From Lacipirellula parvula (lineage in GTDB: Bacteria > Planctomycetota > Planctomycetia > Pirellulales > Lacipirellulaceae): DNA of 64,000 nucleotides. The notes under the pieces were generated by a model. That model saw only the letters and a list, made by a program, of their open reading frames with translations. It made no database searches and was not told where the DNA came from. The stretch covers positions 1,612,001 to 1,676,000 of the forward strand of contig NZ_AP021861.1 in assembly GCF_009177095.1 (NCBI RefSeq), written 5' to 3'. A program made the position numbers and the translations under genes. Positions 1-64,000 of the stretch are shown here, in pieces (positions within the stretch are counted from its first letter, which is position 1; each line of letters opens with the position of its first letter).

Positions 1-2154
1 TACCCCAAAATTCTGACTCAGCCCGAGGCGGAGCCGGCGGAACTCGTCCGCGAGGCCCTTGAGACGTTCCTTTCCCGGAACGAGCTGGTCGGCGATACCG
101 TTGCGATGTCGGTCGGCGGTCAAAACGGCCTGATGCGGTTCATCAAGCTTCCGCCGGTCGAAGCAAAGAAGATCCCCGACATCGTCAAGTACGAAGCCCG
201 GCAGCAGATTCCGTTCTCGCTCGACGACGTCGTCTGGGATTACCAGCAACTCACCGGCGGCAGCGAAGAAGATGGCTTCGCGCTGGAGCCGGAAGTCGGT
301 TTGTTCGCGATGAAGCGCGACCAGGTCGCTCGTGCCCTCACCCCGCTCGAGAAGGCCGGCATCGAGGTCGATTTGATCCAGCTGGCGCCGCTAGCTGTTT
401 ACAACTACGTCTGTTTCGACCGCCTCGAAGAGCTGAAGTCGCAGCCGTACGATCCCGCCAAGCCGCCGTCGTCGACGGTGGTGATTTCACTCGGCACCGA
501 CACGACCGACCTCGTCGTGACCAACGGCTTCCGCGTCTGGCAGCGTAACATCCCGATCGGCGGCAACCACTTCACCCGCGCGCTCAGCAAGGAACTGAAG
601 CTCACCTTCGTGAAGGCCGAGCACCTGAAGCGGAACGCGACGCAGGCCGACGACCCGAAGGCTGTCTTCCAAGCAATGCGGCCGGTTTTCAGCGACCTGC
701 TGGCCGAAATCCAACGTTCGCTCGGCTACTTCCAGAGCCTCGACAAAGCGGCCCAAATCGGCGAAGTGATCGCCCTGGGCAACGCGATGAAGCTTCCTGG
801 TCTGCAACGCTATCTCGCGCAGAACCTGGAGCAAGAAGTCCGCCCGATCGAAGACTTCAACCGCCTCTCCGCCGGCAGTGCCGGGGGGAACGCCCAGTTC
901 AAAGAGAACATCCTCAGCTTCGGCCCTGCTTACGGTCTGTGCGTCCAGGCGCTCGGCAAGTCGGAGTTGAAGACCAACCTGCTGCCGGAAGAAATCGTCC
1001 GCACGCGGATGATTCGCGCGAAGAAACCGTGGGCCGTTGCCGGCGTCGCGGCCGTGCTCGCGGGGCTCACGTTCAATTACTTCACGCACGTCAGCTCGTG
1101 GCAAACCTCCGACGTAAACCGCGACGATTTCAAGTCGGCGTTCAGCACCGCTTCCTCCGCGGCGTCGACGGCTGCCAGCTTTGAAACTGAGCGGACAGGC
1201 ATTCGCGATGCGGTGACGAAGCTCACTGAGACGCAAAACCAGCTCATCAGCAACGTCGAAGGTCGGCTTGAATGGCTCGACTTGGTGAAGGCGCTCGACG
1301 CCGTGTTGCCGCGCGACGAGCGGCCGCGCGAAGAGAAGGCCGATCATGTGATGAGCCGGAAGGAGCTTCACATCACCTCGGTCGACGAGCGTCACTTCAC
1401 TGATCTTACCGCCGAGTACGTTACGCCGACGGAAGCGCTTTACCTCGGCTCAAAGAACGAAGATGCAGCCGCCGGCGCCGATGCGGCAGATCCGGCCGCG
1501 ACGGTCGATCCGATGGCTCCGCCCGCTGATCCGGCCGCAGGCGGCGACGTCGCAGCGGCGGGAGGGGGCGGTCTCACGGGACCAGGCTTCGTGGTGCAGC
1601 TCACTGGCTATCACTACCACAACGCCGACAAAACAAATCAGACCCGCAAGTTCGTCATCGATTCGCTCGTCAAGGCGCTTGAAGAGGGGACGGTGAAGCT
1701 TCCCGACGGCTACGACGAGACGACGAAGCAGTTTACCGGCAAGCTGATCGACGTCCCGCTCAAGGACATGGGTATTAGTCGGGCGTGGCTCGTCGCTGGC
1801 AAGCCTCTCAGAAAAGAATACATCGACCCCGACGCCGCCCTGTACGGCGACGGCCAGACGGGTATGGGGCAGGCTGGTTTCAGCAGTTTGGCCGCGAACG
1901 CGCCTGGCGCCGGAGTCGCCGCCGAGCCGGGCGCTGATCCAAACGCTGTGCCCGTCGCCAAAGGGTTTGAAGTCGATCGATACGACTTCGTCGTTCAGTT
2001 TTGCTGGCAGCCCCGTACGCGGGCGCTGCGGCGTGAAGCAACCGCTGCACGCCTCGCCGCTGAAGCCGAGGCGGCCGCCGCCGCCGCTCAGGCCGCCGCT
2101 GAAGGCGAGGCCGGCGTCGAGGGGGCTCCAGTCGAGGAAGCTCCTGCTCAATAA
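1..2154 (+). CDS. pilM: Type IV pilus assembly protein PilM with fused PilN-like periplasmic part (5' partial)
   Basis: The reading frame is open from base 1, so the true start lies upstream; the first ATG in the window (106) is internal. The N-terminal part (to about base 1000) reads as the actin-like ATPase PilM: an early DIVKYEARQQIPF segment, a VVISLGTDTTDL phosphate-binding-type loop and an IALGNAMKLPGL segment near the end of the fold. PilM is the cytoplasmic platform of type IV pili and type II secretion. Unlike ordinary PilM, the protein then has one membrane span (about 1027-1095) and a long periplasmic region, the topology of PilN, so PilM and PilN appear fused. The C-terminus is very Ala/Glu-rich. 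It is followed by two single-span proteins and a secretin, which supports an envelope-spanning machine. Family call is confident; the fusion is inferred. Confidence 0.88.
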   Translation, partial: YPKILTQPEAEPAELVREALETFLSRNELVGDTVAMSVGGQNGLMRFIKLPPVEAKKIPDIVKYEARQQIPFSLDDVVWDYQQLTGGSEEDGFALEPEVGLFAMKRDQVARALTPLEKAGIEVDLIQLAPLAVYNYVCFDRLEELKSQPYDPAKPPSSTVVISLGTDTTDLVVTNGFRVWQRNIPIGGNHFTRALSKELKLTFVKAEHLKRNATQADDPKAVFQAMRPVFSDLLAEIQRSLGYFQSLDKAAQIGEVIALGNAMKLPGLQRYLAQNLEQEVRPIEDFNRLSAGSAGGNAQFKENILSFGPAYGLCVQALGKSELKTNLLPEEIVRTRMIRAKKPWAVAGVAAVLAGLTFNYFTHVSSWQTSDVNRDDFKSAFSTASSAASTAASFETERTGIRDAVTKLTETQNQLISNVEGRLEWLDLVKALDAVLPRDERPREEKADHVMSRKELHITSVDERHFTDLTAEYVTPTEALYLGSKNEDAAAGADAADPAATVDPMAPPADPAAGGDVAAAGGGGLTGPGFVVQLTGYHYHNADKTNQTRKFVIDSLVKALEEGTVKLPDGYDETTKQFTGKLIDVPLKDMGISRAWLVAGKPLRKEYIDPDAALYGDGQTGMGQAGFSSLAANAPGAGVAAEPGADPNAVPVAKGFEVDRYDFVVQFCWQPRTRALRREATAARLAAEAEAAAAAAQAAAEGEAGVEGAPVEEAPAQ

Positions 2155-2277
2155 CACATCAACGCGTCGTGTTTAGTTCCGCAGCTCTGCCGAATTTCGA
2201 AAACATTTATAGCCAGTTTCTCGCTACTTTCGAGCGACCGGTCAGCGATAACGAGCCAACGATAACGAGACTGTTCC

Positions 2278-3738
2278 ATGGATAAAGTTCGTGCCTTCAT
2301 GAAAGTCGCGTGGACCCAGCGATTCTGGATCCTCAGCGTCGTCGGCGTCCTCGCCGCCGTCATCTGCTGGAGTATGGCCTCGGGCAATCTGCAGCGGCAA
2401 TTCACGGCGAACAAGACGCAGATCGACGGCAAGTTCGGCGAGATGACCGCCATCACCGGCAAGCAAATTCATGGCAACGAAGTCGTGAATGCCAAAGAAC
2501 GAGAAGAAGCGAAGAAGATTGCCAATAGCGTGAAGGAACTCTGGCAGAGTCTCTTCGACGCTCAGCGCGAAGAAGTTCTCAAATGGCCGGACGTGCTGGG
2601 CGACGATTTCGTCGACTACGTCAAAAACGCCAAATTCGATTCCCAGATCAAACCCGACTTCCGCGATCGCTACCAGAATTACATCAAGAACCGCTTCGAA
2701 GGTCTGGTGAAGATCGTCGATGCGAAGAAGATGGCGGTCGACGGAACCGCCGGCTTCGGCGCCGCACCGGGCCGTGAGGGAGCCTTTCCCGGCGGGGCGG
2801 CTCCCGGCGCGGAAGTGGAGCTTGACGCCCAGGGCATGCCCATCGAGGAGAACTATCTCGTGCAATGGGGCGACCAAGGAACGCTGCGTCAGCAACTCGA
2901 ATTTGTCGACGTTCCCACCGCTCGGCAAATCTGGGTGACGCAAGAAGATCTGTGGGTCTACGAAACGCTCTTGCGCGCCATTGCCAATACGAATAAGGAA
3001 CGTGGCGCGACTCGGCCCGACAATACGGCGATTAGCGTCATTCAGTCGCTGCAAGTCGGCGCTCCGGCAGCGCTGGCGATGGCTCAGGAATCGACGATTC
3101 TGCTGCCGGTCGAGGCGATGGCCACCGGCGGAGAGATGATGTCTCCCGAAGGCACGCCGATGGGCCGCGAAGGCGAAATGGGGGCGGGAGGCGCGGAAAG
3201 CCTCGACGCGATGCTGCTGGCCAACCGCTACATCGACGCCGAAGGCAAGCCAATTCCCGACGCTTCGAGCGGCGCCGGCGTCGAGTTTCGCCGCCTGCCG
3301 ATTCGCATGATGCTCTCGATGGACGAACGTTACCTCCCGAAGATTCTCGTCGAGTGCGCGAACGCTCCACTTCCCGTCGAAGTCCAACGACTCCGGATCA
3401 ATGCGGAAAAATCGGGCACGGACAAGGACAACCAAGCGTTCACGGTCGGCGCCGCGGCAAGCGCCGGCGGCATGGGCGGCGGAATGCCGATGGGACGCGG
3501 TATGGAGGGAGGCATGGGGCGTTCGATGGGAATGCCAATGGGACGCGGCATGGAAGGGGGCATGGGAGGGGTGACCCTCACCCCGGTTGAAATCCCCAAC
3601 ATGGTCACTGTCGACATTCAGGGCGTCGTTTACATTTACAATCCGCCTGACGCCGCCGTTCTCACCGTCCCTGGAGACGACGCCGCAGCCTCTGGCAGCG
3701 AAACGCTCGCCGCCGGCGACGCTGGAGTCGTGCGTTGA
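2278..3738 (+). CDS. Single-span Met/Gly-rich protein in the PilO position of the pilus operon
   Basis: 486 residues. A short cytoplasmic N-terminus is followed by one membrane span (about residues 14-35, RFWILSVVGVLAAVICW) and a charged, probably helical periplasmic region. Two low-complexity Met/Gly/Arg tracts follow (about bases 2740-2830 and 3465-3570), the second built on GMPMGRGMEGGMG. The C-terminus has a short conserved-looking ITIR-like part ending VVYIYNPPD. The gene lies 123 bases after pilM on the same strand. Size, topology and position fit the inner-membrane PilN/PilO partner of PilM, but no family motif was recognised and the assignment rests on context. A canonical PilO is only about 200 residues; the low-complexity tracts account for part of the extra length. 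Confidence 0.8.
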   Translation: MDKVRAFMKVAWTQRFWILSVVGVLAAVICWSMASGNLQRQFTANKTQIDGKFGEMTAITGKQIHGNEVVNAKEREEAKKIANSVKELWQSLFDAQREEVLKWPDVLGDDFVDYVKNAKFDSQIKPDFRDRYQNYIKNRFEGLVKIVDAKKMAVDGTAGFGAAPGREGAFPGGAAPGAEVELDAQGMPIEENYLVQWGDQGTLRQQLEFVDVPTARQIWVTQEDLWVYETLLRAIANTNKERGATRPDNTAISVIQSLQVGAPAALAMAQESTILLPVEAMATGGEMMSPEGTPMGREGEMGAGGAESLDAMLLANRYIDAEGKPIPDASSGAGVEFRRLPIRMMLSMDERYLPKILVECANAPLPVEVQRLRINAEKSGTDKDNQAFTVGAAASAGGMGGGMPMGRGMEGGMGRSMGMPMGRGMEGGMGGVTLTPVEIPNMVTVDIQGVVYIYNPPDAAVLTVPGDDAAASGSETLAAGDAGVVR

Positions 3739-3741
3739 GGA

Positions 3742-3850
3742 AGTGGCGAGTTGCGGGTTCCGAGTTGCGAGAGTCAAGCAACTTGGAAGCACGCAATTCG
3801 CTACGTCGCCGCGTTTAACTCGCAACTCGAATCTCGTAACTCGCAACTTT
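3742..3850. repeat. Palindromic intergenic repeat, family I (GAGTTGCGAG type)
   Basis: The left arm carries two copies of a GAGTTGCG-type word (3746-3770) and the right arm two copies of the complementary CTCGCAACTC-type word (3817-3847). The arms are separated by about 45 bases. It fills almost the whole gap between two genes of the pilus operon and begins 3 bases after a stop codon. No T-run follows, so it is not a classical intrinsic terminator. Confidence 0.7.
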
Positions 3851-3876
3851 ACCGGCTTCCGAGCAGGACCTGAGCC

Positions 3877-5964
3877 ATGAAAGCAAAACTCAAAGGCGCC
3901 AACGGATTCGTGCGATTCTTGCTCAACCATGGCGAGAAGATCGGCATCGCCGCCATTCTCGTCGTTGCGGGAATGCTGGTGTACAGTTCCTTCGGCCGGC
4001 CGACCGTCGATGCAACGAAGCAGCCCGATCGACTCAACCAGGCGGCGAGCAGTGCGAATTCGCATGTGCAGCAAATGAGTTGGGAAGCCTTCCCGAAGGA
4101 AGATCGGACCGACTTTGCGAGCTTCGAATCTCAGCCGGGGGACAAGTATCTCACGCCCGTCGATCCTCAGCAGTATCCGCCAAAGCCACCGTGGGATGAT
4201 GACGTCATCCCGCCGGTAAAGCTCCGCCAGGATCCAGTCCTGGTCGCCGCGACCGAGCTTGAGGTGCGCCCCGGTTCTGGTCTGTGGATGGCCGCTGATC
4301 CCGAGGTGATTCTCGAGAAAATGCGCGCCGCCGCGAAAGAAGCGGCGGACATGGAACGCGAGGCCGCGGAAGAAGCGGAACGCGCTGCTGCGGAGGGCGA
4401 AGGAGGCCGTGGTCGTGGTCGCGGACGTGAAGGGCGCGGCGGCATGGGCGAAGGCCGCGGCGGTATGGGCATGGGCGATATGAGCGGCATGAAGACGAAG
4501 GACGGCGCCCTCGTCGTTCCTCCGGCCGGCGGCGCCCAGATGCAAGGCTTCGAAGACATTCGCGAGATGTCTTGGGTGACGGTGCTCGCCAAAATACCAA
4601 TCAAGCAGCAGTTTCAGATGTATGAGGACGCGCTTGCCTCGTCGCGCGGATTCAATATCACGACCGATCAACCGCAATATCTCGGCTACGTGATCGAGCG
4701 GGCGGAAGTCACCGAAGCAGGAACCGGCAAGTTCATGCCGCTCCAAACGATGACGGCCAAGAAGCTCACGGACAAAATGGCGACCTGGCCCCCCTCGCAA
4801 TCAGTCGATCCAGGAAATCCCAAGTACAACCACCCGCTGCTCACCTACCCGTTACCGCCTATGGTGATGCGAGAATGGGGTAATGAGATTACTCACTCCG
4901 ATTTTCCGATTCCCACGCCTGAAGATCTCATGCGCGAGGCCGAAGAGGCCGCCCAGCAGCCGCTCATTGAGGAGGATCCGGGAACGGAAGGCGACGACTT
5001 CGGCAATGCCGCCAAGAAGCGAACCATGCAACAAGGGGCAATGTACGGTCGTGGCGCGGAAGGTGGCATGGGCGGGCGGCCCCCGGGAATGCCGATGGGC
5101 CGCGGCATGGAAGGCGGTATGGGAATGGGGCGTCCCATGGGCCGGCCGATGGGCGGTATGGGACGGGAAGGCGGCATGGGGATGGGAGGCATGGGCGGCA
5201 TGGGGATGGGCGGTCGCGGCGCCGATGGCGCCATCGAACTCCCCGAATACGTCTGGGACGGCGTCACCAAAACCGTCCTCTTCCGCTTCTTTGACGATAC
5301 CGTCAAACCGGGCCATCGCTATCGCTACCGCGTTCAACTCGTACTGAAAGACGTCAACGCCGATCAGCAACCGAAGTTCCTCGATCCGACTGTCACCGCT
5401 CGTCAAACCAAAGATCCCAAACGCTTCCGGATGAGCGAGTGGAGCGAACCGAGCCCCGTCGCCGTCGTGCCGGAGCCCGGCTTAATCTTCGTCGCCCAAA
5501 CCAAAGATGTCGCGTCGCTAGAGCCTGAGGCTCGCCTAGTGGTCAAATCCGTCGACAGCGTCAACGCTGCCGAGATTGCCACCAATAATTGGTACACGCG
5601 CGGCAGCGTGTTGAATTTTGCGAAGCAGGCTCAAGTCATCTGGTCTTCGCTCTACAAGGTGGATACCGAAGAGCCGCAGGACTCTCCGATGTTCCGCTTC
5701 CTCACCGGCTTGACGCTCGTCGACGTCGACGGCGGCGAGCAAATGACGAAGAATCGCAAGCTGACGGCGCCCGCGCGAATGCTCGTGATGGATTCGGCCG
5801 GCCGCTTGCGGATGCAGAACGAACTCGATGAAGCGAAGACGATTCGATCGTTCGATTACATCATGCAGCAGAGCGCGGAGGCCGATCGGCGCGCTCGCGA
5901 AGGGGCCGAAGAACGCGGCCCAGGCGGTCGCGGCGGGGGCGGGGGCCGGCGGGGCGGATTTTAG
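3877..5964 (+). CDS. Large single-span Met/Gly-rich protein of the pilus operon
   Basis: 695 residues, starting at an ATG with AGGA about 9 bases upstream. One membrane span near residues 20-40 (GIAAILVVAGMLVYSSFG) precedes a periplasmic region. Two low-complexity tracts stand out: a Glu/Ala then Gly/Arg stretch (about bases 4330-4490) and a long Met/Gly/Arg tract (about 5040-5220) that repeats the GMPMGRGMEGGMG unit of the preceding protein. Between and after the tracts are two folded-looking regions; the last (5240-5860) contains FRFFDDTVKPGHRYRYRVQL, which resembles a beta-sandwich. The C-terminus is Gly/Arg-rich. Position before the secretin suggests a PilP/GspC-like connector between inner-membrane platform and secretin. 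That role is inferred; no named family was recognised. Confidence 0.8.
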   Translation: MKAKLKGANGFVRFLLNHGEKIGIAAILVVAGMLVYSSFGRPTVDATKQPDRLNQAASSANSHVQQMSWEAFPKEDRTDFASFESQPGDKYLTPVDPQQYPPKPPWDDDVIPPVKLRQDPVLVAATELEVRPGSGLWMAADPEVILEKMRAAAKEAADMEREAAEEAERAAAEGEGGRGRGRGREGRGGMGEGRGGMGMGDMSGMKTKDGALVVPPAGGAQMQGFEDIREMSWVTVLAKIPIKQQFQMYEDALASSRGFNITTDQPQYLGYVIERAEVTEAGTGKFMPLQTMTAKKLTDKMATWPPSQSVDPGNPKYNHPLLTYPLPPMVMREWGNEITHSDFPIPTPEDLMREAEEAAQQPLIEEDPGTEGDDFGNAAKKRTMQQGAMYGRGAEGGMGGRPPGMPMGRGMEGGMGMGRPMGRPMGGMGREGGMGMGGMGGMGMGGRGADGAIELPEYVWDGVTKTVLFRFFDDTVKPGHRYRYRVQLVLKDVNADQQPKFLDPTVTARQTKDPKRFRMSEWSEPSPVAVVPEPGLIFVAQTKDVASLEPEARLVVKSVDSVNAAEIATNNWYTRGSVLNFAKQAQVIWSSLYKVDTEEPQDSPMFRFLTGLTLVDVDGGEQMTKNRKLTAPARMLVMDSAGRLRMQNELDEAKTIRSFDYIMQQSAEADRRAREGAEERGPGGRGGGGGRRGGF

Positions 5965-6017
5965 GCCGCGCACGGCGGAGCACGAACGCCGTCGCCGACA
6001 ATCGATGCTAGCAACGC

Positions 6018-6051
6018 AGACGCCGCGGGATTTCCCGCGGCGTCTTTTTTT
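6018..6051 (+). terminator. Intrinsic terminator after the PilM-PilN/O/P genes
   Basis: A perfect 13-base GC-rich inverted repeat (6018-6030 with 6033-6045) is followed by a run of seven T. It separates the first three pilus genes from the secretin, so the secretin probably has its own promoter or is expressed by read-through. Confidence 0.92.
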
Positions 6052-6284
6052 GCATCAATCTTGCGAGTGCTCTTGACCCGCTTCTCGCTGGCCGGTATTT
6101 AACCCGCCGCTTTTCATCACAACCCGACGCCTCGCTAGGAATCCGCCTCGCGCGGGCTCGACGTCTGTCGAGTATGCGCGATGCGTAGCCGCATCCAACA
6201 CACACGAATCATGCCCAGTCGCCTGAGCAAACTAATTGGCGTCGCATCCGGGGGAGCCGACGGCGCTCTCGCGTCGTCTCTCGT

Positions 6285-6290
6285 AAGGAG
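6285..6290 (+). promoter_or_regulatory. Shine-Dalgarno AAGGAG that fixes a TTG start for the secretin
   Basis: AAGGAG lies 7 bases before a TTG codon at 6298. Upstream in-frame ATG codons at 6181 and 6211 have no comparable site and would put charged residues ahead of an otherwise clean signal peptide. The TTG is therefore the likely start. Confidence 0.8.
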
Positions 6291-6297
6291 AACTGAG

Positions 6298-9200
6298 TTG
6301 AGACGGACTACTACTGCCCGAGTCGCAGCGCTTGCACTCGCCACGTTTGTCTGGCAAACCGCCGCCCATGGCGTCGAGGGCCAGCCGAACGCCAACCGCT
6401 ACTCTGCCGGCAACGACGCCGCTGCGACGGACAACCCGTTCCGCGCCACGGCCGACTCGCCGGCGCTGCCCGACGGCATGCTCGCCGTCCCGTCGACGAA
6501 GGCGCCGTCCGCGGCCCCGTCGAACGCGGCCGCTAAGGGGCAGTCGGATCAACTCCTCCTCGACGCCCGCCGGGCGCTGAGCGTCGGCGACTTGCCGCGG
6601 GCGCAGCAGTTCTTGGCGAAGGCTCAAGAGCTGAAGGTCGCCTACGACGGCCAAGGCGATTCGCCGCAGGCAGTGGTCGAATCGATCGGCGAATATCAGG
6701 AAGCCGCCGCCATGCGGAATCTCAATGGCGGAGCCAACTGGCGAATTGCCTACTCGAAGTTCCTCGTCAAGCAAGCCGACGCCCTGCTCTCTTGGAACGA
6801 CTTCGACACCGCTACGCGGGCTGCGAACGAAGCCGCGCAGCTGAACCCCCAGTTCAGCGGCAACGGCATCACTCCTCAGGACGTATTGCGTCGCATTGAG
6901 CAACGTCGCAAGTCGCCGACGAGCCTCGCCGTGACGGAAGCCCCCGTCCCGACTGCCGACGCGAAGTTGCAGACGCAAATTCTGCTCGGCCAAGCACGGA
7001 CCGCGCTCGCTGCAGGCAACTTGCCTGAGGCCCAACTGTTGGCAGGCAGGGCGAGTGCGCTCAACGTTCCTGACTCGCAGTTCGGCGTCGATGAAGACCG
7101 TCCCTCGCGTCTAGCGCTCGACATTCAGAAGGCGGCGTTGACTGGCGCGACGCCAGCCGGAGTTCAGTTGCCGGCGACGGCGACGCCTGGCGCCGGCGAT
7201 TTGGTGCAAGCCGCGGCTTCGTCGGAAACCGGCGCTGCCATGAAGCTCGCCCAAGTTCCTGAATTCACTCCGACTCCTCTGCCGAATGCCAAGGAAGCGA
7301 CTCCGCTCCCGGGCGATCCGGCCCAAATGCTGGAAGCCGGCGAACAGGCTCTCCGCGCCGGTGATCGGGAAGGCGCCTTGCAATCGTTTAAGGCGGCCTA
7401 CCAGAACCACGCTCAACTCGACGTCCTCGCCCAACAGCGGTTGCAAGGACACTTGCAAATGCTGCAGGGCAATGCTCCGAACGAATCGCTGCCGGTTCCC
7501 GGCAACTTGCTCGACTCCGCCGCGGAAGGGCAGGCCGTTTTGGTCCGCCAGCTGTCCGCCGACGTGATCAAGCGGCAATCCGAAGCCGAGAAGCTCCGTT
7601 CGACCGATCCGAAGCAGGCCCTGAAGTTGCTTGAAGAATCGCGGGCTCAAGTCGAAGAGTCGCAGCTCTCGCAAGAGTTGAAGTCGCAGTTGCTGCGTCG
7701 TATCGAGCTCACGACTTCGGCGACCAACAAGTACATCGAAGACCACAAAGCCGAACTCGATCTCAAGGCGACCAACGACGAGATCCTCGGCGAGGTTCAT
7801 CGTTCGCAGGCCGTCAAGCTTGAGGTCCAGCAGAAGATGGCCCAGATGGTCGACGAGTTCAACAAGCTTGTTGACGAACATCGTTACGCTGAAGCGGAGG
7901 TCGTCGCCAACCGTCTCTACGAGATGGCTCCGGACGAGCTCGTGGCTCAGCAGGTGAACAAGCAAGCGAAGCTCATCCGTCGCGAGCGCTGGAATCAGGA
8001 CATCATCGCGAAGGCTGAAAACGGCGCCGCGAATATGTTCCTTGACGTCCGCGACACGTCGGCCAAGGCCCTGGCTCACGGCGACACGCCGTTCGCGTTC
8101 CCGACCGATTGGGACACGCTCAAGAATCGCAAATCGCTCGACCTCGGCGGCGGACGCAATGCGAAGGAACTTGAGATTGAGCAAAAGCTCAAGACGCCGG
8201 TGTTGCCGAAGTACACCGAAACGCCGCTGACGAAAGTGGTGGAAGGGCTCTCGCAGCTCGCGGGCGTCAATATCCATCTTGATCCCCGCGGTCTCAGCCA
8301 AGAAGGCGTTCGCAGCGACACGCCGATCACGCTGAACCTGCCGCAGGAAATCTCGCTGAAGAGTGCGTTGACGCTCATTCTTGAGCCGCTCCACCTCACC
8401 TACACGATTCAGGACGAAGTTCTGAAGATCACCAGCGAACAGATTCGCGACGGCGACCTGAAGATCGTCACCTATCCAGTCGGCGATCTCGTGATCCCGA
8501 TTCCGAACTTTGTGCCGACGAACAACATCGGCCTGCAAGGGCTGATCAACGACGCCTACGCGGCGATGGGCGCCTACGGCCCAGGCGGCGTCGGCGGTCC
8601 TGTCTCGATGGTGGCGAACAGTCGTCCCGGCCAACCGCGCGTTGCCGGGGCCAACGGTCCCGTTCAAGCTAACTTCAACGCCCCGGCCAACGGGCCCACC
8701 TCGGCGCCGGTCGGCGGTCCGGGCGGATTGGGCGGCGCCGCAAGCGCCGACTTCGATTCGCTCATCGACCTGATCGTCTCCACCGTCGAGCACGAAAGCT
8801 GGATGGAAAATGGTACGGGCGAGGGTGAAATTCAACCCTTCCCCACCAACCTTTCGCTGGTCATCAGCCAGACGCAGCGGGTCCACGAGCAAATCGCCGA
8901 TCTGCTCGAACAGCTCCGTCGTCTGCAAGATCTGCAGGTCACCATCGAAGTTCGCTTCATCCGTCTGACGGACAGCTTCTTCGAACGGATCGGCGTCGAT
9001 TTCGACTTCGATATCACCGATCGGACCGGCCTCAATCCGGCAAGCTTCCAGCCGGGCCAACCGCCGCCAGCGATTGGCGCCAGTGCCTCGGTCGGTTTGA
9101 ACCCGGCTCCGAGCGAAACGCTAAATCCGAACTACACCGTCGACCTTGATATGCCGTTCCGGCAGGGAAGCTTCTCACTCGCTACTCCGCAATTCGGCTC

Positions 9201-9924
9201 GCCGCAGGACGTTGGTTCGTTCGGGTTTGCGATCCTCAGCGACATCGAAGCGTTCTTCGTAATCAACGCCTCCCAAGGCGATCAGCGGGCGAACGTGTTG
9301 CAAGCTCCGAAGGTGACTCTGTTCAACGGTCAGCAAGCGAACGTCATCGACTCTTCGTTCCGGCCGTTCGTGATCAGCGTGATTCCGGTCGTCGGCGAAT
9401 TCGCCGCCGCCCAGCAGCCGGTCATCGTCGTCCTCTCCGAAGGCACGATGATGACGGTGCAAGCGGTGGTTTCCGACGATCGACGCTACGTCCGCTTGAC
9501 GCTAGTGCCGTTCTTCAGCCAGATCGGCGACGTGCAGACGTTCACCTTCGAAGGCTCGGAATCGATTTCGACCTCGAACTCGAACACCGACGACAACGAC
9601 GGCGAAAGCACGTCGGAAGATGAAACCGAAACGACGAGCCGCAGCGGCACCACGGTGCAGTTGCCGACCTTCCAGGTCATCACCGTCAGTACGACGGTGA
9701 GCGTCCCCGACGGCGGTACAGTGCTCCTCGGCGGCATCAAGCGGTTGGTCGAAGGCCGCAACGAGTTCGGCGTCCCGCTCCTCAGCAAGGTGCCGTACAT
9801 CGACCGCCTCTTCCGCAACGTCGGCATCGGCCGCGAAACGGACAGCCTGATGATGATGGTGACGCCACACATCATCATCCAGGAAGAAGAAGAAGATCGC
9901 CTCGGCATCGCCAGCGAACAATAA
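6298..9924 (+). CDS. Secretin (type II/III secretion, PilQ/GspD family) with planctomycete N-terminal region
   Basis: 1208 residues from the TTG start. It forms the outer-membrane gate of a type IV pilus or type II secretion machine. A signal peptide (RRTTTARVAALALATFVWQ, cleavage after AHG) is followed by a long helical, TPR-like region (about 70-600). A secretin N-domain (about 630-715) comes next. A Gly/Pro/Asn linker leads to a segment ending ENGTGEGEIQPFP (about 817-850), then an N1-type subdomain. The C-terminal secretin core ends with the signature VPDGGTVLLGG and FGVPLLSKVPYIDRLF, followed by a terminal strand with MVTPHII. A Ser/Asp/Glu-rich loop interrupts the core near bases 9555-9655. 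Neighbouring pilM and single-span genes support the assignment. Whether the machine makes pili or secretes proteins cannot be told from this window. Confidence 0.95.
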   Translation: MRRTTTARVAALALATFVWQTAAHGVEGQPNANRYSAGNDAAATDNPFRATADSPALPDGMLAVPSTKAPSAAPSNAAAKGQSDQLLLDARRALSVGDLPRAQQFLAKAQELKVAYDGQGDSPQAVVESIGEYQEAAAMRNLNGGANWRIAYSKFLVKQADALLSWNDFDTATRAANEAAQLNPQFSGNGITPQDVLRRIEQRRKSPTSLAVTEAPVPTADAKLQTQILLGQARTALAAGNLPEAQLLAGRASALNVPDSQFGVDEDRPSRLALDIQKAALTGATPAGVQLPATATPGAGDLVQAAASSETGAAMKLAQVPEFTPTPLPNAKEATPLPGDPAQMLEAGEQALRAGDREGALQSFKAAYQNHAQLDVLAQQRLQGHLQMLQGNAPNESLPVPGNLLDSAAEGQAVLVRQLSADVIKRQSEAEKLRSTDPKQALKLLEESRAQVEESQLSQELKSQLLRRIELTTSATNKYIEDHKAELDLKATNDEILGEVHRSQAVKLEVQQKMAQMVDEFNKLVDEHRYAEAEVVANRLYEMAPDELVAQQVNKQAKLIRRERWNQDIIAKAENGAANMFLDVRDTSAKALAHGDTPFAFPTDWDTLKNRKSLDLGGGRNAKELEIEQKLKTPVLPKYTETPLTKVVEGLSQLAGVNIHLDPRGLSQEGVRSDTPITLNLPQEISLKSALTLILEPLHLTYTIQDEVLKITSEQIRDGDLKIVTYPVGDLVIPIPNFVPTNNIGLQGLINDAYAAMGAYGPGGVGGPVSMVANSRPGQPRVAGANGPVQANFNAPANGPTSAPVGGPGGLGGAASADFDSLIDLIVSTVEHESWMENGTGEGEIQPFPTNLSLVISQTQRVHEQIADLLEQLRRLQDLQVTIEVRFIRLTDSFFERIGVDFDFDITDRTGLNPASFQPGQPPPAIGASASVGLNPAPSETLNPNYTVDLDMPFRQGSFSLATPQFGSPQDVGSFGFAILSDIEAFFVINASQGDQRANVLQAPKVTLFNGQQANVIDSSFRPFVISVIPVVGEFAAAQQPVIVVLSEGTMMTVQAVVSDDRRYVRLTLVPFFSQIGDVQTFTFEGSESISTSNSNTDDNDGESTSEDETETTSRSGTTVQLPTFQVITVSTTVSVPDGGTVLLGGIKRLVEGRNEFGVPLLSKVPYIDRLFRNVGIGRETDSLMMMVTPHIIIQEEEEDRLGIASEQ

Positions 9925-9963
9925 TCGCCGGCCGCTGCTAGAAACTAATTGATCGAAAATTCG

Positions 9964-10020
9964 CCGCCTTGCCGGGCCATGGATGCAAAATGCCATGGTT
10001 CGGCGAGGCGGTTCTTTTTT
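9964..10020 (+). terminator. Intrinsic terminator after the secretin gene
   Basis: Long imperfect stem (9964-9982 pairing with 9993-10011, including G-U pairs) with a 10-base loop, followed by TTCTTTTTT. It lies 40 bases after the secretin stop. Confidence 0.88.
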
Positions 10021-10111
10021 GCGCGGTGCGACCCCTGATCGCCGCTCAAGCCAAAAGTTATGCTGAATGTTCCAGCACGGGGTTATTTCGAAACCAGCGG
10101 ACCGACTCAGC

Positions 10112-10513
10112 ATGTCACCTAAAACGATGGCCATCCTCGGAGCCTTACTCGCCGCCACGGGCGTCGGCCTCGGGGCCTATGGCGCCCACGGACTTGAAGC
10201 TGCTCTGCGCAGCGCCGGCTACGAAGCAGACCTAGTGAAGCGTCTTGCTTGGTTTGAAACGGGCGTGAAGTACCAACTCTACCACGCCCTCGCGTTGGTA
10301 ACGCTCGCGGCCTTTGCGATAAGCGTTCAGAGCGGCGGATTGCGAACAGCTTCGATCGCGTTCGTCATCGGGATCGCGCTTTTCAGCGGCTCCCTCTACG
10401 GCATGACCTTCCTCGGCGAGGCCTGGCGGAAGCTAGGCATGGTCACTCCCCTCGGCGGTCTCGCCTTCATCGTCGGCTGGATCGCCGTCGCGATCGCCGC
10501 CTGGCGGCAGTGA
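10112..10513 (+). CDS. DUF423 family small membrane protein (YgdD-like)
   Basis: 133 residues starting MSPKTMAILGALLAATGVGLGAYGAHGLE, the typical beginning of DUF423 proteins (GAYGAHGL is a hallmark). Four membrane spans are visible. The YQLYHALALV segment and SGSLYGMTFLG also match the family. The start at 10112 was chosen over an ATG 45 bases upstream because the family begins at the first hydrophobic span. Function is unknown; it is an inner-membrane protein. It sits alone between two terminators. Confidence 0.9.
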   Translation: MSPKTMAILGALLAATGVGLGAYGAHGLEAALRSAGYEADLVKRLAWFETGVKYQLYHALALVTLAAFAISVQSGGLRTASIAFVIGIALFSGSLYGMTFLGEAWRKLGMVTPLGGLAFIVGWIAVAIAAWRQ

Positions 10514-10563
10514 AGCGTTGCCCGCTGTCGTGCCGGCGCATTTAGCCCCGGGCCTAAATAAAC

Positions 10564-10604
10564 AAAGCCGGGACGCCGCCATTGCTGACGCCGTCCCGGC
10601 TTTT
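10564..10604. terminator. Bidirectional terminator between DUF423 gene and sigma factor gene
   Basis: AAAGCCGGGAC (10564-10574) pairs perfectly with GTCCCGGCTTT (10593-10603), with A-rich and T-rich flanks. It lies between two convergent genes and can serve both. Confidence 0.85.
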
Positions 10605-10654
10605 CAAGTGAAGCGGTCACGCAACCGCAGTTAGGAGTTAAACACAAACCGTCG

Positions 10655-11233
10655 CTACACCGCCTGCAAGCACTCCAGCTCCTTGGCGAGCCGCTTCCGA
10701 GCGACGTGCAACCGCCGCTTGATCGTGCCCACCGGCGCCGAGAACTCGTCGCTCATTTCCACGAGCGATTGTCCTTGGATGTAGAACGCCACGAGCGTGC
10801 TCCGGTCGAGCGTCGCCAACCGATCGAGCCCTTCGTTGAGCTGATCGATCCGCTCCCGGTTGAGGAGCGAAGTGATTGGCGCTTCGACCTCGCCGTCGAA
10901 TCCTTCGAGCGAGTGCGGTTCCACCGCCGTCGCCGGCGGCCGACGAGCAGCCCGGTTAATCGATTGCCGCACGGCAATCGACCGCAACCAGCCCGGGAAC
11001 GCCGCCGCTTCTTGAAGCTGTTCAAGCTTCTCGAAGGCCTTGATGAAGACCTCTTGCGAAGCTTCTTGCGCCTCGGCGTGGTTCCGCAATCGCTGCCAGC
11101 AAACGGCGAGCACCATCCGCTCGAACCGGTTCACGAGCGTTCCGAACGCCTCGTTGTCGCCGTGTTGAGCCGCAGTCACGAGCTCCGCGGTAGTCGCCTC
11201 AGTCAAATCAAAGATTGGAGTTTCAAGTTCCAT
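10655..11233 (-). CDS. ECF-type RNA polymerase sigma factor
   Basis: 192 residues from the ATG at 11233, which is preceded by GAGAG. Sigma-70 region 2 is clear (DNEAFGTLVNRFERMVLAVC, then NHAEAQEASQEVFIKAFEKL). Region 4 contains LDRSTLVAFYIQGQSLVEMSDEF, followed by GTIKRRLHVARKRL, a helix-turn-helix. The linker between them is longer than usual. It would direct RNA polymerase to alternative promoters. No anti-sigma gene is adjacent, unlike most ECF loci, so the signal that controls it cannot be inferred. Upstream is about 1 kb of non-coding DNA with a perfect inverted repeat at 11420-11440. Confidence 0.92.
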   Translation of the reverse strand: MELETPIFDLTEATTAELVTAAQHGDNEAFGTLVNRFERMVLAVCWQRLRNHAEAQEASQEVFIKAFEKLEQLQEAAAFPGWLRSIAVRQSINRAARRPPATAVEPHSLEGFDGEVEAPITSLLNRERIDQLNEGLDRLATLDRSTLVAFYIQGQSLVEMSDEFSAPVGTIKRRLHVARKRLAKELECLQAV

Positions 11234-12174
11234 GGTTCTCTCGAGCTTGGGGCCTCGAGCGCCGGACCAGTTGGGTTGGGTCCAAGCGCGAGACCAGTGG
11301 CAGCAAGGTCGGAAACCGGCGGCCAAAACGCGAACGTACGCGCTGGGCTCGCCGACGGCCGGCGCCAGATAGGGAGAGATTCTGTAGTTAAGAATCGCAG
11401 CCCAGTTATCTGGCGGCGAGGCAACACGTGGCGTGTTGCCCGGAGCGCTGCAGTGCTACGGCACACAGCGCCCCGCCGGTAACGTGCGTTGGTACGCCTG
11501 TTACCGTCGTGAGATGCTGTAGCTGTTCGCGCATTGATAGCCAGAAGCGCGACGCGTAGCCCATAAATGCGCACCATTTAGCTGCGGCGGGGCGGCGGTC
11601 CGAGTCGCGGCGAATCGTGGCCATGACGCTCGACGGAGCGCTTTGGATGCCAGAATTGCAATTGCGGCTTTGGATGGAACGCATGATGCCCTCGCTGCGC
11701 TTGGTGCGCGGCTCGAGAGAGAAAAACAGGAAGCTATCTGGCTGGGGCAGTCATCAGACCGCTAGACCGGCGCCGCCGGCCCACCAGACGCTCCTATGAC
11801 TCTAGTTTCGGCGAGGAGGTTCGCCAAGGGAATTAAATTTCTCGGAAAAATCGGCGCGAGTGAAACGGCGGGCCGTAAGTGGCTAATTGCCAGGGGGTTA
11901 CGAAAATCGCCGAGTTCTCGAGGCGACGCCCAGCCAAAGGGACAGTCCCCCGCGGCGGGAACTTTCCGCAGCTAGCGATGGGGGGTAAAGCAGCTAGGAG
12001 TCAGTCAGAAGCGGCGTCAGTTGGCCTTCGGCCACTGAGACCGAATTCGACCGCTTCACCAGCTAAGTCGCTGTTCGAATTCCTATTCGCGAATAAGAAT
12101 TCCCTATGCGTTTGCACCGCTCGCGCATGCCTCTTCACAATCACCGCGAATATATTGCTTGGTAGCGCGCAACC
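11234..12174. other. Long apparently non-coding stretch upstream of the sigma factor gene
   Basis: Short open frames here lack ribosome binding sites and recognisable protein features. The stretch contains a perfect 9-base inverted repeat (11420-11440), a GGGACAGTCCC-type hairpin near 11940 and otherwise nothing that can be named. It could hold promoter elements or an RNA gene, but none could be assigned. Confidence 0.5.
11420..11440. promoter_or_regulatory. Perfect inverted repeat upstream of the ECF sigma factor
   Basis: GGCAACACG and CGTGTTGCC are separated by TGG. It lies about 187 bases before the sigma factor start. It could be an operator or an RNA hairpin; no T-run follows on either side. 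Confidence 0.4.
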
Positions 12175-12260
12175 TAGCCCCGGGCTCCGCCCGGGGGTGA
12201 GTCTCCACTCCGGTCGGCGGCGTCCTGCGTGAGGCAACCCCCGGGCGGAGCCCGGGGCTC
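12175..12260. repeat. Palindromic repeat, family B, complete copy B1
   Basis: The left arm TAGCCCCGGGCTCCGCCCGG and the complementary right arm (12236-12260) are separated by about 37 bases. Each arm is itself nearly palindromic. Other copies are at 18318, 39047, 52386 and 59285. Confidence 0.88.
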
Positions 12261-12309
12261 GAAGCGACTTACACGCGGTGACTCAATCAAATCAACTAGG
12301 CGGAATCTC

Positions 12310-13218
12310 ATGCAACCGCGGCAACTCGCGCTCGCCCTGGCACTCGTCTCCCTCACGGCAACCGCCGGCAATGCCGCAGAGCCGAGCGAAAAACTCGGCT
12401 TCCATATCCAGGCCCATCGCGGCGCCGGCATCAAGGCCCCGGAGAATACCCTCGAAGCGTTCGAGTCGATGTGGGAAGTCGGCGTCACGCCCGAGGCCGA
12501 TCTTCGCACCACCAAAGACGGCGTCATTGTCTGCTTTCACGACGCCGACTTCCGCCGCGTCGTCGGCAACGTCGACAAAGCGAAGGCAGGGCAGGGGGTC
12601 GAGGATCTCACCGCCGACGAAGTGAAGGAGTTAGAAGTCGGCTCCTTCCGCGGAAAGCAGTACGCCGGGCAGCGCGTCCCGACGCTTGCCGACCTGTTCG
12701 CCGCGATGCAGGGCCATCCCGACCGGCTCGTCTACCTCGACATCAAGACGGAGAACGTCAACCTCGACCAACTTCAGAAGCAAGTCGTCGACGCCGGCCT
12801 CCAGAAGCAAATCATCTTCACGACGAAGCACCACGACCTCATTCGCAAGTGGAAGCAGCGCGTTCCCGAGTCGCTCACCCTCATCTGGAATGGCGGCACC
12901 GAAGCGGAACTCAAGAAGCGGCTCGACGACATTCGCGCGAAGGATTTCGAGGGACTCACCCACCTCCAGATTCACGTAAAGGTGATCGGCGATCCGGCCG
13001 ACGCCGAGCCATTCGTCCCGTCGACCGCGTTCCTCGAATCAGTCCGCGACGAACTCAAAGCACGAGGCATCGTCTTCCAGGTTCTCCCCTGGGAGAACGC
13101 CGACCCCGCCGTCTACGCCCGCCTCCTCGAACTTGGCGCCGAGTCGTTCGCCACCGACTACCCGGACGTCACCGTAGACGCGGTGAGGAAATTCAAGAGT
13201 CGGCAAGTGGCCAAATGA
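12310..13218 (+). CDS. Secreted glycerophosphodiester phosphodiesterase
   Basis: 302 residues from the ATG at 12310, which has AGGCGG upstream; an earlier ATG at 12229 lies inside repeat B1 and is rejected. A signal peptide (LALALALVSLTATAGNAAE) sends it to the periplasm or outside. The GDPD family motifs are intact: AHRGAGIKAPENT near the N-terminus, then EADLRTTKDG and FHDADF, which carry the metal ligands and catalytic His, and LVYLDIKTEN. The enzyme hydrolyses glycerophosphodiesters to glycerol 3-phosphate and an alcohol, supplying phosphate and glycerol. It stands alone between a repeat and a terminator. Confidence 0.92.
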   Translation: MQPRQLALALALVSLTATAGNAAEPSEKLGFHIQAHRGAGIKAPENTLEAFESMWEVGVTPEADLRTTKDGVIVCFHDADFRRVVGNVDKAKAGQGVEDLTADEVKELEVGSFRGKQYAGQRVPTLADLFAAMQGHPDRLVYLDIKTENVNLDQLQKQVVDAGLQKQIIFTTKHHDLIRKWKQRVPESLTLIWNGGTEAELKKRLDDIRAKDFEGLTHLQIHVKVIGDPADAEPFVPSTAFLESVRDELKARGIVFQVLPWENADPAVYARLLELGAESFATDYPDVTVDAVRKFKSRQVAK

Positions 13219-13231
13219 ACGAGAAATAACA

Positions 13232-13266
13232 GAGCCCGCGAATCACAAAGATTCGCGGGCTCGTTT
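13232..13266. terminator. Bidirectional hairpin terminator between GDPD and acs
   Basis: GAGCCCGCGAATC (13232-13244) pairs perfectly with GATTCGCGGGCTC (13250-13262) and is followed by GTTT. The flanking genes are convergent. Confidence 0.8.
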
Positions 13267-13290
13267 CCGATCGCATGGGGCGAACGACGC

Positions 13291-15249
13291 CTATTCGTCT
13301 TCGGTCCGCAACTGCGCCAGCACGCTGTAGTCTTCCAGCGTCGTCGTGTCGCCGACCGTTTCCTTGCCGGCGGCAATGTCGCGGAGCAACCGCCGCATGA
13401 TCTTGCCGCTGCGGGTCTTCGGCAACGTGCCGGTGAACCGCACGTCGTCGGGTTGCGCGAGGGCGCCGATCTGATTGCGAACGTGCTTGATGAGTTCCTT
13501 GCGCAGCTCCTCGCTCGGCTCGGCGCCGCGGAGGGTTACGAATACGGCGACCGCTTCGCCCTTGAGCGGATCAGGCCGACCGACTGCCGCGGCTTCGGCG
13601 ACGCTCGGATGGCTGACGAGCGCACTTTCGATTTCGATCGTGCTGAGGCGATGGCCCGAGACGTTCAGCACGTCGTCGATGCGGCCCATGATCCAGTAGT
13701 AGCCGTCGGCGTCGCGACGAGCGTTGTCGCCCGCGAGATACTTGCCTGGGACTTTCTCCCAGTAGACTTCCTTATAGCGTTCCTCATCGCCCCAAATGCC
13801 GCGGAGCATGCCGGGCCAGGGATGAGCGATCGTCAGCCAGCCGCCGTGCGTTGCATCGACCTCGGCGCCGGTAGAATCGACGATTTGCGGAATGACGCCG
13901 GGGAGCGGCATCGTGCAGCTGCCTGGCTTCGTTGGCGTGGCGCCGGGAAGCGGGCTCATCATGATGCCGCCCGTTTCGGTCTGCCACCACGTGTCGACGA
14001 TCGGGCAGCGCTCAGCGCCGATCTTCCGGTGGTACCACATCCACGCTTCGGGATTGATCCCTTCGCCGACCGTGCCAAGGACTCGCAGGCTTGAGAGATC
14101 GTACTTCTCGACGTGGTGATCGCCCCACTTCATGAACGCCCGGATGGCCGTCGGCGCCGTGTAGAAGAGGGTCACGTGGTACCGCTCGATCAGTTCCCAG
14201 AACCGCCCTTCGTGCGGGTAGTTCGGGGCGCCTTCGTACAGCAGCACCGTCGCGCCTGCGGAGAGCGGGCCGTAGGTGACGTATGTATGGCCGGTGACCC
14301 AACCGCAGTCGGCCGTGCACCAGTAGACGTCGTTCTCCTGCCAGTCGAAAACCCACTCAAACGTCTTCTTCGCGAACAGGTTGTAACCTGCCGTCGTGTG
14401 GCGAATGCCCTTCGGCTTGCCGGTCGAACCGCTCGTGTACAGGATGAACAGCGTCGCTTCGCTGTCGAGCGGCGTGGCGGGACAATCGTCGCTTGCCTCG
14501 GCCATCAGCTTGTGCCACCAGAAGTCGCGGCCTTCCTGCATGTGGACCGCTTCGTTTACGCGGGAGAACACAATGCACTTCTCAACCGTCGGCGACTTGG
14601 CGAGCGCCGCGTCGACCGTCTGCTTCAACGCGAGGACCGTGCCGCGGCGATAGCCGGCGTCGGCGGTGATTTGGATCTTCGCCTTCGCGTCGTTATTGCG
14701 ATCGGCAATCGCCTCGGACGAAAAGCCGGCGAAGATCACCGAGTGAATCGCCCCGATCCGCGCGCACGCGAGCATCGCAATGACGAGCTCCGGCGTCAGC
14801 GGCATGTAGATTGAAACGACGTCTCCCTGCTGCGTGCCGAGCGACTTCAGCACATTCGCGAACTTGCTGACTTCACGGAGCAATTCGGCGTAGGTGTACT
14901 GCCGCTTCTCGCCCGGTTCGCCTTCCCAAATGAGCGCGACCCGATCGCCGCGGCCCTCGGCCACGTGTTTGTCGAGGCAGTTGTACGAGGCGTTCGTCTT
15001 GCCGTCGACGAACCACTCCGCGTGCGGTTCGTTCCACTTCAGCGCCTGGGTAAACGGCTCGAACCAGTGGAGTTCTTCCTTGGCGAGTTTCGCCCAAAAA
15101 CCGGCCGGATCGGCGGCAGCTTCGTCCCATAGCTTCTGGTATTCGGCCATCGACTTGATCCGTGCACGAGCCGAGGCTTCCGCGGTAGGCGGAAACACGC
15201 GGGATTCCTGCATCACGGTGTCGAGTTGGCCGGTGGACTGCTGCCCCAT
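13291..15249 (-). CDS. acs: Acetyl-coenzyme A synthetase (AMP-forming)
   Basis: 652 residues from the ATG at 15249, the same length as E. coli Acs; GGAGA lies 5 bases upstream, so the longer frame beginning at 15405 is rejected. It activates acetate with ATP and CoA to acetyl-CoA in the cytoplasm. The adenylate-forming signature [13 protein letters not shown] is present, then [27 protein letters not shown], and the C-terminal [11 protein letters not shown] with the catalytic lysine that is commonly acetylated. No acetylation gene or acetate permease lies nearby. The 3' end faces the GDPD gene across a shared hairpin. Confidence 0.97.
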
Positions 15250-15376
15250 GAGAATCTCCGCGAGCGTGAACAATAAGACGGCGCTGATGAGAGCCGACAA
15301 GACGGCGGCACAAGAATAGCCGCCGTCTGGCGATTGTAATCGACCGGCGGGAGGCCTTAAAGTGGCCCGGTGCGGT

Positions 15377-15637
15377 TCACCGCTCGTAGTGGTACCGGCA
15401 GGCAATGATGATCAATTGATCATTACTGACGGTGTAGACGAGGCGATGTTCGTCGTCGATGCGGCGAGACCAGTAGCCGGTGAGATCCGCCCGCAGTCGT
15501 TCAGGCTTGCCGGTCCCTTCGAACGGAGTTCTCAAACACTCTTTGATCAGCGAGTTGATCCGTTTGAGTAGACGCCGGTCGTGCTCCTGAAACCAGACGT
15601 AATCGGCCCACGCAGATTCCGTGAACGCGACTCTCAT
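15377..15637 (-). CDS. Toxin, Txe/YoeB family mRNA interferase
   Basis: 86 residues from the ATG at 15637, which overlaps the antitoxin stop codon (ATGA). It resembles YoeB (84 residues): [20 protein letters not shown] at the start, [11 protein letters not shown], then [19 protein letters not shown], and the ACRYHY C-terminus that carries the catalytic His-Tyr pair. YoeB binds the ribosome and cleaves mRNA at the A site. Glu, Arg and His positions expected for catalysis look intact. It forms an operon with the antitoxin upstream, and the complex is expected to repress that operon. Confidence 0.93.
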
Positions 15638-15900
15638 TTTTCGTCGAGTTCGTGGTCGACGAAAGCGCCTTGCGAGGCCTCGGTAATTGACTGGCGGAGA
15701 TGAGCCGCGTTGGCGGGCGACTTGAGCAGGTACGCCGTTTCTTGCCAAGCTTCGTATTCTTCGAGCGGCATCACAACGACTTGTTCGCCGGCCGACGTGC
15801 TCAGCGCCACCGGCTCGGCGGTGGCGAGCACCCGCGCGACGAAGCCATCAAAATCTTGGCGGGCGCTATCGACTGGAATGACGTTCATCGGATGTTGCAT
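15634..15900 (-). CDS. Antitoxin, Phd/YefM family
   Basis: 88 residues. The N-terminal fold matches YefM/Phd DNA-binding antitoxins (NVIPVDSARQDFDGFVARVL, then GEQVVVMPLEEYEAWQETAYLL). The acidic C-terminus is the part that wraps the toxin. The gene precedes and overlaps the YoeB-like toxin by 4 bases. The start could be the first ATG (15900) or the one four codons later (15888), which better matches the family. It is expected to neutralise the toxin and repress its own operon. Confidence 0.9.
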   Translation of the reverse strand: MQHPMNVIPVDSARQDFDGFVARVLATAEPVALSTSAGEQVVVMPLEEYEAWQETAYLLKSPANAAHLRQSITEASQGAFVDHELDEK

Positions 15901-15948
15901 CGCAATTTCGAGGGCTGGCAGGATCGCTCCCCAAATTATAGCTCGAAC

Positions 15949-17124
<1,176 letters not shown>

Positions 17125-17148
17125 CGTGCGTCCTGTGCTGCGATGGGG

Positions 17149-18138
17149 TTACTTGGCTGCAGTAAACTCTTGGGCAAGCGCCGAGCATTGCTGGACGGTC
17201 ATCTCGCCCGGTTGAATCCAGACGCGGTACTTCACGTCGAGCGGCTTCTCCTTCGTCACGTCCGCGACGAAGTACGAACCGAAGCGACCGTAGTCGCGTT
17301 CGCTGTAGCGAGACGGCTTAGGGTTCGAAGGATGATCGAGATAAACGACCGTGTAACGCTGGCCGTCGACGACGAAACTGAGAGCGTTCCAGGGGCGGTT
17401 TTCGTTCTCGCTATTGCCGGGAGAGTTCGGCTTGTTGTGATCCCAGTTGCGGTAGTCGCCCGGCTTGCCGACGCCGTCGGTCCGCACGTAGTAGGTTTCC
17501 TTAGCAGTTTCGTCCGGCACCTTTTGCGTGGCGCGGAACTGAAAGCCCGCGTGCTGCGGATCGCCGTCGAGGTGGACCGTCTGGCCGTCGGAAGATTCGA
17601 GGTGCGACGAGAAGTCGATTTGCCAACCCTCGACGCCGTTGTGCTTCTGGCGTTCGATGTCCATCTCGCGGGTCTCGTTGGCAAAGACTTCGCCATCCTT
17701 GCCGTGCCAGTCGATCTTCACGATCTGCTTGGCGCCGTCGGCGTCGGCTTCTTCCTCAACGATCTCTTCGTGCGATTGGAACGTCTTGCCGGTGCAGTGC
17801 CAGGTATCGCACTCCTTGCCGTTGCCGTAGGTGATTTTGTTAAAGCCGTAGAAGAGGCCGCGATGATGCGGGAAGAGCCCGCCCGGGCCTTTGGTCAGCA
17901 GCGTCTTGCCGTCGGGGCTGAAGACGTGATGATACGGTTTGAACGTCTCGCTCCGCTTCTCTTCGCTCGATTCGTCGAGCGTCGGCATCATATAGCGAAA
18001 CGCCGGCTCGCCGTCGAATAGCAGGTCAACGTGATCGCCCTCGGGCGTTTGCCATTCGAAACCCTCGGCTCCGAAGCACGACGCAGCGACGCTCGCCGCC
18101 AGCAAGAAGAACCACACGCCCGCTACTCGAAGACCCAT
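17149..18138 (-). CDS. Secreted DUF6807 (PmoA-like) family protein
   Basis: 329 residues with a signal peptide (VAGVWFFLLAASVAASCFGAE). The body matches the planctomycete family often labelled methane oxygenase PmoA and now called DUF6807: FRYMMPTLDESS, GPGGLFPHHRGLFYGFNKI, and the late VVYLDHPSNPKPSRYSERDYGRFG segment. The old PmoA label is misleading: the protein is soluble and has no membrane spans. Many conserved His and aromatic residues suggest a carbohydrate-related beta-sandwich, but no activity is established. It lies just upstream of the aminotransferase-like gene. Confidence 0.88.
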   Translation of the reverse strand: MGLRVAGVWFFLLAASVAASCFGAEGFEWQTPEGDHVDLLFDGEPAFRYMMPTLDESSEEKRSETFKPYHHVFSPDGKTLLTKGPGGLFPHHRGLFYGFNKITYGNGKECDTWHCTGKTFQSHEEIVEEEADADGAKQIVKIDWHGKDGEVFANETREMDIERQKHNGVEGWQIDFSSHLESSDGQTVHLDGDPQHAGFQFRATQKVPDETAKETYYVRTDGVGKPGDYRNWDHNKPNSPGNSENENRPWNALSFVVDGQRYTVVYLDHPSNPKPSRYSERDYGRFGSYFVADVTKEKPLDVKYRVWIQPGEMTVQQCSALAQEFTAAK

Positions 18139-18317
18139 GAACCCATCTCCCCAAGTCGATCGCTAGACGCCGCCCCGCCGCCGGAGCGGCACGGGGGTCT
18201 ATCGTAACCGACTGGGGGAGCCGGGAGCAAATGTCTGCGCGGGCGAACGATGCGGTCGCAGGCCTTGGTTTGAGAAGGAGAATTGGATCGCTGCACGCAA
18301 CATAGTTGCGTTGTCAC

Positions 18318-18409
18318 TAGCCCCGGGCTCCGCCCAGGGGTGACTACCCATTCCGTTGGACTACGTCGCGTGGAATAGATACCGACCCCCCGGGCGGAGC
18401 CCGGGGCTG
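18318..18409. repeat. Palindromic repeat, family B, complete copy B2
   Basis: Left arm 18318-18342 and right arm 18384-18409, complementary to each other and close to copy B1. It lies 10 bases after the phosphofructokinase stop codon and about 180 bases upstream of the DUF6807 gene start. Confidence 0.86.
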
Positions 18410-18418
18410 AGAATGCAG

Positions 18419-19627
18419 CTACGGCAGCAGCGCTTCTTCCGTTGCGGCATCCGCCAAATCAAGCGTGAACTCAGCATCCATTTCGACGTCCTCGGCGGTC
18501 TGAACGTCGTCGGAGTCCACGCTACAGACGAAAGGGCTCGTCCCCGCCTCGCAATCTCCGAAGCTGATGCCGAGCGCCCGGGCCGCTTGGACGGCGGCGC
18601 CTTCGCTGTCGACGAGTCGAATCTGGTGGACCGCCTCGATGATCGGCACGCTGCCCATATCCGGCGGGTTGTAGCAAATCATTTGGCCGAACTTTTTCTC
18701 GACGATCAGGCGTACGGCATGGGCGCCGTATTGGGTGGCGAGCACGCGGTCGAAAGTCGTCGGCGCTCCGCCGCGTTGCAAGTGGCCGAGGACCACGGTG
18801 CGGGCTTCGCGATGGAGCCGCTCTTCAAGTTCGCGGGCAATCAGCGGGCCGATGCCGCCCAGCTTCTTCTGCGCGCCGCGGCGCTCTTCGCCGACCATTT
18901 CGCCGGTCGGGAGGTGAGCCCCTTCGGCGACGACGACCAGCGTAAAATGCTTGCCGTTGACTTCGCGGTCGAGAATTTTGTGGCAGACGTTTTCAAACGT
19001 CCACGGAATTTCGGGAATAAGGATCACGTCGCCGCCGCCGGCGATCCCGGCATGCAATGCGATCCACCCAGCGTGGCGGCCCATCACTTCGAGGACCATG
19101 ATCCGCTCGTGCGCGGCGGCCGTCGTGTGGAGCCGATCGAGCGCGTCGGTCGCACAGGCGACGGCACTCGAGAAGCCAAACGTGTAGGCGGTAGCGGAAA
19201 GATCGTTGTCGATCGTCTTCGGAACGCCTACGACCGGGATGCCGTATTCGTGGAACTGCTGAGCGACGGCCAGCGAACCGTCGCCGCCGATGCAGACGAG
19301 GCCCTCGATGCCGAGTTGCTTCACTGTACCAGCAACGCCCTCGAGCAGTTCGGGATCAAGATCGACGCGATCTTGCACGCCGACCGTTGCAGCAAAGCGG
19401 CCTTTATTCGTCGAGCCGAGAATCGTGCCGCCCTGCGTGAGGATGCCGGCAGTGTTTTTCGGCGTGAGCGTTATGTAACGAACGGGATCGTAGAGTCCCT
19501 CATATCCCTTGAGAAAGCCGAGGCACTCGTAACCGAGCTGCCACGAGGCTTTGACGACGCCGCGAATGACCGCGTTGAGGCCCGGGCAGTCGCCGCCGCT
19601 GGTGAGAATACCGATCCGTTTGCTCAT
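18419..19627 (-). CDS. 6-phosphofructokinase, mixed-substrate group III type
   Basis: 402 residues. Phosphorylates fructose 6-phosphate in glycolysis. Motifs: GILTSGGDCPGLNAVIRG for the nucleotide loop, CIGGDGSLAVAQQ, PKTIDNDLSATAYTFGF with the catalytic Asp, EVMGRHAGWIAL, and VVLGHLQRGGAPTTFDR. The GGDGS loop has the Gly typical of ATP enzymes, whereas PKTIDND has the Lys typical of pyrophosphate enzymes (ATP enzymes usually have PGTIDND). This combination is characteristic of the mixed group III PFKs, so the phosphoryl donor cannot be fixed. The protein is about 60 residues longer than the 320-340 of classical PfkA, with an acidic C-terminal extension. Confidence 0.94.
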   Translation of the reverse strand: MSKRIGILTSGGDCPGLNAVIRGVVKASWQLGYECLGFLKGYEGLYDPVRYITLTPKNTAGILTQGGTILGSTNKGRFAATVGVQDRVDLDPELLEGVAGTVKQLGIEGLVCIGGDGSLAVAQQFHEYGIPVVGVPKTIDNDLSATAYTFGFSSAVACATDALDRLHTTAAAHERIMVLEVMGRHAGWIALHAGIAGGGDVILIPEIPWTFENVCHKILDREVNGKHFTLVVVAEGAHLPTGEMVGEERRGAQKKLGGIGPLIARELEERLHREARTVVLGHLQRGGAPTTFDRVLATQYGAHAVRLIVEKKFGQMICYNPPDMGSVPIIEAVHQIRLVDSEGAAVQAARALGISFGDCEAGTSPFVCSVDSDDVQTAEDVEMDAEFTLDLADAATEEALLP

Positions 19628-19863
19628 GGCGTAAATCCTGTGCGAAAGTCGAACGAACAGGAAAGGATAGGTTGCGACGCAGCCCGCGTGGAAAACTTGA
19701 GAGAAACCGTTTCAGCCCTCACGGTCGCGGCAATCGTTAGCGATTGACTGCGAATTGTTTGAGCGGAACTGCCCGCTTCCGAAGCAACGGCGAGCGTGAG
19801 ATTCTGGCGGGAATGATTCAAGTTTCGCGGCCGAGTTGCGGCAAGGCGGAAACTGCGTCGAAC

Positions 19864-20574
19864 TCAATCGCCTCGCAGGCGTCGACCCGCGAGGCGTGCG
19901 AGCACTTTCACTTTGCCGACCGCTTCGTTGACGCCGACTTTCGAGGCGCCCGCGCGACGATCGGTAAAGGCGATCGGTACTTCAGCAAACCGTGCGCCGC
20001 GACGATGGAGCTGCCAGAGGATCTCTTCGAGATAGGCGTAGCCCGTCGCCTTGAGGTCGCCGAAGTCGAGTTCCGCGAGCTTCTCGACGCGATAGAGTCG
20101 GCAGGCGCCGCTGGCGTCGCGCACCGGCGTGCCGAGAGCGGCACGCGTGGCGACGTTCATCACTCGGCTGACAACGCGACGGCCCAGTGGCCAACCGTGG
20201 ATCTCGCCGCCGTGACAGTAACGCGAGCCGATCACCAAGTCGACGTTGGACGATGCCGCGATCATTCGCGGTAACGCTTCAGGCGGATGGCTCCAATCGG
20301 CGTCGAGCGTCGCAAGCCAGTCGTAGCCGCGTTCGATCGACGTCTGCATCGCTGTCCACGACGCCGAACCAAGGCCGAGCTTGCCCGCACGGTGAATCAC
20401 CGAGAACCAGGGCGAGCGGGCGGCTTCTTCATCGCACCACTGGCCGGTGCCGTCGGGTGAGTTATCGTCGACCACGAGCACGTCGGCGTTGGGGAGCTGC
20501 GCGCGGATCGCCGGCACGAGAGTCGGCAGATTCTCGATCTCGTTGTAAGTGGCGATGGCAACGAGCAGCTTCAT
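19864..20574 (-). CDS. Family 2 glycosyltransferase, polyprenol-phosphate mannosyltransferase-like
   Basis: 236 residues without membrane spans. It has the GT2 features of dolichol/polyprenol-phosphate mannose synthases: VAIATYNEIENLPTLV at the N-terminus, VVDDNSPDGTGQ, ATLDADWSHPPE (the metal-binding DxD), and VIGSRYCHGGEIHGWP. It is expected to transfer a sugar from a nucleotide donor to a polyprenyl phosphate at the inner face of the membrane. Its start overlaps the glmS stop by four bases (ATGA), so the two are translationally coupled. GlmS makes glucosamine 6-phosphate, which suggests a shared role in cell-envelope sugars. The exact sugar is unknown. Confidence 0.9.
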   Translation of the reverse strand: MKLLVAIATYNEIENLPTLVPAIRAQLPNADVLVVDDNSPDGTGQWCDEEAARSPWFSVIHRAGKLGLGSASWTAMQTSIERGYDWLATLDADWSHPPEALPRMIAASSNVDLVIGSRYCHGGEIHGWPLGRRVVSRVMNVATRAALGTPVRDASGACRLYRVEKLAELDFGDLKATGYAYLEEILWQLHRRGARFAEVPIAFTDRRAGASKVGVNEAVGKVKVLARLAGRRLRGD

Positions 20575-22436
20575 TCGACGGTCACGCTCTTCGCCAAGTT
20601 CCGCGGCTTGTCGACGTCGCAGCCGCGGAGCACGGCGATGTGGTACGCCAGCAACTGCAGCGGGATCGCCGCGACGATCGGCTGCAGGAAGTCGGCCGTC
20701 GCGGGGATTTCTAGCACGTCGTCGGCGATCTGAGCGACTTCGTGGTCGCCCTCTTCGACAATCGCGATCACCGGCCCGCCGCGGGCTTTGATCTCCTCGA
20801 CGTTGGCCACCACTTTGTCGTAGACGCCGCAGCGCGGGACGATGAAGACGCTCGGCGTGTGTTCGTCGACGAGCGCGATCGGGCCGTGCTTCATCTCCGC
20901 CGCCGGGTAGCCTTCGGCGTGGATGTAGCTGATTTCTTTCAGCTTCAGCGCTCCTTCGAGCGCCGTGGGGAAGTTGTAGAGCCGACCGAGGTAGAGGAAG
21001 TTCTCACAGCCAGCGTACTTCGCGGCGATGCGGCGGCACTCGGCGTTCGTTTCGAGCGCCTTCTCGACTTGCTCCGGCAGCCGTTCGAGGTCGTCGATGA
21101 TCCGCAAACCCGCTTCGTAGCTGAGGTGATGCAGCCGCCCGAAGTGCAGAGCGAGCAGCGCCATCACGACGCACTGCGAAGTGTAGGCTTTCGTCGAGGC
21201 GACGCCGATTTCCGGCCCGGCGTGCAGGTAAATGCCGCCGTCGGCCTCGCGGGCGATCGTACTGCCGACGACGTTGCAAATCGCCATCGTTGGGTGGCCC
21301 TTACGCTTCATCTCGCGCAGGGCGGCGAGCGTGTCGATCGTCTCGCCGCTTTGCGTCAGCGCGAACAGCAGCGTCGTCGGCGTCAGCGGCGGGTTGCGGT
21401 AACGCAGTTCGCTGGCATATTCAACTTCCACCGGCACGCGGGCGAGCGTCTCGATCATGTACTCGCCGACGAGTGCTGAATGCCAGCTCGTACCGCACGC
21501 GGTCAGCACGAAGCGGTCGATCGCTCGCAGTTGTTGCGGCGTAAGATTCAGTCCGCCGAACTTTGCCGTCGCCGCATCGCGATCGAGTCGGCCGCGCATC
21601 GCGTTGCGGACAGTTTCTGGCTGCTCAAAGATCTCTTTGAGCATGAAGTGGGGAAAGCCGCCGAGTTCGACGTCGCTCGCGTCGATGGTGAGTTGCTTGA
21701 CGTCGTGTTCGACGTCCCCCTGGTCGCGATGGACGACGCGGATCGAGTCGGCCGTGATGACGGCCAGCTCATGGTCGGCAAGGTAAACGATCTGATCGGT
21801 GTGCCCAGCGAGCGGCGAGCCGTCGCTCGCAATGTATTTTTCGTGATCGCCGACGCCGATGACCAGCGGGCTGCCGAGCCGCGCGGCGACGATTACGTCG
21901 GGCCAATCGCGGAAGACAATCGCCAAGCCGTAGGTGCCGCGGAGCTGCGCGAGCGCCGCTTGCACAGCAGCGATCAGCGGCGCGTACGGATCGAGCGCGT
22001 CGTCGAGCGACGTCGGCAGCATCGCCAGTTCGTCGGCGATGAGGTGGGCGACCGCTTCGCTATCAGTCTGACTGTGGAAGACGTAGCCCTTCTGCTGCAG
22101 TCGCTCTTTGATCGGGCGGAAGTTTTCGATGACGCCGTTGTGCACCAGCGCCAGCACGCCGTTGCCGCCGACGTGGGGGTGAGCGTTTTCGTCGGTCGCT
22201 GGGCCGTGCGTCGCCCAGCGGGTGTGCCCGACGCCCAGTGACCCGCGGGCAGGAACGCGCTTCAGCAGCGAGGCGAGTTCGTCGACGCGGCCGGCGCTTT
22301 TGACGATCGACAGTGTGCCGCGCTCGGCGCAGACAATGCCGGCGCTGTCGTAGCCGCGGTACTCGAGACGCCGCAAACCTGCGACCAAAAAGTCAGCCGC
22401 TTGTTCCGGGCCGATGTAGCCAACAATGCCGCACAT
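20571..22436 (-). CDS. glmS: Glutamine--fructose-6-phosphate aminotransferase (isomerizing)
   Basis: 621 residues. Starts MCGIVGYIG, where the Cys becomes the N-terminal nucleophile of the glutaminase domain. That domain continues with GVGHTRWATHGP and VLALVHNGVIENF. Two SIS sugar-isomerase domains follow (TACGTSWHSALVGEYMIE, then ALTQSGETIDTLAALR). The protein ends with the canonical KPRNLAKSVTVE. It makes glucosamine 6-phosphate from fructose 6-phosphate and glutamine, the entry into UDP-GlcNAc. No glmS ribozyme is recognisable upstream. It overlaps the downstream GT2 gene by four bases. Confidence 0.98.
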   Translation of the reverse strand: MCGIVGYIGPEQAADFLVAGLRRLEYRGYDSAGIVCAERGTLSIVKSAGRVDELASLLKRVPARGSLGVGHTRWATHGPATDENAHPHVGGNGVLALVHNGVIENFRPIKERLQQKGYVFHSQTDSEAVAHLIADELAMLPTSLDDALDPYAPLIAAVQAALAQLRGTYGLAIVFRDWPDVIVAARLGSPLVIGVGDHEKYIASDGSPLAGHTDQIVYLADHELAVITADSIRVVHRDQGDVEHDVKQLTIDASDVELGGFPHFMLKEIFEQPETVRNAMRGRLDRDAATAKFGGLNLTPQQLRAIDRFVLTACGTSWHSALVGEYMIETLARVPVEVEYASELRYRNPPLTPTTLLFALTQSGETIDTLAALREMKRKGHPTMAICNVVGSTIAREADGGIYLHAGPEIGVASTKAYTSQCVVMALLALHFGRLHHLSYEAGLRIIDDLERLPEQVEKALETNAECRRIAAKYAGCENFLYLGRLYNFPTALEGALKLKEISYIHAEGYPAAEMKHGPIALVDEHTPSVFIVPRCGVYDKVVANVEEIKARGGPVIAIVEEGDHEVAQIADDVLEIPATADFLQPIVAAIPLQLLAYHIAVLRGCDVDKPRNLAKSVTVE

Positions 22437-22653
22437 ACGATCCCTTCGAATTGCGTCGTTGCGAACAGAGGGACGCTAGCATGCCGCGACGCTAGCAATT
22501 GCCAGCGTGCGGGTCCGATGCCAGCAGATTAGCACGGCTTGCAGCCACACGGTATGCGAATGCGCCTCCTCCCGCGATTCGCTCTTGGGATGCAGCGACA
22601 AACCGGTTACTTTTTCGGCCGCTAAGCCACCTCAACGCGAGTTTGATGCCGCT

Positions 22654-23421
22654 ATGCCGACGCCAATTACCCCGCTTCGCCGGATTCTCGTCATTCCCGC
22701 CCGCCGCCGGTCGACGCGGCTGCCGGACAAGATGCTACTGCGGGCTGCTGGCAAGTCGGTCATTCAACATACGTACGAAGCGGCCCAGTCGGTTCGCCAC
22801 GCCCAGTTGGTGCTGATCGCCACAGACGACGAGGAGATCGCCGCCGAGTGCCGCCGCTTTGGCGCCCCGGTGGTAATGACGAGCCCCGACTGCCCGAGCG
22901 GCACCGACCGAGTCGCCGAGGCGGTTGCCGGGTACCCCGCCGCTGAGATCATCGTGAACCTCCAAGGCGACGAACCCGACGCCGACGCGAAGGCAATCGA
23001 CCGGCTGTTCGAACTCCTCGAATCGACCCCCTCGGCCGCAATGGCGACCCTGGCGACGCCGATCCGCGACCGCCACAAGCTGGACGACCCGTCGTGCGTG
23101 AAGGTGGTGTTCGCCGCCGACGGCCGGGCCCTCTACTTCTCGCGCAGCCCCGTCCCCCACGCCCGGGAATGGGACGACCGCCTGCTCGCCGCCGAGCCGG
23201 CGACCTTCCACCAGCACATCGGCATCTACGGCTACCGCCGCTCGCTGCTGATGCAGATGCCCAAGTGGCCGGTCAGCCCGCTCGAGCAAATCGAAAAGCT
23301 CGAACAGCTCCGCGTTCTTGAAAACGGCGAGTCGATCCTGGTCGCCGTCACGCAACGGGCGACCCGTGGGATCGACACGCCGGAAGACTTTGCCGACTTC
23401 GTTGCCAGGCGCGCAGCGTAG
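22654..23421 (+). CDS. kdsB: 3-deoxy-manno-octulosonate cytidylyltransferase
   Basis: 255 residues from the ATG at 22654; the frame extends upstream but that part has no family match. Motifs: RILVIPARRRSTRLPDKMLL for CTP binding, VLIATDDEEIAAECRRFG, MTSPDCPSGTDRVAEA, VNLQGDEPD and FHQHIGIYGYRRSLL. The enzyme activates Kdo as CMP-Kdo for lipopolysaccharide inner core, in the cytoplasm. It supports an LPS-type outer membrane in this organism. It is divergent from glmS, sharing a 217-base intergenic region that should contain both promoters. Confidence 0.97.
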   Translation: MPTPITPLRRILVIPARRRSTRLPDKMLLRAAGKSVIQHTYEAAQSVRHAQLVLIATDDEEIAAECRRFGAPVVMTSPDCPSGTDRVAEAVAGYPAAEIIVNLQGDEPDADAKAIDRLFELLESTPSAAMATLATPIRDRHKLDDPSCVKVVFAADGRALYFSRSPVPHAREWDDRLLAAEPATFHQHIGIYGYRRSLLMQMPKWPVSPLEQIEKLEQLRVLENGESILVAVTQRATRGIDTPEDFADFVARRAA

Positions 23422-23475
23422 GTCAGGCTTTCGTCTGACGGGCAGTACGCTGCGGCCTGGACGATCGCTTGGCAG

Positions 23476-23504
23476 AAGTAGTTCGGCTAAACCCCGAACT
23501 ACTT
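23476..23504. terminator. Hairpin overlapping the alpha-galactosidase stop codon
   Basis: AAGTAGTTCGG (23476-23486) pairs perfectly with CCGAACTACTT (23494-23504). The right arm contains the stop codon of the alpha-galactosidase gene on the - strand. There is no T-run, so it may block or stabilise rather than terminate. A second small hairpin lies at about 23425-23442. Confidence 0.5.
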
Positions 23505-25565
23505 GGCGGCCTGTTTCGTCAGGAACAGCACGTCGGCAGTGCGCGGCTTAAGCTTCACTTCAAGCCCTTGGTCCATCAGCACGGCGCCTGATTCGGTCCA
23601 GCTCTTGTCGGAGCCTTGCGATTCAATCTCATACTGCGCTGCTGGATCGAGTCCGCGCAAGCGGAACGTTTGCGTCGGCTGCGTGTTCTCCTCGCGGCGG
23701 AACGCCTGTACGACGCCCTTGCCGGTTTCGGGGTTGTTGAACTCCCACGCGATCCAATCCTTCGACGAGATCGAGTGCCGCGTCAGCGGGTAGTAGTCGC
23801 CCATGTAGAGCTCGCCAATGCGGGCATGCTCGGCGGAGAGTTCCCGCAGCTTGTCGTAATCGAGCGTTTTGTCCCGCATGTCCCAGGCAGCGGTGAGCGA
23901 ATTCGCCACGTGGCTGCGGAAGTCGTACTCGTTGATCCCCTCGGTCGTGTTCTGGCCGATGGCGCTCTTGCCGACGAGTGTGCCGTTGCCGTAGTAGGGC
24001 AACCAAGAGGAAATCCCGTGCGTGTGCCCCTGTTGGCCGATCGGCTCGAACAGGTAGTCGCTGCGAATCAGCGGCACGCTGCGGCGCAGGGTTTCCAGAT
24101 CGAGCCGCCGCCCGCCGCTGGAGCAGGTGTCGATGCGCAAGTGCGGGTGATTGGCCAGCAAGCCGTCCCAGTAGGCGAGGTAGCCTTCGACGTAGTGGTT
24201 CTCGGTGATGCCTTGCCGATCTTCGGCTTCGCCATTCCGCCAGTACATGAGCGGGTCCATGTTGAAGTCTTGGCGGTAAAGATCGATCCCTTCGCTTTCG
24301 ATCAAGCCGCTAATGTGCTTGATCGCCCAATCGAGCGCCTCGGGATTGCCGAGGTTGAGGAGTTTCCAACCGTCGAGGTAGCTTTGGTCGCCCGGGTTCG
24401 GCAGCGGGCTGAGCAGCCACTGCGGCCGTTCTTTGTCGAGCCAAGTTCCCGCGGCGACTCGTTCCGGCTCGAACCAGACGATCGCCTTCACTCCCTTCGA
24501 GTGGGCGTGGTCGGTAATGGCGCGGAGGCCGTTGGGGAATCGCTTTTTATCGACTTCCCACGTGCCGGTGGTCACCCAATTGCCGTCGTTCACGTACCAG
24601 CCGGCGTCCATCCACCAGTAGGCCAGCGGCAGCTTCTCTTCGAGATAGCGATCGATCATCTGCTTTTGATTTTCTTCATTCGCGTTGATCATTTCCGCAA
24701 ACTGATGAGAGCTGTTGGCCAGCAATTGCTGCCCCGGCAGTTTGCCGTCGACCCGCGGCACGTTGTGGGCCACCATCCAGCGGCGCCATGCGTTCTGCCC
24801 GTCGACCCAATCGCCCGCGTACCACTGGAGGACCATCAGCGGAGTGCGTGCCGTCTCGCCCGGCGTCAGCTTGAAGTTGGCGTTTTCCTGGCCAGCGCGA
24901 ATCGCGAGTCCAGTCGTGCCGTCGCGGTCGAACGACGCATTCCACTGCCCCGGCCAGCCAATCGCCACGATGAGTCCCGTGTTGCCCCAGTTCACATTGA
25001 AGTACGGCCAGCAGCCATTCGTGCCGCGGCCGCCGAACGAACGGAAGGTCGCCGACGTCCGTTGCGTCAGGCCCATTTCGTAAGGTTCGAAGTCGTTCTG
25101 CGCGACGTAGGAACCCTTCATATGGTGCAGAATCGTTTGCGCGTTGGTCGGCACGGTTTGATGGATGTCGAGCCCCTCGATGGCCGACAGCACCGGCGTA
25201 TCTTTGTCACCCTTGTTGGTGAACCGAACCGTCCATTCGATGTTGGGGTAGTCGGAGTACTTAACGACGACAACCCTCGTCTCGAGTCCGGTCGTCTCGT
25301 CGGCCCACACGATCGTGCGCTCCGTGCGACCGCCCTCGAGCTGTTTGTCTTCGCTCGAACGCTTCGCGCGACCCAGCACCGTGGCAGACGACTCTTCGCC
25401 CAGCTTGAAGCTGAACGGGAGCTTCGAGACGTCCTCGCCGAAGCCGGCGTCGAACCACTGCTGAGCGATGTTTAGCTCGTTTTCGTAACCGGCTTCAACC
25501 CGCGTTGCGTCTGCCAACAATCCCAGCGCGAGGCTTAGTCCAAGGAGAAATCTCACCATTGCCAT
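23499..25565 (-). CDS. Secreted GH36 alpha-galactosidase
   Basis: 688 residues. A signal peptide (FLLGLSLALGLLADATRVEA) exports it. The body is family GH36: an N-terminal beta-sandwich, then a TIM barrel with AYWWMDAGWYV and VKAIVWFEPERVAAGT. LYRQDFNMDP holds the catalytic nucleophile Asp, HLRIDTCSSGGRRLDLE follows, and IRSDYLFEP holds the probable acid/base Asp. A C-terminal beta domain ends the protein. It would cleave alpha-galactosides such as raffinose-type sugars or galactose-bearing polysaccharide side chains in the periplasm. A tandem AT-rich operator-like repeat lies about 140 bases upstream of its start and may regulate it. Confidence 0.94.
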   Translation of the reverse strand: MAMVRFLLGLSLALGLLADATRVEAGYENELNIAQQWFDAGFGEDVSKLPFSFKLGEESSATVLGRAKRSSEDKQLEGGRTERTIVWADETTGLETRVVVVKYSDYPNIEWTVRFTNKGDKDTPVLSAIEGLDIHQTVPTNAQTILHHMKGSYVAQNDFEPYEMGLTQRTSATFRSFGGRGTNGCWPYFNVNWGNTGLIVAIGWPGQWNASFDRDGTTGLAIRAGQENANFKLTPGETARTPLMVLQWYAGDWVDGQNAWRRWMVAHNVPRVDGKLPGQQLLANSSHQFAEMINANEENQKQMIDRYLEEKLPLAYWWMDAGWYVNDGNWVTTGTWEVDKKRFPNGLRAITDHAHSKGVKAIVWFEPERVAAGTWLDKERPQWLLSPLPNPGDQSYLDGWKLLNLGNPEALDWAIKHISGLIESEGIDLYRQDFNMDPLMYWRNGEAEDRQGITENHYVEGYLAYWDGLLANHPHLRIDTCSSGGRRLDLETLRRSVPLIRSDYLFEPIGQQGHTHGISSWLPYYGNGTLVGKSAIGQNTTEGINEYDFRSHVANSLTAAWDMRDKTLDYDKLRELSAEHARIGELYMGDYYPLTRHSISSKDWIAWEFNNPETGKGVVQAFRREENTQPTQTFRLRGLDPAAQYEIESQGSDKSWTESGAVLMDQGLEVKLKPRTADVLFLTKQAAK

Positions 25566-25703
25566 GTGATGTACCTGGGCGGATCTGAGGAGAAATAGTC
25601 CGAGCGAACCAGCGGCGAACGCGAGAGGCGTTCGGCCTGAGGTGTTCGTTCACGTTTTCAAGAAAGGAGATTCGGCGTGGGCCGTGAAGAGAGTGGTCGC
25701 TGC

Positions 25704-25733
25704 GTTAATTGTAATACAGTTAATTGTAATACA
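25704..25733. promoter_or_regulatory. Tandem operator-like repeat upstream of alpha-galactosidase
   Basis: A 15-base unit GTTAATTGTAATACA occurs twice in direct tandem (25704-25718 and 25719-25733). Each copy, with the bases after it, holds ATTGTA-A-TACA, and the second copy completes a 6+1+6 perfect palindrome ATTGTAATACAAT. It is strikingly AT-rich against a GC-rich background. It lies between the divergent alpha-galactosidase and RmlD-like genes, so it could control either. Confidence 0.6.
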
Positions 25734-25871
25734 ATTGTGTCGTTCAGCAAAGTAGCTGCGAGGAATCGAGATCGCAGGACCTAGCCGCACCGACGCTAAC
25801 CTGCTGCACCGTAGTGAGTTCCCGCCCGCTGTGCAGTGACAGGTCGGTCTCGCGTGCGGTACAGTAGGTTG

Positions 25872-26900
25872 ATGTTCCCTGCAGGCGATCCAGTCCCCGA
25901 AATCCCGCTCCCGCTGCTCATCACCGGCGTCGCCGGCGTGGCCGGATACAACGCGTTCGACTACTTCTCGCAGCGGTATCCTGGCCGGGTGATTGGGATT
26001 CGGCAGGCCGACAATTGGAAGCTCTCGGCGCCCGGCATCGTCGCGTGCGACGCAGAGGATCGCGAGGAACTGAACCGGTTGTTCGATCGCTGGCAGTTCG
26101 GTTCGGTGCTCGATTGCGCCGGCAACTGTGCACTGCGGGCGTGCGAACTCGACACGCGGCTTGCCTGGCGGACGAACGTCGAAGGGCTCGTCAATCTCGC
26201 GTCGATCATCGTCGAACGCAACGTGCGGCTCGTGCATGCGTCGATTGATCTCGTCTTCGCCGGTCGCGACGGCGGCAGCTACGTCGAGGGCGATCCGACC
26301 GACCCGGTGACCGTCTACGGCAAGACGATGGTCGCCGCCGAGCAGGTGCTGTTCGATTGGTTGCCGCAGGCGTGCACGGTGCGGATCTCGCTGCCGATGG
26401 GCGTCAGCTTCAACGGGCACGCGGGGGCGATCGATTGGATTCAGTCGCGGTTCAAGAAAGGTCGGCCCGCAACGCTGTACTTCGACGAGGTGCGTACGCC
26501 GACATACACCGACTGCCTCAACCGCTTGTTCGAGCGACTGCTGGCAAGCGATCTCGCCGGTCTCTATCACGCCGGCGGACCAACCCGGCTGTCACTGTAC
26601 GAGATCGCCCAAGTCGTCAATCGCGTCGGTGGCTACGATCCGAAGACGCTGATGGGCTGCCTGCGGCATGCCGCCGGGCCAATCCCGCCGCGAGCCGGCA
26701 ACGTGGCGATGGACTCGACGAAGCTGTCGGTCGCGCTCGGCATCGAACCGTTCACCCCATGGCCGTATGACGAATCGCTTGTGCCCACCGGGCCGGAGTG
26801 GCACTACGAGCGTGGCCCAGAGCGCGGCTCACCAGAGCTGATCGCGGAGGTGCTCTACCGCAATCCGTACTACGCCACAGTGAACCAGCGATTCGCTTAG
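25872..26900 (+). CDS. NAD(P)-binding RmlD-like reductase/epimerase (SDR superfamily)
   Basis: 342 residues from the ATG at 25872. The N-terminal Rossmann signature is TGVAGVAG. The rest follows dTDP-4-dehydrorhamnose reductase (RmlD) or MAT2B-type proteins: a segment CALRACELDTRLAWRTNVEG, HASIDLVFAGRDGGSYVEGD, VTVYGKTMVAAE, then a C-terminal region with PTYTDCLNRLFERLL and LYHAGGPTRLSLYEIA. The catalytic YxxxK appears as YGKTM, with the Lys replaced by Met and a Lys two residues after the Tyr instead. It may act on a nucleotide sugar or be a non-catalytic relative. No rml genes are adjacent. Confidence 0.85.
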   Translation: MFPAGDPVPEIPLPLLITGVAGVAGYNAFDYFSQRYPGRVIGIRQADNWKLSAPGIVACDAEDREELNRLFDRWQFGSVLDCAGNCALRACELDTRLAWRTNVEGLVNLASIIVERNVRLVHASIDLVFAGRDGGSYVEGDPTDPVTVYGKTMVAAEQVLFDWLPQACTVRISLPMGVSFNGHAGAIDWIQSRFKKGRPATLYFDEVRTPTYTDCLNRLFERLLASDLAGLYHAGGPTRLSLYEIAQVVNRVGGYDPKTLMGCLRHAAGPIPPRAGNVAMDSTKLSVALGIEPFTPWPYDESLVPTGPEWHYERGPERGSPELIAEVLYRNPYYATVNQRFA

Positions 26901-26916
26901 GGCTTAGATATCGTCT

Positions 26917-26990
26917 TCCTTTGCGCCTTCGCGCCTTTGCGTGAGACAATTCTTTGCTGATCTCACGCAAAGGCGCGAAGGCGCAAAGAA
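26917..26990. repeat. Palindromic repeat, family C, copy C1
   Basis: A 30-base left arm (26917-26946) and complementary right arm (26961-26990) built on GCAAAGGCGCGAAGGCGCAAAG. They lie between convergent genes, 17 bases after one stop codon and 22 bases from the other. Related copies are at 42083 and 43650. Confidence 0.88.
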
Positions 26991-27011
26991 TACGGAGCGA
27001 GTCGATAGCGA

Positions 27012-27542
27012 CTAGCGTGCTCGGAGCCGGTCCCACATCAGTAGCGCGCAGATCGTCTTCGCATCTTCAATCTCGCCGCTCTCGACCATCGCGATCGCCT
27101 CGCTCCACGGAACTACTAGATTGTCGATGTTCTCCCCCGCCTCGCGGGCGTGCTCGCCGGCGGTGAGGCCCTCGGCGACGAACGAATGCATCTGCTCCCG
27201 CAGGATGCCGGGCGACATGTAGAACGCCGGCATCTCCCGCCAACGCTCGGCCGTGTAGCCGGTCTCTTCCTTCAACTCGCGGACGGCCATCTGCAGCGGC
27301 GTTGCCGGCGGCTCCATCGTGCCGGCGGGAAGTTCGACCAGCGTCTTGCCGACGGCCACTCGTTCATTACGAATGAGACAGACATGATCGTCGTCGACCA
27401 TCGGCAAAATGACGACGGCGCCAGGGTGAATGATCACTTGCCGAGGGCGGTTGCCTCCCTGCCGCGTCGCCTGCATCACCTCAATCACGTCGAACCGAGA
27501 GGTTGATAGCAAGAGACGACCATCTGCGGACGACGAATCCAT
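27012..27542 (-). CDS. Nudix hydrolase, ADP-ribose pyrophosphatase-like
   Basis: 176 residues. The Nudix box reads GTMEPPATPLQMAVRELKEETGY. It keeps the metal-binding REL-x-EE-x-G core, but the first Glu of the consensus (G-x5-E) is Ala. VELPAGTMEP before the box is typical of ADP-ribose/nucleotide-sugar pyrophosphatases, as is the Pro-rich PAFYMSPGILREQMHSFVAE after it. Such enzymes hydrolyse nucleoside diphosphates linked to another group, clearing ADP-ribose or similar compounds in the cytoplasm. It is transcribed divergently from the M50-like gene. Confidence 0.92.
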   Translation of the reverse strand: MDSSSADGRLLLSTSRFDVIEVMQATRQGGNRPRQVIIHPGAVVILPMVDDDHVCLIRNERVAVGKTLVELPAGTMEPPATPLQMAVRELKEETGYTAERWREMPAFYMSPGILREQMHSFVAEGLTAGEHAREAGENIDNLVVPWSEAIAMVESGEIEDAKTICALLMWDRLRAR

Positions 27543-27746
27543 TTGGCTGACTCACGAAACCAGGCAGTTTGGGTAATGACGCCGACGCCCCGCCGGCTCG
27601 CTCTCACGGGCTCCCGCAGGGGCCTTTCCCTCGGCAAAACCCGAACATTGTTTGCCACTCTGAGGGGCGACTGATAGGATAGCGAAATCGGGCCGCCGCT
27701 GTCGAACCGCTCGGATTTCGACGCGCCGGAGGAGGCGAGAGGCAAG

Positions 27747-28835
27747 ATGAATCGCAGCGCCGCAGGTAGTTGGAGCTTCAGCTTAGGCCGTTGGCGCGGC
27801 GTCGAAGTTCGTTTGCACGTCCACTTCCCGATCCTCGTATTGCTGACGCTCTGGCTCGCCAGTTTGCCGACCGTTGGTCGCGTCGGCGACAACGAAGTCT
27901 TCACCATTCCGAACGCCAGCCTGGGCCTGGTGATTCTGTTGGCGAGCGTCCTGCTGCACGAAGGGATGCGGGCGCTCGCCGCGCGCCGCGTCGGCGGGCG
28001 GACGAACCTGATCGTCATCGGCCCGACCGGGGGTTGGTCACAGCCTCACTTGCCGTCCGATCCGCCGGCCCACCTCGTCACGGCGATGGCAGGTCCGCTG
28101 ACTTACTTGGTGATCATCATCTCCGCGGCATGCGGCTTGGCGATCGCCGGCGAAGACAATTTGCTCCATATCTTCTCGCCATTTGCACCGCGATTCACCC
28201 ATCAAGATTCGCTCGGCATGATGGCCCTGCAGATCACGGTTTGGGTGAATACCTGGCTGCTGCTGGTGAACTTGCTACCCGTGCAGCCGTTCGACGGCGC
28301 CGAGGTGCTGCGGAGCATCCTCTGGCCGCTGGTCGGCCGAGCATCGGCGTCGGCTTCATCGGCTCACATCGCGTATGGCGCCGCTCTCGTCTCGGCGGTG
28401 TTGGCGATCACGTTCCAAGATCAGCAGCTAAACGAATTCGTTCCGCAGTGGCTGCCGCTGGCGCTCCTTTCCGTGCTGCTCCTCTACGGCGGCAACCGTG
28501 CCGCTCGCCAACGGCAGTACGATGTAGGTCTCGACATCGACCAGTGGGAGTCGGACGACGAGCAGTGGCTCAATGCCGAATGGATCGACGACGATCGCAC
28601 CGCCGTCTTGGTCGAGCATCTGCAGCAGAAGCAACAGGAAGTCCTCGACCGTAAGCGGCGGGAACGCGAAGATCGCGAGGATGCGCGGGTCGATGATATT
28701 CTCGCCCGGATGCATGAGGTTGGATTCGACCAACTGAGCGAAGAAGAGCAGGCGGTGCTCAAGCGGGCGAGCCGTCGCTACCGGCAACGGCAGCAGCGCG
28801 TGGAAGACGTTCCCGGGCGTCCTGGCGCAATCTAA
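27747..28835 (+). CDS. M50 family-like membrane protein with a broken zinc motif
   Basis: 362 residues. It has several membrane spans and the layout of site-2 protease relatives: LLHEGMRALAARR in the second span (residues 69-81) and NLLPVQPFDGAEVL in a later span (about 174-187), which is the family's N-x2-P-x4-DG motif. The zinc-binding HExxH, however, is HEGMR, so one of the two His ligands is Arg and proteolysis is doubtful. The cytoplasmic tail (from about 255) is charged and coiled-coil-like. It ends with a module RVDDILARMHEVGFDQLSEE, which resembles the DUF6576 tail found on rhomboid-family proteins. The start ATG has a weak GAGG upstream. Confidence 0.85.
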   Translation: MNRSAAGSWSFSLGRWRGVEVRLHVHFPILVLLTLWLASLPTVGRVGDNEVFTIPNASLGLVILLASVLLHEGMRALAARRVGGRTNLIVIGPTGGWSQPHLPSDPPAHLVTAMAGPLTYLVIIISAACGLAIAGEDNLLHIFSPFAPRFTHQDSLGMMALQITVWVNTWLLLVNLLPVQPFDGAEVLRSILWPLVGRASASASSAHIAYGAALVSAVLAITFQDQQLNEFVPQWLPLALLSVLLLYGGNRAARQRQYDVGLDIDQWESDDEQWLNAEWIDDDRTAVLVEHLQQKQQEVLDRKRREREDREDARVDDILARMHEVGFDQLSEEEQAVLKRASRRYRQRQQRVEDVPGRPGAI

Positions 28836-28939
28836 GCCCTCTTCCTGCTCTCCCCAATCTGGGGGATTGCGCGGCGGGCAGTGGTTCCGCCGATGAGGCC
28901 GGCGGCCTCATAACCGATACAGTCGCACCAAACGCGGCT

Positions 28940-30784
28940 ATGCACCTCAGGTTCAGCGGCGACCCACACCGCTGCCAGCAACAGCCTGTCCTATGTTTGC
29001 AGTGCAGCGATCTCGGTGCGCGCTGGAGTTTCCAGGTCGGCGCCGGCTGCTTACAACCACCACGCTACCTGTCACCTCCGTTGAACCTCACGCTCCCAGA
29101 ACTCGAAGCACGCCCAGACGGCGCCGATTCACCGGCCGCGGCGGCGTTGCGCGGTCGTACGGAGCCAGCGCTACCTCGCGCCGCATTGCGAGCGCTTGAG
29201 GCGGCGTTCAATCAGCCGTTCCTGCTGATCGACGTCGAGAGCGGCGAGTTGAACTACGCGGCCCCGCATGGGTTGATCTGCGATTTTTACCAGCGGTTGC
29301 CGCTCATTCAAGAGGTGGTCAACCGCGGCTCGGCGGAGATCGTCGACGAAGAGTCGCCGCTGACGATGATTGCCGTGCCGTTGCGGCAGATGGAACAGGG
29401 GCCGCAGCTCGCCGCCATTGGCTTGATCCTGACCTCGCCCGTCGCCGACGAAGCGGAAATCCTCTCTGCGGCTCGCGTCTTCGGGATCGACTCGCGGCGG
29501 GCGTTCGCCTGGGCTCAGCAGAACGAGGCGTGGAACCCCCGCGTCGCGCTGCAGCTGGCTGAATCGACAATCGATAACATTCATCAACGAACCAAACTCG
29601 CCCACCTAGAGCGCGAGATCAGCGAGGCGGTCGGGCATGCCCGCGATTCCTGCGTGGAGCTCGGCCTGCTCCACCGGTTGGCCCGCGGGCTCGATGTTTC
29701 ACAGGGGCCGGACGATTTGTGGCGGAGCGCCGTGTCGTGGCTCGCGGAAGCCGTGCCGGCGCAGTGCATCGTCGCGGTGGCTCGCTGCAACGGCGAAGGG
29801 GTGCAGATTCCGCTGTTCGGCGAGAACGGCCCGGCCGAACGTTACTTCGGCGAGTATCCGGTGGAACCGCGGGCGCTGAGCGACATGATGGAACGGCTCG
29901 GCGGCGTCGCGCGACGGTCGCTGGTGCTGAACCGTGCTCACACCTCGGCGCCGACTTGGGAATACGCCACAATCCGCGAGCTGGCGAGCGTGCCGATCTT
30001 GCAAGGGACGCGGCTGGCAGGTTGGCTGCTGGCGATCAACCACGCCGGCGTCGATGGCGACGAGTTCTGCGAGTTCGGCACGGCCGAGATTCGGCTGCTC
30101 GAAAGCGTCAGCACGATCCTCGGCGTTCACCGCCACAACACCCACCTGTTCGCGCGGCAGGGCGACCTGTTCGCGGCGTCGGTGCGGGCGCTCACCTCGG
30201 CGATCGATGCGAAGGATCCGTACACGCACGGTCACAGCGAACGCGTTGCCCGCGTGGCGGTCTGCATCGCTCAGGAGCTGGGGCTCGACAAGGAACTGCT
30301 CGATACGATCTACCTCGGCGGGTTGCTGCACGATATCGGCAAGATCGGCATCGATGACAACATCTTGAAGAAGGCGGGCCCGCTGACGCCGGACGAGCAC
30401 GACCACATCAAACGCCACCCGCAGCTGGGGTACGACATCCTCAGCGGCGTGACGCAACTGCAGAAGATCTTGCCGATCGTGCTGCATCACCACGAGTCGT
30501 GGGACGGCAGCGGCTATCCTCACGGACTGACGGGCGAAGCGACGCCGCTGATTGCCCGCATTGCCGCGGTAGCCGATGCGTTCGACGCGATGTCGAGCGA
30601 TCGTCCCTATCGTCGCGGCATGGCCGACGAGCAGCTGGATGAAGTGATCCGCGGCGGCGCAGGCCGGCAGTGGGATCCGAACGTCGTCGATGCGTTCTTT
30701 GCGTGCCGCGATCAGATTCGGCGGGCGGCGCACGATCAGTTGATCGGGGCGGTTCCGCTGGACCCGTTGCGGTGGATAGACTAG
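28940..30784 (+). CDS. HD-GYP domain protein with N-terminal GAF-like region
   Basis: 614 residues as drawn; the first 60 or so have no features and the true start may be later. The middle (about 220-410) looks like a GAF sensor domain. The C-terminal HD-GYP domain (about 415-600) is intact: DPYTHGHSERVARVA, LLHDIGKIGIDD with the HD metal ligands, RHPQLGYDIL, and HHHESWDGSGYPHGL with the GYP motif, then ADAFDAMSSDRPYR. HD-GYP proteins hydrolyse cyclic di-GMP or related dinucleotides, so it probably links a signal to motile/sessile behaviour. It contains no receiver domain. A small hypothetical gene follows 61 bases later. Confidence 0.92.
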   Translation: MHLRFSGDPHRCQQQPVLCLQCSDLGARWSFQVGAGCLQPPRYLSPPLNLTLPELEARPDGADSPAAAALRGRTEPALPRAALRALEAAFNQPFLLIDVESGELNYAAPHGLICDFYQRLPLIQEVVNRGSAEIVDEESPLTMIAVPLRQMEQGPQLAAIGLILTSPVADEAEILSAARVFGIDSRRAFAWAQQNEAWNPRVALQLAESTIDNIHQRTKLAHLEREISEAVGHARDSCVELGLLHRLARGLDVSQGPDDLWRSAVSWLAEAVPAQCIVAVARCNGEGVQIPLFGENGPAERYFGEYPVEPRALSDMMERLGGVARRSLVLNRAHTSAPTWEYATIRELASVPILQGTRLAGWLLAINHAGVDGDEFCEFGTAEIRLLESVSTILGVHRHNTHLFARQGDLFAASVRALTSAIDAKDPYTHGHSERVARVAVCIAQELGLDKELLDTIYLGGLLHDIGKIGIDDNILKKAGPLTPDEHDHIKRHPQLGYDILSGVTQLQKILPIVLHHHESWDGSGYPHGLTGEATPLIARIAAVADAFDAMSSDRPYRRGMADEQLDEVIRGGAGRQWDPNVVDAFFACRDQIRRAAHDQLIGAVPLDPLRWID

Positions 30785-30845
30785 GCGTTCTCCGCGTAGA
30801 GCGGGACGCGAGAGTCATCTAACGCACTTCTAAGCGGGAGCTTCT

Positions 30846-31334
30846 GTGGCACGTGATGCCCGTGATCGAGAGGATCTGTTGCGCGATGCGCGGGGGCTAT
30901 CGCCGCGCGTGGAGCTCGTGGTCGGGCAGGGGAGCGAGGCCTTCACGTTCTTCGCTGGCTTTCGCGGCGAGTCGTTGAGTCTCTACTTTGGCCATGACCG
31001 CGTTTATCACTTCAACGATCGCGGCGAGTTGCGGCGTGCTTATCTGGATGACGTGCTGCTCAAGGCGGAGCAGGGGAGGCTCGTGGCGATGAGTCGTGAG
31101 CGGTCGGCTAGCGAGGTGTCGCTTGTTAGTCGGGAGTTGTCGGTGGTTGAGGCTCGCATGTTGCTACATGAGCTGAAGGATTGGTTGCGGGCGCTTAGTG
31201 AAGCGTTGGCGGCGGGGGCGTATGAACTGGTCGGCGAGGAGCCGCTGGGTAGCGGGGTGATTGAGCGGTTAGTTGGATGGTTGCGCGCGGGGGGCGATGA
31301 AATTCAGATCGCGACATCTCCTCGAGTTAGTTAA
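30846..31334 (+). CDS. Hypothetical protein, possible HD-GYP partner
   Basis: 162 residues from a GTG start with GGGAG 6 bases upstream. No family is recognised. It contains FFAGFRGESLSLYFGHDRVYHFNDRGELRRAYLDD, suggesting a small beta-rich fold, then a basic/hydrophobic helical half with LLHELKDWLRALSEAL. No membrane spans or signal peptide. It follows the HD-GYP gene by 61 bases on the same strand and may be co-transcribed. Codon choice is richer in G/T at third positions than its neighbours. Confidence 0.72.
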   Translation: MARDARDREDLLRDARGLSPRVELVVGQGSEAFTFFAGFRGESLSLYFGHDRVYHFNDRGELRRAYLDDVLLKAEQGRLVAMSRERSASEVSLVSRELSVVEARMLLHELKDWLRALSEALAAGAYELVGEEPLGSGVIERLVGWLRAGGDEIQIATSPRVS

Positions 31335-31358
31335 AGCCCTGAGAATGTTTGTCTTTGT

Positions 31359-31457
31359 GGTCCCCTCCCCTTGAGGGGGAGGGTTAGGGAGGGGTGAAAG
31401 AAGCGGGTACCAGCGTTCCACCCCCTCCCCAGCCCTCCCCTCAAGGGGGAGGGAGCC
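31359..31457. repeat. Palindromic repeat, family A, copy A1
   Basis: About 99 bases. The outer arms are C-rich/G-rich mirror complements (CCCCTCCCCTTGAGGGGGAG at the left, AGCCCTCCCCTCAAGGGGGA at the right) around a core GAAGCGGGTACCAGCG. It starts 25 bases after a + strand stop and ends 28 bases before a - strand stop. Six copies occur in the window. Confidence 0.92.
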
Positions 31458-31484
31458 ACACATTTCATTGTGGGGCTAGACTCG

Positions 31485-34400
31485 CTACTTGCCGTTTTGC
31501 GGGTCGTTCCAGACTTGCTTCTTCGCTTTGAGCAGCCGCTCGGTGTACGACTCGGGTTGAGCGTCGTTCTCTGGTTTGAGCGAAGGCTTCGCTTGCTCTT
31601 TGCGCGGCGTGGCGGCGCCGGCGAGCGGTTCGGCGCCAACGGTGGGGGCAGCGCCAGCAGTGGGGGCCGATTCATCCCACTCGAAACGGGTCGCGGCGCG
31701 GCGTTCGTCGAGTTGGCCGCTGATTTGCGCCTTGCGGCTTTGCAGGCGGGACATCGTCTCGGGAGCTTCGGGGGCCTTGCTCCGCCGCAGCACCTTGTCG
31801 CGCACGGCGGCGAGCGGGACGAGAATCCACGCCGGATCAAACTGCACGCGGCGGATGAAGACGTCGCCCCAGAAGAGGCAGGCGCCGGTCACCACGAGCC
31901 ACGGCCAGATCGGTTGGTTTGACGAGGCTCGCTCTTGGTCGCGACGGAACGGGTTTTGTTCCGGCGTGAACGGCGAGCTTGCCGCGGCGAGGCCATCCTC
32001 GATCAGCACGCCGCTTTTGCCGTTCTTCGGCGCGAGGACGGCGAGCGAGCGGAGGAGCGACAGGTTGGTTTCTTGATCGCGATACTCGGACGAGTAGCCG
32101 ACGTTTACGCCGGTGCGGATCGGGGCCACGCCGCCGCCGGGGTTCACGACGACCAAGTAGCTGCCGGCTTGGGCTGAATCGAACTCGCCGACGTAGCGGC
32201 CGGGCGCCACTTGCTCGACCTGCACGGGGATCGTCGACATGTCGGGAGCGATCGCCGCGGCGGTGATCGACTGCTGATTGGCGAAGTTGTCTTCGGCGTC
32301 GAGGGCGGTGACGACGAGTTCGGTCTTGCCGTCGCGGAGGTTCGCGGCGACGGTGTAGTTGCCGGTGTCACCTGTGGGACGCATCGCCCAGCGGACGATC
32401 TGGGCGAAGAACTTGTCGTAGCCTTCCCAGGTGGTCCACGCGGTGGCCCAGCGGGCGCCGGCGTCGGTGGTGAGCGCGACCGCCTTGCCGGAGCCGTAGG
32501 TCCAAGTGGCGAGCACCGTGGCGTTGTCGGGCGTCGCGGGAAGCGGGCTCCGCAGTTGCACTTCGACGAGCGGGTTTTGCTTGACGCTCGTGAGAACGAA
32601 GCCTTTGATCGGCGGGACGCCGCCGTCGAGGCCGCGGAGGAGTTCGCTGTCGGGCGTGAGAATCTGCGGCGTCACCGGTTGCGGCGGCTCGTAGACGAGC
32701 GGCCGGGCGACGCGGCGAACTTCGCGGAGAAAGATTCGCGGCAAGGCCCGCGGGTTTTGCACGAAGTAAAATTTGCCGCCGCCGCGGTTGGCGATGTTGG
32801 TGAGGAGCGGCACGTTGGCGTCGGCGCCGACGGCGACCGCGGTGACCGAAATCTTCGCTTGCCGCATGCGGCGGACGAGTTCGTCGAACTTTGCGTCGGG
32901 CGTTTGGCCGTCGGTGAGCACGATCATGTGCTTCACGGCGGCATTGGCTTTTTGCAGATCGTTGAAACCCTGCACCATGCCGGGGTACATGTCGGTGCCG
33001 CCGGCGGAGGCGATCGCGTCGATGCGCTTGGCCACGGTGCGATAGTCCCCGACGACGCGGAGGGGAACCGACTTGTACGGGGTGTCGTCGAACGCGGTAA
33101 CGGAAATGTAGTCGCGGCGGCCCATCGTCTTCACGGCGGCGATCGCGGCGGCCTTGCTCATGGCGAGCTTCTCGCCATCCATCGAGCCGGAGCGGTCGAT
33201 CACGATCGCCAGCGCCCCGACCGGCACCACCTCGGCGTTCTTGATTTGGAAGTCGACCGGCATCGCCTCTTCGAGCTCGGTATTGGCCCAGCCGCCGGCG
33301 CCGTAGCTGTCGGGGCCGCCGATCATGATCAGGCCGCAGCCGAGTTCGCGGGTGTTGCGGACGAGCATCTTGATTTGCTCGTCGCTGAAGCTGGTGCCGC
33401 TGTCGGCGTCTTCGATCGAGCTGCGGGAGACGTTGGCGAGGATCACCGCGTCGTACCGCTGCAGTTCGGCCAGCGAGTTGAAGAGGTTGTCGGTCGCGGT
33501 GACTTCGACTTCGAGGTCTTGCGTCCGCAGGCGGTCGACGAGGAAGTCGAACTGCCCCTTGGCGTCGGCGTTCTCGATCAGCAGGACGTTGCCCTTGCCG
33601 CGAATGTGGGTGAACGCCGAGGCGACGTTGTTTTGGGCCATGCCGTCGGCCGCGGGATCGGCAGGGACGAAGCGGGCTTCGTAGGTGTAGAAGTCGGACT
33701 GATCGATTTCTTGCTGGATCGTGAAGACTTGCTTGCCGGGCGGAATCGTCACTTCTTCCTCGGCGACGACCTCCTCACGCTGGCCGGCTTTGCGAATGAC
33801 GACTAAGCGACCGGCGATCGCTTCGTCGGAACCTTCCGGCGCGTCGTTGCGGAGGACGACCCGCATATCGAACGGTTGGCTGCGGCGGATGTTCGCGGGG
33901 AGATCGACCTTTTCGATCGAGATTTCGTTGCGAGGTTCGAGGTAGACGGGAACGACATCGATGCTGACGCCCCCCTCGGCGGCGGCGCGGGCTTCGCGGT
34001 GGGCGTTGCCGAGGTTCTCGTTGCCGTCGGAGAGGAGGACGATCCGCTTGGCGGCGTTGGGGGGGAAGAGGGCTTTGGCTCGCTGGATGGCGGAGGCGAG
34101 GTCGGTGTACTCGGGATTGGGGAGCGACTCGAGCCGGCCGGGGACGCCGCGGTCGGCGGAGATGATGGGGACTTCTACCGCCGCGTCGCGGCCGAATGCG
34201 ATCACGGCGAAACGATCGTCGCGGAGCGTGCTTCGTTCGCCTTCGAGCGAGGCGTCGACGTACTTGAGCATCGCCTGGCGATCGTTCGCGGGGATGCTGA
34301 GCGACTGGTCGAGCAGGTAGACGACCGTGAGCTCGTCGCTTTCGCGACGGTACTGGGCGTCGGCGAGTGCAAGGATGATCGCCAGGGCGACGAGCGAGCG

Positions 34401-34535
34401 AAGCGTTAGGGCGATCCATCGACGCCACGAGCCAAGGCTGGAAAGGCTGCGGTGGCCGAGCCAGAAAAGCACCGGGATCAACGCCAGCAAGGCGAGGTAG
34501 CCAGGGCGGTCGAAGACGATCGAGTGCTGAAACAT
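31485..34535 (-). CDS. Large membrane protein with two VWA-type metal sites and a GATase-like region (BatA-like)
   Basis: 1016 residues from the ATG at 34535. Two N-terminal membrane spans (about 13-27 and 39-59) resemble BatA/aerotolerance proteins. A first MIDAS-type DxSxS follows immediately as DQSLS (76-80). A glutamine-amidotransferase-like beta-alpha region (about 300-400, NVLLIENADAKGQFD) leads to a second VWA domain with VIDRSGSMDGEKL (near 445) and IVLTDGQTPD. Next is a beta-sandwich region with YGSGKAVALTTDAGARW. A third span near the C-terminus (PWLVVTGACLFWGDVFI) precedes a long charged cytoplasmic tail. The two MIDAS sites suggest metal-dependent binding of partner proteins; the partner is unknown. 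No MoxR ATPase is adjacent. Confidence 0.9.
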   Translation of the reverse strand: MFQHSIVFDRPGYLALLALIPVLFWLGHRSLSSLGSWRRWIALTLRSLVALAIILALADAQYRRESDELTVVYLLDQSLSIPANDRQAMLKYVDASLEGERSTLRDDRFAVIAFGRDAAVEVPIISADRGVPGRLESLPNPEYTDLASAIQRAKALFPPNAAKRIVLLSDGNENLGNAHREARAAAEGGVSIDVVPVYLEPRNEISIEKVDLPANIRRSQPFDMRVVLRNDAPEGSDEAIAGRLVVIRKAGQREEVVAEEEVTIPPGKQVFTIQQEIDQSDFYTYEARFVPADPAADGMAQNNVASAFTHIRGKGNVLLIENADAKGQFDFLVDRLRTQDLEVEVTATDNLFNSLAELQRYDAVILANVSRSSIEDADSGTSFSDEQIKMLVRNTRELGCGLIMIGGPDSYGAGGWANTELEEAMPVDFQIKNAEVVPVGALAIVIDRSGSMDGEKLAMSKAAAIAAVKTMGRRDYISVTAFDDTPYKSVPLRVVGDYRTVAKRIDAIASAGGTDMYPGMVQGFNDLQKANAAVKHMIVLTDGQTPDAKFDELVRRMRQAKISVTAVAVGADANVPLLTNIANRGGGKFYFVQNPRALPRIFLREVRRVARPLVYEPPQPVTPQILTPDSELLRGLDGGVPPIKGFVLTSVKQNPLVEVQLRSPLPATPDNATVLATWTYGSGKAVALTTDAGARWATAWTTWEGYDKFFAQIVRWAMRPTGDTGNYTVAANLRDGKTELVVTALDAEDNFANQQSITAAAIAPDMSTIPVQVEQVAPGRYVGEFDSAQAGSYLVVVNPGGGVAPIRTGVNVGYSSEYRDQETNLSLLRSLAVLAPKNGKSGVLIEDGLAAASSPFTPEQNPFRRDQERASSNQPIWPWLVVTGACLFWGDVFIRRVQFDPAWILVPLAAVRDKVLRRSKAPEAPETMSRLQSRKAQISGQLDERRAATRFEWDESAPTAGAAPTVGAEPLAGAATPRKEQAKPSLKPENDAQPESYTERLLKAKKQVWNDPQNGK

Positions 34536-34593
34536 GTTGGAATGATAGAGCGGACGGTGGATTCGGCGAAGCGGCCCGGTTGGTAGGGGCGTG

Positions 34594-34751
34594 TTAATGT
34601 CGTGTCGCGTCTGATGTCGCCTCATGTCGCGAGGTGTATTTTAGGCGACACTAGCTGTTAAGCTGGGTTGTTTTGTGTTGTAACCTGCTGGTGTGAATTG
34701 GTTTGTGGCGGCGGCTTAATGTCGCATCTGTCGTGTCGCTTGATATGTCGC
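34594..34751. promoter_or_regulatory. Cluster of TGTCGC hexamers upstream of the VWA gene
   Basis: TGTCGC occurs at 34603, 34615, 34625, 34720, 34734 and 34746, and its complement at 34645. Two similar blocks starting TTAATGTCG (34594 and 34717) carry most of them. They lie upstream of the VWA gene start and before repeat D1. They may be a multi-site operator or a degenerate tandem repeat. Confidence 0.6.
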
Positions 34752-34845
34752 TTGTGGGAGGCGTCTCCGACGCCGATTCCACTCTCTACTACACACAGCT
34801 CCGGTTGTGCCGCGTTGCTTCGGGGTCGGAGACCCCTCCCACAAA
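34752..34845. repeat. Palindromic repeat, family D, copy D1
   Basis: The left arm TGTGGGAGGCGTCTCCGACG (34753 on) and right arm (34823-34843) are complementary apart from two G/C positions, with about 48 bases between them. A second copy is at 53440. It lies between the divergent VWA and methyltransferase genes; 34846-35065 then shows nothing recognisable apart from a ribosome binding site. Confidence 0.85.
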
Positions 34846-35065
34846 TTTTCCTGGCGCGTCATCTTGAGGGGAGTGAAGTGATCAGCGGACGATTCGAACT
34901 GCTCGAACCGCTCGAACCGCTCGATTCTTCACTGCGTTCAAGATGACGACGCGCTCAATGGAGACTCGCACAGGCCGCGCGGAGCACCGCCTGGGGCATC
35001 TTCGAGCTTAGCGATCTTAGTGGCCGTTTTCATCACAAAAACGGCGAGATTTGGAAGGGGGAGCG

Positions 35066-35833
35066 ATGGCGGGACAGTTGTCGACCGAGCGGTTTTCGAA
35101 TCGGGTGGAGGATTACGTTCGCTACCGGCCGCAGTACCCAGCGGCGGTGCTGGACGTGCTGCGTGAAGAGACCGATTGGCAGCCGACTTGGACGATCGCC
35201 GACATTGGCGCCGGGACGGGGATCTCGGCGGAGATGTTCCTCAAGCATGGGAACGAAGTGATTGCCGTCGAGCCGAACGCTCCGATGCGCGAGGCGGCGG
35301 ATAGGTTGCTCGCGGGGTACCCCAAATTCCGCAGCGTGGCGGGAACGGCGGAGGCGACGACGCTGGCCGACAGTTCAGTCGACGCGGTGACGGCGGCGCA
35401 GGCGTTTCATTGGTTCGATCCGCCGCGAGCGGGCGCGGAGTGCCGGCGGATTCTCCGGCCGGGCGGGTGGGGCGTGCTGTTGTGGAACACGCGGAGAGTC
35501 GACGCGACGCCGTTTGCCCGCGAATACGAGTCGCTGCAGAACAAGTTTGACATCGACCCGCAGCGAGCGCGGCACGAACGCGTCGACCCGGCGCGACTCG
35601 ATCAGTTTTTCGGCGCCGGGAATTGGCGGAAGCGAGCGGTCGACAATGAACAGCGGCTGACGCTCGCCGGGCTGCAGGGGAGGGCGAAGTCTTCGTCGTA
35701 TCTGCCGGCCGACGGCGATCCGAAGCAGCCGGCGATGTTGGCGGAGCTGGAGGCGTTGTTCAATCAACACCAGCGGGAAGGGGTGGTGGTGATTGAGTAT
35801 GACACGGAGGTTTATGTGGGACGGATGCGGTAG
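35066..35833 (+). CDS. Class I SAM-dependent methyltransferase
   Basis: 255 residues from the ATG at 35066, which has GGAAGGGGG upstream. It has the seven-strand methyltransferase fold: IADIGAGTGISAEMFL (motif I), VIAVEPNAPMREAA (motif II), SVDAVTAAQAFHWFDPPRAGAE and RILRPGGWGVLLWN. It resembles the UbiE/YcgJ-type methyltransferases of small molecules; HWFDPP is typical of that group. Substrate unknown. Nothing in the neighbourhood narrows it. The 3' flank is repeat A2. Confidence 0.92.
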   Translation: MAGQLSTERFSNRVEDYVRYRPQYPAAVLDVLREETDWQPTWTIADIGAGTGISAEMFLKHGNEVIAVEPNAPMREAADRLLAGYPKFRSVAGTAEATTLADSSVDAVTAAQAFHWFDPPRAGAECRRILRPGGWGVLLWNTRRVDATPFAREYESLQNKFDIDPQRARHERVDPARLDQFFGAGNWRKRAVDNEQRLTLAGLQGRAKSSSYLPADGDPKQPAMLAELEALFNQHQREGVVVIEYDTEVYVGRMR

Positions 35834-35871
35834 GCGGTTACGAGCGCGCGGTGCAAAAAATTGAATGTTGA

Positions 35872-35970
35872 GGTTCCCTCCCCTTGAGGGGGAGGGTTAG
35901 GGAGGGGTGACGGAAGCGGGTACCAGCGGTCTACCCCCTCCCCAGCCCTCCCCTCAAGGGGGAGGGAGCC
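35872..35970. repeat. Palindromic repeat, family A, copy A2
   Basis: Same layout as A1 with arms of C-rich and G-rich complementarity and a GGGTACCAGCG core. It lies 38 bases after the methyltransferase stop. Confidence 0.92.
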
Positions 35971-36001
35971 AGAGGTTTCATCCAATTGGGGCGTCCAGTC
36001 T

Positions 36002-36060
36002 TACGGCTGCAGACGCATCACGTCGCGAGCGAACCGGAAAGAACGCCAGCGGCGTTCAAG
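36002..36060 (-). pseudogene. Remnant of a DUF4214-protein 3' end
   Basis: On the - strand these bases end with RDVMRLQP and a stop codon, the same C-terminus as the intact gene at 36315. Over 32 bases (36002-36033 against 36316-36347) only three differ. Upstream of that the match fades. It looks like the tail of a decayed paralogue or a duplicated gene end next to repeat block F. Confidence 0.6.
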
Positions 36061-36280
36061 CATTCAGCCCAGGGTTGATCGCGCGAGCGATCTACCCTGG
36101 GGGCAATGCGACCAATCGAATTCCAACCCTGTAGGGGTTGCGACTGTCCGCAAGCATCGCAGCACGATTCAACCCTTACAGGGTTGCCTAACGGATCGTC
36201 CATGGAAACCCAGGGTAGATTGCTGCGCAATCAACCCTGGGCTGGATGATTGAATCCCGTTGGGATTCCAGGATGAAGGT
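36061..36280. repeat. Nested palindromic block, family F
   Basis: An outer pair of hairpins, built on CAGCCCAGGGTTGATCGCGC at the left and its complement at the right (36208-36245), encloses an inner pair built on AACCCTGTAGGGGTTG (36125-36140) and its complement (36169-36187). The whole could fold into a large cruciform-like structure. It contains no gene. Confidence 0.75.
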
Positions 36281-36314
36281 TACGAATCGCGAGCGTGGCG
36301 ACGAGGCCTAGCCG

Positions 36315-37457
36315 CTACGGCTGCAAACGCATCACGTCGCGGACGAAGTCGGTTCTGGCGCCGCCGTATTGTTGGTACTGGGAGACGAACTGCTGCATTT
36401 CCGCCGCCGTCGGTTGGCGGCCGAGCAGCGTTTGGTAGAGGGCGGCGAGGTAGGGATCGCGCTGGTTGCCCATGCGGTCGAAATACTCGGGGCTGCCGAG
36501 GATGTAGGCCTGGATGTCTTGCGGCGATTTGCCGGCTTGCAGGTAGTTCTGCCAGGCGTTGAGTTCCGTCGGCAACGCGTCGCGGCGGAGGTACTGCTTG
36601 TACCACTGGTTGATCTGATCGAGTTGCCCGACCGCGTAGGTGTTGCTCGGCGGGACGTTGGCGCCGACCTTCACGAGGTTTATTTGAATCGGGGCGGTGT
36701 TGCTCAGCAGATTCACCGGAATGGCCGCTGAGCTTTGCAGCAAGATCTTGCCGTTGTCGACGAGGTAGGCGTCGACGGCGTACTTGTGGTCCGGGTAGAT
36801 CTGCGTGCGGTCGACGGCAATCGCGAACGGAATCGGCGGGTGCTTCGGATTGGTGATCACTTGCTTGCCGACTTCGACGTTTTGCCAATTGGGGTAGGTG
36901 ACGTCGCGAAGGCGGACGGTGAGCACGGCTTGCTGCGTGAGCGTGACGCGTTCCTTGCAGGTAATTTCGCCGCGGACGCTGGCGGCGTTTTGCTGCGCGA
37001 GCGTGACGGGCAAGTTCTGCAGGCGGCGGTTGCGGTTATCGAAGACTAGGAAGTCGACTTTGCCGTTTTGGTCGACGCGGCGGCGGATTTCATCGCCGAG
37101 GTCGAACAGGGCGCCTTCGACGTAGCCGACTTGGAAGCCGTCGACGTTGACGATGATGTCGCCGTTCTCCAGCCCCGCCTGCTGGGCTGGCATGCCGGCT
37201 TCGACGTCGGTGAGGACGACGCCGGTGTCGACGTTTTGGATGGCGACGCCGAGCCGCCAGGAGTTGGGCTGGGCGTTCCACGAGGGGATGGCGGCCGTCG
37301 ACGGCAGGAGACTGGGGGCGGCGCTCCAGGCCTCGCTGAGGTCGCGGCTGCGGGCCGAAGCTTGGGTTGCGGTTTGAGCGACGGTGTGTTGGGCGGCGGC
37401 ACTCACGGTGAACGCGGTGGCGAGCGTGAGTACGTTGAGACGCAAAGTCGGCGTCAT
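36315..37457 (-). CDS. Secreted PDZ / YbaY-like / DUF4214 protein
   Basis: 380 residues with a signal peptide (NVLTLATAFTVSAAAQHTVA). Three modules follow. A PDZ domain (about 65-150) has GVVLTDVEAGMPAQQAGLENGDIIVNVDG. A YbaY/YscW-type beta-sandwich (about 160-245) has GEITCKERVTLTQQAVLTV and IPFAIAVDRTQIYPDHKYAV; this domain is usually found on small outer-membrane lipoproteins. A C-terminal DUF4214-like helical repeat (about 275-380) contains WQNYLQAGKSPQDIQAYILG and LYQTLLGRQPTAAEM. PDZ domains bind peptide tails, so a scaffolding or chaperone role in the periplasm is plausible. The combination is unusual. A partial duplicate of its 3' end lies at 36002. Confidence 0.85.
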   Translation of the reverse strand: MTPTLRLNVLTLATAFTVSAAAQHTVAQTATQASARSRDLSEAWSAAPSLLPSTAAIPSWNAQPNSWRLGVAIQNVDTGVVLTDVEAGMPAQQAGLENGDIIVNVDGFQVGYVEGALFDLGDEIRRRVDQNGKVDFLVFDNRNRRLQNLPVTLAQQNAASVRGEITCKERVTLTQQAVLTVRLRDVTYPNWQNVEVGKQVITNPKHPPIPFAIAVDRTQIYPDHKYAVDAYLVDNGKILLQSSAAIPVNLLSNTAPIQINLVKVGANVPPSNTYAVGQLDQINQWYKQYLRRDALPTELNAWQNYLQAGKSPQDIQAYILGSPEYFDRMGNQRDPYLAALYQTLLGRQPTAAEMQQFVSQYQQYGGARTDFVRDVMRLQP

Positions 37458-37527
37458 GGATGTGGCTCCTGAAGAGGCGGGCAGCTTAGATTTTTAGGAG
37501 TCGTTGGTATTGAATCGTTGTGTTTCT

Positions 37528-37626
37528 GGTCCCCTCCCCTTGAGGGGGAGGGTTAGGGAGGGGTGACTGAAGCTGGTACCAGCGTTCCACCCCCTCCCCA
37601 GCCCTCCCCTCAAGGGGGAGGGAGCC
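37528..37626. repeat. Palindromic repeat, family A, copy A3
   Basis: Same arms and GGTACCAGCG core as A1. It ends 23 bases before the stop codon of the PstS-like gene. Confidence 0.92.
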
Positions 37627-37648
37627 AGAAAGCTTTTTGTTGGAAACG

Positions 37649-38683
37649 CTAGTGAGCCCCGGTCCAGCCTAAGGCGTCGCGCGAGGCGAGGACTTCGTCG
37701 CGGCGGAGCGGTAGCAGGCCCGCCTTCACCGCGTCTTCCTGGCCTGAGCGACTCAGCACGTAGCGGAGCAGTTCTTCGGTCATCGGCGGCATCGGCTTGC
37801 CGGCTTCCCATTTCACGACGACGTACAGCTGGCGGACGAGCGGGTAACGGGGATCGACTGCTTCGCCCATCTTCGGGGCGGGAACGACTTCGCCGGTGTT
37901 CAGCACGAGCGGCAGGACCTTGCCTTTCGTGGCCGGGGCGAGCGAGAGGCTGAGGTAGCCGACGCCGCCGGGGTCTTTGGTGACGGCTTCGCAAATTTGG
38001 GCGTAGCCGTTGCAATCTTTGCCTGCGCGGCTCTTGGCGCCTTCGCCGAGGAAGCGATTCACCAGGTAGCCCCAGGCGCCGGTGCCGGTGCTGCGGCCGT
38101 AGAGGTTGATCGGCGTCTTGGCGAGCGAGCCAGTGACGCCGACGTCGCCCCACGTCTTGGCGCCAGGGTTCTCGGCAGCCTCGGGATCTTGCAGGATTTT
38201 TACCCCCTGCTCCATCGTCAGCTGCTCGAGCGGGTTGTCGGGATGGACGACGACGCCGAGGACGTCTTTCGCCGTGGCGATGGCGACGATGCCGCCTTGC
38301 TTGAGCTCAGTTTCGGTGAGAGGGCGGCTGATGAGGCCGATTTCCATCTCGCCGGCGCCGAGCTTCGGCAGGACTTGGCCCGATTCGAACATTGCGACGT
38401 CGAGTTTGGCGTCCGGGTGGATGTGCTTCAGGCCGTCGGCCCAGAGGAGGGCGAGCTGGTTCATCGCCGACGAACCGGCGACCGAAAGCTTGCCGCTGAT
38501 GGGCGCCTTCGGCAGATACGGCGGCAGGCCGCCGAGGAGGTCGGCCTCTTGCGCCGGAACCGCGGCGACGGCGTTGGCGAGATGGGGCTCGACCGCATGC
38601 AGCGGCGCGGCGGTGAACGCCATCAGCGTGGCGATGGCCAAGAATGTCGCGAGACGACGCGACACGTGCGTGCGAATTCCCAT
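37649..38683 (-). CDS. PstS-like phosphate-binding periplasmic protein (orphan)
   Basis: 344 residues with a signal peptide (FLAIATLMAFTAAPLHAVE). The fold is the PBP_like_2/PstS type: KLSVAGSSAMNQLALLWADG at the start of the binding domain, IGLISRPLTETEL, VVVHPDNPLEQLTMEQ, and INLYGRSTGTGAWGYLVNRF with the oxyanion-contacting SG/TG residues. It would bind phosphate or a similar oxyanion in the periplasm. No pstC, pstA, pstB or phoU lies in the window, so it may serve a remote transporter or act as a sensor, as in other planctomycetes with several PstS copies. Confidence 0.9.
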   Translation of the reverse strand: MGIRTHVSRRLATFLAIATLMAFTAAPLHAVEPHLANAVAAVPAQEADLLGGLPPYLPKAPISGKLSVAGSSAMNQLALLWADGLKHIHPDAKLDVAMFESGQVLPKLGAGEMEIGLISRPLTETELKQGGIVAIATAKDVLGVVVHPDNPLEQLTMEQGVKILQDPEAAENPGAKTWGDVGVTGSLAKTPINLYGRSTGTGAWGYLVNRFLGEGAKSRAGKDCNGYAQICEAVTKDPGGVGYLSLSLAPATKGKVLPLVLNTGEVVPAPKMGEAVDPRYPLVRQLYVVVKWEAGKPMPPMTEELLRYVLSRSGQEDAVKAGLLPLRRDEVLASRDALGWTGAH

Positions 38684-38919
38684 TTCGCTTCCTCCCAGAT
38701 GAATCGGCTAGCTCCGTCCGACGAGCACGGATGGCTCGTCGGGGCCGATCATAACGCAAAACTGGGGGGGCTGGGGAGAGGAATCCGGAGTGGGGGAGTG
38801 AAGAGTTTGTGGGCGAGGGTGCTAGCAGTGCGAGTGTGCGTTGTGCACGCGGCTGGTCCCGGGCTATCGAGCTCACTTAGCAATACGCTGTTGAAACCTC
38901 AAAGGAAATAGAACCTTGA

Positions 38920-39009
38920 GGTCCCCTCCCCTTGAGGGGGAGGGGTGAAAGAAGCGGGTACCAGGGCGCCTCCCCCCTCCCCAGCCCTCCCCTCAAGGGG
39001 GAGGGAGCC
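38920..39009. repeat. Palindromic repeat, family A, shortened copy A4
   Basis: Lacks about eight bases of the left arm (the GTTAGGGA part) but keeps the core GAAGCGGGTACCAG and right arm. It is followed in the same orientation by a family B arm at 39047. The rest of the 384-base gap upstream of the PstS-like start shows nothing recognisable. Confidence 0.88.
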
Positions 39010-39046
39010 AGAACTTTTACTGGTGACTCATAAGCGGTGGTGGACG

Positions 39047-39070
39047 ACCCCCGGGCGCAGCCCGGGGCTA
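39047..39070. repeat. Half copy of family B (B3) that contains a stop codon
   Basis: Only the right arm of the family is present. Its last bases, GGGGCTA, include the complement of the TAG stop of the ClpP-like gene on the - strand. Confidence 0.82.
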
Positions 39071-39664
39071 GACGCGGGCTTTCGCTTTCGAGCCGCTGTG
39101 CGCTTTGCCGTTGCTCGACGGGGCGAGCAGGTAGCTCATGTCGCCGAGGCGGTCGAAGGTGATCAACTCGGCGAGGCCGGCGGCGGCGAGTTCGGGCCCG
39201 CCGACGTAGCGACCGGGGTTGATCCACTTGTCCATGAGTTCGACGGTTGAACCGAACAGCCCGGCAAGAAGGATGTCCATGTCTTTTTCGAGCTGGCCGA
39301 AGTGGCGGGCCCACTCGGCAGCTTCGGCGAGGCCGACGTTTTCTTCGCTCTGCCACCGCATCGGGTGGAACAGCAAGACGCTGCAGGGGGTGACGAGCCG
39401 CTTTTGGCAGGCTGCGAACGGCCACAGCGCGGCGGACGAGCATTCGCCGGTGACGATGCCGGTGGCCCGCAGGCCGCGGATCTTGATGAGCGTCATCAAC
39501 GACATCGCGCAGTAGGGGCTGCCGCCGGGCGAGTCGAAGTAGATGAGGCACTCGCCGCCCGGTTCGATGTCGAGCAAGCGATCGGTCAGCTCCGACTCAT
39601 GTTCGGTGAGGTCGCCAACGAGGGCAATTTCCGGAATGCGATCGTCTTGTTCTTCCTGGCTCAT
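39068..39664 (-). CDS. ClpP-family serine protease-like protein
   Basis: 198 residues, ClpP/crotonase fold. The substrate-binding loop is YFDSPGGSPYCAMSLM. The nucleophile Ser lies in TGECSSAALWPF (about 76-77), where ClpP usually has GQAASM. The catalytic His is in VLLFHPMRW (His 100). LVTPCSVL precedes it as in ClpP. No signal peptide, so it is probably cytoplasmic. Sequence is far from housekeeping ClpP and its partner chaperone is not adjacent. It may be a second, specialised ClpP. Its stop codon lies inside repeat B3 and its C-terminus is Lys/Ser-rich. Confidence 0.85.
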   Translation of the reverse strand: MSQEEQDDRIPEIALVGDLTEHESELTDRLLDIEPGGECLIYFDSPGGSPYCAMSLMTLIKIRGLRATGIVTGECSSAALWPFAACQKRLVTPCSVLLFHPMRWQSEENVGLAEAAEWARHFGQLEKDMDILLAGLFGSTVELMDKWINPGRYVGGPELAAAGLAELITFDRLGDMSYLLAPSSNGKAHSGSKAKARV

Positions 39665-40071
39665 GCGTGTTTCGCTTGCCTCGTCGATGTCGTGTGGGGC
39701 TAGATCGGCATCTTAATGTCGGAGCGGCGAATTCCCCAGGGGGACGCTCCGGCACTAGAAAATTGTAGGTCTATTGTGCGAGAACCGCCACGATTTGGGC
39801 GGTTCTGTGCGCTCGGGCGAGGGCGTCGCTAGCGGAACGGTTGTTGCCGCTATCCGCTGCGGGCCTTGCGTCTTAGCATAAACAGTCGCGGCGGCGGCCG
39901 GCTGGGCGACCCCCTCTGCGGAGTTGCGAAAAAGTGGCGGCGGCTGCCGGTGGTAGCGGTTTTGGGGGTGAGAGTGGGGTGCGGGCGGTTGTGCGCTGCG
40001 AGTTGGTTAATGGTCGAAGAAATGGGACGCGGGTGAGTGCGGTTGCGGCGAGGGATGGGCGGACTTGGTTT
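39665..40071. other. Gene-free stretch with two hairpins upstream of the ClpP-like gene
   Basis: GGAGCG (39721) pairs with CGCTCC (39745) around a CCCCAGGGG core. AGAACCGCC (39781-39789) pairs perfectly with GGCGGTTCT (39798-39806). Neither has a T-run. The rest is G/T-rich with no supported gene. Confidence 0.45.
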
Positions 40072-40110
40072 TGGTTCGCTCCGGCGGCTCGTTGAGCCGC
40101 GGCTACTGGC
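40072..40110. repeat. Repeat family G, copy G1
   Basis: TGGTTCGCTCCGGCGG followed by a short palindrome CGGCTCGTTGAGCCGCGG and CTAC. A second copy is at 46646. It lies upstream of the UbiD-family gene. Confidence 0.7.
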
Positions 40111-40139
40111 GTTTTTTCACTGTTTGAGATTGATACGGC

Positions 40140-42023
40140 ATGTCTTACGCCAGTCTTCGTGAATGCGTCGATGATCTTGAGCGGCGCCGGCAGTTGGTGC
40201 GGATTGAGTCGCCGGTCGACGCCCATTTGGAGGCGGCGGCGATTCATCGTCGCGTCCATGCGGCCGGCGGGCCGGCGCTCTACTTCGCGAACGTGACCGG
40301 CTGCCGGTTCCCGATGGTGAGCAACCTGTACGGGACGATGGAGCGGACGCGGTTGATGTTCCGCGATGCGCTGCATGGGGTCGAGCGGCTCGTGCAGTTG
40401 CGGGCGAATCCACAGGCGGCGGCGAAGGAGTTTTGGAAGTATTGGCAGGCGCCGCTCGATGCGCGGTTCATGCTGCCGAAGTCGGTGACCAGCGGGCCGA
40501 TTTTCGCGGGGCAGACGACGCTCAGCCAGTTGCCGCAGATGCAAAGCTGGCCGCGCGACGGCGGGCCGTTCGTGACGCTGCCGATTGTGTACAGCGAAGA
40601 CGTCCGCGAGCCAGGACTGCGGCGTTCGAACCTTGGCATGTACCGCGTGCAGCTGGCGGGGAACCAGTACCAACGCGACGCAGAAATCGGTCTCCATTAT
40701 CAAATTCACCGCAGCATTGGCGTGCACCACGAAGCAGCACGGCGGGCGGGCGAGCCGTTTCGCGTGAACGTCTTCGTCGGTGGGCCTCCCTCACTGGCGG
40801 TCGCGGCGGTGATGCCGCTGCCAGAAGGAATGAGCGAACTCGGCTTTGCGGGGGCGCTCGGCCGCCGGCGGGTGCGGATGATTCGCCGGCCGGGGGCGCT
40901 GCCGATCATGGCTGATGCCGATTTTTGCATCGTGGGGACGATCGACCCCGACCGCTTGCTGCCGGAGGGGCCGTTCGGCGATCACCTCGGTTATTACAGC
41001 CTCGCGCACGACTTCCCCGTGCTGAAGGTTGAAGCGGTGTACCATCGCCGCGATGCGATTTGGCCGTTCACCGTCGTCGGTCGGCCGCCGCAGGAAGACA
41101 CGATGTTCGGGGAGTTGATTCACGAACTCACGGGGCCGATGATTCCCGTCGTGCTCCCCGGCGTGAAGGGCGTCAATGCGGTCGACGCGGCGGGCGTCCA
41201 CCCGCTGCTGCTGGCGATCGGCAGCGAGCGGTACATGCCGTTCTTGGGGACGCCACAGCCGCAAGAGTTGCTAACGCAGGCGTGTGCGATTCTCGGGCAG
41301 GGGCAACTCTCGCTGGCGAAGTATCTCATGATCGTCGCCCAGCAGGACGATCCGAATTTGCGAGTCGACAACATTCCGGCGTTCCTGACGCATGCGCTGC
41401 AGCGGGCCGATTGGCGCCGCGATTTGCACTTCCACACGCAGACGACGATCGACACGCTCGACTACTCGGGCGCCGGGTTCAACGCTGGTTCGAAGCTCGT
41501 GATCGCCGCCACAGGGCCGAAGCGGTTTGAGTTGGCGACAGAATTGCCGCCGATGATGCCCGTACCGAACGGGTTCCGCCATCCGCGGCTGGTGATGCCG
41601 GGCGTGTTGGCGGTCGAGGGGCCGCGTTGCCCGGCGCCGTCGTTCGACTACGACGAGTCGGTTCGCGCGCGGACCGAGGCTCGCGACGCAACGGCAGGGG
41701 CGATGCGGCAATTCGTGCGCGATCTCGACGTTGCCCACCCGATGAACCAGTTCCGGTTGATCGTCGTCGTCGACGACACGCAGTTCGTGAGCGAGTCGCT
41801 CAACAACTTCTTGTGGGCCGTGTTCACGCGTTCGAACCCGGCGGACGACGTGTATGGCATCGACGAGTTCACGAGCGAAAAGCACTGGGGTTGCCGAGGG
41901 GCTCTGATCATCGACGCGCGGGTGAAGGCGCACCATGCGCCGGTGCTGGAGGAAGATCCGGAGATCTCGCGACGAGTCGACGCCCTCGGAGCGCTGGGCG
42001 GGCCGTTGCATGGGATTATCTAA
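40140..42023 (+). CDS. UbiD-family prenylated-FMN-dependent decarboxylase
   Basis: 627 residues. UbiD enzymes decarboxylate aromatic or unsaturated acids using prenyl-FMN made by UbiX. The family core is LRRSNLGMYRVQLAGNQYQ, with residues that bind prenyl-FMN and metal, and LLPEGPFGDHLGYYSLAHD carrying the catalytic Glu. DTMFGELIHELTGPMI and PGVKGVNAVDAAG follow. The C-terminal WGCRGALIIDARVK fits. It could act in menaquinone or ubiquinone synthesis; a futalosine-pathway UbiD is plausible in planctomycetes. No ubiX is in the window. The ribosome binding site is weak. The longer opposite-strand frame here is not a gene. Confidence 0.92.
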   Translation: MSYASLRECVDDLERRRQLVRIESPVDAHLEAAAIHRRVHAAGGPALYFANVTGCRFPMVSNLYGTMERTRLMFRDALHGVERLVQLRANPQAAAKEFWKYWQAPLDARFMLPKSVTSGPIFAGQTTLSQLPQMQSWPRDGGPFVTLPIVYSEDVREPGLRRSNLGMYRVQLAGNQYQRDAEIGLHYQIHRSIGVHHEAARRAGEPFRVNVFVGGPPSLAVAAVMPLPEGMSELGFAGALGRRRVRMIRRPGALPIMADADFCIVGTIDPDRLLPEGPFGDHLGYYSLAHDFPVLKVEAVYHRRDAIWPFTVVGRPPQEDTMFGELIHELTGPMIPVVLPGVKGVNAVDAAGVHPLLLAIGSERYMPFLGTPQPQELLTQACAILGQGQLSLAKYLMIVAQQDDPNLRVDNIPAFLTHALQRADWRRDLHFHTQTTIDTLDYSGAGFNAGSKLVIAATGPKRFELATELPPMMPVPNGFRHPRLVMPGVLAVEGPRCPAPSFDYDESVRARTEARDATAGAMRQFVRDLDVAHPMNQFRLIVVVDDTQFVSESLNNFLWAVFTRSNPADDVYGIDEFTSEKHWGCRGALIIDARVKAHHAPVLEEDPEISRRVDALGALGGPLHGII

Positions 42024-42033
42024 GAGAACGATT

Positions 42034-42196
42034 GAACCACGACGGCACAACGTGCACGACGAAAGATTACATTCTTTAATTCATTTGCGCCTTTGCGTGA
42101 GACATCGTTCTGATTGATCTCACGCAAAGGCGCTAAGACGCAAAGAGAAAACGAAGATTACGTATGAGTCGTCGTGCCCGCCGTGTCGTCGTGGTT
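42034..42196. repeat. Nested palindromes: family C copy C2 inside an outer repeat (family K)
   Basis: The outer arms (42034-42061 and 42168-42196) are AACCACGACGGCAC-type words and complements. Inside them lies C2: left arm 42083-42102 and right arm 42117-42147. The block fills the gap between two + strand genes, starting 11 bases after the UbiD stop. Confidence 0.8.
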
Positions 42197-42243
42197 AGTC
42201 TTCCGCAGCTAGTCGCCGCCGTAAAACAGGGTATTCTGACTGC

Positions 42244-43632
42244 ATGGCAACACTGACTTTTCACGGCGCCGCGCGCACTGTTACCGGGTCGAAGTATCTG
42301 CTCGAGGCTGATGGGGCCCAGGTGCTCGTCGATTGTGGGTTGTTCCAGGGGCTCAAAGAACTGCGGGAGCTCAATTGGAAGCCGACGCCGTTTGATGTGC
42401 GGGCGGTTGATGCGGTCGTGCTGACGCATGCCCACCTTGATCACGTCGGCTACCTGCCGCGGATTGTGAAGCAAGGTTTTAATCGTCGCATTTACGCGAC
42501 CGATGCGACGCGCGATTTGGCGGAGATTATTTTGCTCGACTCGGCGAAGTGCCAGGAGCAGGATGCGGCGTACGCGAACCGCAAGGGATTTTCGAAGCAT
42601 CAGCCGGCGCTGCCGTTGTACGATGACCGCGACGTCGAGCGGACGCTGAAGCTGTTTCAGCCGGTGCCGCGCGGCGAGTGGTTTACGCCAGCGGCGCCGA
42701 TCGCGATGCGGTTTCACGATGCGGGGCATTTGCTCGGCTCGAACATGATCGAGGCGGAGATTCGCAACCGGCCCGATCCGCTGCGGATTTTGTTCTCGGG
42801 CGATGTGGGCCGCTATGACGGGCCGCTCTATCACGACCCGGCCCCGCCGCCGGAGTGCGACTATCTCGTTTGCGAAAGCACCTACGGCGATCGCGAGCAT
42901 CCGGAGACGTCGATTCTCGACGCGCTCGAAGAAGTCGTGCGGCGGAGCGTGAAACGGGGCGGCGTCATGCTGATCGCGGCGTTTGCCGTGGGGCGGGCGC
43001 AGCAGCTGCTCTACTTGTTTCAGTTGCTGAAGTCGGCGGACCGCATGCCCGACATTCCGATTTTCATCGACAGCCCGATGGCTTGTGACGCGACGGCCGT
43101 CTATCGCGAGCATAGCGAAGACCACGATCTGAGCGACGGCGTCCTCGATCCCGACCACCCCGCGCTCGGCGGCCGGAAGGTGATCCTCGCGCGGACGGCG
43201 GCCGAGTCGAAGAAGATTAACCAAACGGCCGGGCCGGCGGTGATTATTGCCTCTAGCGGCATGATGACGGGCGGACGGATCGTGCATCACCTGAAGCAGC
43301 GGATGCCCGATCCCCGGAACACGATCATCATCGGCGGTTACCAGGCGGTCGGCACGCGTGGGCGATTGATCGAAGATCACGCTCCGTTCGTGCGGATGTT
43401 CGGGCAAGATGTGCCGCTGCGGGCGGCGGTGGAGAAGATTCCGGGGCTGAGCGGACATGCCGATCGGAGCGACTTGCTGCGATGGCTGGGGCAATTGTCG
43501 CACGCGCCGAAGCAGACGTTCCTCACTCATGGCGAACCGCACGCGGCCGATGCGCTGGCGGAAGAACTGCGAACGACGCGCGGCTGGAACGTGGCGACGC
43601 CTGCATTGGGTGAAAAGGTTCAGCTAGATTAG
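42244..43632 (+). CDS. Metallo-beta-lactamase fold / beta-CASP RNA-processing family protein
   Basis: 462 residues. The zinc motifs are VVLTHAHLDHVGYLPR (HxHxDH), FHDAGHLLGS, LFSGDVGRYDGPL and the late PGLSGHADRSDL. CESTYGDREH and AFAVGRAQQLL belong to the beta-CASP domain, with IASSGMMTGGRIVHHL. It resembles bacterial CPSF73-like proteins (YsiH/Cft2 group), expected to cleave RNA as endo- or 5' exonuclease in the cytoplasm. It lies on its own between two family C repeat copies. Confidence 0.95.
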   Translation: MATLTFHGAARTVTGSKYLLEADGAQVLVDCGLFQGLKELRELNWKPTPFDVRAVDAVVLTHAHLDHVGYLPRIVKQGFNRRIYATDATRDLAEIILLDSAKCQEQDAAYANRKGFSKHQPALPLYDDRDVERTLKLFQPVPRGEWFTPAAPIAMRFHDAGHLLGSNMIEAEIRNRPDPLRILFSGDVGRYDGPLYHDPAPPPECDYLVCESTYGDREHPETSILDALEEVVRRSVKRGGVMLIAAFAVGRAQQLLYLFQLLKSADRMPDIPIFIDSPMACDATAVYREHSEDHDLSDGVLDPDHPALGGRKVILARTAAESKKINQTAGPAVIIASSGMMTGGRIVHHLKQRMPDPRNTIIIGGYQAVGTRGRLIEDHAPFVRMFGQDVPLRAAVEKIPGLSGHADRSDLLRWLGQLSHAPKQTFLTHGEPHAADALAEELRTTRGWNVATPALGEKVQLD

Positions 43633-43649
43633 TCAATCGTGTGAATACA

Positions 43650-43752
43650 GATCTCACGCAAAGGCGCGAAGGCGCAAAGAAATGCGAGAGAATCGTTTCT
43701 AGGACCCGTTTTACTTGTGTTCCTTTGCGCCTTCGCGCCTTTGCGTGAGATA
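43650..43752. repeat. Palindromic repeat, family C, copy C3
   Basis: The left arm (43650-43680) and right arm (43721-43752) are complementary. Its right arm ends 8 bases before the start codon of the next gene, so it lies in that gene's ribosome-binding region. Confidence 0.86.
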
Positions 43753-43760
43753 ATTCTTCA

Positions 43761-44627
43761 ATGAACAACGAAAATGAGGTGACGCAAAGAGAGAACGTCG
43801 AGCGAAATCGCCAAGCGATTCTCGCGTCCCCTAGCTATCGGCTCGCCGAGCTTGATCTCGATTTCATCGGCCGGCCCGAGCAGCGGCCGGTGCGGATGCA
43901 GTTGGAACTCGACAAGGCCGAGACGGTGCTGCGGGAGCATGGCATTCGCTCGACCGTGGTGGTGTTCGGCGGGACGCAGATCGTGCCGCTAGAGGAAGCC
44001 GAAGCTCGGCTTGCCGCGGCGGAGGCGTACTCACTGGAGAATCCCGATCTGCCGCAGGCGAAGCGGGATGTGCAGCGGGCGAAAAGCCGGTTGGCGAAGA
44101 GCCACTACTACGACGAAGCCCGGCAGTTTTCGCGGCTCGTTTCGGAGTTCTGCCAACAAGGCGCCAAGTGCGATCTCGTGGTGATGACCGGCGGCGGGCC
44201 GGGGATTATGGAGGCGGCGAATCGCGGCGCCTTCGACATCGGCGCCAAGTCGATTGGCCTCAACATCGTGCTGCCGCATGAGCAGGAGCCGAACTCGTAC
44301 ATCACGCCGGAACTTTGCCTGCAGTTCCATTACTTCGCGATGCGGAAGTTCCACTTCATCTTGCGGGCGGCGGCGCTGGTGATTTTTCCCGGCGGCTTCG
44401 GCACGCTCGACGAACTGTTCGAAGTCCTCACGCTGCGACAGACGGGCCGGATGCAAGAAATTCCGATCATTATGTACGGGACAGACTACTGGAACCGCGT
44501 GATCAACTTCCAGGCGCTGGCGGACGAGGGCGTCGTGGCGGACGATCATTTGAAGCTGATCCACTTCGTTGACTCGCCGGAAGAGGCTTGGCGGCTGGTG
44601 GTGGAGTTTCATCGCCTGGGGCCGTGA
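43761..44627 (+). CDS. LOG-family nucleotide phosphoribohydrolase (TIGR00730)
   Basis: 288 residues. The core has VVMTGGGPGIMEAANRG and, further on, PGGFGTLDELFEVLTLRQTG, the PGGxGTxxE signature. These proteins hydrolyse nucleoside 5'-monophosphates to release a base, which in plants yields active cytokinins; in bacteria they are also called lysine-decarboxylase-like from an old misannotation. A long N-terminal extension (about 100 residues) precedes the core. The start lies 8 bases after repeat C3 and lacks a clear ribosome binding site. The 3' end faces a terminator. Confidence 0.93.
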   Translation: MNNENEVTQRENVERNRQAILASPSYRLAELDLDFIGRPEQRPVRMQLELDKAETVLREHGIRSTVVVFGGTQIVPLEEAEARLAAAEAYSLENPDLPQAKRDVQRAKSRLAKSHYYDEARQFSRLVSEFCQQGAKCDLVVMTGGGPGIMEAANRGAFDIGAKSIGLNIVLPHEQEPNSYITPELCLQFHYFAMRKFHFILRAAALVIFPGGFGTLDELFEVLTLRQTGRMQEIPIIMYGTDYWNRVINFQALADEGVVADDHLKLIHFVDSPEEAWRLVVEFHRLGP

Positions 44628-44647
44628 CCGAATGCGTTGGGCGCACG

Positions 44648-44679
44648 AAAAAGGCTCGGCGGGTTGAACCGCCGAGCCT
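44648..44679 (-). terminator. Intrinsic terminator of the DUF1559 gene
   Basis: AGGCTCGGCGG (44652-44662) pairs with CCGCCGAGCCT (44669-44679). On the - strand it is followed by TTTTT, so it terminates the DUF1559 gene. The same hairpin lies just after the stop of the convergent LOG gene. Confidence 0.88.
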
Positions 44680-44711
44680 GCTGACAATCGTTTGCTGCGG
44701 GCAGCAAGTGC

Positions 44712-45749
44712 TTAGAGCGAGCTCGAGTCGGTCATGTCGCCTTCACCGCGGGTGATCAGGGTTCGCATCACTTGCGGGGCGATCGACTCGTTCAGATAGT
44801 GGGCGCTGCCGTCGGCGTACACCGCGTCGGCGCCGCCGGGGTGGAACGAGAAGATCTCGTCGTTCGGGCCGCAGTTGTTCGTCGACCAGCGGCACTCCTC
44901 CGGGCCGTTGACGGGCGTGGCGTAGTTGTTGATCACTGGCTTCAAGTTCGCGGCCGTCGAGGTCGGCGGGCCGGAGACGCCGTTGCCGGTGTCGGGTTCA
45001 GCCCACCGATTGATCGCGCGGTAGCCGCTGGGAGTTTTGTCGGCGGCATTCGGGATTTCATCGTATTTCGATTTCGTGAACGGCTCCATCTCTTCCCAAT
45101 TGCGGCCGGCGTCCTCGGCGAGGGCGATCGTGTTGCTCGTGCCATCGCTGATGAGGGCCATCTTGGCGGGGACAAGCGCGAGGGCGCCGTCGGCACGCGA
45201 GGCGATGTTATCGCGGACGCCGGTGGTGGGATGGATGTCGGTGTAAACGGTCGGCATGAAGTCGGTGCCGCCGTAGCCGGCCGGATCGGGCTGGCGGATG
45301 GAATTCGAAGGGCAGAGGAATGCTTCGATTTGCGTTTTGGCGGCGATCTGGTTCTGCGGGGCGGCGAGGTCGTTGTAGCCGTACTTCAAGTTGAACTGAG
45401 CGGCGACGGCCGTTTGTTCGAGGTAGGGCAAGATCTGCGTGAAGGTCGAATGGCGATCGAAGCCGGTTTTGGGCGCCGCCGGGTCAGACCAATCGGTCCC
45501 TTCGCCGCCGGAGGGGAGCAGCTTTTTGGCCGACTCGAAGTTGAGAATGCCGAGGCCGATTTGACGGGAGTTGTTGAGGCATTGCGAGCGGCGGGCGGCC
45601 TCGCGGGCGGCTTGCACTGCCGGCAGCAGCAGAGCCACGAGCACGCCGATGATGGCGATGACGACCAGCAGTTCAACCAGGGTGAAGGCGCGGCGGGGAG
45701 AGATGGAGACGCAGCGGCGGAGTGAGGCGGTCGAGGGGCTCGACGACAT
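44712..45749 (-). CDS. DUF1559 prepilin-like protein with H-x9-DG C-terminus
   Basis: 345 residues. After a short basic N-terminus comes the type IV pilin-like methylation signal [19 protein letters not shown] (about 19-37): a prepilin peptidase site (with A rather than G before the Phe) and a hydrophobic helix. The DUF1559 body follows, with [18 protein letters not shown] and a globular domain. The C-terminal H-x9-DG motif ([13 protein letters not shown]) is present. Planctomycetes encode dozens of these; they are probably minor pilin- or pseudopilin-like components, consistent with the pilus genes at the left of the window. It stands alone with AAAAGG upstream. Confidence 0.95.
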
Positions 45750-45972
45750 AGATCAACTGCCTTTTGGGAGGGCCGATCGAGGCGTGGCTGCGGTGAAATG
45801 GCTGGCCACGAGAGAACCGCGATCGAAGTGCTGGCAGATTGTGGGGCGCCTGCATGAAGAGTGAGTGAAGGGGGCATGAATTCGGTGCGCGGGGGGGAGG
45901 TTGTGGTGCGCAAATGGCGGTAAGTGCGTTTCTGAAGGGTGGGAGGACGCAATCGAGCGCGTCGATTGCCGG

Positions 45973-46263
45973 CTACCGTCCCTGCCAATACTCGGGTTCG
46001 CGGCTCGTATGAGCAACGGCGACAACGGTGAGATAGGTCGCGTCGTTGCGATAGATGATCTGATACGGGAAATGGCGCATCAGAAAGAAGCGATGGCGGG
46101 CGTCGCACTTGGCGAATCGTTCAGGAGTCGCCGCGATCAATCGCAGCGATTGATCGAAGTCGTCGTCAAATCGTTGAGCAACTCGCGGGCTGCGTTGAGC
46201 GTACCATGTGAGCGCCTCGGCGTATTCCTGCTCAGCCGGCGAGGAGACGACGATCTCAACCAT
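45973..46263 (-). CDS. RelE/ParE-superfamily toxin
   Basis: 96 residues. The fold shows EIVVSSPAEQEYAEALTWYAQRSPRVAQRFDDDF at the N-terminus and ARHRFFLMRHFPYQIIYRND with VVAVAHTSREPEYW at the end, the pattern of ParE toxins, which poison DNA gyrase. It overlaps the upstream antitoxin gene by 8 bases. A RelE-type ribosome-dependent RNase action cannot be excluded. Confidence 0.92.
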   Translation of the reverse strand: MVEIVVSSPAEQEYAEALTWYAQRSPRVAQRFDDDFDQSLRLIAATPERFAKCDARHRFFLMRHFPYQIIYRNDATYLTVVAVAHTSREPEYWQGR

Positions 46264-46492
46264 CGAGTCCCGCCTGGCGGCGAACTCGAGCGCGGACTTC
46301 GTCCCAAGGAGCTACCGCGATCTCGCCGGCGTCGATGGCGTCGCTACGTCGATTGGCTTCGGCCATCCAGGCTTCCGATGGCAACGGCCAAGCCTCAGGG
46401 GGGGTAGCGTCCCAGAGGGCGTGGATAAGTTGCAGGCGCTCCGTTGACGGGAGGAGTTGGGCGGCGGCGAGGATGTCTTGGAGCGTGGACAT
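46256..46492 (-). CDS. Addiction-module antitoxin component (TIGR02574 type)
   Basis: 78 residues, of the putative addiction module component family that accompanies ParE-type toxins: LLPSTERLQLIHALWDATPP, LPSEAWMAEANRRSDAIDAG and PWDEVRARVRRQ. It precedes and overlaps the toxin gene. It should bind the toxin. Confidence 0.9.
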   Translation of the reverse strand: MSTLQDILAAAQLLPSTERLQLIHALWDATPPEAWPLPSEAWMAEANRRSDAIDAGEIAVAPWDEVRARVRRQAGLDG

Positions 46493-46590
46493 CGTGGTTG
46501 GACGAAAGGCGGTTGGCGTGCGACGTTCTTGAAATTGTACAAGTTGCGAACGAATGGTGCAAAAAACACTTGGTTCTGCGGAATGCCAAT

Positions 46591-46625
46591 AAAAACAGGG
46601 CTCCGACGGTATGCGTCGGAGCCCT
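46591..46625 (-). terminator. Intrinsic terminator downstream of the Pgk-like gene
   Basis: AGGGCTCCGACG (46597-46608) pairs with CGTCGGAGCCCT (46614-46625). On the - strand the stem is followed by a T-rich run. Confidence 0.88.
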
Positions 46626-46645
46626 GGGGATGGGACGGTTGTTGC

Positions 46646-46680
46646 TGGTTCGCTCCGGCGGGGCGTTGACCCGCGGCTAC
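46646..46680. repeat. Repeat family G, copy G2, abutting a stop codon
   Basis: TGGTTCGCTCCGGCGGGGCG followed by TTGACCCGCGGCTAC. The next three bases are the stop codon of the Pgk-like gene on the - strand. Confidence 0.7.
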
Positions 46681-48066
46681 CTATTTCTTCGCGGCTTCGC
46701 GGAGGGTGACCAGGTACGGCACCGGTTCGCGGCCTAAGGCGTTCAGCACGGTGCCGCCGGCGGTGAAGGTGTGGGTCACCCAGTCGGGCTTGCCGTAGCG
46801 CTCGAGCGACGTGCCCCCTTCGCCGCCGCCGATGTAAACCTCGACGCCCGCGTCCTTCATCCGCTTCAGTTGCGGGATGAAGTTCTTCGTGCCGGCTTCA
46901 AAACGGGCGTCCTCGAACATGCCGAAGACGCCGTTGTGGAAGGCGACGGCGCCCTTGGGGGCCGAGGCGACGAATTCGCCGATCTTTTCTTCGAATAGCT
47001 TGCTGCTCTTCGGGCCGATGTCGAACTGCTGCATGCCGGGCTTCAGGGCGTCGACGGTCGAGCCGTCTTCGATCACCGAGTCGCACGGGACGATGAACTC
47101 GATCCCCTTCGCACGGCCGTCGGTGACCATCTTCTTGGCTTGCTCGACGCGATCGCGGGGGATGTAGTAGGGCTTGTCGGAATGCGAGGCTTCTTCGGCG
47201 GCGCCGATGCAAACTTCCTTGCCGTCGATTTCGCCGATCGCCTTCCGCAGCGCCATCGCCAGCGAACCGGCGGCGAAGACCTTGCGGATCGTGCCGCGGC
47301 CGATCATCGCTTCGAGGTCGTCGAGCTTGTCGATCTTCAAACCGCTGAAGACAACCAGCTGCGTTTGCAGGCACTTGCGCATCGGGCCGTCGAACTCGCC
47401 GGCGACGTACTTGCCGAGGGCGACCTGGTCCATCGCGGCGGGGACGATCGTCGAGCTAGCGTCGAGGCTGCCGGCCGAGAGGGCTTCGTTGACGTAAACC
47501 TTGGCGACCTTCGCGGCGAGTTCGTTGGAGAACTTGGCAAGCGGCTCGGCCAGCTTCGCGGCGTCGGCAGGCTTCGCCTTCCAGAGAACGCGCTCGATGT
47601 CGTAGCGGCGGGTGTTTTCGAGCATCAACACGCTGCCCGGCTTGGCGGCGTCGATCTTCGCCTTCACGGCGTCGGGGATCGTGTTCGTGGTGGCGTCGAA
47701 CCAGTCGGTGACGAGTTCCACCGGCTGGCCGAGAATTTCGCCCAGGCGGGCGGCGACCTTGTTGAGCGACTTCTCCGGCTCGCGGCCGATGTGGCCGAAG
47801 ATGATTTGCTTCCAGCCGCGCTCGATGCCGTACTTCAGGGTGTCGACCATCGAACGGAGGCGGACGTCGCCCTCGCCGATCGTGGCGCCTGGCTTGGCGT
47901 CGACGTCGCCGCGGATGAGGACCGGCGTGCCGCTGGGGACGCTGGCGAGTGAATCCAACCGCGGAATGGCATTGAGGTAGTCGACCAACTCGAGCGAGGG
48001 ATTCGCTTCGCGGCCGGCGAGCAGGGTGGTGATGAGCTGTTGGGTCTTTTCGGTGGTGGTGGGCAT
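46681..48066 (-). CDS. Divergent phosphoglycerate kinase-like protein
   Basis: 461 residues from the ATG at 48066, which has AGGA about 8 bases upstream; longer than canonical Pgk (about 390-415). Family features are recognisable but altered. VLIRGDVDAKPG replaces the usual RVDFNVP, and IIFGHIGREPEKS replaces SHLGRP. MLENTRRY stands where LLENVRF is expected, and VYVNEALSAGSLDASS where NDAFGTAHRAHAS is expected, so the usual 3-phosphoglycerate-binding His-Arg pair is absent. FSGLKIDKLDDL and GGGEGGTSLE correspond to nucleotide-site regions. It may be a paralogue with a changed substrate, or use other residues. No other glycolysis gene is adjacent. Confidence 0.85.
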   Translation of the reverse strand: MPTTTEKTQQLITTLLAGREANPSLELVDYLNAIPRLDSLASVPSGTPVLIRGDVDAKPGATIGEGDVRLRSMVDTLKYGIERGWKQIIFGHIGREPEKSLNKVAARLGEILGQPVELVTDWFDATTNTIPDAVKAKIDAAKPGSVLMLENTRRYDIERVLWKAKPADAAKLAEPLAKFSNELAAKVAKVYVNEALSAGSLDASSTIVPAAMDQVALGKYVAGEFDGPMRKCLQTQLVVFSGLKIDKLDDLEAMIGRGTIRKVFAAGSLAMALRKAIGEIDGKEVCIGAAEEASHSDKPYYIPRDRVEQAKKMVTDGRAKGIEFIVPCDSVIEDGSTVDALKPGMQQFDIGPKSSKLFEEKIGEFVASAPKGAVAFHNGVFGMFEDARFEAGTKNFIPQLKRMKDAGVEVYIGGGEGGTSLERYGKPDWVTHTFTAGGTVLNALGREPVPYLVTLREAAKK

Positions 48067-48104
48067 TGGTGTAGTCCTGTGAATATGCAAACGCCTGGGC
48101 GTTT

Positions 48105-48180
48105 ATGAATGACGAATGACGAAACCCGAATGACGAATGGAAGACGCAAGCGAATGGCATTCGTCATTCGTCATGTCATT
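48105..48180. repeat. Palindromic repeat, family H (AATGACGAATGACGAA type) overlapping a stop codon
   Basis: The left part has ATGAATGACGAATGACGAA and the right part its complement. The right arm (48159-48180) contains the stop codon of the TlpA-like gene (48176-48178). Confidence 0.78.
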
Positions 48181-50689
48181 TGGGAGTTTCCGCCTTGGCG
48201 GCTCCCTCTCCCAGCTTCCAGGCCTTCAGGGATTCCGGCGTGGAGACCAACAGTATTGCAGCCTCGGGCGTGTTTGTCAGGGAGAGGCCGGTGAGGGGCT
48301 GGGCGTGGCGGAATTGGTCGATCAATTGGCCCTGCGGGTCGAGCCAGACGATCGTGCCGTCGGGGGCGGCGACCATCCAGGCGGGGCGGTTGCCGGGGAG
48401 GGTGACGCTTTGGATTCGCTCGACCTGGTGGGTGTATTCGCCGATCGGCAGCTTGTACTGCCAGCGAACTTCGCCGTCGGGGTCGAAGCCGACGACGTTG
48501 TACACGCCGGGGGCCTCGACGCTCAGGCCGCAGCAACGGGCGGCGTCGCCTTCGGCTTGCGGGCTGATGGCAAGGTGCATGATCTCGCGAAGGCCGACGA
48601 CGATTTCTGGCAGCGGTTTGCCATCGGGGCCGAGGACGAAAACGAGGCCGCGGTCGCTGGTGCCCCAGAGGTTGCGCGTCTGGGGGGCTGCGTCCTGCTC
48701 TTCCTCTTCGATGACGGGCGGGTTGCTCAGGTCCACGGGAGCGACGGCCAGCTGCACGACTTCGTTGAATGAACGAATCGCCCATTTACGTTTGCCGTCG
48801 AGGCCGACGCCTTGCACGCCGACGCCGCCCCGGTAGCCGACGTAGAGCGTTGGCTCGGCATCGGGAGTCAGGGCGGCTAGCTGGACGTCGGCGATGCCTG
48901 GATTCTTGTCGTTGGGGAAAGCTAGCGTCTGTTTCCATTCCTTATCGAACAGGTACAGCTTCTGCCAGCCAACGCCGCTGGCGGCGATGAGGCGGTTGCC
49001 CGCTTGATCGACGGTGGTGCGGAGGAAGCCATTGCCCGTCGCCTCGTTGCCGGCGATGTCGTGCCGCGCGACGAGCTTGCCGGCGGGGTCGAGTTCCACG
49101 ATCGCCTGCCCACCGTCGACCGCCAGGATGCGCGGCGCGGCGGCGTTGTTATCGTTGAGAATGAGGAAGTTGCCTGGCTTGGCAACGTCGGTCGCGGCGG
49201 CTTTCCACAGCTCGGTCGCGTTAAGTTGCTGGGGTAGCTCTTGCTTGCCGAACTCGGGGCGGGCGACCTCGACGCTGATCACGTCGCCGCTCGCCGCGGC
49301 GGCTCGGATGTCGGCCTCGTACTTGGCGGTCAGCTGTTGGTGCTCGTCGCGGGCTTCGGCGGCGAGATCGGCGCCATCGACGACCTTCGAGATCACGTTA
49401 GCGAGCTGCTGTGGATCACGGTGTTGCCCGATGTGGAAGTATTGCAGCTTGCCGGTTCCATCGAGAAGCATGAGCGTCGGGGTGCCGGCGACCTGCAGCG
49501 CTTCGGAAGTCACCTCTGGATCGCGGAGGATTGGCATAGAGCCCCCCCAATTCTTGAGCGTCCGTTCGGCGGTGTCGTTGGTCACGCGCTCGGGGGCGTC
49601 CATGCTTACGGCGTAAAAGGCAAACTTGTCGTTGTCCTTCAACTGCTGATAGACCTTCTCGAGCTCGGGCGTGTGGGCCTTGCAGGGCGCACAATCGGCT
49701 TGCCAGAAGTCCAGCAGCACCGTCTTCCCTTTGAGGGAATCGCGCGACACCTTCTCGCCGTCAAGCGTTTCGAAGCTGAACTCCGCCAAGTCTTCGCCGA
49801 GGCGCTCCGGCGGCGCTTGCGGCGGGGAGGGAATCAGTCGCTTCACCAAGAACTCGCCTTCGGCCGGCTCTTTCAAGAACGTGCTGCGGTCGATGTCTGG
49901 ATCGAAGGTCGGGTCTTTGAAATCAATCCAGACCGAAAGATTCGAATAGCGGTCGTCCGGATCGAAGTCGCGACGGGCGTCGCCGAGCGGCAATTCCATG
50001 CGGCGCAGGGCGTAGGTTTTGGCGTCGATCCAGAAGATCCGCTTGCCGTTTGCGCTCGTGCTGACGATGCGATGGCAGTTGTTACCTTCGAGCGGCTTGT
50101 CGTCGAGATAGCGCGGGGCTTCGTCGTTCGGGAAGACGAGCGCTTCGTCGTCGACGTTCAGCAGCATCGCGAGTTGCGGAAAGACGTCGCTGATCGAGCG
50201 ATTGTTGAAGATCTCGCGGATCATCGGATCTGGCAGGAAGTTTTCCGTGCTCAGCTTCGTGGGGGTCTTCGTTTCCAGAATCTGCCGCGGCAACTCGGCG
50301 GCCGAGGCGCGGGTCACGCTGCGGCTGGAGGCGATGTCGAAACCGCGGGCTGGACCTTCGCCGGGGATCGCTTCATTGAAGCGTAGGCGTACGAAATTCG
50401 GCCGGCGGAAGGCGAGCGACATTTCGAAGAAGGGGAGCTCGCGCTCGACCCCTTCGCCGCGGTAGGCATACGACTGCACGTAGGTGGCGTGGTCGGTGTA
50501 GCTGCTCGCCTTCTGGTAGGCGGCAAGCATTTTTTCGGCGATCTCGGCGCCGCGGGCCTCGGCGGCGGCCGATTCTTCGCTCACGGCGGGGTCCGAGGAA
50601 CTGTTGCAGCCGGCGGTCAGCGTGGCGGCAAGGGCCAATAGCAGCAGAAAGCCGCGAAGCGGCAGGGGGGAGAAGCCGGGAGCATCCAT
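48176..50689 (-). CDS. Lipoprotein with LolA-like, thioredoxin-like (TlpA) and beta-propeller domains
   Basis: 837 residues. The N-terminus has a lipoprotein signal (GFLLLLALAATLTAGC, lipobox Cys at about 28). A DUF2092/LolA-like beta domain follows (about 50-290). A thioredoxin-like domain comes next (about 300-440), with LLDFWQADCAPCKAHTPELE holding a CxxC active site and VAGTPTLMLLDGTGKLQY. A C-terminal beta-propeller-like region (about 530-830) repeats LAVDGGQAIVELDPAGKL-type blades. It is probably anchored in the outer or inner membrane with the redox domain in the periplasm, where it may reduce or form disulfides. Partner substrates are unknown. Its stop lies inside repeat H. Confidence 0.9.
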   Translation of the reverse strand: MDAPGFSPLPLRGFLLLLALAATLTAGCNSSSDPAVSEESAAAEARGAEIAEKMLAAYQKASSYTDHATYVQSYAYRGEGVERELPFFEMSLAFRRPNFVRLRFNEAIPGEGPARGFDIASSRSVTRASAAELPRQILETKTPTKLSTENFLPDPMIREIFNNRSISDVFPQLAMLLNVDDEALVFPNDEAPRYLDDKPLEGNNCHRIVSTSANGKRIFWIDAKTYALRRMELPLGDARRDFDPDDRYSNLSVWIDFKDPTFDPDIDRSTFLKEPAEGEFLVKRLIPSPPQAPPERLGEDLAEFSFETLDGEKVSRDSLKGKTVLLDFWQADCAPCKAHTPELEKVYQQLKDNDKFAFYAVSMDAPERVTNDTAERTLKNWGGSMPILRDPEVTSEALQVAGTPTLMLLDGTGKLQYFHIGQHRDPQQLANVISKVVDGADLAAEARDEHQQLTAKYEADIRAAAASGDVISVEVARPEFGKQELPQQLNATELWKAAATDVAKPGNFLILNDNNAAAPRILAVDGGQAIVELDPAGKLVARHDIAGNEATGNGFLRTTVDQAGNRLIAASGVGWQKLYLFDKEWKQTLAFPNDKNPGIADVQLAALTPDAEPTLYVGYRGGVGVQGVGLDGKRKWAIRSFNEVVQLAVAPVDLSNPPVIEEEEQDAAPQTRNLWGTSDRGLVFVLGPDGKPLPEIVVGLREIMHLAISPQAEGDAARCCGLSVEAPGVYNVVGFDPDGEVRWQYKLPIGEYTHQVERIQSVTLPGNRPAWMVAAPDGTIVWLDPQGQLIDQFRHAQPLTGLSLTNTPEAAILLVSTPESLKAWKLGEGAAKAETPK

Positions 50690-50757
50690 GACTCGGTCTC
50701 GATGATTTGGACCCGAGGCCCTTGGGCGACGGGGGAGATTGGCAGATACTTGTGTGT

Positions 50758-50920
50758 TGCTCCTCTCCCCTGAGGGGAGAGGTTGGGTGAGGGAGCCGCA
50801 GCGACGGCGTCGTTCGCGTCAGCGTAGGGGCTCCCGCCACTGACAAGACTACCGCCTTGCGCTCGATCGCCACCGGCGATCGTGCTCAGTTGGTCCCTCC
50901 CTTCAAGGGAGGGGGATATC
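50758..50920. repeat. Degenerate family A-like repeat
   Basis: CTCCTCTCCCCTGAGGGGAG near 50760 is a smaller palindrome of similar composition. GGTCCCTCCCTTCAAGGGAG near 50893 is the matching half. About 100 bases of non-repeat sequence separate them. Confidence 0.6.
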
Positions 50921-51003
50921 TAACGCAACCTACCAGAACGCCGTAGCGGCAGAAACCCCGCGGGGGGAACCGCATTCGGCACGTATTTCAATTCGGGCAA
51001 TTG

Positions 51004-52230
51004 ATGGTGACCTTTCGGTTTGGGTTGGCGGCGCAATGTGAGTTGCCGCTGGAAGATTACACGTTGTTGTCGGCGACGAGCGACGAGCATCCACTGCTCG
51101 CCGATCCGGCGGCGGCGGTCTGTAATGCGCTCGCGGCGCCACGCGGGTTTCCGCCGCTGGCTGCCGCCACAGCGCCAGGCGATGTGACGGCGATCGCTTT
51201 TGCGGCGGGGATTCCGCAAGCTAATACGATCCTCCGCGGCGTCGTCGAAGCGATGCTCGAAGCGGGCGTCTCGCCGGCGATGATCACGATCGTGCTCGCG
51301 GAGCGACTTGAGGATCAAGCGGCCTTCGAGCAAGAGCTGGCCGCGATGAAGGCCGAGGCGGTAACGATCCAGCTTCACGATCCCGACGACGAGCAGGGGA
51401 TCGCGATGGTCGGCGTGAACTCAGCGAAGGAGCCGCTGCGGCTCAACCGGACGCTTGCTGAGGCTGATTTCGTGCTGCCGGTGTCGGCGCAGCGGCTGCC
51501 TGGGGGAACCCGCCGCGATGAGAGCAAGTTCGCTGGGCTCTTCCCGCAGTTCTCCAATCGCGAGACGGCAGCCCGCGTGCGGACGGAAGCGGGCAGCGAA
51601 TCGCCCAAGGTGCAAAAGCGGAACCGCACCGAAGTCGACGAAGCGGGCTGGCTGCTCGGCGTGCAGATGACCGTGAGCGTAGTGCCGGGCGCCGACGGCG
51701 GAGTTGCCGCGGTGATTGCCGGCGATCCCGATGAAGTTGTGCGCACGGGAAGCGAACTAACGCACGAGATTTGGGAGAAGACCGCCGGCGAACCGGGCGA
51801 CCTCGTGATCGCCGCGATCACCGGCGACGAGCGCGAGCAGACGTGGGACAACCTGGCTCGCGCTGTGAGCGCCGCGAGTGCCGTGGTGACGCCGGGCGGA
51901 GCGATTGCCGTTTGCTGCGAGCTGAATGAACAGCCTAGGGGGCCGCTCAATCGATTGAAGGATGCATTCGACTTCGGCGAGGTGCAGCGCGAGCTTGCGC
52001 GGGACGAATCGACCGAAGCCCATCCGGCGATGGTGCTTGCCAAGGCGCTCGAAGAGGGGCCCGTGTACCTGCGGAGCAACTTGCCGAGCGAGGTGGTCGA
52101 GTCGCTGGGGATGACGCCGATCGAGAGCGATGGCGAGCTGGCTCGGCTCGCGGCGGGGCGGAATCATTGCATTGTGATTGAAGAGGCGCAGCGGCTGGTG
52201 CCGCTGCCGATTGTGCGGGATGAGTGGTGA
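51004..52230 (+). CDS. LarA-like (DUF2088) protein without canonical active-site residues
   Basis: 408 residues from the ATG at 51004. The two-domain layout matches lactate racemase LarA/DUF2088: a first half around DVTAIAFAAGIPQANTILRGVVEAM and a second with VVTPGGAIAVCCELNEQPRG. Canonical LarA has an Asp-Ala-Thr-Arg-Pro loop and His and Lys residues that hold and tether the nickel pincer cofactor. Here the loop reads AAGIPQ and the usual His positions carry other residues; a GGTRRDESKFAGLF segment stands where the Lys loop is expected. LarB, LarC and LarE are not in the window. A racemase function is therefore doubtful. Confidence 0.8.
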   Translation: MVTFRFGLAAQCELPLEDYTLLSATSDEHPLLADPAAAVCNALAAPRGFPPLAAATAPGDVTAIAFAAGIPQANTILRGVVEAMLEAGVSPAMITIVLAERLEDQAAFEQELAAMKAEAVTIQLHDPDDEQGIAMVGVNSAKEPLRLNRTLAEADFVLPVSAQRLPGGTRRDESKFAGLFPQFSNRETAARVRTEAGSESPKVQKRNRTEVDEAGWLLGVQMTVSVVPGADGGVAAVIAGDPDEVVRTGSELTHEIWEKTAGEPGDLVIAAITGDEREQTWDNLARAVSAASAVVTPGGAIAVCCELNEQPRGPLNRLKDAFDFGEVQRELARDESTEAHPAMVLAKALEEGPVYLRSNLPSEVVESLGMTPIESDGELARLAAGRNHCIVIEEAQRLVPLPIVRDEW

Positions 52231-52260
52231 GCGGGGCACGCTGATAAATCCAAACTTTGT

Positions 52261-52361
52261 GGTCCCCTCCCCTTGAGGGGGAGGGTTAGGGAGGGGTGAC
52301 TGTAGCGGGTACCAGGGTTCTTCCCCCCCTCCCCAGCCCTCCCCTCCAGGGGGAGGGAGCC
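52261..52361. repeat. Palindromic repeat, family A, copy A5
   Basis: Same layout as A1. It starts 31 bases after the LarA-like stop and is followed in the same orientation by a family B arm at 52386. Confidence 0.9.
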
Positions 52362-52385
52362 AGAAGGTGTTTGATGGTGGTAAGC

Positions 52386-52411
52386 GACCCCCGGGCGGAG
52401 CCCGGGGCTAG
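52386..52411. repeat. Half copy of family B (B4)
   Basis: Right arm only, GACCCCCGGGCGGAGCCC plus GGGGCTAG, about 25 bases after A5 and 15 bases before the YgfZ start. Confidence 0.84.
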
Positions 52412-52426
52412 AAAGCGGAATCGAGA

Positions 52427-53398
52427 ATGAACGAAACGCTACAGCACGAATACGCAGCCGCCATTGCCGGCGCGGGCTTAGTGCGCCTGCGCGACTGGTC
52501 GACCGTGTGGGCCAGCGGTGGCGATCGGGCGTCGTTTCTCCACAATATGTGCACGAACGACGTGAAGCGGCTCACGCCCGGCGACGGGTGCGAGGCGTTC
52601 TTCACCGATGTGAAGGGAAAGATCCACTCCCACGGCTTTCTGTTGGCGGGCGACAACGCGATTCAGATCGTCGCGGTGCCGGGCACGGCGGAGCGGCTCA
52701 TGCCGCAGCTTGATCGGTACATCATTCGTGAAGATGTGACGCTTGCCGACGAGTCGGCGGAGCTGACGTGGCTGTTGGCGTTTGGCGAGCGGGCGGGGGA
52801 AATCGCGGCCGTGGCGCTCGGCGCGGGCGCTGCCGCGGGGCTAGATGCGGCTTGGTCGCATCGGTCGGTCGACGTGGCGGGCGCTGCTGTGACCGTCGTG
52901 CGGTGTGAGTTGCTGTGGACTGGCGGATTCTTGCTGGGGTGTTCACCCGCAGCGATTGCCGCGTTGGAAGGGCGGTGGACCGCAGCGGGCGGGACGCTTG
53001 GCGGCGAAGAGCTGTGGCAAACCGTGCGCATCGAATCGGCTTGGCCGATGTGGGGCGTCGACTTCGACGCCACGAATTTGCCGCAGGAGGTTTCCCGCGA
53101 CGCTCAGGCGATCAGCTTTCGCAAAGGATGTTACCTGGGGCAGGAGACGGTCGCGCGGCTCGATGCGCTTGGGCATGTGAACAAGCAACTCGTGGCGGTC
53201 GCCTTTGCGGAAGGTGACGTGCCGCCGGCGGGGACGGAACTCTCGCACAACGACCAACCGGCGGGGCGGGTGACGAGCAGCTGCTGGTCGTTGCGGGTCG
53301 CAAAGCCGCAAGCGATTGCTATGGTCAAACGGGGGGCCGCCGCAGCGGGCTCTACGCTTCAATGGAGCGGCGGCGCTGGAAGCGTGGCGGGTAGCTGA
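52427..53398 (+). CDS. ygfZ: Folate-binding YgfZ/GcvT-like protein
   Basis: 323 residues of the aminomethyltransferase (GcvT) fold. The YgfZ signature is intact near the C-terminus: ISFRKGCYLGQETVARL. Before it is FLHNMCTNDVKRLTPGDGCEAFFTDVKGKIHSHG, also typical. YgfZ binds tetrahydrofolate and helps assembly or repair of iron-sulfur proteins such as MiaB-type methylthiotransferases, one of which (MtaB) lies at the far end of this window. It is cytoplasmic. It begins just after repeats A5 and B4. Confidence 0.94.
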   Translation: MNETLQHEYAAAIAGAGLVRLRDWSTVWASGGDRASFLHNMCTNDVKRLTPGDGCEAFFTDVKGKIHSHGFLLAGDNAIQIVAVPGTAERLMPQLDRYIIREDVTLADESAELTWLLAFGERAGEIAAVALGAGAAAGLDAAWSHRSVDVAGAAVTVVRCELLWTGGFLLGCSPAAIAALEGRWTAAGGTLGGEELWQTVRIESAWPMWGVDFDATNLPQEVSRDAQAISFRKGCYLGQETVARLDALGHVNKQLVAVAFAEGDVPPAGTELSHNDQPAGRVTSSCWSLRVAKPQAIAMVKRGAAAAGSTLQWSGGAGSVAGS

Positions 53399-53439
53399 AG
53401 GTCTGGGATAACCGCCAACCTTGTGGGATGGCCCCAAGC

Positions 53440-53531
53440 TTGTGGGAGGCGTCTCCGGCGCCGATGACGGTCACCACCTCAAGCTATTTCGTTGCTCAAC
53501 GCCGCTTCGGGGTCAGAGACCCCTCCCACAG
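53440..53531. repeat. Palindromic repeat, family D, copy D2
   Basis: TGTGGGAGGCGTCTCCGGCG at the left and GGGGTCAGAGACCCCTCCCA at the right, about 50 bases apart. 53532-53846 then holds no other recognised feature and probably contains the promoter of the cysteine-rich gene. Confidence 0.82.
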
Positions 53532-53858
53532 ATTCTCTTCTTCTCCCCCTGCAGAGCCAGGTCGGCTGTGCAATCGTTTCGACCCGCGGCAGCGTCAGGA
53601 CGCGCGCGTTCGTTGTGGGTAGAAAATCCGGACTAGGTTGGGTTTTTCGCTCAAGCAGTTTGGTGAAACAGGTGAAGGGTTGCCGCTAGCACCGACGATA
53701 TCACGAGTAACTCACGTGAGTCTTTGTCGCGTGACACGGCCTGCAACGCGTTTGAATCGCATTCGGCGCCATTCCTCCGAGACGGGGCGCGAGCGAGACG
53801 CAACTGACAGAGCCGACGCGCGACTGTATCTCCCCCACCAGTATTCAGGAGCCTCCCG

Positions 53859-54389
53859 ATGAAACGTTACCTGTTGTCGACGCTGGGCGTCGCTATGGCG
53901 TTGGCTTTCGCTTCCAACGCTCATGCCTGGGGCATGGGCGGCTGCGGTTGCGCTGCCGAGCCGAGCTGCTGCTACGCCGAGCCGACCTGCGGCTGCGAGC
54001 CGTCGTGTTGCGACCCATGTTGTGCGCCGAAGAAGTGCTGCATCTTCTCCCGCCTGAAGGCCAAACTGGCCGCCAAGCACTGCTGTGCTCCGGTCTGCGG
54101 TTGCGAAGCCAGCTGCGGCTGTGCGGTTGAGCCGAGCTGCGGTTGCGCCGCCGAACCGTCGTGCGGTTGCGCTGCTCCCTCGTGCGGCTGCGAAGCCAGC
54201 TGCGGTTGCGAAGCCTCGTGCTGCGACGACTGCTGCTCGCCCTGCAAGAAGCACTGCATCTTCGCTCGCATTAAGGCTCGTTGGGCTGCCAAGCACGCTT
54301 GCTGCGCCCCGGTCTGCGGTTGCGAAGCCAGCTGCGGCTGCGAAGCCTCGTGCGGTTGCGAAGCTGCCCCCAGCTGCGGCTGCAACTGA
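53859..54389 (+). CDS. Secreted cysteine-rich repeat protein (42 cysteines in 176 residues)
   Basis: AGGAG (53847) lies 7 bases before the ATG. A clear signal peptide (LLSTLGVAMALAFASNAHA) ends at residue 23. The mature 153 residues contain 42 Cys, arranged as CC, CGC and CC-x2-CC units joined by EPS, EAS and AAEPS. Two longer modules are repeats of each other: one with KKCCIFSRLKAKLAAKHCC and one with KKHCIFARIKARWAAKHACC, both followed by APVCGCEASCGC. The helix-like basic linker in each is the only non-cysteine stretch. Such a pattern could form a disulfide-locked coat, a metal binder or an extracellular structural protein. No family was recognised. A strong terminator follows. Confidence 0.88.
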   Translation: MKRYLLSTLGVAMALAFASNAHAWGMGGCGCAAEPSCCYAEPTCGCEPSCCDPCCAPKKCCIFSRLKAKLAAKHCCAPVCGCEASCGCAVEPSCGCAAEPSCGCAAPSCGCEASCGCEASCCDDCCSPCKKHCIFARIKARWAAKHACCAPVCGCEASCGCEASCGCEAAPSCGCN

Positions 54390-54446
54390 GCTAAACACGC
54401 CATCATTGGGCGTTCTAGCTTAGTGCTGTGACAAGGTGAAAATCGA

Positions 54447-54485
54447 AAACGGCTCCCTGCGATGTAGGCAGGGGGCCGTTTTTTT
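54447..54485 (+). terminator. Intrinsic terminator after the cysteine-rich gene
   Basis: AAACGGCTCCCTGC (54447-54460) pairs with GCAGGGGGCCGTTT around a short loop and runs into TTTTTT. Confidence 0.9.
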
Positions 54486-54516
54486 GTTGGGGGCGTCAGT
54501 TGTCCGTGGTCAGTGG

Positions 54517-54951
54517 TCAGTTGCTGGGGGCGGGCGTTGGGGGCGTCTTGGCGGGCTTCTCTTCCGCTTTCCTAAAGCCGGCTTCGATGAGTTGCTGGTA
54601 GCCCGGTTTGAGGACTTTGACTTCGTAGCCTCGCTCTTCGAGGTACTCGGCGGCGCGGGTGGCGCGGATGCCGACGGCGCAGTGGATGTAGTAGCTGCCC
54701 TTCTTGGGGAGCGCTTTGGCGAGTTGCTTCTCGTCCAACTCGTCGGTGAGCGACGTGACGGGCAGGAAGATCGCGCCGGCGACGTGGCCCTTGTCCCATT
54801 CTTTCTTGGTGCGGACGTCGACGAGTTTCGCTTTCTTCTCGTCGATCGCCTGTTTGACTTCTTTGAGGGAGTCTTCGGTGAACTCGATCGCGCGGGCCGC
54901 GGGCACGACGAGGGCGAGCAGCAAGGCGGCGAGCGTCAGGCGGGGGAGCAT
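54517..54951 (-). CDS. Exported rhodanese-like protein
   Basis: 144 residues from the ATG at 54951. A signal peptide (LTLAALLLALVVPAARA) precedes a single rhodanese domain: KLVDVRTKKEWDKGHVAGAIFLP, then the active-site loop YYIHCAVGIRATRAAEYLEERGYEVKVL with the catalytic Cys in CAVGIR. Rhodaneses move sulfane sulfur or bind anions. A periplasmic single-domain form may act in sulfur chemistry or repair of secreted cysteines; the neighbouring cysteine-rich protein makes that worth testing, though the genes are convergent. The C-terminus is Pro/Lys-rich. Confidence 0.92.
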   Translation of the reverse strand: MLPRLTLAALLLALVVPAARAIEFTEDSLKEVKQAIDEKKAKLVDVRTKKEWDKGHVAGAIFLPVTSLTDELDEKQLAKALPKKGSYYIHCAVGIRATRAAEYLEERGYEVKVLKPGYQQLIEAGFRKAEEKPAKTPPTPAPSN

Positions 54952-55135
54952 GTCGGTTGTTCCGGTGGATATGCTGGCACAGGTTGGCGGCAACTCATTC
55001 TAACCGGCGCCTTGGCGGGGCCAATTGGTCGGCGAATGCCGCGATTGCTGGACGCGGGCGTCGTCGTCGGGGAGAATCAGTTGCGGAACGGGCTCGATAC
55101 TTCACTTCGAAGAACTGTCACGAGCGAGGCATATC

Positions 55136-56851
55136 ATGCGAACGATCTGGCGATCGGCGGGAACCTGTGCGCTGCTGGCGGCTGCTTGGCTGACTGCCTG
55201 CGGCGAACGTGGCGCTCTGGCCCAGCAGGCGGCGCCGCTGCCGGGGGGGAATCTTCCCGGGGCGAACCAAGGCGCCAACCGGGCGGGCGGCAATCAAGGG
55301 CAGGCGGTCAACGGTTTCGTTGGCGCCGGCAATATCTTCGCTCCGGGCAACGGCGCCAACGGCGGGGCCGCATCGGCCGACTTCGATTCGCTCATCGATC
55401 TCATCACCTCCACCGTCGACGTTGAGAGTTGGCAAGAGAATGGAACGGGGCAGGGGGAGATCCAGCCGTTTCCGAATGGCGTGTACGCCGACGCCGATGG
55501 AGCACTGTTAGTTCGTGCCGGAGGGGAACGCGCGGCGCTCGCTGCGGTTCGCGCGCATGGAGTTCCGCGCTCCCAGCCCGCAGCGAAGACGCTCGGAATT
55601 GAGGCGGTCGTCGAGGCGAAAGCGATCGCAGAGCGTCACTTCACGGAGACTGCTGAGGCTGCACGGCAATCGAGCCCGCTGCGTTACGTTTCGCTCTCGA
55701 AGCTCGAGGCGGCGATCGCCCAGCGGCAGGAGCGGCATCAACCACTCGAACCGGCGATGCTCTCGCTGGCCGGCCTGCAGCGCGTGAGTTTTGTGCTTGT
55801 GTACCCGGAGACGGGGGATCTGGTCCTCGCAGGCCCGGCGGGCAATTGGGCTGGCGCTTCAACGGGCGGGCTCGTTTCGGTCGAGACCGGTCGGCCGATT
55901 GTGCGGCTCGACGATTTGCTCACGCTCTGGCGGCGGCAGCGGACGGAAAAGTCGGCGGCGTTCGGCTGTTCGATCGTGCCGCGGCAAGAGGCGCTGGCGA
56001 ACACGCAGGCGTTCCTAGACGCCTCCGCTGCGAAGCCGCTGGAGCCGAGCGGTCGGCGGAAGTGGCTTGAAGAGCTGCGCAGCACGCTCGGTATTCAAGA
56101 CGTCGAATACTATAACATCGACGAAGGTTCGCGGATCGCGACGCTGCTGCTGGCGGCCGACTATCACATGAAGCTGATCGGCATGGGCCTCGCCGACGGC
56201 GTGCCGGGGGTGAAGAGCTATCTCGCCACGGTGCGAAATGGCGCCGATGGTTCGCCGCCGCCGATGGCGGTGCTACGGTGGTGGTTCTCGATGCCCGCGT
56301 CGACCGTCGAGGCGAGCGACGCGCATGATGCATTCGCGCTACCGGAGCGGTGTCTGTGCGTGCTCAGCGAAAACGAGATGCTGGCCGCTCGCGGACAGCG
56401 GGTGCATACGGGGCAGTCGGACGATCTCAATCGGAAGTTTGCTGAGTCGTTCACGCAGGAATTCGCGGCGTTGTCCGCGAAGTACTCCGTGTATGGCGAA
56501 CTGGAGCGGGTATTTGAACTAGCGCTCGCGCTCGCGGTCATCCAACGCGAGGGGCTGACGGAGAAGGTTGGTTGGACGCCGACGCTGTTGCTTGACGAGC
56601 AACGGCTGCGGTTGCCGAGTTCGCCCGCGCCGGCGGCGGTGGAGACGGTGATCAATCACCGCATCATCGGCGGCCGGCAAATCATCGCCGGCGTCAGCGG
56701 TGGCGTGTGGGGCGACGGCGGCAAGACGTTGCAAGTATCCGTCGCGACAAGCGACCGCGCCACCGCACTGGCATCAGTCAAAAAACCGATTCAAAAAGCC
56801 GCCGCCGGTGGCGGCGCTCAGCCCGAGCAGATCGCATGGTGGTGGGATTGA
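55136..56851 (+). CDS. DUF1598 lipoprotein with a segment shared with the secretin
   Basis: 571 residues from the ATG at 55136, with GAGG upstream. A lipoprotein-type signal (SAGTCALLAAAWLTACGE) precedes a Gly/Asn/Ala-rich linker. Residues about 79-115 contain AASADFDSLIDLI and, further on, ENGTGQGEIQPFP. Both strings, and their spacing, are almost the same as in the secretin at 6298. The DUF1598 domain follows (about 165-300): YVSLSKLEAAIAQR, LSLAGLQRVSFVLVYPETGD, LVLAGPAGNW and TGRPIVRLDDLL. The remaining half is unclassified. The family is planctomycete-specific. A role on the outer membrane near the pilus/secretion machinery is plausible but unproven. Confidence 0.88.
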   Translation: MRTIWRSAGTCALLAAAWLTACGERGALAQQAAPLPGGNLPGANQGANRAGGNQGQAVNGFVGAGNIFAPGNGANGGAASADFDSLIDLITSTVDVESWQENGTGQGEIQPFPNGVYADADGALLVRAGGERAALAAVRAHGVPRSQPAAKTLGIEAVVEAKAIAERHFTETAEAARQSSPLRYVSLSKLEAAIAQRQERHQPLEPAMLSLAGLQRVSFVLVYPETGDLVLAGPAGNWAGASTGGLVSVETGRPIVRLDDLLTLWRRQRTEKSAAFGCSIVPRQEALANTQAFLDASAAKPLEPSGRRKWLEELRSTLGIQDVEYYNIDEGSRIATLLLAADYHMKLIGMGLADGVPGVKSYLATVRNGADGSPPPMAVLRWWFSMPASTVEASDAHDAFALPERCLCVLSENEMLAARGQRVHTGQSDDLNRKFAESFTQEFAALSAKYSVYGELERVFELALALAVIQREGLTEKVGWTPTLLLDEQRLRLPSSPAPAAVETVINHRIIGGRQIIAGVSGGVWGDGGKTLQVSVATSDRATALASVKKPIQKAAAGGGAQPEQIAWWWD

Positions 56852-56874
56852 GTGTGCGATCCAGTGTGCGGGTA

Positions 56875-57081
56875 TTCAGCCCCGATAGGGGCGACATGAT
56901 GTAGCCGGGGGCGTGAGCCCCCGGACCGCATCGCATCATGCGTCCGGAGCCCCGGAGGGGCGGCACCATTCCCGATTCTAAGAACTCTGCCGCCCCTCGC
57001 GGGGCTTCGAGCATTTCACCGGCGAACACCAGGGGCTTACGCCCCTGGCTACAATATTTCGCCCCTTCGGGGCTGGATAGC
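56875..57081. repeat. Intergenic block of stacked hairpins, family E
   Basis: At least four adjoining hairpins, for example GCCGGGGGCGTGAGCCCCCGG near 56903, CCCCGGAGGGGCGG near 56951, CCAGGGGCTTACGCCCCTGG near 57029, and GCCCCTTCGGGGC near 57061. It fills the gap between convergent genes. Confidence 0.7.
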
Positions 57082-57082
57082 T

Positions 57083-57832
57083 CTACGAAGCTTCACGCTT
57101 CTGCTCGCCCGGCTCCTCTGTTCCCGCTGCCTCTTCGATCGCCACTTCCGCCGCCGTGGGCGCTTCGCCGGCGGAGACGATCACCTTCTCCAGCAACCGC
57201 CGGCGATGTCGACGCAATGCTACGAAGGCAACGACCGCGGCCACTGTCAGCACCACGAGCGTGAAGCCAAGTTCGGCGTCGGTGATGAAGTCGACGATCT
57301 CTTCGCCGAAGAAAAACGCGAGCCCGAAGAACAGCCCGACGACCAGCGTCGCGCAGACAAGGTCCCACAGCAGGAACTTGAAAAACGGCATCCGCACGGC
57401 GCCGGCGGCGAGATAGACCGGTCCGCGAACGCCGACCATGAAGCGGGCCATCAACAGCACTTTGAAGCCGTGCCGCTCGACCGCGCGTTCGAAGGTGGCT
57501 TCGCGGTCGGCGCCAAAGAGTTTCGACAGCTTCGGATAGCGATGGAGCAGGCTGCCAAATCGATAGCCGATGCCGTACATCACTGCGTCGCCGACGAGGG
57601 CGCCGAGCAGCGTGGCGGCGAACGCGAATTCAGGCCGTAGTTCGCCCTGAGCGCTCAGCACGCCGGCCCCAACAATAAACACCTCTTCCGGGACGGGCAT
57701 TCCGCACCCGGTGAGCACCATCAATAGGAAGATGCCCAGGTAGCTGCCGGGATGGAGGAGCGTCGCAAGCACTGTGCCTCGCGGAGTTTCGACGGCATGG
57801 CGGCTGAAGACGGTGAGGTAGTATACCCGCAC
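57083..57832 (-). CDS. DedA-family membrane protein
   Basis: 249 residues with several membrane spans. DedA hallmarks are present: GCGMPVPEEVFIVGAGVL near the N-terminus and RFMVGVRGPVYLAAGAVRMPFFKFLLWD in the middle, the latter matching the family's RF-x-PxxR-like loop. Members act as phospholipid flippases, moving undecaprenyl phosphate or phosphatidyl-lipids across the inner membrane. The C-terminal 40 residues are a charged cytoplasmic tail. It stands alone between repeat block E and repeat family J. Confidence 0.93.
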   Translation of the reverse strand: MRVYYLTVFSRHAVETPRGTVLATLLHPGSYLGIFLLMVLTGCGMPVPEEVFIVGAGVLSAQGELRPEFAFAATLLGALVGDAVMYGIGYRFGSLLHRYPKLSKLFGADREATFERAVERHGFKVLLMARFMVGVRGPVYLAAGAVRMPFFKFLLWDLVCATLVVGLFFGLAFFFGEEIVDFITDAELGFTLVVLTVAAVVAFVALRRHRRRLLEKVIVSAGEAPTAAEVAIEEAAGTEEPGEQKREAS

Positions 57833-57914
57833 GGCGCAGCAACGGCGCGGGATATTACTCTCGTCGGTCGCTTGAGGGGCGATTCTGAAGCGTAGATTGG
57901 TTGCGGGGCGGATT

Positions 57915-58077
57915 GAAAGACTGGACAGGATAACTGGATTTCGCAGATTGACTGGATTGGCGGTGGTCCGTTGTCAGTCGTCAGTTGCGAAAGACAAGAA
58001 ATCGCTTTGTGGCTGGTAGCGCTGGCCTGTCTTTGATCCTGTCGATCCGCACCATCCTGTCATCCTGTCCAGTCTTC
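57915..58077. repeat. Palindromic repeat, family J (GACTGGACAGGAT type)
   Basis: GAAAGACTGGACAGGATA at the left and ATCCTGTCATCCTGTCCAGT at the right are complementary. Secondary words such as ACTGGATT recur between them. The block ends 10 bases before the ApbE stop codon. Confidence 0.7.
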
Positions 58078-58087
58078 GAACGCGCAG

Positions 58088-59254
58088 CTACGCCGTGCCA
58101 GCAGGCAGCCAGCGGCCGTGGTGGAGGTTGAACGTGTGCACGTCGAATTCCAAGCTCGCGGGATCGTCGTCGCGCGGGCAGACGAGCACGGCGCCAACCT
58201 CGGGATGCGAGGCGCAATACTCCGACGCGCCGGCGGGGCCGAGGATGTAGAACGCGGTCGCTAGGGCGTCGGCCTCAGCGGCCGTGGCGGCGAGCGCGGT
58301 GGCCGTGTAGACGCCGTTGGCTGGCCAGCCGGTGCGAGGGTCGATGAGGTGGCCGAAGCGGCGGCCTTCGAGTTCAAAAAACTGCGTGCCGGCGCCCGAG
58401 GTGCCGAGGGCTTCGTTCCGCAGCACGATTTCGCCGAGCGATTGTTCGCGCTCGTGCGGGTGGGGAACGGCGACGGTCCAACCCGCCGTATCGCCGCTGC
58501 GATCGCGGCCGCGGGCGAGGACGCTGCTACGGCCGCCGTGCGTAAGGTAGTCGTCGAGGCCCCGCTCCGACATCAACTCCGCGACGCGATCGAGCGCGTA
58601 CCCTTTGCCGATCGAGTTGAAGTTAATTTCGACGCCTGGGCGGCGGAAGAGAATCGAGTGGTTGATATTGTCGAATTGCAAGTTGTCGAAGCCGACGGCC
58701 AGCATCGCGGCGTCGATTTCATCTTGCTCCGGCAAGCGGCCTTCGCGTTTGTGGAAGCCCCAGATTTTCGAGAGCGGGCCGGTCGTGATGTCGAACGCCC
58801 CGTGCGTGCTGGCGTGGATCCACTCGCAAAGCTCAAGCAGCGCGAAGAGCCGCTGTTCGACCTCGACCGCGCGATCGGCGGCCATGCGATTGATCTCGGC
58901 GACCTCAGTGTGGTCGCGGTAAACCGAGAGTTGGTCTTCGAGCCGTTCGACGAGGTCGAGCCCTTCGAGAGCGGCGGCTGCGGCGTCGGCGCCATCGGCG
59001 GCGTGGTACTCGATGGCAAACTCGCACGCCATCGCGTGACGGCTCGTCTGGATGCGGGCGTTGTCGGAGGACGAGCGGTGGCGGACTTGCGTCGGATTGC
59101 CGGGCGCCGCGGGGCCGCCCGCTTGCGCCAATTTCTTTTGATCGAGCGAGTCGACCGCCTTGTCGGCGAAGCCCCGCGCAGCGTTGAGGAGCGAGCGGCC
59201 GAGGCTGTTGCCGCGGAGGAAGTCGCGTCGGGAGGTCGGTTTCTCGTTGGGCAT
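58088..59254 (-). CDS. apbE: FAD:protein FMN transferase (ApbE) with Tat signal
   Basis: 388 residues from the ATG at 59254. It begins MPNEKPTSRRDFLRG, a twin-arginine export signal, so the folded protein goes to the periplasm. The ApbE body starts about residue 70 (RHAMACEFAIEYHAADG). It has DITTGPLSKIWGFHKREGRLP, VEINFNSIGKGYALDRVAE, GGRSSVLARGRD, and GHLIDPRTGWPANGVYTATALAATAAEADALATAFY, which holds the metal and FAD site. It covalently attaches FMN to a Thr/Ser of target proteins such as NqrB/RnfG. No such target gene is in the window. Confidence 0.95.
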   Translation of the reverse strand: MPNEKPTSRRDFLRGNSLGRSLLNAARGFADKAVDSLDQKKLAQAGGPAAPGNPTQVRHRSSSDNARIQTSRHAMACEFAIEYHAADGADAAAAALEGLDLVERLEDQLSVYRDHTEVAEINRMAADRAVEVEQRLFALLELCEWIHASTHGAFDITTGPLSKIWGFHKREGRLPEQDEIDAAMLAVGFDNLQFDNINHSILFRRPGVEINFNSIGKGYALDRVAELMSERGLDDYLTHGGRSSVLARGRDRSGDTAGWTVAVPHPHEREQSLGEIVLRNEALGTSGAGTQFFELEGRRFGHLIDPRTGWPANGVYTATALAATAAEADALATAFYILGPAGASEYCASHPEVGAVLVCPRDDDPASLEFDVHTFNLHHGRWLPAGTA

Positions 59255-59284
59255 CGATCTATTATAACGTGGGCCGCGTACTTT

Positions 59285-59373
59285 TAGCCCCTGGCTCCGC
59301 CAGGGGGTCGGCGTGAAGCAAGGGTAACGTTCCACGACGTGGTGCGCGACCCCCGGTCGGAGCCCGGGGCTAG
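59285..59373. repeat. Palindromic repeat, family B, complete copy B5
   Basis: TAGCCCCTGGCTCCGCCAGG at the left (59285) and its variant complement at the right (59348-59373). It lies between the divergent ApbE and mutase genes. Confidence 0.86.
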
Positions 59374-59415
59374 AAGAATATCGTCGGGCGGAAATCCCAA
59401 CCTACGGGAGCTTGT

Positions 59416-60777
59416 ATGTCGGCTGAGTTGATCATTAGCGTTTCGGGATTGCGTGGGATCGTCGACGAGACGCTGACCGATGACGTGGCTCGGCGCTATG
59501 CGGCCGCGTTCGCCGCAGAGTTGCCGGCTGGGCCGGTTGTCATCGGCCGCGATGGCCGGGCGTCGGGGGCGCGGTTCGCGCGGGTGATTGGCGAAACGCT
59601 CGCCTCGCTCGGCGAAGGTCGCGAGGTGATCGACGCCGGCGTCGCCGCGACGCCGACCGTCGGCGTGCTGGTGCGCGACCTGCGTGCGGCCGGCGGCGTG
59701 CAGATTTCCGCGAGCCACAACCCGCCCCAGTACAACGGCATCAAACTCTTCAGCAGCGCCGGCCGCGTCATCCCCGCCGCCGCCGGCCAGCGCGTCTTAG
59801 ACCGCTACCGAGCCACTGTAGCCGCCGCTCAACGACCGGCCGGAGCGACTACCGCCGCCGTCTCCCCCCTCGCCGACCCAATCACCGCCCACCTCCGCCT
59901 CATCGAACAAATCTGCAATGTCCCCCGCATCCACAGCAAACGCTTCCGCGTGCTGCTCGACGCCAACCACGGCTCGGGAAGCGTCCTCGGCAAGGTGCTG
60001 CTCGAACATCTCGGCTGCGAAACGATCATCCTCGGCCCCACGCCCGACGGCGCGTTCGCCCACACGCCGGAACCGACCGAAGCGAACCTCGCCGGCGTGC
60101 TAAAGGACGTCGTCGAGCGGCAAGCGGCGATCGGCTTCTGCCAAGACCCCGACGCCGACCGGCTGGCGATTATCGACGAGCTCGGCCGCTACATCGGCGA
60201 AGAAAAAACGCCGGCCCTGTGTGTCGATCATGTACTACGCAGCGGCTTGCGCGGGCCAATCGTGACGAACTGCTCCACCAGCCGGATGAGCGAAGACCTT
60301 GCGGCGAAGTATGGCGTGCCGTTCTTCCGCTCGAAGGTGGGGGAAGCGAACGTCGTCGACAAGATGCTGGAGGTCGGCGCCCTGCTCGGCGCCGAGGGGA
60401 ACGGCGGCATCATCGATCCCCGCGTCGGGCTGGTTCGCGACAGCTTCGTCGGCATGGCGCTCGTGCTCGACGCGATGGCGGCCCGCGATCTGCCGGTGAG
60501 TGCGCTCGCCGACGAACTGCCAGCCTACGCGATTCACAAGTCGACGATCGCCGTACCGAGCGCCGCGATTCCGGCCGCTCTCGAAAAACTGGCGACGGTC
60601 TTTCCAAACGCGACCGCCGACCGCCTCGACGGCTTGCGCCTCGACTGGCCGAACGGGGCCTGGCTGCTCGTGCGGCCGAGCAATACCGAACCGATCGTCC
60701 GCGCGATCGCGGAGGCGCCCACGATGGAGGAAGCCCGCGAGTTGTGCGAACGCTCAGCGCGAGCGATTACGCCGTGA
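59416..60777 (+). CDS. Phosphoglucosamine/phosphoglucomutase family protein
   Basis: 453 residues, alpha-D-phosphohexomutase family. IISVSGLRGIV opens it; VQISASHNPPQYNGIK holds the phosphoserine, CQDPDADRLAIID the metal-binding loop, GAEGNGGIIDPRVGLVRDSFVGM the sugar-binding region, and RPSNTEPIVR the phosphate loop. The length and motifs fit GlmM, which converts glucosamine 6-phosphate to the 1-phosphate on the way to UDP-GlcNAc, completing the path begun by glmS in this window. A mannose/glucose mutase cannot be excluded. The gene overlaps no other and is followed by repeat A6. Confidence 0.93.
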   Translation: MSAELIISVSGLRGIVDETLTDDVARRYAAAFAAELPAGPVVIGRDGRASGARFARVIGETLASLGEGREVIDAGVAATPTVGVLVRDLRAAGGVQISASHNPPQYNGIKLFSSAGRVIPAAAGQRVLDRYRATVAAAQRPAGATTAAVSPLADPITAHLRLIEQICNVPRIHSKRFRVLLDANHGSGSVLGKVLLEHLGCETIILGPTPDGAFAHTPEPTEANLAGVLKDVVERQAAIGFCQDPDADRLAIIDELGRYIGEEKTPALCVDHVLRSGLRGPIVTNCSTSRMSEDLAAKYGVPFFRSKVGEANVVDKMLEVGALLGAEGNGGIIDPRVGLVRDSFVGMALVLDAMAARDLPVSALADELPAYAIHKSTIAVPSAAIPAALEKLATVFPNATADRLDGLRLDWPNGAWLLVRPSNTEPIVRAIAEAPTMEEARELCERSARAITP

Positions 60778-60794
60778 GGCGAAAAAAATGTTTC

Positions 60795-60893
60795 GGCTCC
60801 TTCCCCCTGGAGGGGAGGGCTGGGGAGGGGGGAGGAACCCTGGTACCCGCCGCCGTCACCCCTCCCTAACCCTCCCCTCAAGGGGAGGGGACC
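60795..60893. repeat. Palindromic repeat, family A, reverse-oriented copy A6
   Basis: The reverse complement of the A1-A5 layout (GGTACCCGC core). It lies between convergent genes, 17 bases after the mutase stop and 25 bases from the other stop. Confidence 0.92.
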
Positions 60894-60917
60894 TCAGGGT
60901 TTCATTTTTATAGAGTT

Positions 60918-61817
60918 CTAGCGGCGTGGCGACTTGTAGAGTCGGCGGACTTGCTCCGCACCGATGCGGAGCGCTCTGCGAAGCACGAATCGCGCCAACC
61001 ACTCGGCGGGCTTCAACGATAGATAGGCCGCGTCGGCTAGCCATGGATTCTTGAGCCGCCGGGCCAGCGGCGGGCCGATGCGATTGTAGAGTCGGCGCAG
61101 CCGACGATGCAATCGCGGCGCTGCGATTGCGATGGCGAGCTCCGCGGCTTTGAGCGTTTGGAGTTGCTCGTTCACCGGCATCGAGCGGCCGTCGAACGCG
61201 ACGACGCGGTGGCTTCGCACGAAACGGCAATGTCCTTGCGCTGCCGCGGTGCAGACGTAGCATTGAGGCGGATCGGTCGGGAGCTTGCTGTAGGCTTCGA
61301 TCGCCAGGTCCATCGACTTCCGCCAAGCGGCGAGATGCCCAGCCGCCCAGCCGGTGCCGGCGAGCAAATGGCTGATGCGAAACCGATAGCGGCCGTTCGG
61401 CAAGGCGACCTGATAGGCGGCGAACGAATAGGCGAGAGCGGCGAAAATGGGGCCGGGCGCGGCGACAAATAGGATCACGAAAGCGAGCATGGCGCCCGAT
61501 TCGGAGTCGCCGAAGGCGATGAGCGCTGCGAGCAGCAATCCAAGGAGCGCGGAGGCCGTGACGATTTTCAGCCAGCCAAACGCTTTCGCGATTTCCAGGA
61601 ACAGTCCGCCGAATAGTGCGAGCACAATTCCCAGCCCCACGGCGATGGGAATGATTGCCAGCAAAGCGACCAGGATTAGTGGCGCGTTCTGGAGCGGCTC
61701 ATTCAGCGCCTCGGCGAAGTAGACCAGGAACACATACCTGCCAAGCCAAGAGGCTTCCGCCGTATAGACCGATCCGCACCCAGAAGCGTTCCGCGGCTTG
61801 TGCGGGGCGGAAGGCAT
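60918..61817 (-). pseudogene. C-terminal part of a frameshifted DUF6688-like membrane protein
   Basis: The reading frame contains two or three membrane spans (APLILVALLAIIPIAVGLGIVLALFGG; TASALLGLLLAALIAFGD; LAFVILFVAAPGPIFAALAYSF). After them are AWRKSMDLAIEAYSKLPTDPPQCYVCTAAAQGHCRFV and LQTLKAAELAIAIAAPRLHRRLRRLYNRIGPPLARRLKNPWL, which resemble DUF6688-type planctomycete proteins. Only the stretch from about 61746 downward matches; the first residues of the frame are not family-like. The N-terminal half continues in another frame at 61699. Together they make one gene with a one-base shift near 61745. Confidence 0.7.
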
Positions 61818-62121
61818 AGTAGCCGATCGTGCCCATGCAGTAGAGAAGAAGCGGGTAGAAAGGCCACCCAGCTCGCGCGGTGAGCATGATGCTCGCGTAG
61901 ACGTCGAAGCCTCCGGACTGCCAAGCGTCGCTCAGCGGCTTGCCGTGGACGGAAGAGGCTGCGAAGCAGACAAGCGGCGTGAGAATGCCCGCGTAGATGT
62001 AAGCAAAACGCGTGGCTCTCTTTGGGAAACCATCGTCCTCTGGGCGGGCCTCACTGCTGGAGGACCCCGCAAGCGGAGTTGATGCGTCCAGCGGCGGCGG
62101 GTCCGGCGATGACATCGACAA
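61699..62121 (-). pseudogene. N-terminal part of the frameshifted DUF6688-like membrane protein
   Basis: 140 residues from the ATG at 62121, which overlaps the 3' end of mtaB by 71 bases; an ATG at 62115 is an alternative. Membrane spans are ATRFAYIYAGILTPLVCFAASS, GWPFYPLLLYCMGTIGYYAF and GLYGGSLLAW. The frame then reads off into a stop. One frame over, the sequence continues as RYVFLVYFAEALNEPLQN, the expected next piece. This is either a mutation, a sequencing error or a programmed shift; no slippery homopolymer is visible. Confidence 0.7.
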
Positions 62122-63373
62122 ACTCTCCGATGGGGGCGCGGTCGGCGGGGATGGCGACGGGGGCGTAGCGGCAGGAGGTGCCGATGTGCTGGGGGACCGA
62201 GGGGATGAACCCCTCGGCTCGCTGTTGGTTGGGATTCTCTTCCGTGAGGGGGGATTCTACTAGGACGCGGAGGGGCATGCCTTCTAGCGATGCGAAGTAT
62301 TTGTCGCGGAGTTCCGCCTCGACGCGAGCGAGTTCGACGCCGCGGTCGTGTTTGGTTTGCTTCGAAATCTGCTCGCCCATCTCGGCCGCCGGCGTGCCGC
62401 GGCGGGGGCTGAACGGGAACATATGGATCTTCGAGAAGCCGACTTGGTGGCAGACGTCGACCGTTTCGGCAAACTCGGCGTCGGTTTCGCCTGGGAAGCC
62501 GACGATGATGTCGGTGGTGATTGCCGGGCGATCGAGGCGTTCTTTCAGCAGACCGCAGCGGTCGACGAACCGCTTAGCGCCCCAGCGGCGGCGCATCCGG
62601 CGGAGGACGCCGTCGCTGCCCGATTGCATCGAGATGTGCAGATGCGGCGTGACCTTGTCGGGATACTCGGCCATTACGTCGATCAGCTCGCGCGTGACCT
62701 CGGTCGCTTCGATGCTCGACATGCGAACGCGGAAGTCGCCGGGGACTTCCGCTAGCGAACGCACGAGGTGCGAAAGCCGTGTCCATTCCGCTTTCGGCAG
62801 CGTCCGGTTCCAATCAACGCCGTAGTGGCCGAGATGGATGCCGGTGAGGACGACCTCGCGATGGCCGGCGTCGACGAGCCGGCGGACTTCGTCGGCGATG
62901 TGGGCGGCGGGGCGGCTGGCAAGATTCGGCCGCACGTAAGGAATGATGCAAAAGCTGCAGCGGAGCATGCAGCCATCTTGCACCTTCACGTAGGCCCGAT
63001 GACGGCGGGCGAACCCGCTGATGCCAGTGGGAACGTCGATGACGCCGAAGCGGCCGAGCAAGTCGGGGAGTTCCCGCTTGTCGGTGACGACTTCCGAGAC
63101 ATTGGGTAGCGCCGCGACCTCTTCCGGAGCGCGGGTGGCGTAGCACCCCATCACCACGATCTTCGAGTCAGGATTGTCGCGTGCCAGCCGGCGGATCACT
63201 TGGCGGCTTTTCGAGTCGCCTTCATTGGTGACCGTGCAGGTGTTGACGATGCAGAGGTCGGCCGACTGCTCGTCGAGCGCATCTTCGTAGCCGATGCCGA
63301 GCAGCCCCTCGCGGACGAACTCGGTTTCGTATTGGTTGACTTTGCAGCCCAGCGTCACTGTCTTAAGTTTCAT
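62051..63373 (-). CDS. mtaB: tRNA (N6-threonylcarbamoyladenosine37-C2)-methylthiotransferase
   Basis: 440 residues from the ATG at 63373; GGTGG lies upstream and the longer frame to 63616 is an artefact overlapping clpS. The radical-SAM methylthiotransferase motifs are complete. The N-terminal cluster residues are LGCKVNQYE, NTCTVTNEGD and GCYATRAPEE. The SAM cluster is DGCMLRCSFCIIPYVR (C-x3-C-x2-C). HLHISMQSGSDGVLRRMRRRW and TTDIIVGFPGETDAEF follow, with a C-terminal TRAM-like region. It converts t6A37 of tRNA to ms2t6A. It starts 2 bases after the clpS stop, so they form an operon with the DUF6688-like gene. YgfZ, which assists such enzymes, is at 52427. Confidence 0.96.
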   Translation of the reverse strand: MKLKTVTLGCKVNQYETEFVREGLLGIGYEDALDEQSADLCIVNTCTVTNEGDSKSRQVIRRLARDNPDSKIVVMGCYATRAPEEVAALPNVSEVVTDKRELPDLLGRFGVIDVPTGISGFARRHRAYVKVQDGCMLRCSFCIIPYVRPNLASRPAAHIADEVRRLVDAGHREVVLTGIHLGHYGVDWNRTLPKAEWTRLSHLVRSLAEVPGDFRVRMSSIEATEVTRELIDVMAEYPDKVTPHLHISMQSGSDGVLRRMRRRWGAKRFVDRCGLLKERLDRPAITTDIIVGFPGETDAEFAETVDVCHQVGFSKIHMFPFSPRRGTPAAEMGEQISKQTKHDRGVELARVEAELRDKYFASLEGMPLRVLVESPLTEENPNQQRAEGFIPSVPQHIGTSCRYAPVAIPADRAPIGEFVDVIAGPAAAGRINSACGVLQQ

Positions 63374-63375
63374 CG

Positions 63376-63726
63376 CTATTCCACCGGCTCGATGGTGCTC
63401 CACATCGAACCCTTGCTGCCTTCCATATTGTCTTTGCCGTAGGCGTGAATCTGATCCCGCTTCAGTTCGGCGTGTTCCATCGTGGTCGTCAGCACGACCG
63501 CTTTGCCGTCGGCGTCGACCGACTTGGCGATCTCCTCGCACTGCTGCTTTTCGTGGCCGAACAGTTCGCGGAGCATCTTCTCGACGTAGTCGAACGTGTG
63601 GCCGTCGCTGTCCCACAGGAGGACGTTGTAGCGGGGCTGGCGGCGGTGTTCGCGGTCGGGGGTGGTTTGCTTCTTCGGCGCCACGACCACGACCGTTTCG
63701 TCGTCAGGATCGGAGAACATCGACAT
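63376..63726 (-). CDS. clpS: ATP-dependent Clp protease adaptor ClpS
   Basis: 116 residues. The ClpS core is unmistakable: RYNVLLWDSDGHTFDYVEKML, ELFGHEKQQCEEIAKSVD, AVVLTTTMEHAELKRDQIHAYG. It delivers N-degron substrates to ClpA/ClpC-ClpP. The N-terminal 30 residues are a flexible extension as usual. The start at 63726 could equally be the ATG two codons downstream. It is followed 2 bases later by mtaB. Confidence 0.95.
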   Translation of the reverse strand: MSMFSDPDDETVVVVAPKKQTTPDREHRRQPRYNVLLWDSDGHTFDYVEKMLRELFGHEKQQCEEIAKSVDADGKAVVLTTTMEHAELKRDQIHAYGKDNMEGSKGSMWSTIEPVE

Positions 63727-63890
63727 GGTCGCGTCGTTTCGTTGGAGCGATTCGGGCTCGGCGCCGCCGCAGAGGGGCGTTGCCGGGCCGCGGATGGGCG
63801 TAGTGCAGGGGGAGTGGGGCCATTATATTGGTTGCGTTCCCGGCGGCCAAACGGCCCGGACAATCGCTGCCACCCCTCGCTTGAACTGCC

Positions 63891-64000
63891 GTGCTAGACC
63901 AGACGCTTGAGCATATCGACGCCCACCGCCCGAAGTTCGAGGGCGACCTGATGGCCCTGCTACGGATCCCGAGCGTTAGTGCGGATCCGGCCTTCAAGGG
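63891..64000 (+). CDS. M20-family dipeptidase-like protein (3' partial)
   Basis: A GTG start at 63891 opens VLDQTLEHIDAHRPKFEGDL and continues into MALLRIPSVSADPAFK, which matches the N-terminus of M20 metallopeptidases (LLRIPSVSADP is characteristic). The gene runs out of the window. The GTG lacks an obvious Shine-Dalgarno, but no better start is in frame. Expected role: hydrolysis of dipeptides or acyl amino acids with a zinc pair not visible here. Confidence 0.8.
   Translation, partial: MLDQTLEHIDAHRPKFEGDLMALLRIPSVSADPAFK

What the first reader, a model, noticed from the sequence alone, without database searches (positions are those of the whole stretch)
53859..54389. Secreted protein made almost entirely of cysteine modules
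The mature protein has 42 cysteines in about 153 residues (27%), in CC, CGC and CC-x2-CC units, with two near-identical modules separated by CGC repeats. Each module carries a conserved basic helix-like linker (IFSRLKAKLAAKH / IFARIKARWAAKH). The signal peptide, strong ribosome binding site and strong terminator indicate a well-expressed secreted product. Nothing comparable was recognised. It could be a disulfide-locked coat or holdfast component, a metal binder, or a redox buffer.
Basis: partly seen in the sequence, partly recalled or inferred. Interest (0 to 1): 0.78.

Follow-up and report, generated by a model that had tools for sequence, protein, structure and literature searches.

The report
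Planctomycete secreted cysteine-repeat wall protein
This bacterium encodes a small exported protein that is more than a quarter cysteine, and many relatives keep the same design, so it is probably a disulfide-bonded building block of the protein-rich planctomycete cell wall, although no study of it was found.

Summary
Window 53859-54389 (+) encodes 176 aa: a signal-peptide-like start, then a 153-aa chain with 42 Cys. The frame is under purifying selection (dN/dS about 0.15-0.2), Cys are kept, and the SD-ATG start and a strong terminator recur in relatives. Matches: 37 of 43 genomes of its family; 178 of 296 of its order by profile (paralogues count there); 9 of 150 of a second order of the class, weakly; 0 of 50 outside the class. 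Shared neighbours support vertical descent in many genera. No Pfam, NCBIfam or PHROGs model matches, and no solved structure significantly. The closest known things are the Cys-rich YTV wall proteins of planctomycetes: no YTV repeat here, but same class, and some YTV tails (4 of 25) carry the same Cys motif. Best explanation: a small secreted cross-linker of the disulfide-bonded, protein-rich envelope. Export, disulfides, location and function are inferred, not shown. The family is far from universal in the class, and amphipathic linkers are not supported. New variant of a known kind.

The parts
53847..53851 (+). Shine-Dalgarno AGGAG, 7 nt before the ATG
   Evidence: GGAG precedes the chosen ATG in every relative listed except L029 (GGAA)
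53859..54389 (+). Cys-repeat secreted protein gene, 176 aa plus stop
   Evidence: conservation
53859..53927 (+). signal peptide, residues 1-23, predicted cleavage AHA|W
   Evidence: read from the sequence and from the A-x-A site in relatives by rule; no dedicated predictor
54006..54122 (+). module 1, residues 50-88: CC-x2-CC, basic linker, CC/CGC run
54042..54080 (+). basic Cys-free linker 1, residues 62-74 IFSRLKAKLAAKH, predicted helix
   Evidence: helix 60-75, low confidence
54123..54218 (+). spacer of E-[PA]-S-C-G-C repeats between the modules
54219..54341 (+). module 2, residues 121-161
   Evidence: 32 of 41 aligned columns identical to module 1
54258..54296 (+). basic Cys-free linker 2, residues 134-146 IFARIKARWAAKH, predicted helix
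   Evidence: helix 132-145, low confidence
54445..54483 (+). intrinsic terminator: 16-bp stem, 7-nt loop, then T-run
   Evidence: stem plus T-run in 27 of 30 family loci
55025..56851 (+). recurrent downstream neighbour, DUF1598 protein (linkage marker, not part of the protein; start codon uncertain)

Best explanation
A small exported structural protein of the planctomycete envelope. Shown: it is a real, conserved gene with a signal-peptide-like N-terminus and its own terminator, found in the samples searched only in two orders of the class Planctomycetia. Inferred: after export its E-P-S-C-G-C / CC runs, which have no confidently predicted fold, oxidise into intra- and intermolecular disulfides. 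It thereby acts as a flexible cross-linker between itself, the large Cys-rich YTV wall proteins and perhaps other Cys-bearing envelope proteins. The two matched basic linkers would contact a polyanionic or membrane surface, or each other.
For: Purifying selection on the frame with Cys retention. Cys 22-33% in 34 mature relatives while repeat number and length vary, 134-179 aa: this suits a cross-linking chain better than one fixed fold. GGAG site and dedicated terminator in 27 of 30 family loci. Nested distribution with YTV: all 43 family genomes have YTV; the own genome and 4 of 4 chosen genomes of the second order that match this family have YTV, while 2 of 50 genomes outside the class have one weak YTV match each, and this family has 0 of the same 50. 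The E-[PA]-[ST]-C-G-C motif recurs in the own genome's YTV C-terminal tail and before its DUF6666 domain. Literature, seen as passages: walls suggested to be mainly protein, Cys-rich YTV proteins in wall preparations (PMC8567305; its section 21); YTV proteins named as major constituents of walls isolated by boiling in 10% SDS (PMC5287468); 'a protein sacculus with disulfide bonds' (PMC2754498); a YTV protein among P. limnophila essential genes (PMC10632474).
Against: No localisation, proteomic, disulfide or knockout data for this family were found. It is not universal: 72 of 205 high-quality order genomes and 141 of 150 genomes of the second order gave no match, though searches score only part of the candidates. 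YTV was checked in only 4 of the 9 matching second-order genomes and in none of the 141 others. Motif sharing with YTV tails is narrow: 4 of 25 complete tails, three of the own genus and one of genus g6, and one own-genus tail (L119) lacks it; short Cys motifs can converge. No VKOR in the own genome, and the one DSBA-family match shows no signal peptide by eye, so the oxidation route is unknown; DsbB was not searched. Cys number is odd in 12 of 34, which is inconclusive. Linkers are not more amphipathic than shuffles: 1 of 58 segments below 0.05. 6 of 43 family genomes gave no single-sequence match, two of them high quality; with the profile 42 of 43 match, but paralogues count there. PMC5287468 also notes that peptidoglycan has been reported in planctomycete walls, so protein is not the only wall material.
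Confidence: 0.55

Rival explanations
1. Secreted metal-binding (metallothionein-like) protein: CC and C-x-C clusters chelate Zn, Cu or Cd at the cell surface.
For: Cys density and C-x-C/CC spacing resemble metallothioneins (recalled); 12 C-x-C and 8 CC in the own protein; no confident fold predicted.
Against: Signal-peptide-like start, whereas metallothioneins are cytosolic (recalled); no Pfam or NCBIfam match; the six flanking genes scanned carry no metal-transport family.
Confidence: 0.17
2. Holdfast, fibre or extracellular-matrix component rather than wall, with disulfide-bonded chains and basic linkers that bind polysaccharide.
For: Secreted-looking, repetitive, basic linkers; planctomycetes have holdfasts and matrix or fibres (abstracts in the listing; passage).
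Against: No known holdfast or exopolysaccharide family among the six neighbours scanned. Presence in 37 of 43 family genomes suggests a housekeeping role, which is weak evidence.
Confidence: 0.15
3. Thiol redox buffer or sulfur store in the periplasm.
For: Rhodanese gene next door at 54517-54993 and a redoxin-domain gene upstream at 48176-50689.
Against: Among the loci scanned the rhodanese was found only in L001, L003/L032 and L004/L033, i.e. three genomes of the own genus. Thiols would be expected to oxidise outside the cytoplasm.
Confidence: 0.05
4. Cationic antimicrobial or competition protein.
For: Linkers such as GLLSGLKGLFHRH resemble cationic peptides by eye (recalled).
Against: The whole mature protein is net negative in 28 of 34 relatives (range +3 to -12); hydrophobic moments are not above shuffles; shared neighbours point to vertical descent.
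Confidence: 0.04

Closest known systems
YTV-domain cysteine-rich cell wall proteins of planctomycetes (Pfam PF07639)
   Same: Signal-peptide-like start, Cys-rich, repetitive, largely of class Planctomycetia; 4 of 25 complete YTV tails (own genus and genus g6) carry the same [ED]-P-[ST]-C-G-C type motif.
   Different: No YTV repeat in this protein; about three times shorter; Cys 27% of the mature chain against about 13% (77 of 576 in L053); CC/CGC runs and basic linkers instead of YTVCKP repeats.
Chlamydial OmcA/OmcB cysteine-rich outer membrane proteins
   Same: Cys-rich envelope proteins in a related phylum, part of a complex believed to substitute for peptidoglycan as structural element (PMC2811131, passages).
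   Different: No profile match in Pfam or NCBIfam at E <= 10; no lipobox seen here, while OmcA is a lipoprotein.
Metallothioneins
   Same: Cys fraction and CC/C-x-C clusters (recalled).
   Different: Signal-peptide-like start; no family match; basic linkers.
DUF6666 protein of the same genome
   Same: Carries a C-G-C / E-P-G-C-G stretch before its domain.
   Different: The main body is a DUF6666 domain of about 280 residues; whether it is an outer-membrane barrel is my guess and untested.

Membership tests
YTV wall proteins (PF07639) | YTV repeats above the Pfam cut-off | tested here: not met
   No Pfam family at E <= 10 for P0001; the own genome's YTV protein does match
YTV wall proteins (PF07639) | Located in the SDS-insoluble wall | not testable with these tools
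   No proteome naming this family was seen
Chlamydial OmcA/OmcB | Profile match to the family | tested here: not met
   0 families in Pfam and NCBIfam at E <= 10
Chlamydial OmcA/OmcB | Disulfide cross-linked envelope complex (recalled) | not testable with these tools
   needs non-reducing biochemistry
Metallothionein | Cys-rich with C-x-C and CC clusters (recalled) | tested here: met
Metallothionein | Cytosolic, no signal peptide (recalled) | tested here: not met
   hydrophobic N-terminus plus A-x-A site in 34 relatives inspected by rule, not by a predictor (the rule misplaced the cut in L006)
Metallothionein | Binds metal | not testable with these tools
   needs ICP-MS
This Cys-repeat family (unnamed) | Signal peptide, Cys runs, two basic Cys-free linkers | tested here: met
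   the window protein has two; of 34 relatives including it 27 show exactly two Cys-free basic segments of 10 aa or more, 4 show one, 3 none

The most novel reading that the evidence does not exclude
A previously unnamed set of small secreted Cys-repeat proteins is the cross-linker of the planctomycete protein sacculus: the E-P-S-C-G-C motif is a shared joining module also grafted onto YTV proteins and other envelope proteins, and the two basic linkers evolve as a matched pair because they pair with each other or with one common ligand.
Probability: 0.25. Interest if true: 0.75.

Novelty: new variant of a known kind. Interest (0 to 1): 0.5.

Why it matters
The make-up of the planctomycete wall (protein versus peptidoglycan) is a long-standing question, and the YTV family is the protein component that the papers seen here name. 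A second conserved Cys-rich family with signal-peptide-like starts from the same class gives a concrete gene to delete and a protein to look for. It could have been overlooked because such chains yield few tryptic peptides (inference).

Tried and rejected
Structure: AlphaFold on the 16-row alignment gave mean pLDDT 42.5 and pTM 0.17, with helices only in the two linkers and the signal peptide; too poor for a fold search, so none was run. Solved structures: one phmmer hit at E 0.42, taken as chance; the profile found none at 0.01.

Amphipathic linkers: not supported; 1 of 58 segments had a hydrophobic moment above all but 5% of its shuffles.

Cys parity: 22 even, 12 odd of 34 related proteins; inconclusive.

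Recent gene conversion as the sole reason for matched linkers: within-protein linker similarity was 0.74 against 0.34 between proteins, in 25 two-linker proteins of 30. In the 20 of those 25 with at least 8 identities (5 dropped), 225 of 268 aligned residues were identical and 59 of those 225 had different codons (pooled dN 0.13, dS 0.49). So synonymous divergence exists, but older conversion or duplication is not excluded.

Rhodanese as a general partner: rejected. Promoter scan: 0 sigma-70-like sites. No paper naming this family appeared in the listings; these show at most 20 papers each from an open-licence library. Five papers were opened, for passages or one section only. Hieu 2008, Liesack 1986, Konig 1984 and Mahajan 2020 were seen only as cited in those passages.

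Limits: profile searches scored only part of the first-look candidates per genome (at most 11, 8, 23), so absences are soft. Short repetitive Cys sequences can inflate profile scores; shared neighbours are the independent check, and they are missing for part of the matches. The PADLOC library and the phage, plasmid, viral and metagenome collections were not searched.

Full report
What is there. Window 53859-54389 (+) is a 176-aa ORF with ATG and AGGAG 7 nt upstream. After a predicted cleavage at AHA|W the chain has 153 residues: 42 Cys, 26 Ala, 15 Gly, 13 Ser, 12 Pro, 11 Glu. It consists of E-[PA]-S-C-G-C type repeats around two modules (residues 50-88 and 121-161, 32 of 41 columns identical), each holding a 13-residue basic Cys-free linker. 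A 16-bp hairpin with a T-run starts 55 nt after the stop.

Is it a gene? Yes. Against the two nearest relatives dN/dS is 0.060/0.399 and 0.061/0.316; differences by codon position are 10, 11, 37 and 12, 9, 30; 40 of 42 and 40 of 41 aligned Cys are kept. A stem below -12 kcal/mol before a T-run lies within 220 nt of the stop in 27 of 30 family loci; the other 3 had no T-run by my rule.

Whose is it? 

Distribution. Single sequence: 37 of 43 family genomes at E <= 1e-3, own genome included; the pattern scan of the named collection gave 15 loci, whose titles are all planctomycete. Profile A1 (16 rows): 178 of 296 order genomes at 1e-6, 133 of 205 of the high-quality ones and 42 of 43 of the own family, where paralogues also count; 10 of 392 in a phylum-wide sample, all 10 of the own order (the number of order members in that sample is not given). 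In 150 genomes of another order of the class, 9 match at 1e-3. Of the eight loci returned, seven (L144-L150) read as hydrophobic start, AGLF-type opening, Cys runs and a basic segment; the eighth, L151, is a hit at a contig end that my ORF rule did not resolve. In 50 genomes outside the class, 0 match (the tool warns that an empty answer alone shows nothing, but the same profile rings in the other calls).

Neighbours. In 14 of 30 family loci (plus or minus 1.5 kb) the DUF1598 gene lies downstream in the same direction. Of the other 16, examined over up to 15 kb (less where contigs end), one has DUF1598, seven have the VTT-domain gene, two have only upstream neighbours (L158, L166) and six have none of the six genes tested, so 24 of 30 share at least one. 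In another family of the order (f15), DUF1598 is next to the best hit in 6 of 8 genomes (L082-L087 yes; L088, L090 no), and it is also next to the hit in L089 of family f12. But it is present in only 3 of 14 f15 stretches taken later (L169-L182; one genome, G114, is in both sets), and in 3 of these 14 my Cys filter found no ORF. In 6 stretches of the second order (L183-L188) none of the six genes was found. So orthology is well supported in some genera and uncertain in others, above all in the second order.

Paralogues. The own genome has two further loci among profile hits: a 268-aa protein ending in PIPPAPVADPAARIAQPRKVVSASFVR (L049), with relatives L042, L044 and L045; and a 134-aa protein with an Ala/Pro tail (L002), with look-alikes L091 and L096 in f15. 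Two hits at E 0.1-0.3 are the DUF6666 protein and the YTV protein. The pattern for E-[PA]-[ST]-C-G-C has 16 hits in the genome against 3 for the reversed pattern; 13 of 16 fall in four genes (this one 7, L049 4, YTV 1, DUF6666 1) and 3 in short frames taken as chance.

Link to YTV. All 43 family genomes carry YTV. Of 30 YTV loci, 25 had a complete 3' end; 4 of these tails carry the motif, three of the own genus and one of g6, while one own-genus tail (L119) does not. In one search YTV rang in the own genome, in 4 of 4 chosen second-order genomes and, weakly, in 2 of 50 genomes outside the class. YTV was not searched in the rest of the order or class samples, so the overlap is nested rather than proven equal. 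Published passages put Cys-rich YTV proteins in wall preparations, the two highest-scoring ones in T. immobilis (PMC8567305), and name YTV proteins as major in SDS-boiled G. obscuriglobus walls, while noting peptidoglycan reports too (PMC5287468); a YTV protein is among the essential genes of P. limnophila (PMC10632474). These papers were seen as passages or one section, not whole.

Mechanism. Shown: coding, conservation, architecture, lineage limits in the samples. Inferred: export, oxidation, cross-linking, partners. Variable repeat number at a high Cys fraction (22-33%, 34 proteins) and lack of a confidently predicted fold suit a cross-linking chain. The matched linkers (0.74 within, 0.34 between) are an unexplained regularity; 59 of 225 identical residues differing in codon hint at selection without excluding old gene conversion. 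The missing VKOR and the DSBA-family protein without a visible signal peptide leave the oxidant unknown. Absence from 72 of 205 high-quality order genomes and 141 of 150 second-order genomes at the thresholds used means that it cannot be a universal wall part unless diverged relatives were missed.

Verdict. The gene and its oddity are real and conserved; the kind (Cys-rich planctomycete envelope protein) is known through YTV; the family itself matches no Pfam, NCBIfam or PHROGs model.

Noticed in passing
G000:C1 about 1508712-1510166 (-), L053/L102/L120: YTV wall protein (PF07639) whose C-terminus ends CEPSCGCAEEPSCGAADSCCN, the same motif as the window protein.
   Followed up: partly
G000:C1 about 2212240-2212398 (-), L052/L110: DUF6666 protein with a Cys-rich stretch (EATCGC...CEPGCG) just before the domain.
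   Followed up: partly
L049 (own genome, G000:C1:275904-276557), L042, L044, L045: Larger Cys-repeat paralogue, 268 aa in the own genome, with a Cys-free tail of the type PIPPxPxADPxAxI...SFVR; function of the tail unknown.
   Followed up: no
window 55025-56851 (+): DUF1598 protein is a recurrent downstream neighbour in several families of the order; role unknown.
   Followed up: partly
window 54517-54993 (-): Secreted-looking rhodanese between the Cys gene and DUF1598, seen only in three genomes of the own genus among the loci scanned.
   Followed up: partly
window 48176-50689 (-): 837-aa protein with a lipoprotein-like start and a redoxin (AhpC-TSA) domain upstream of the locus.
   Followed up: no
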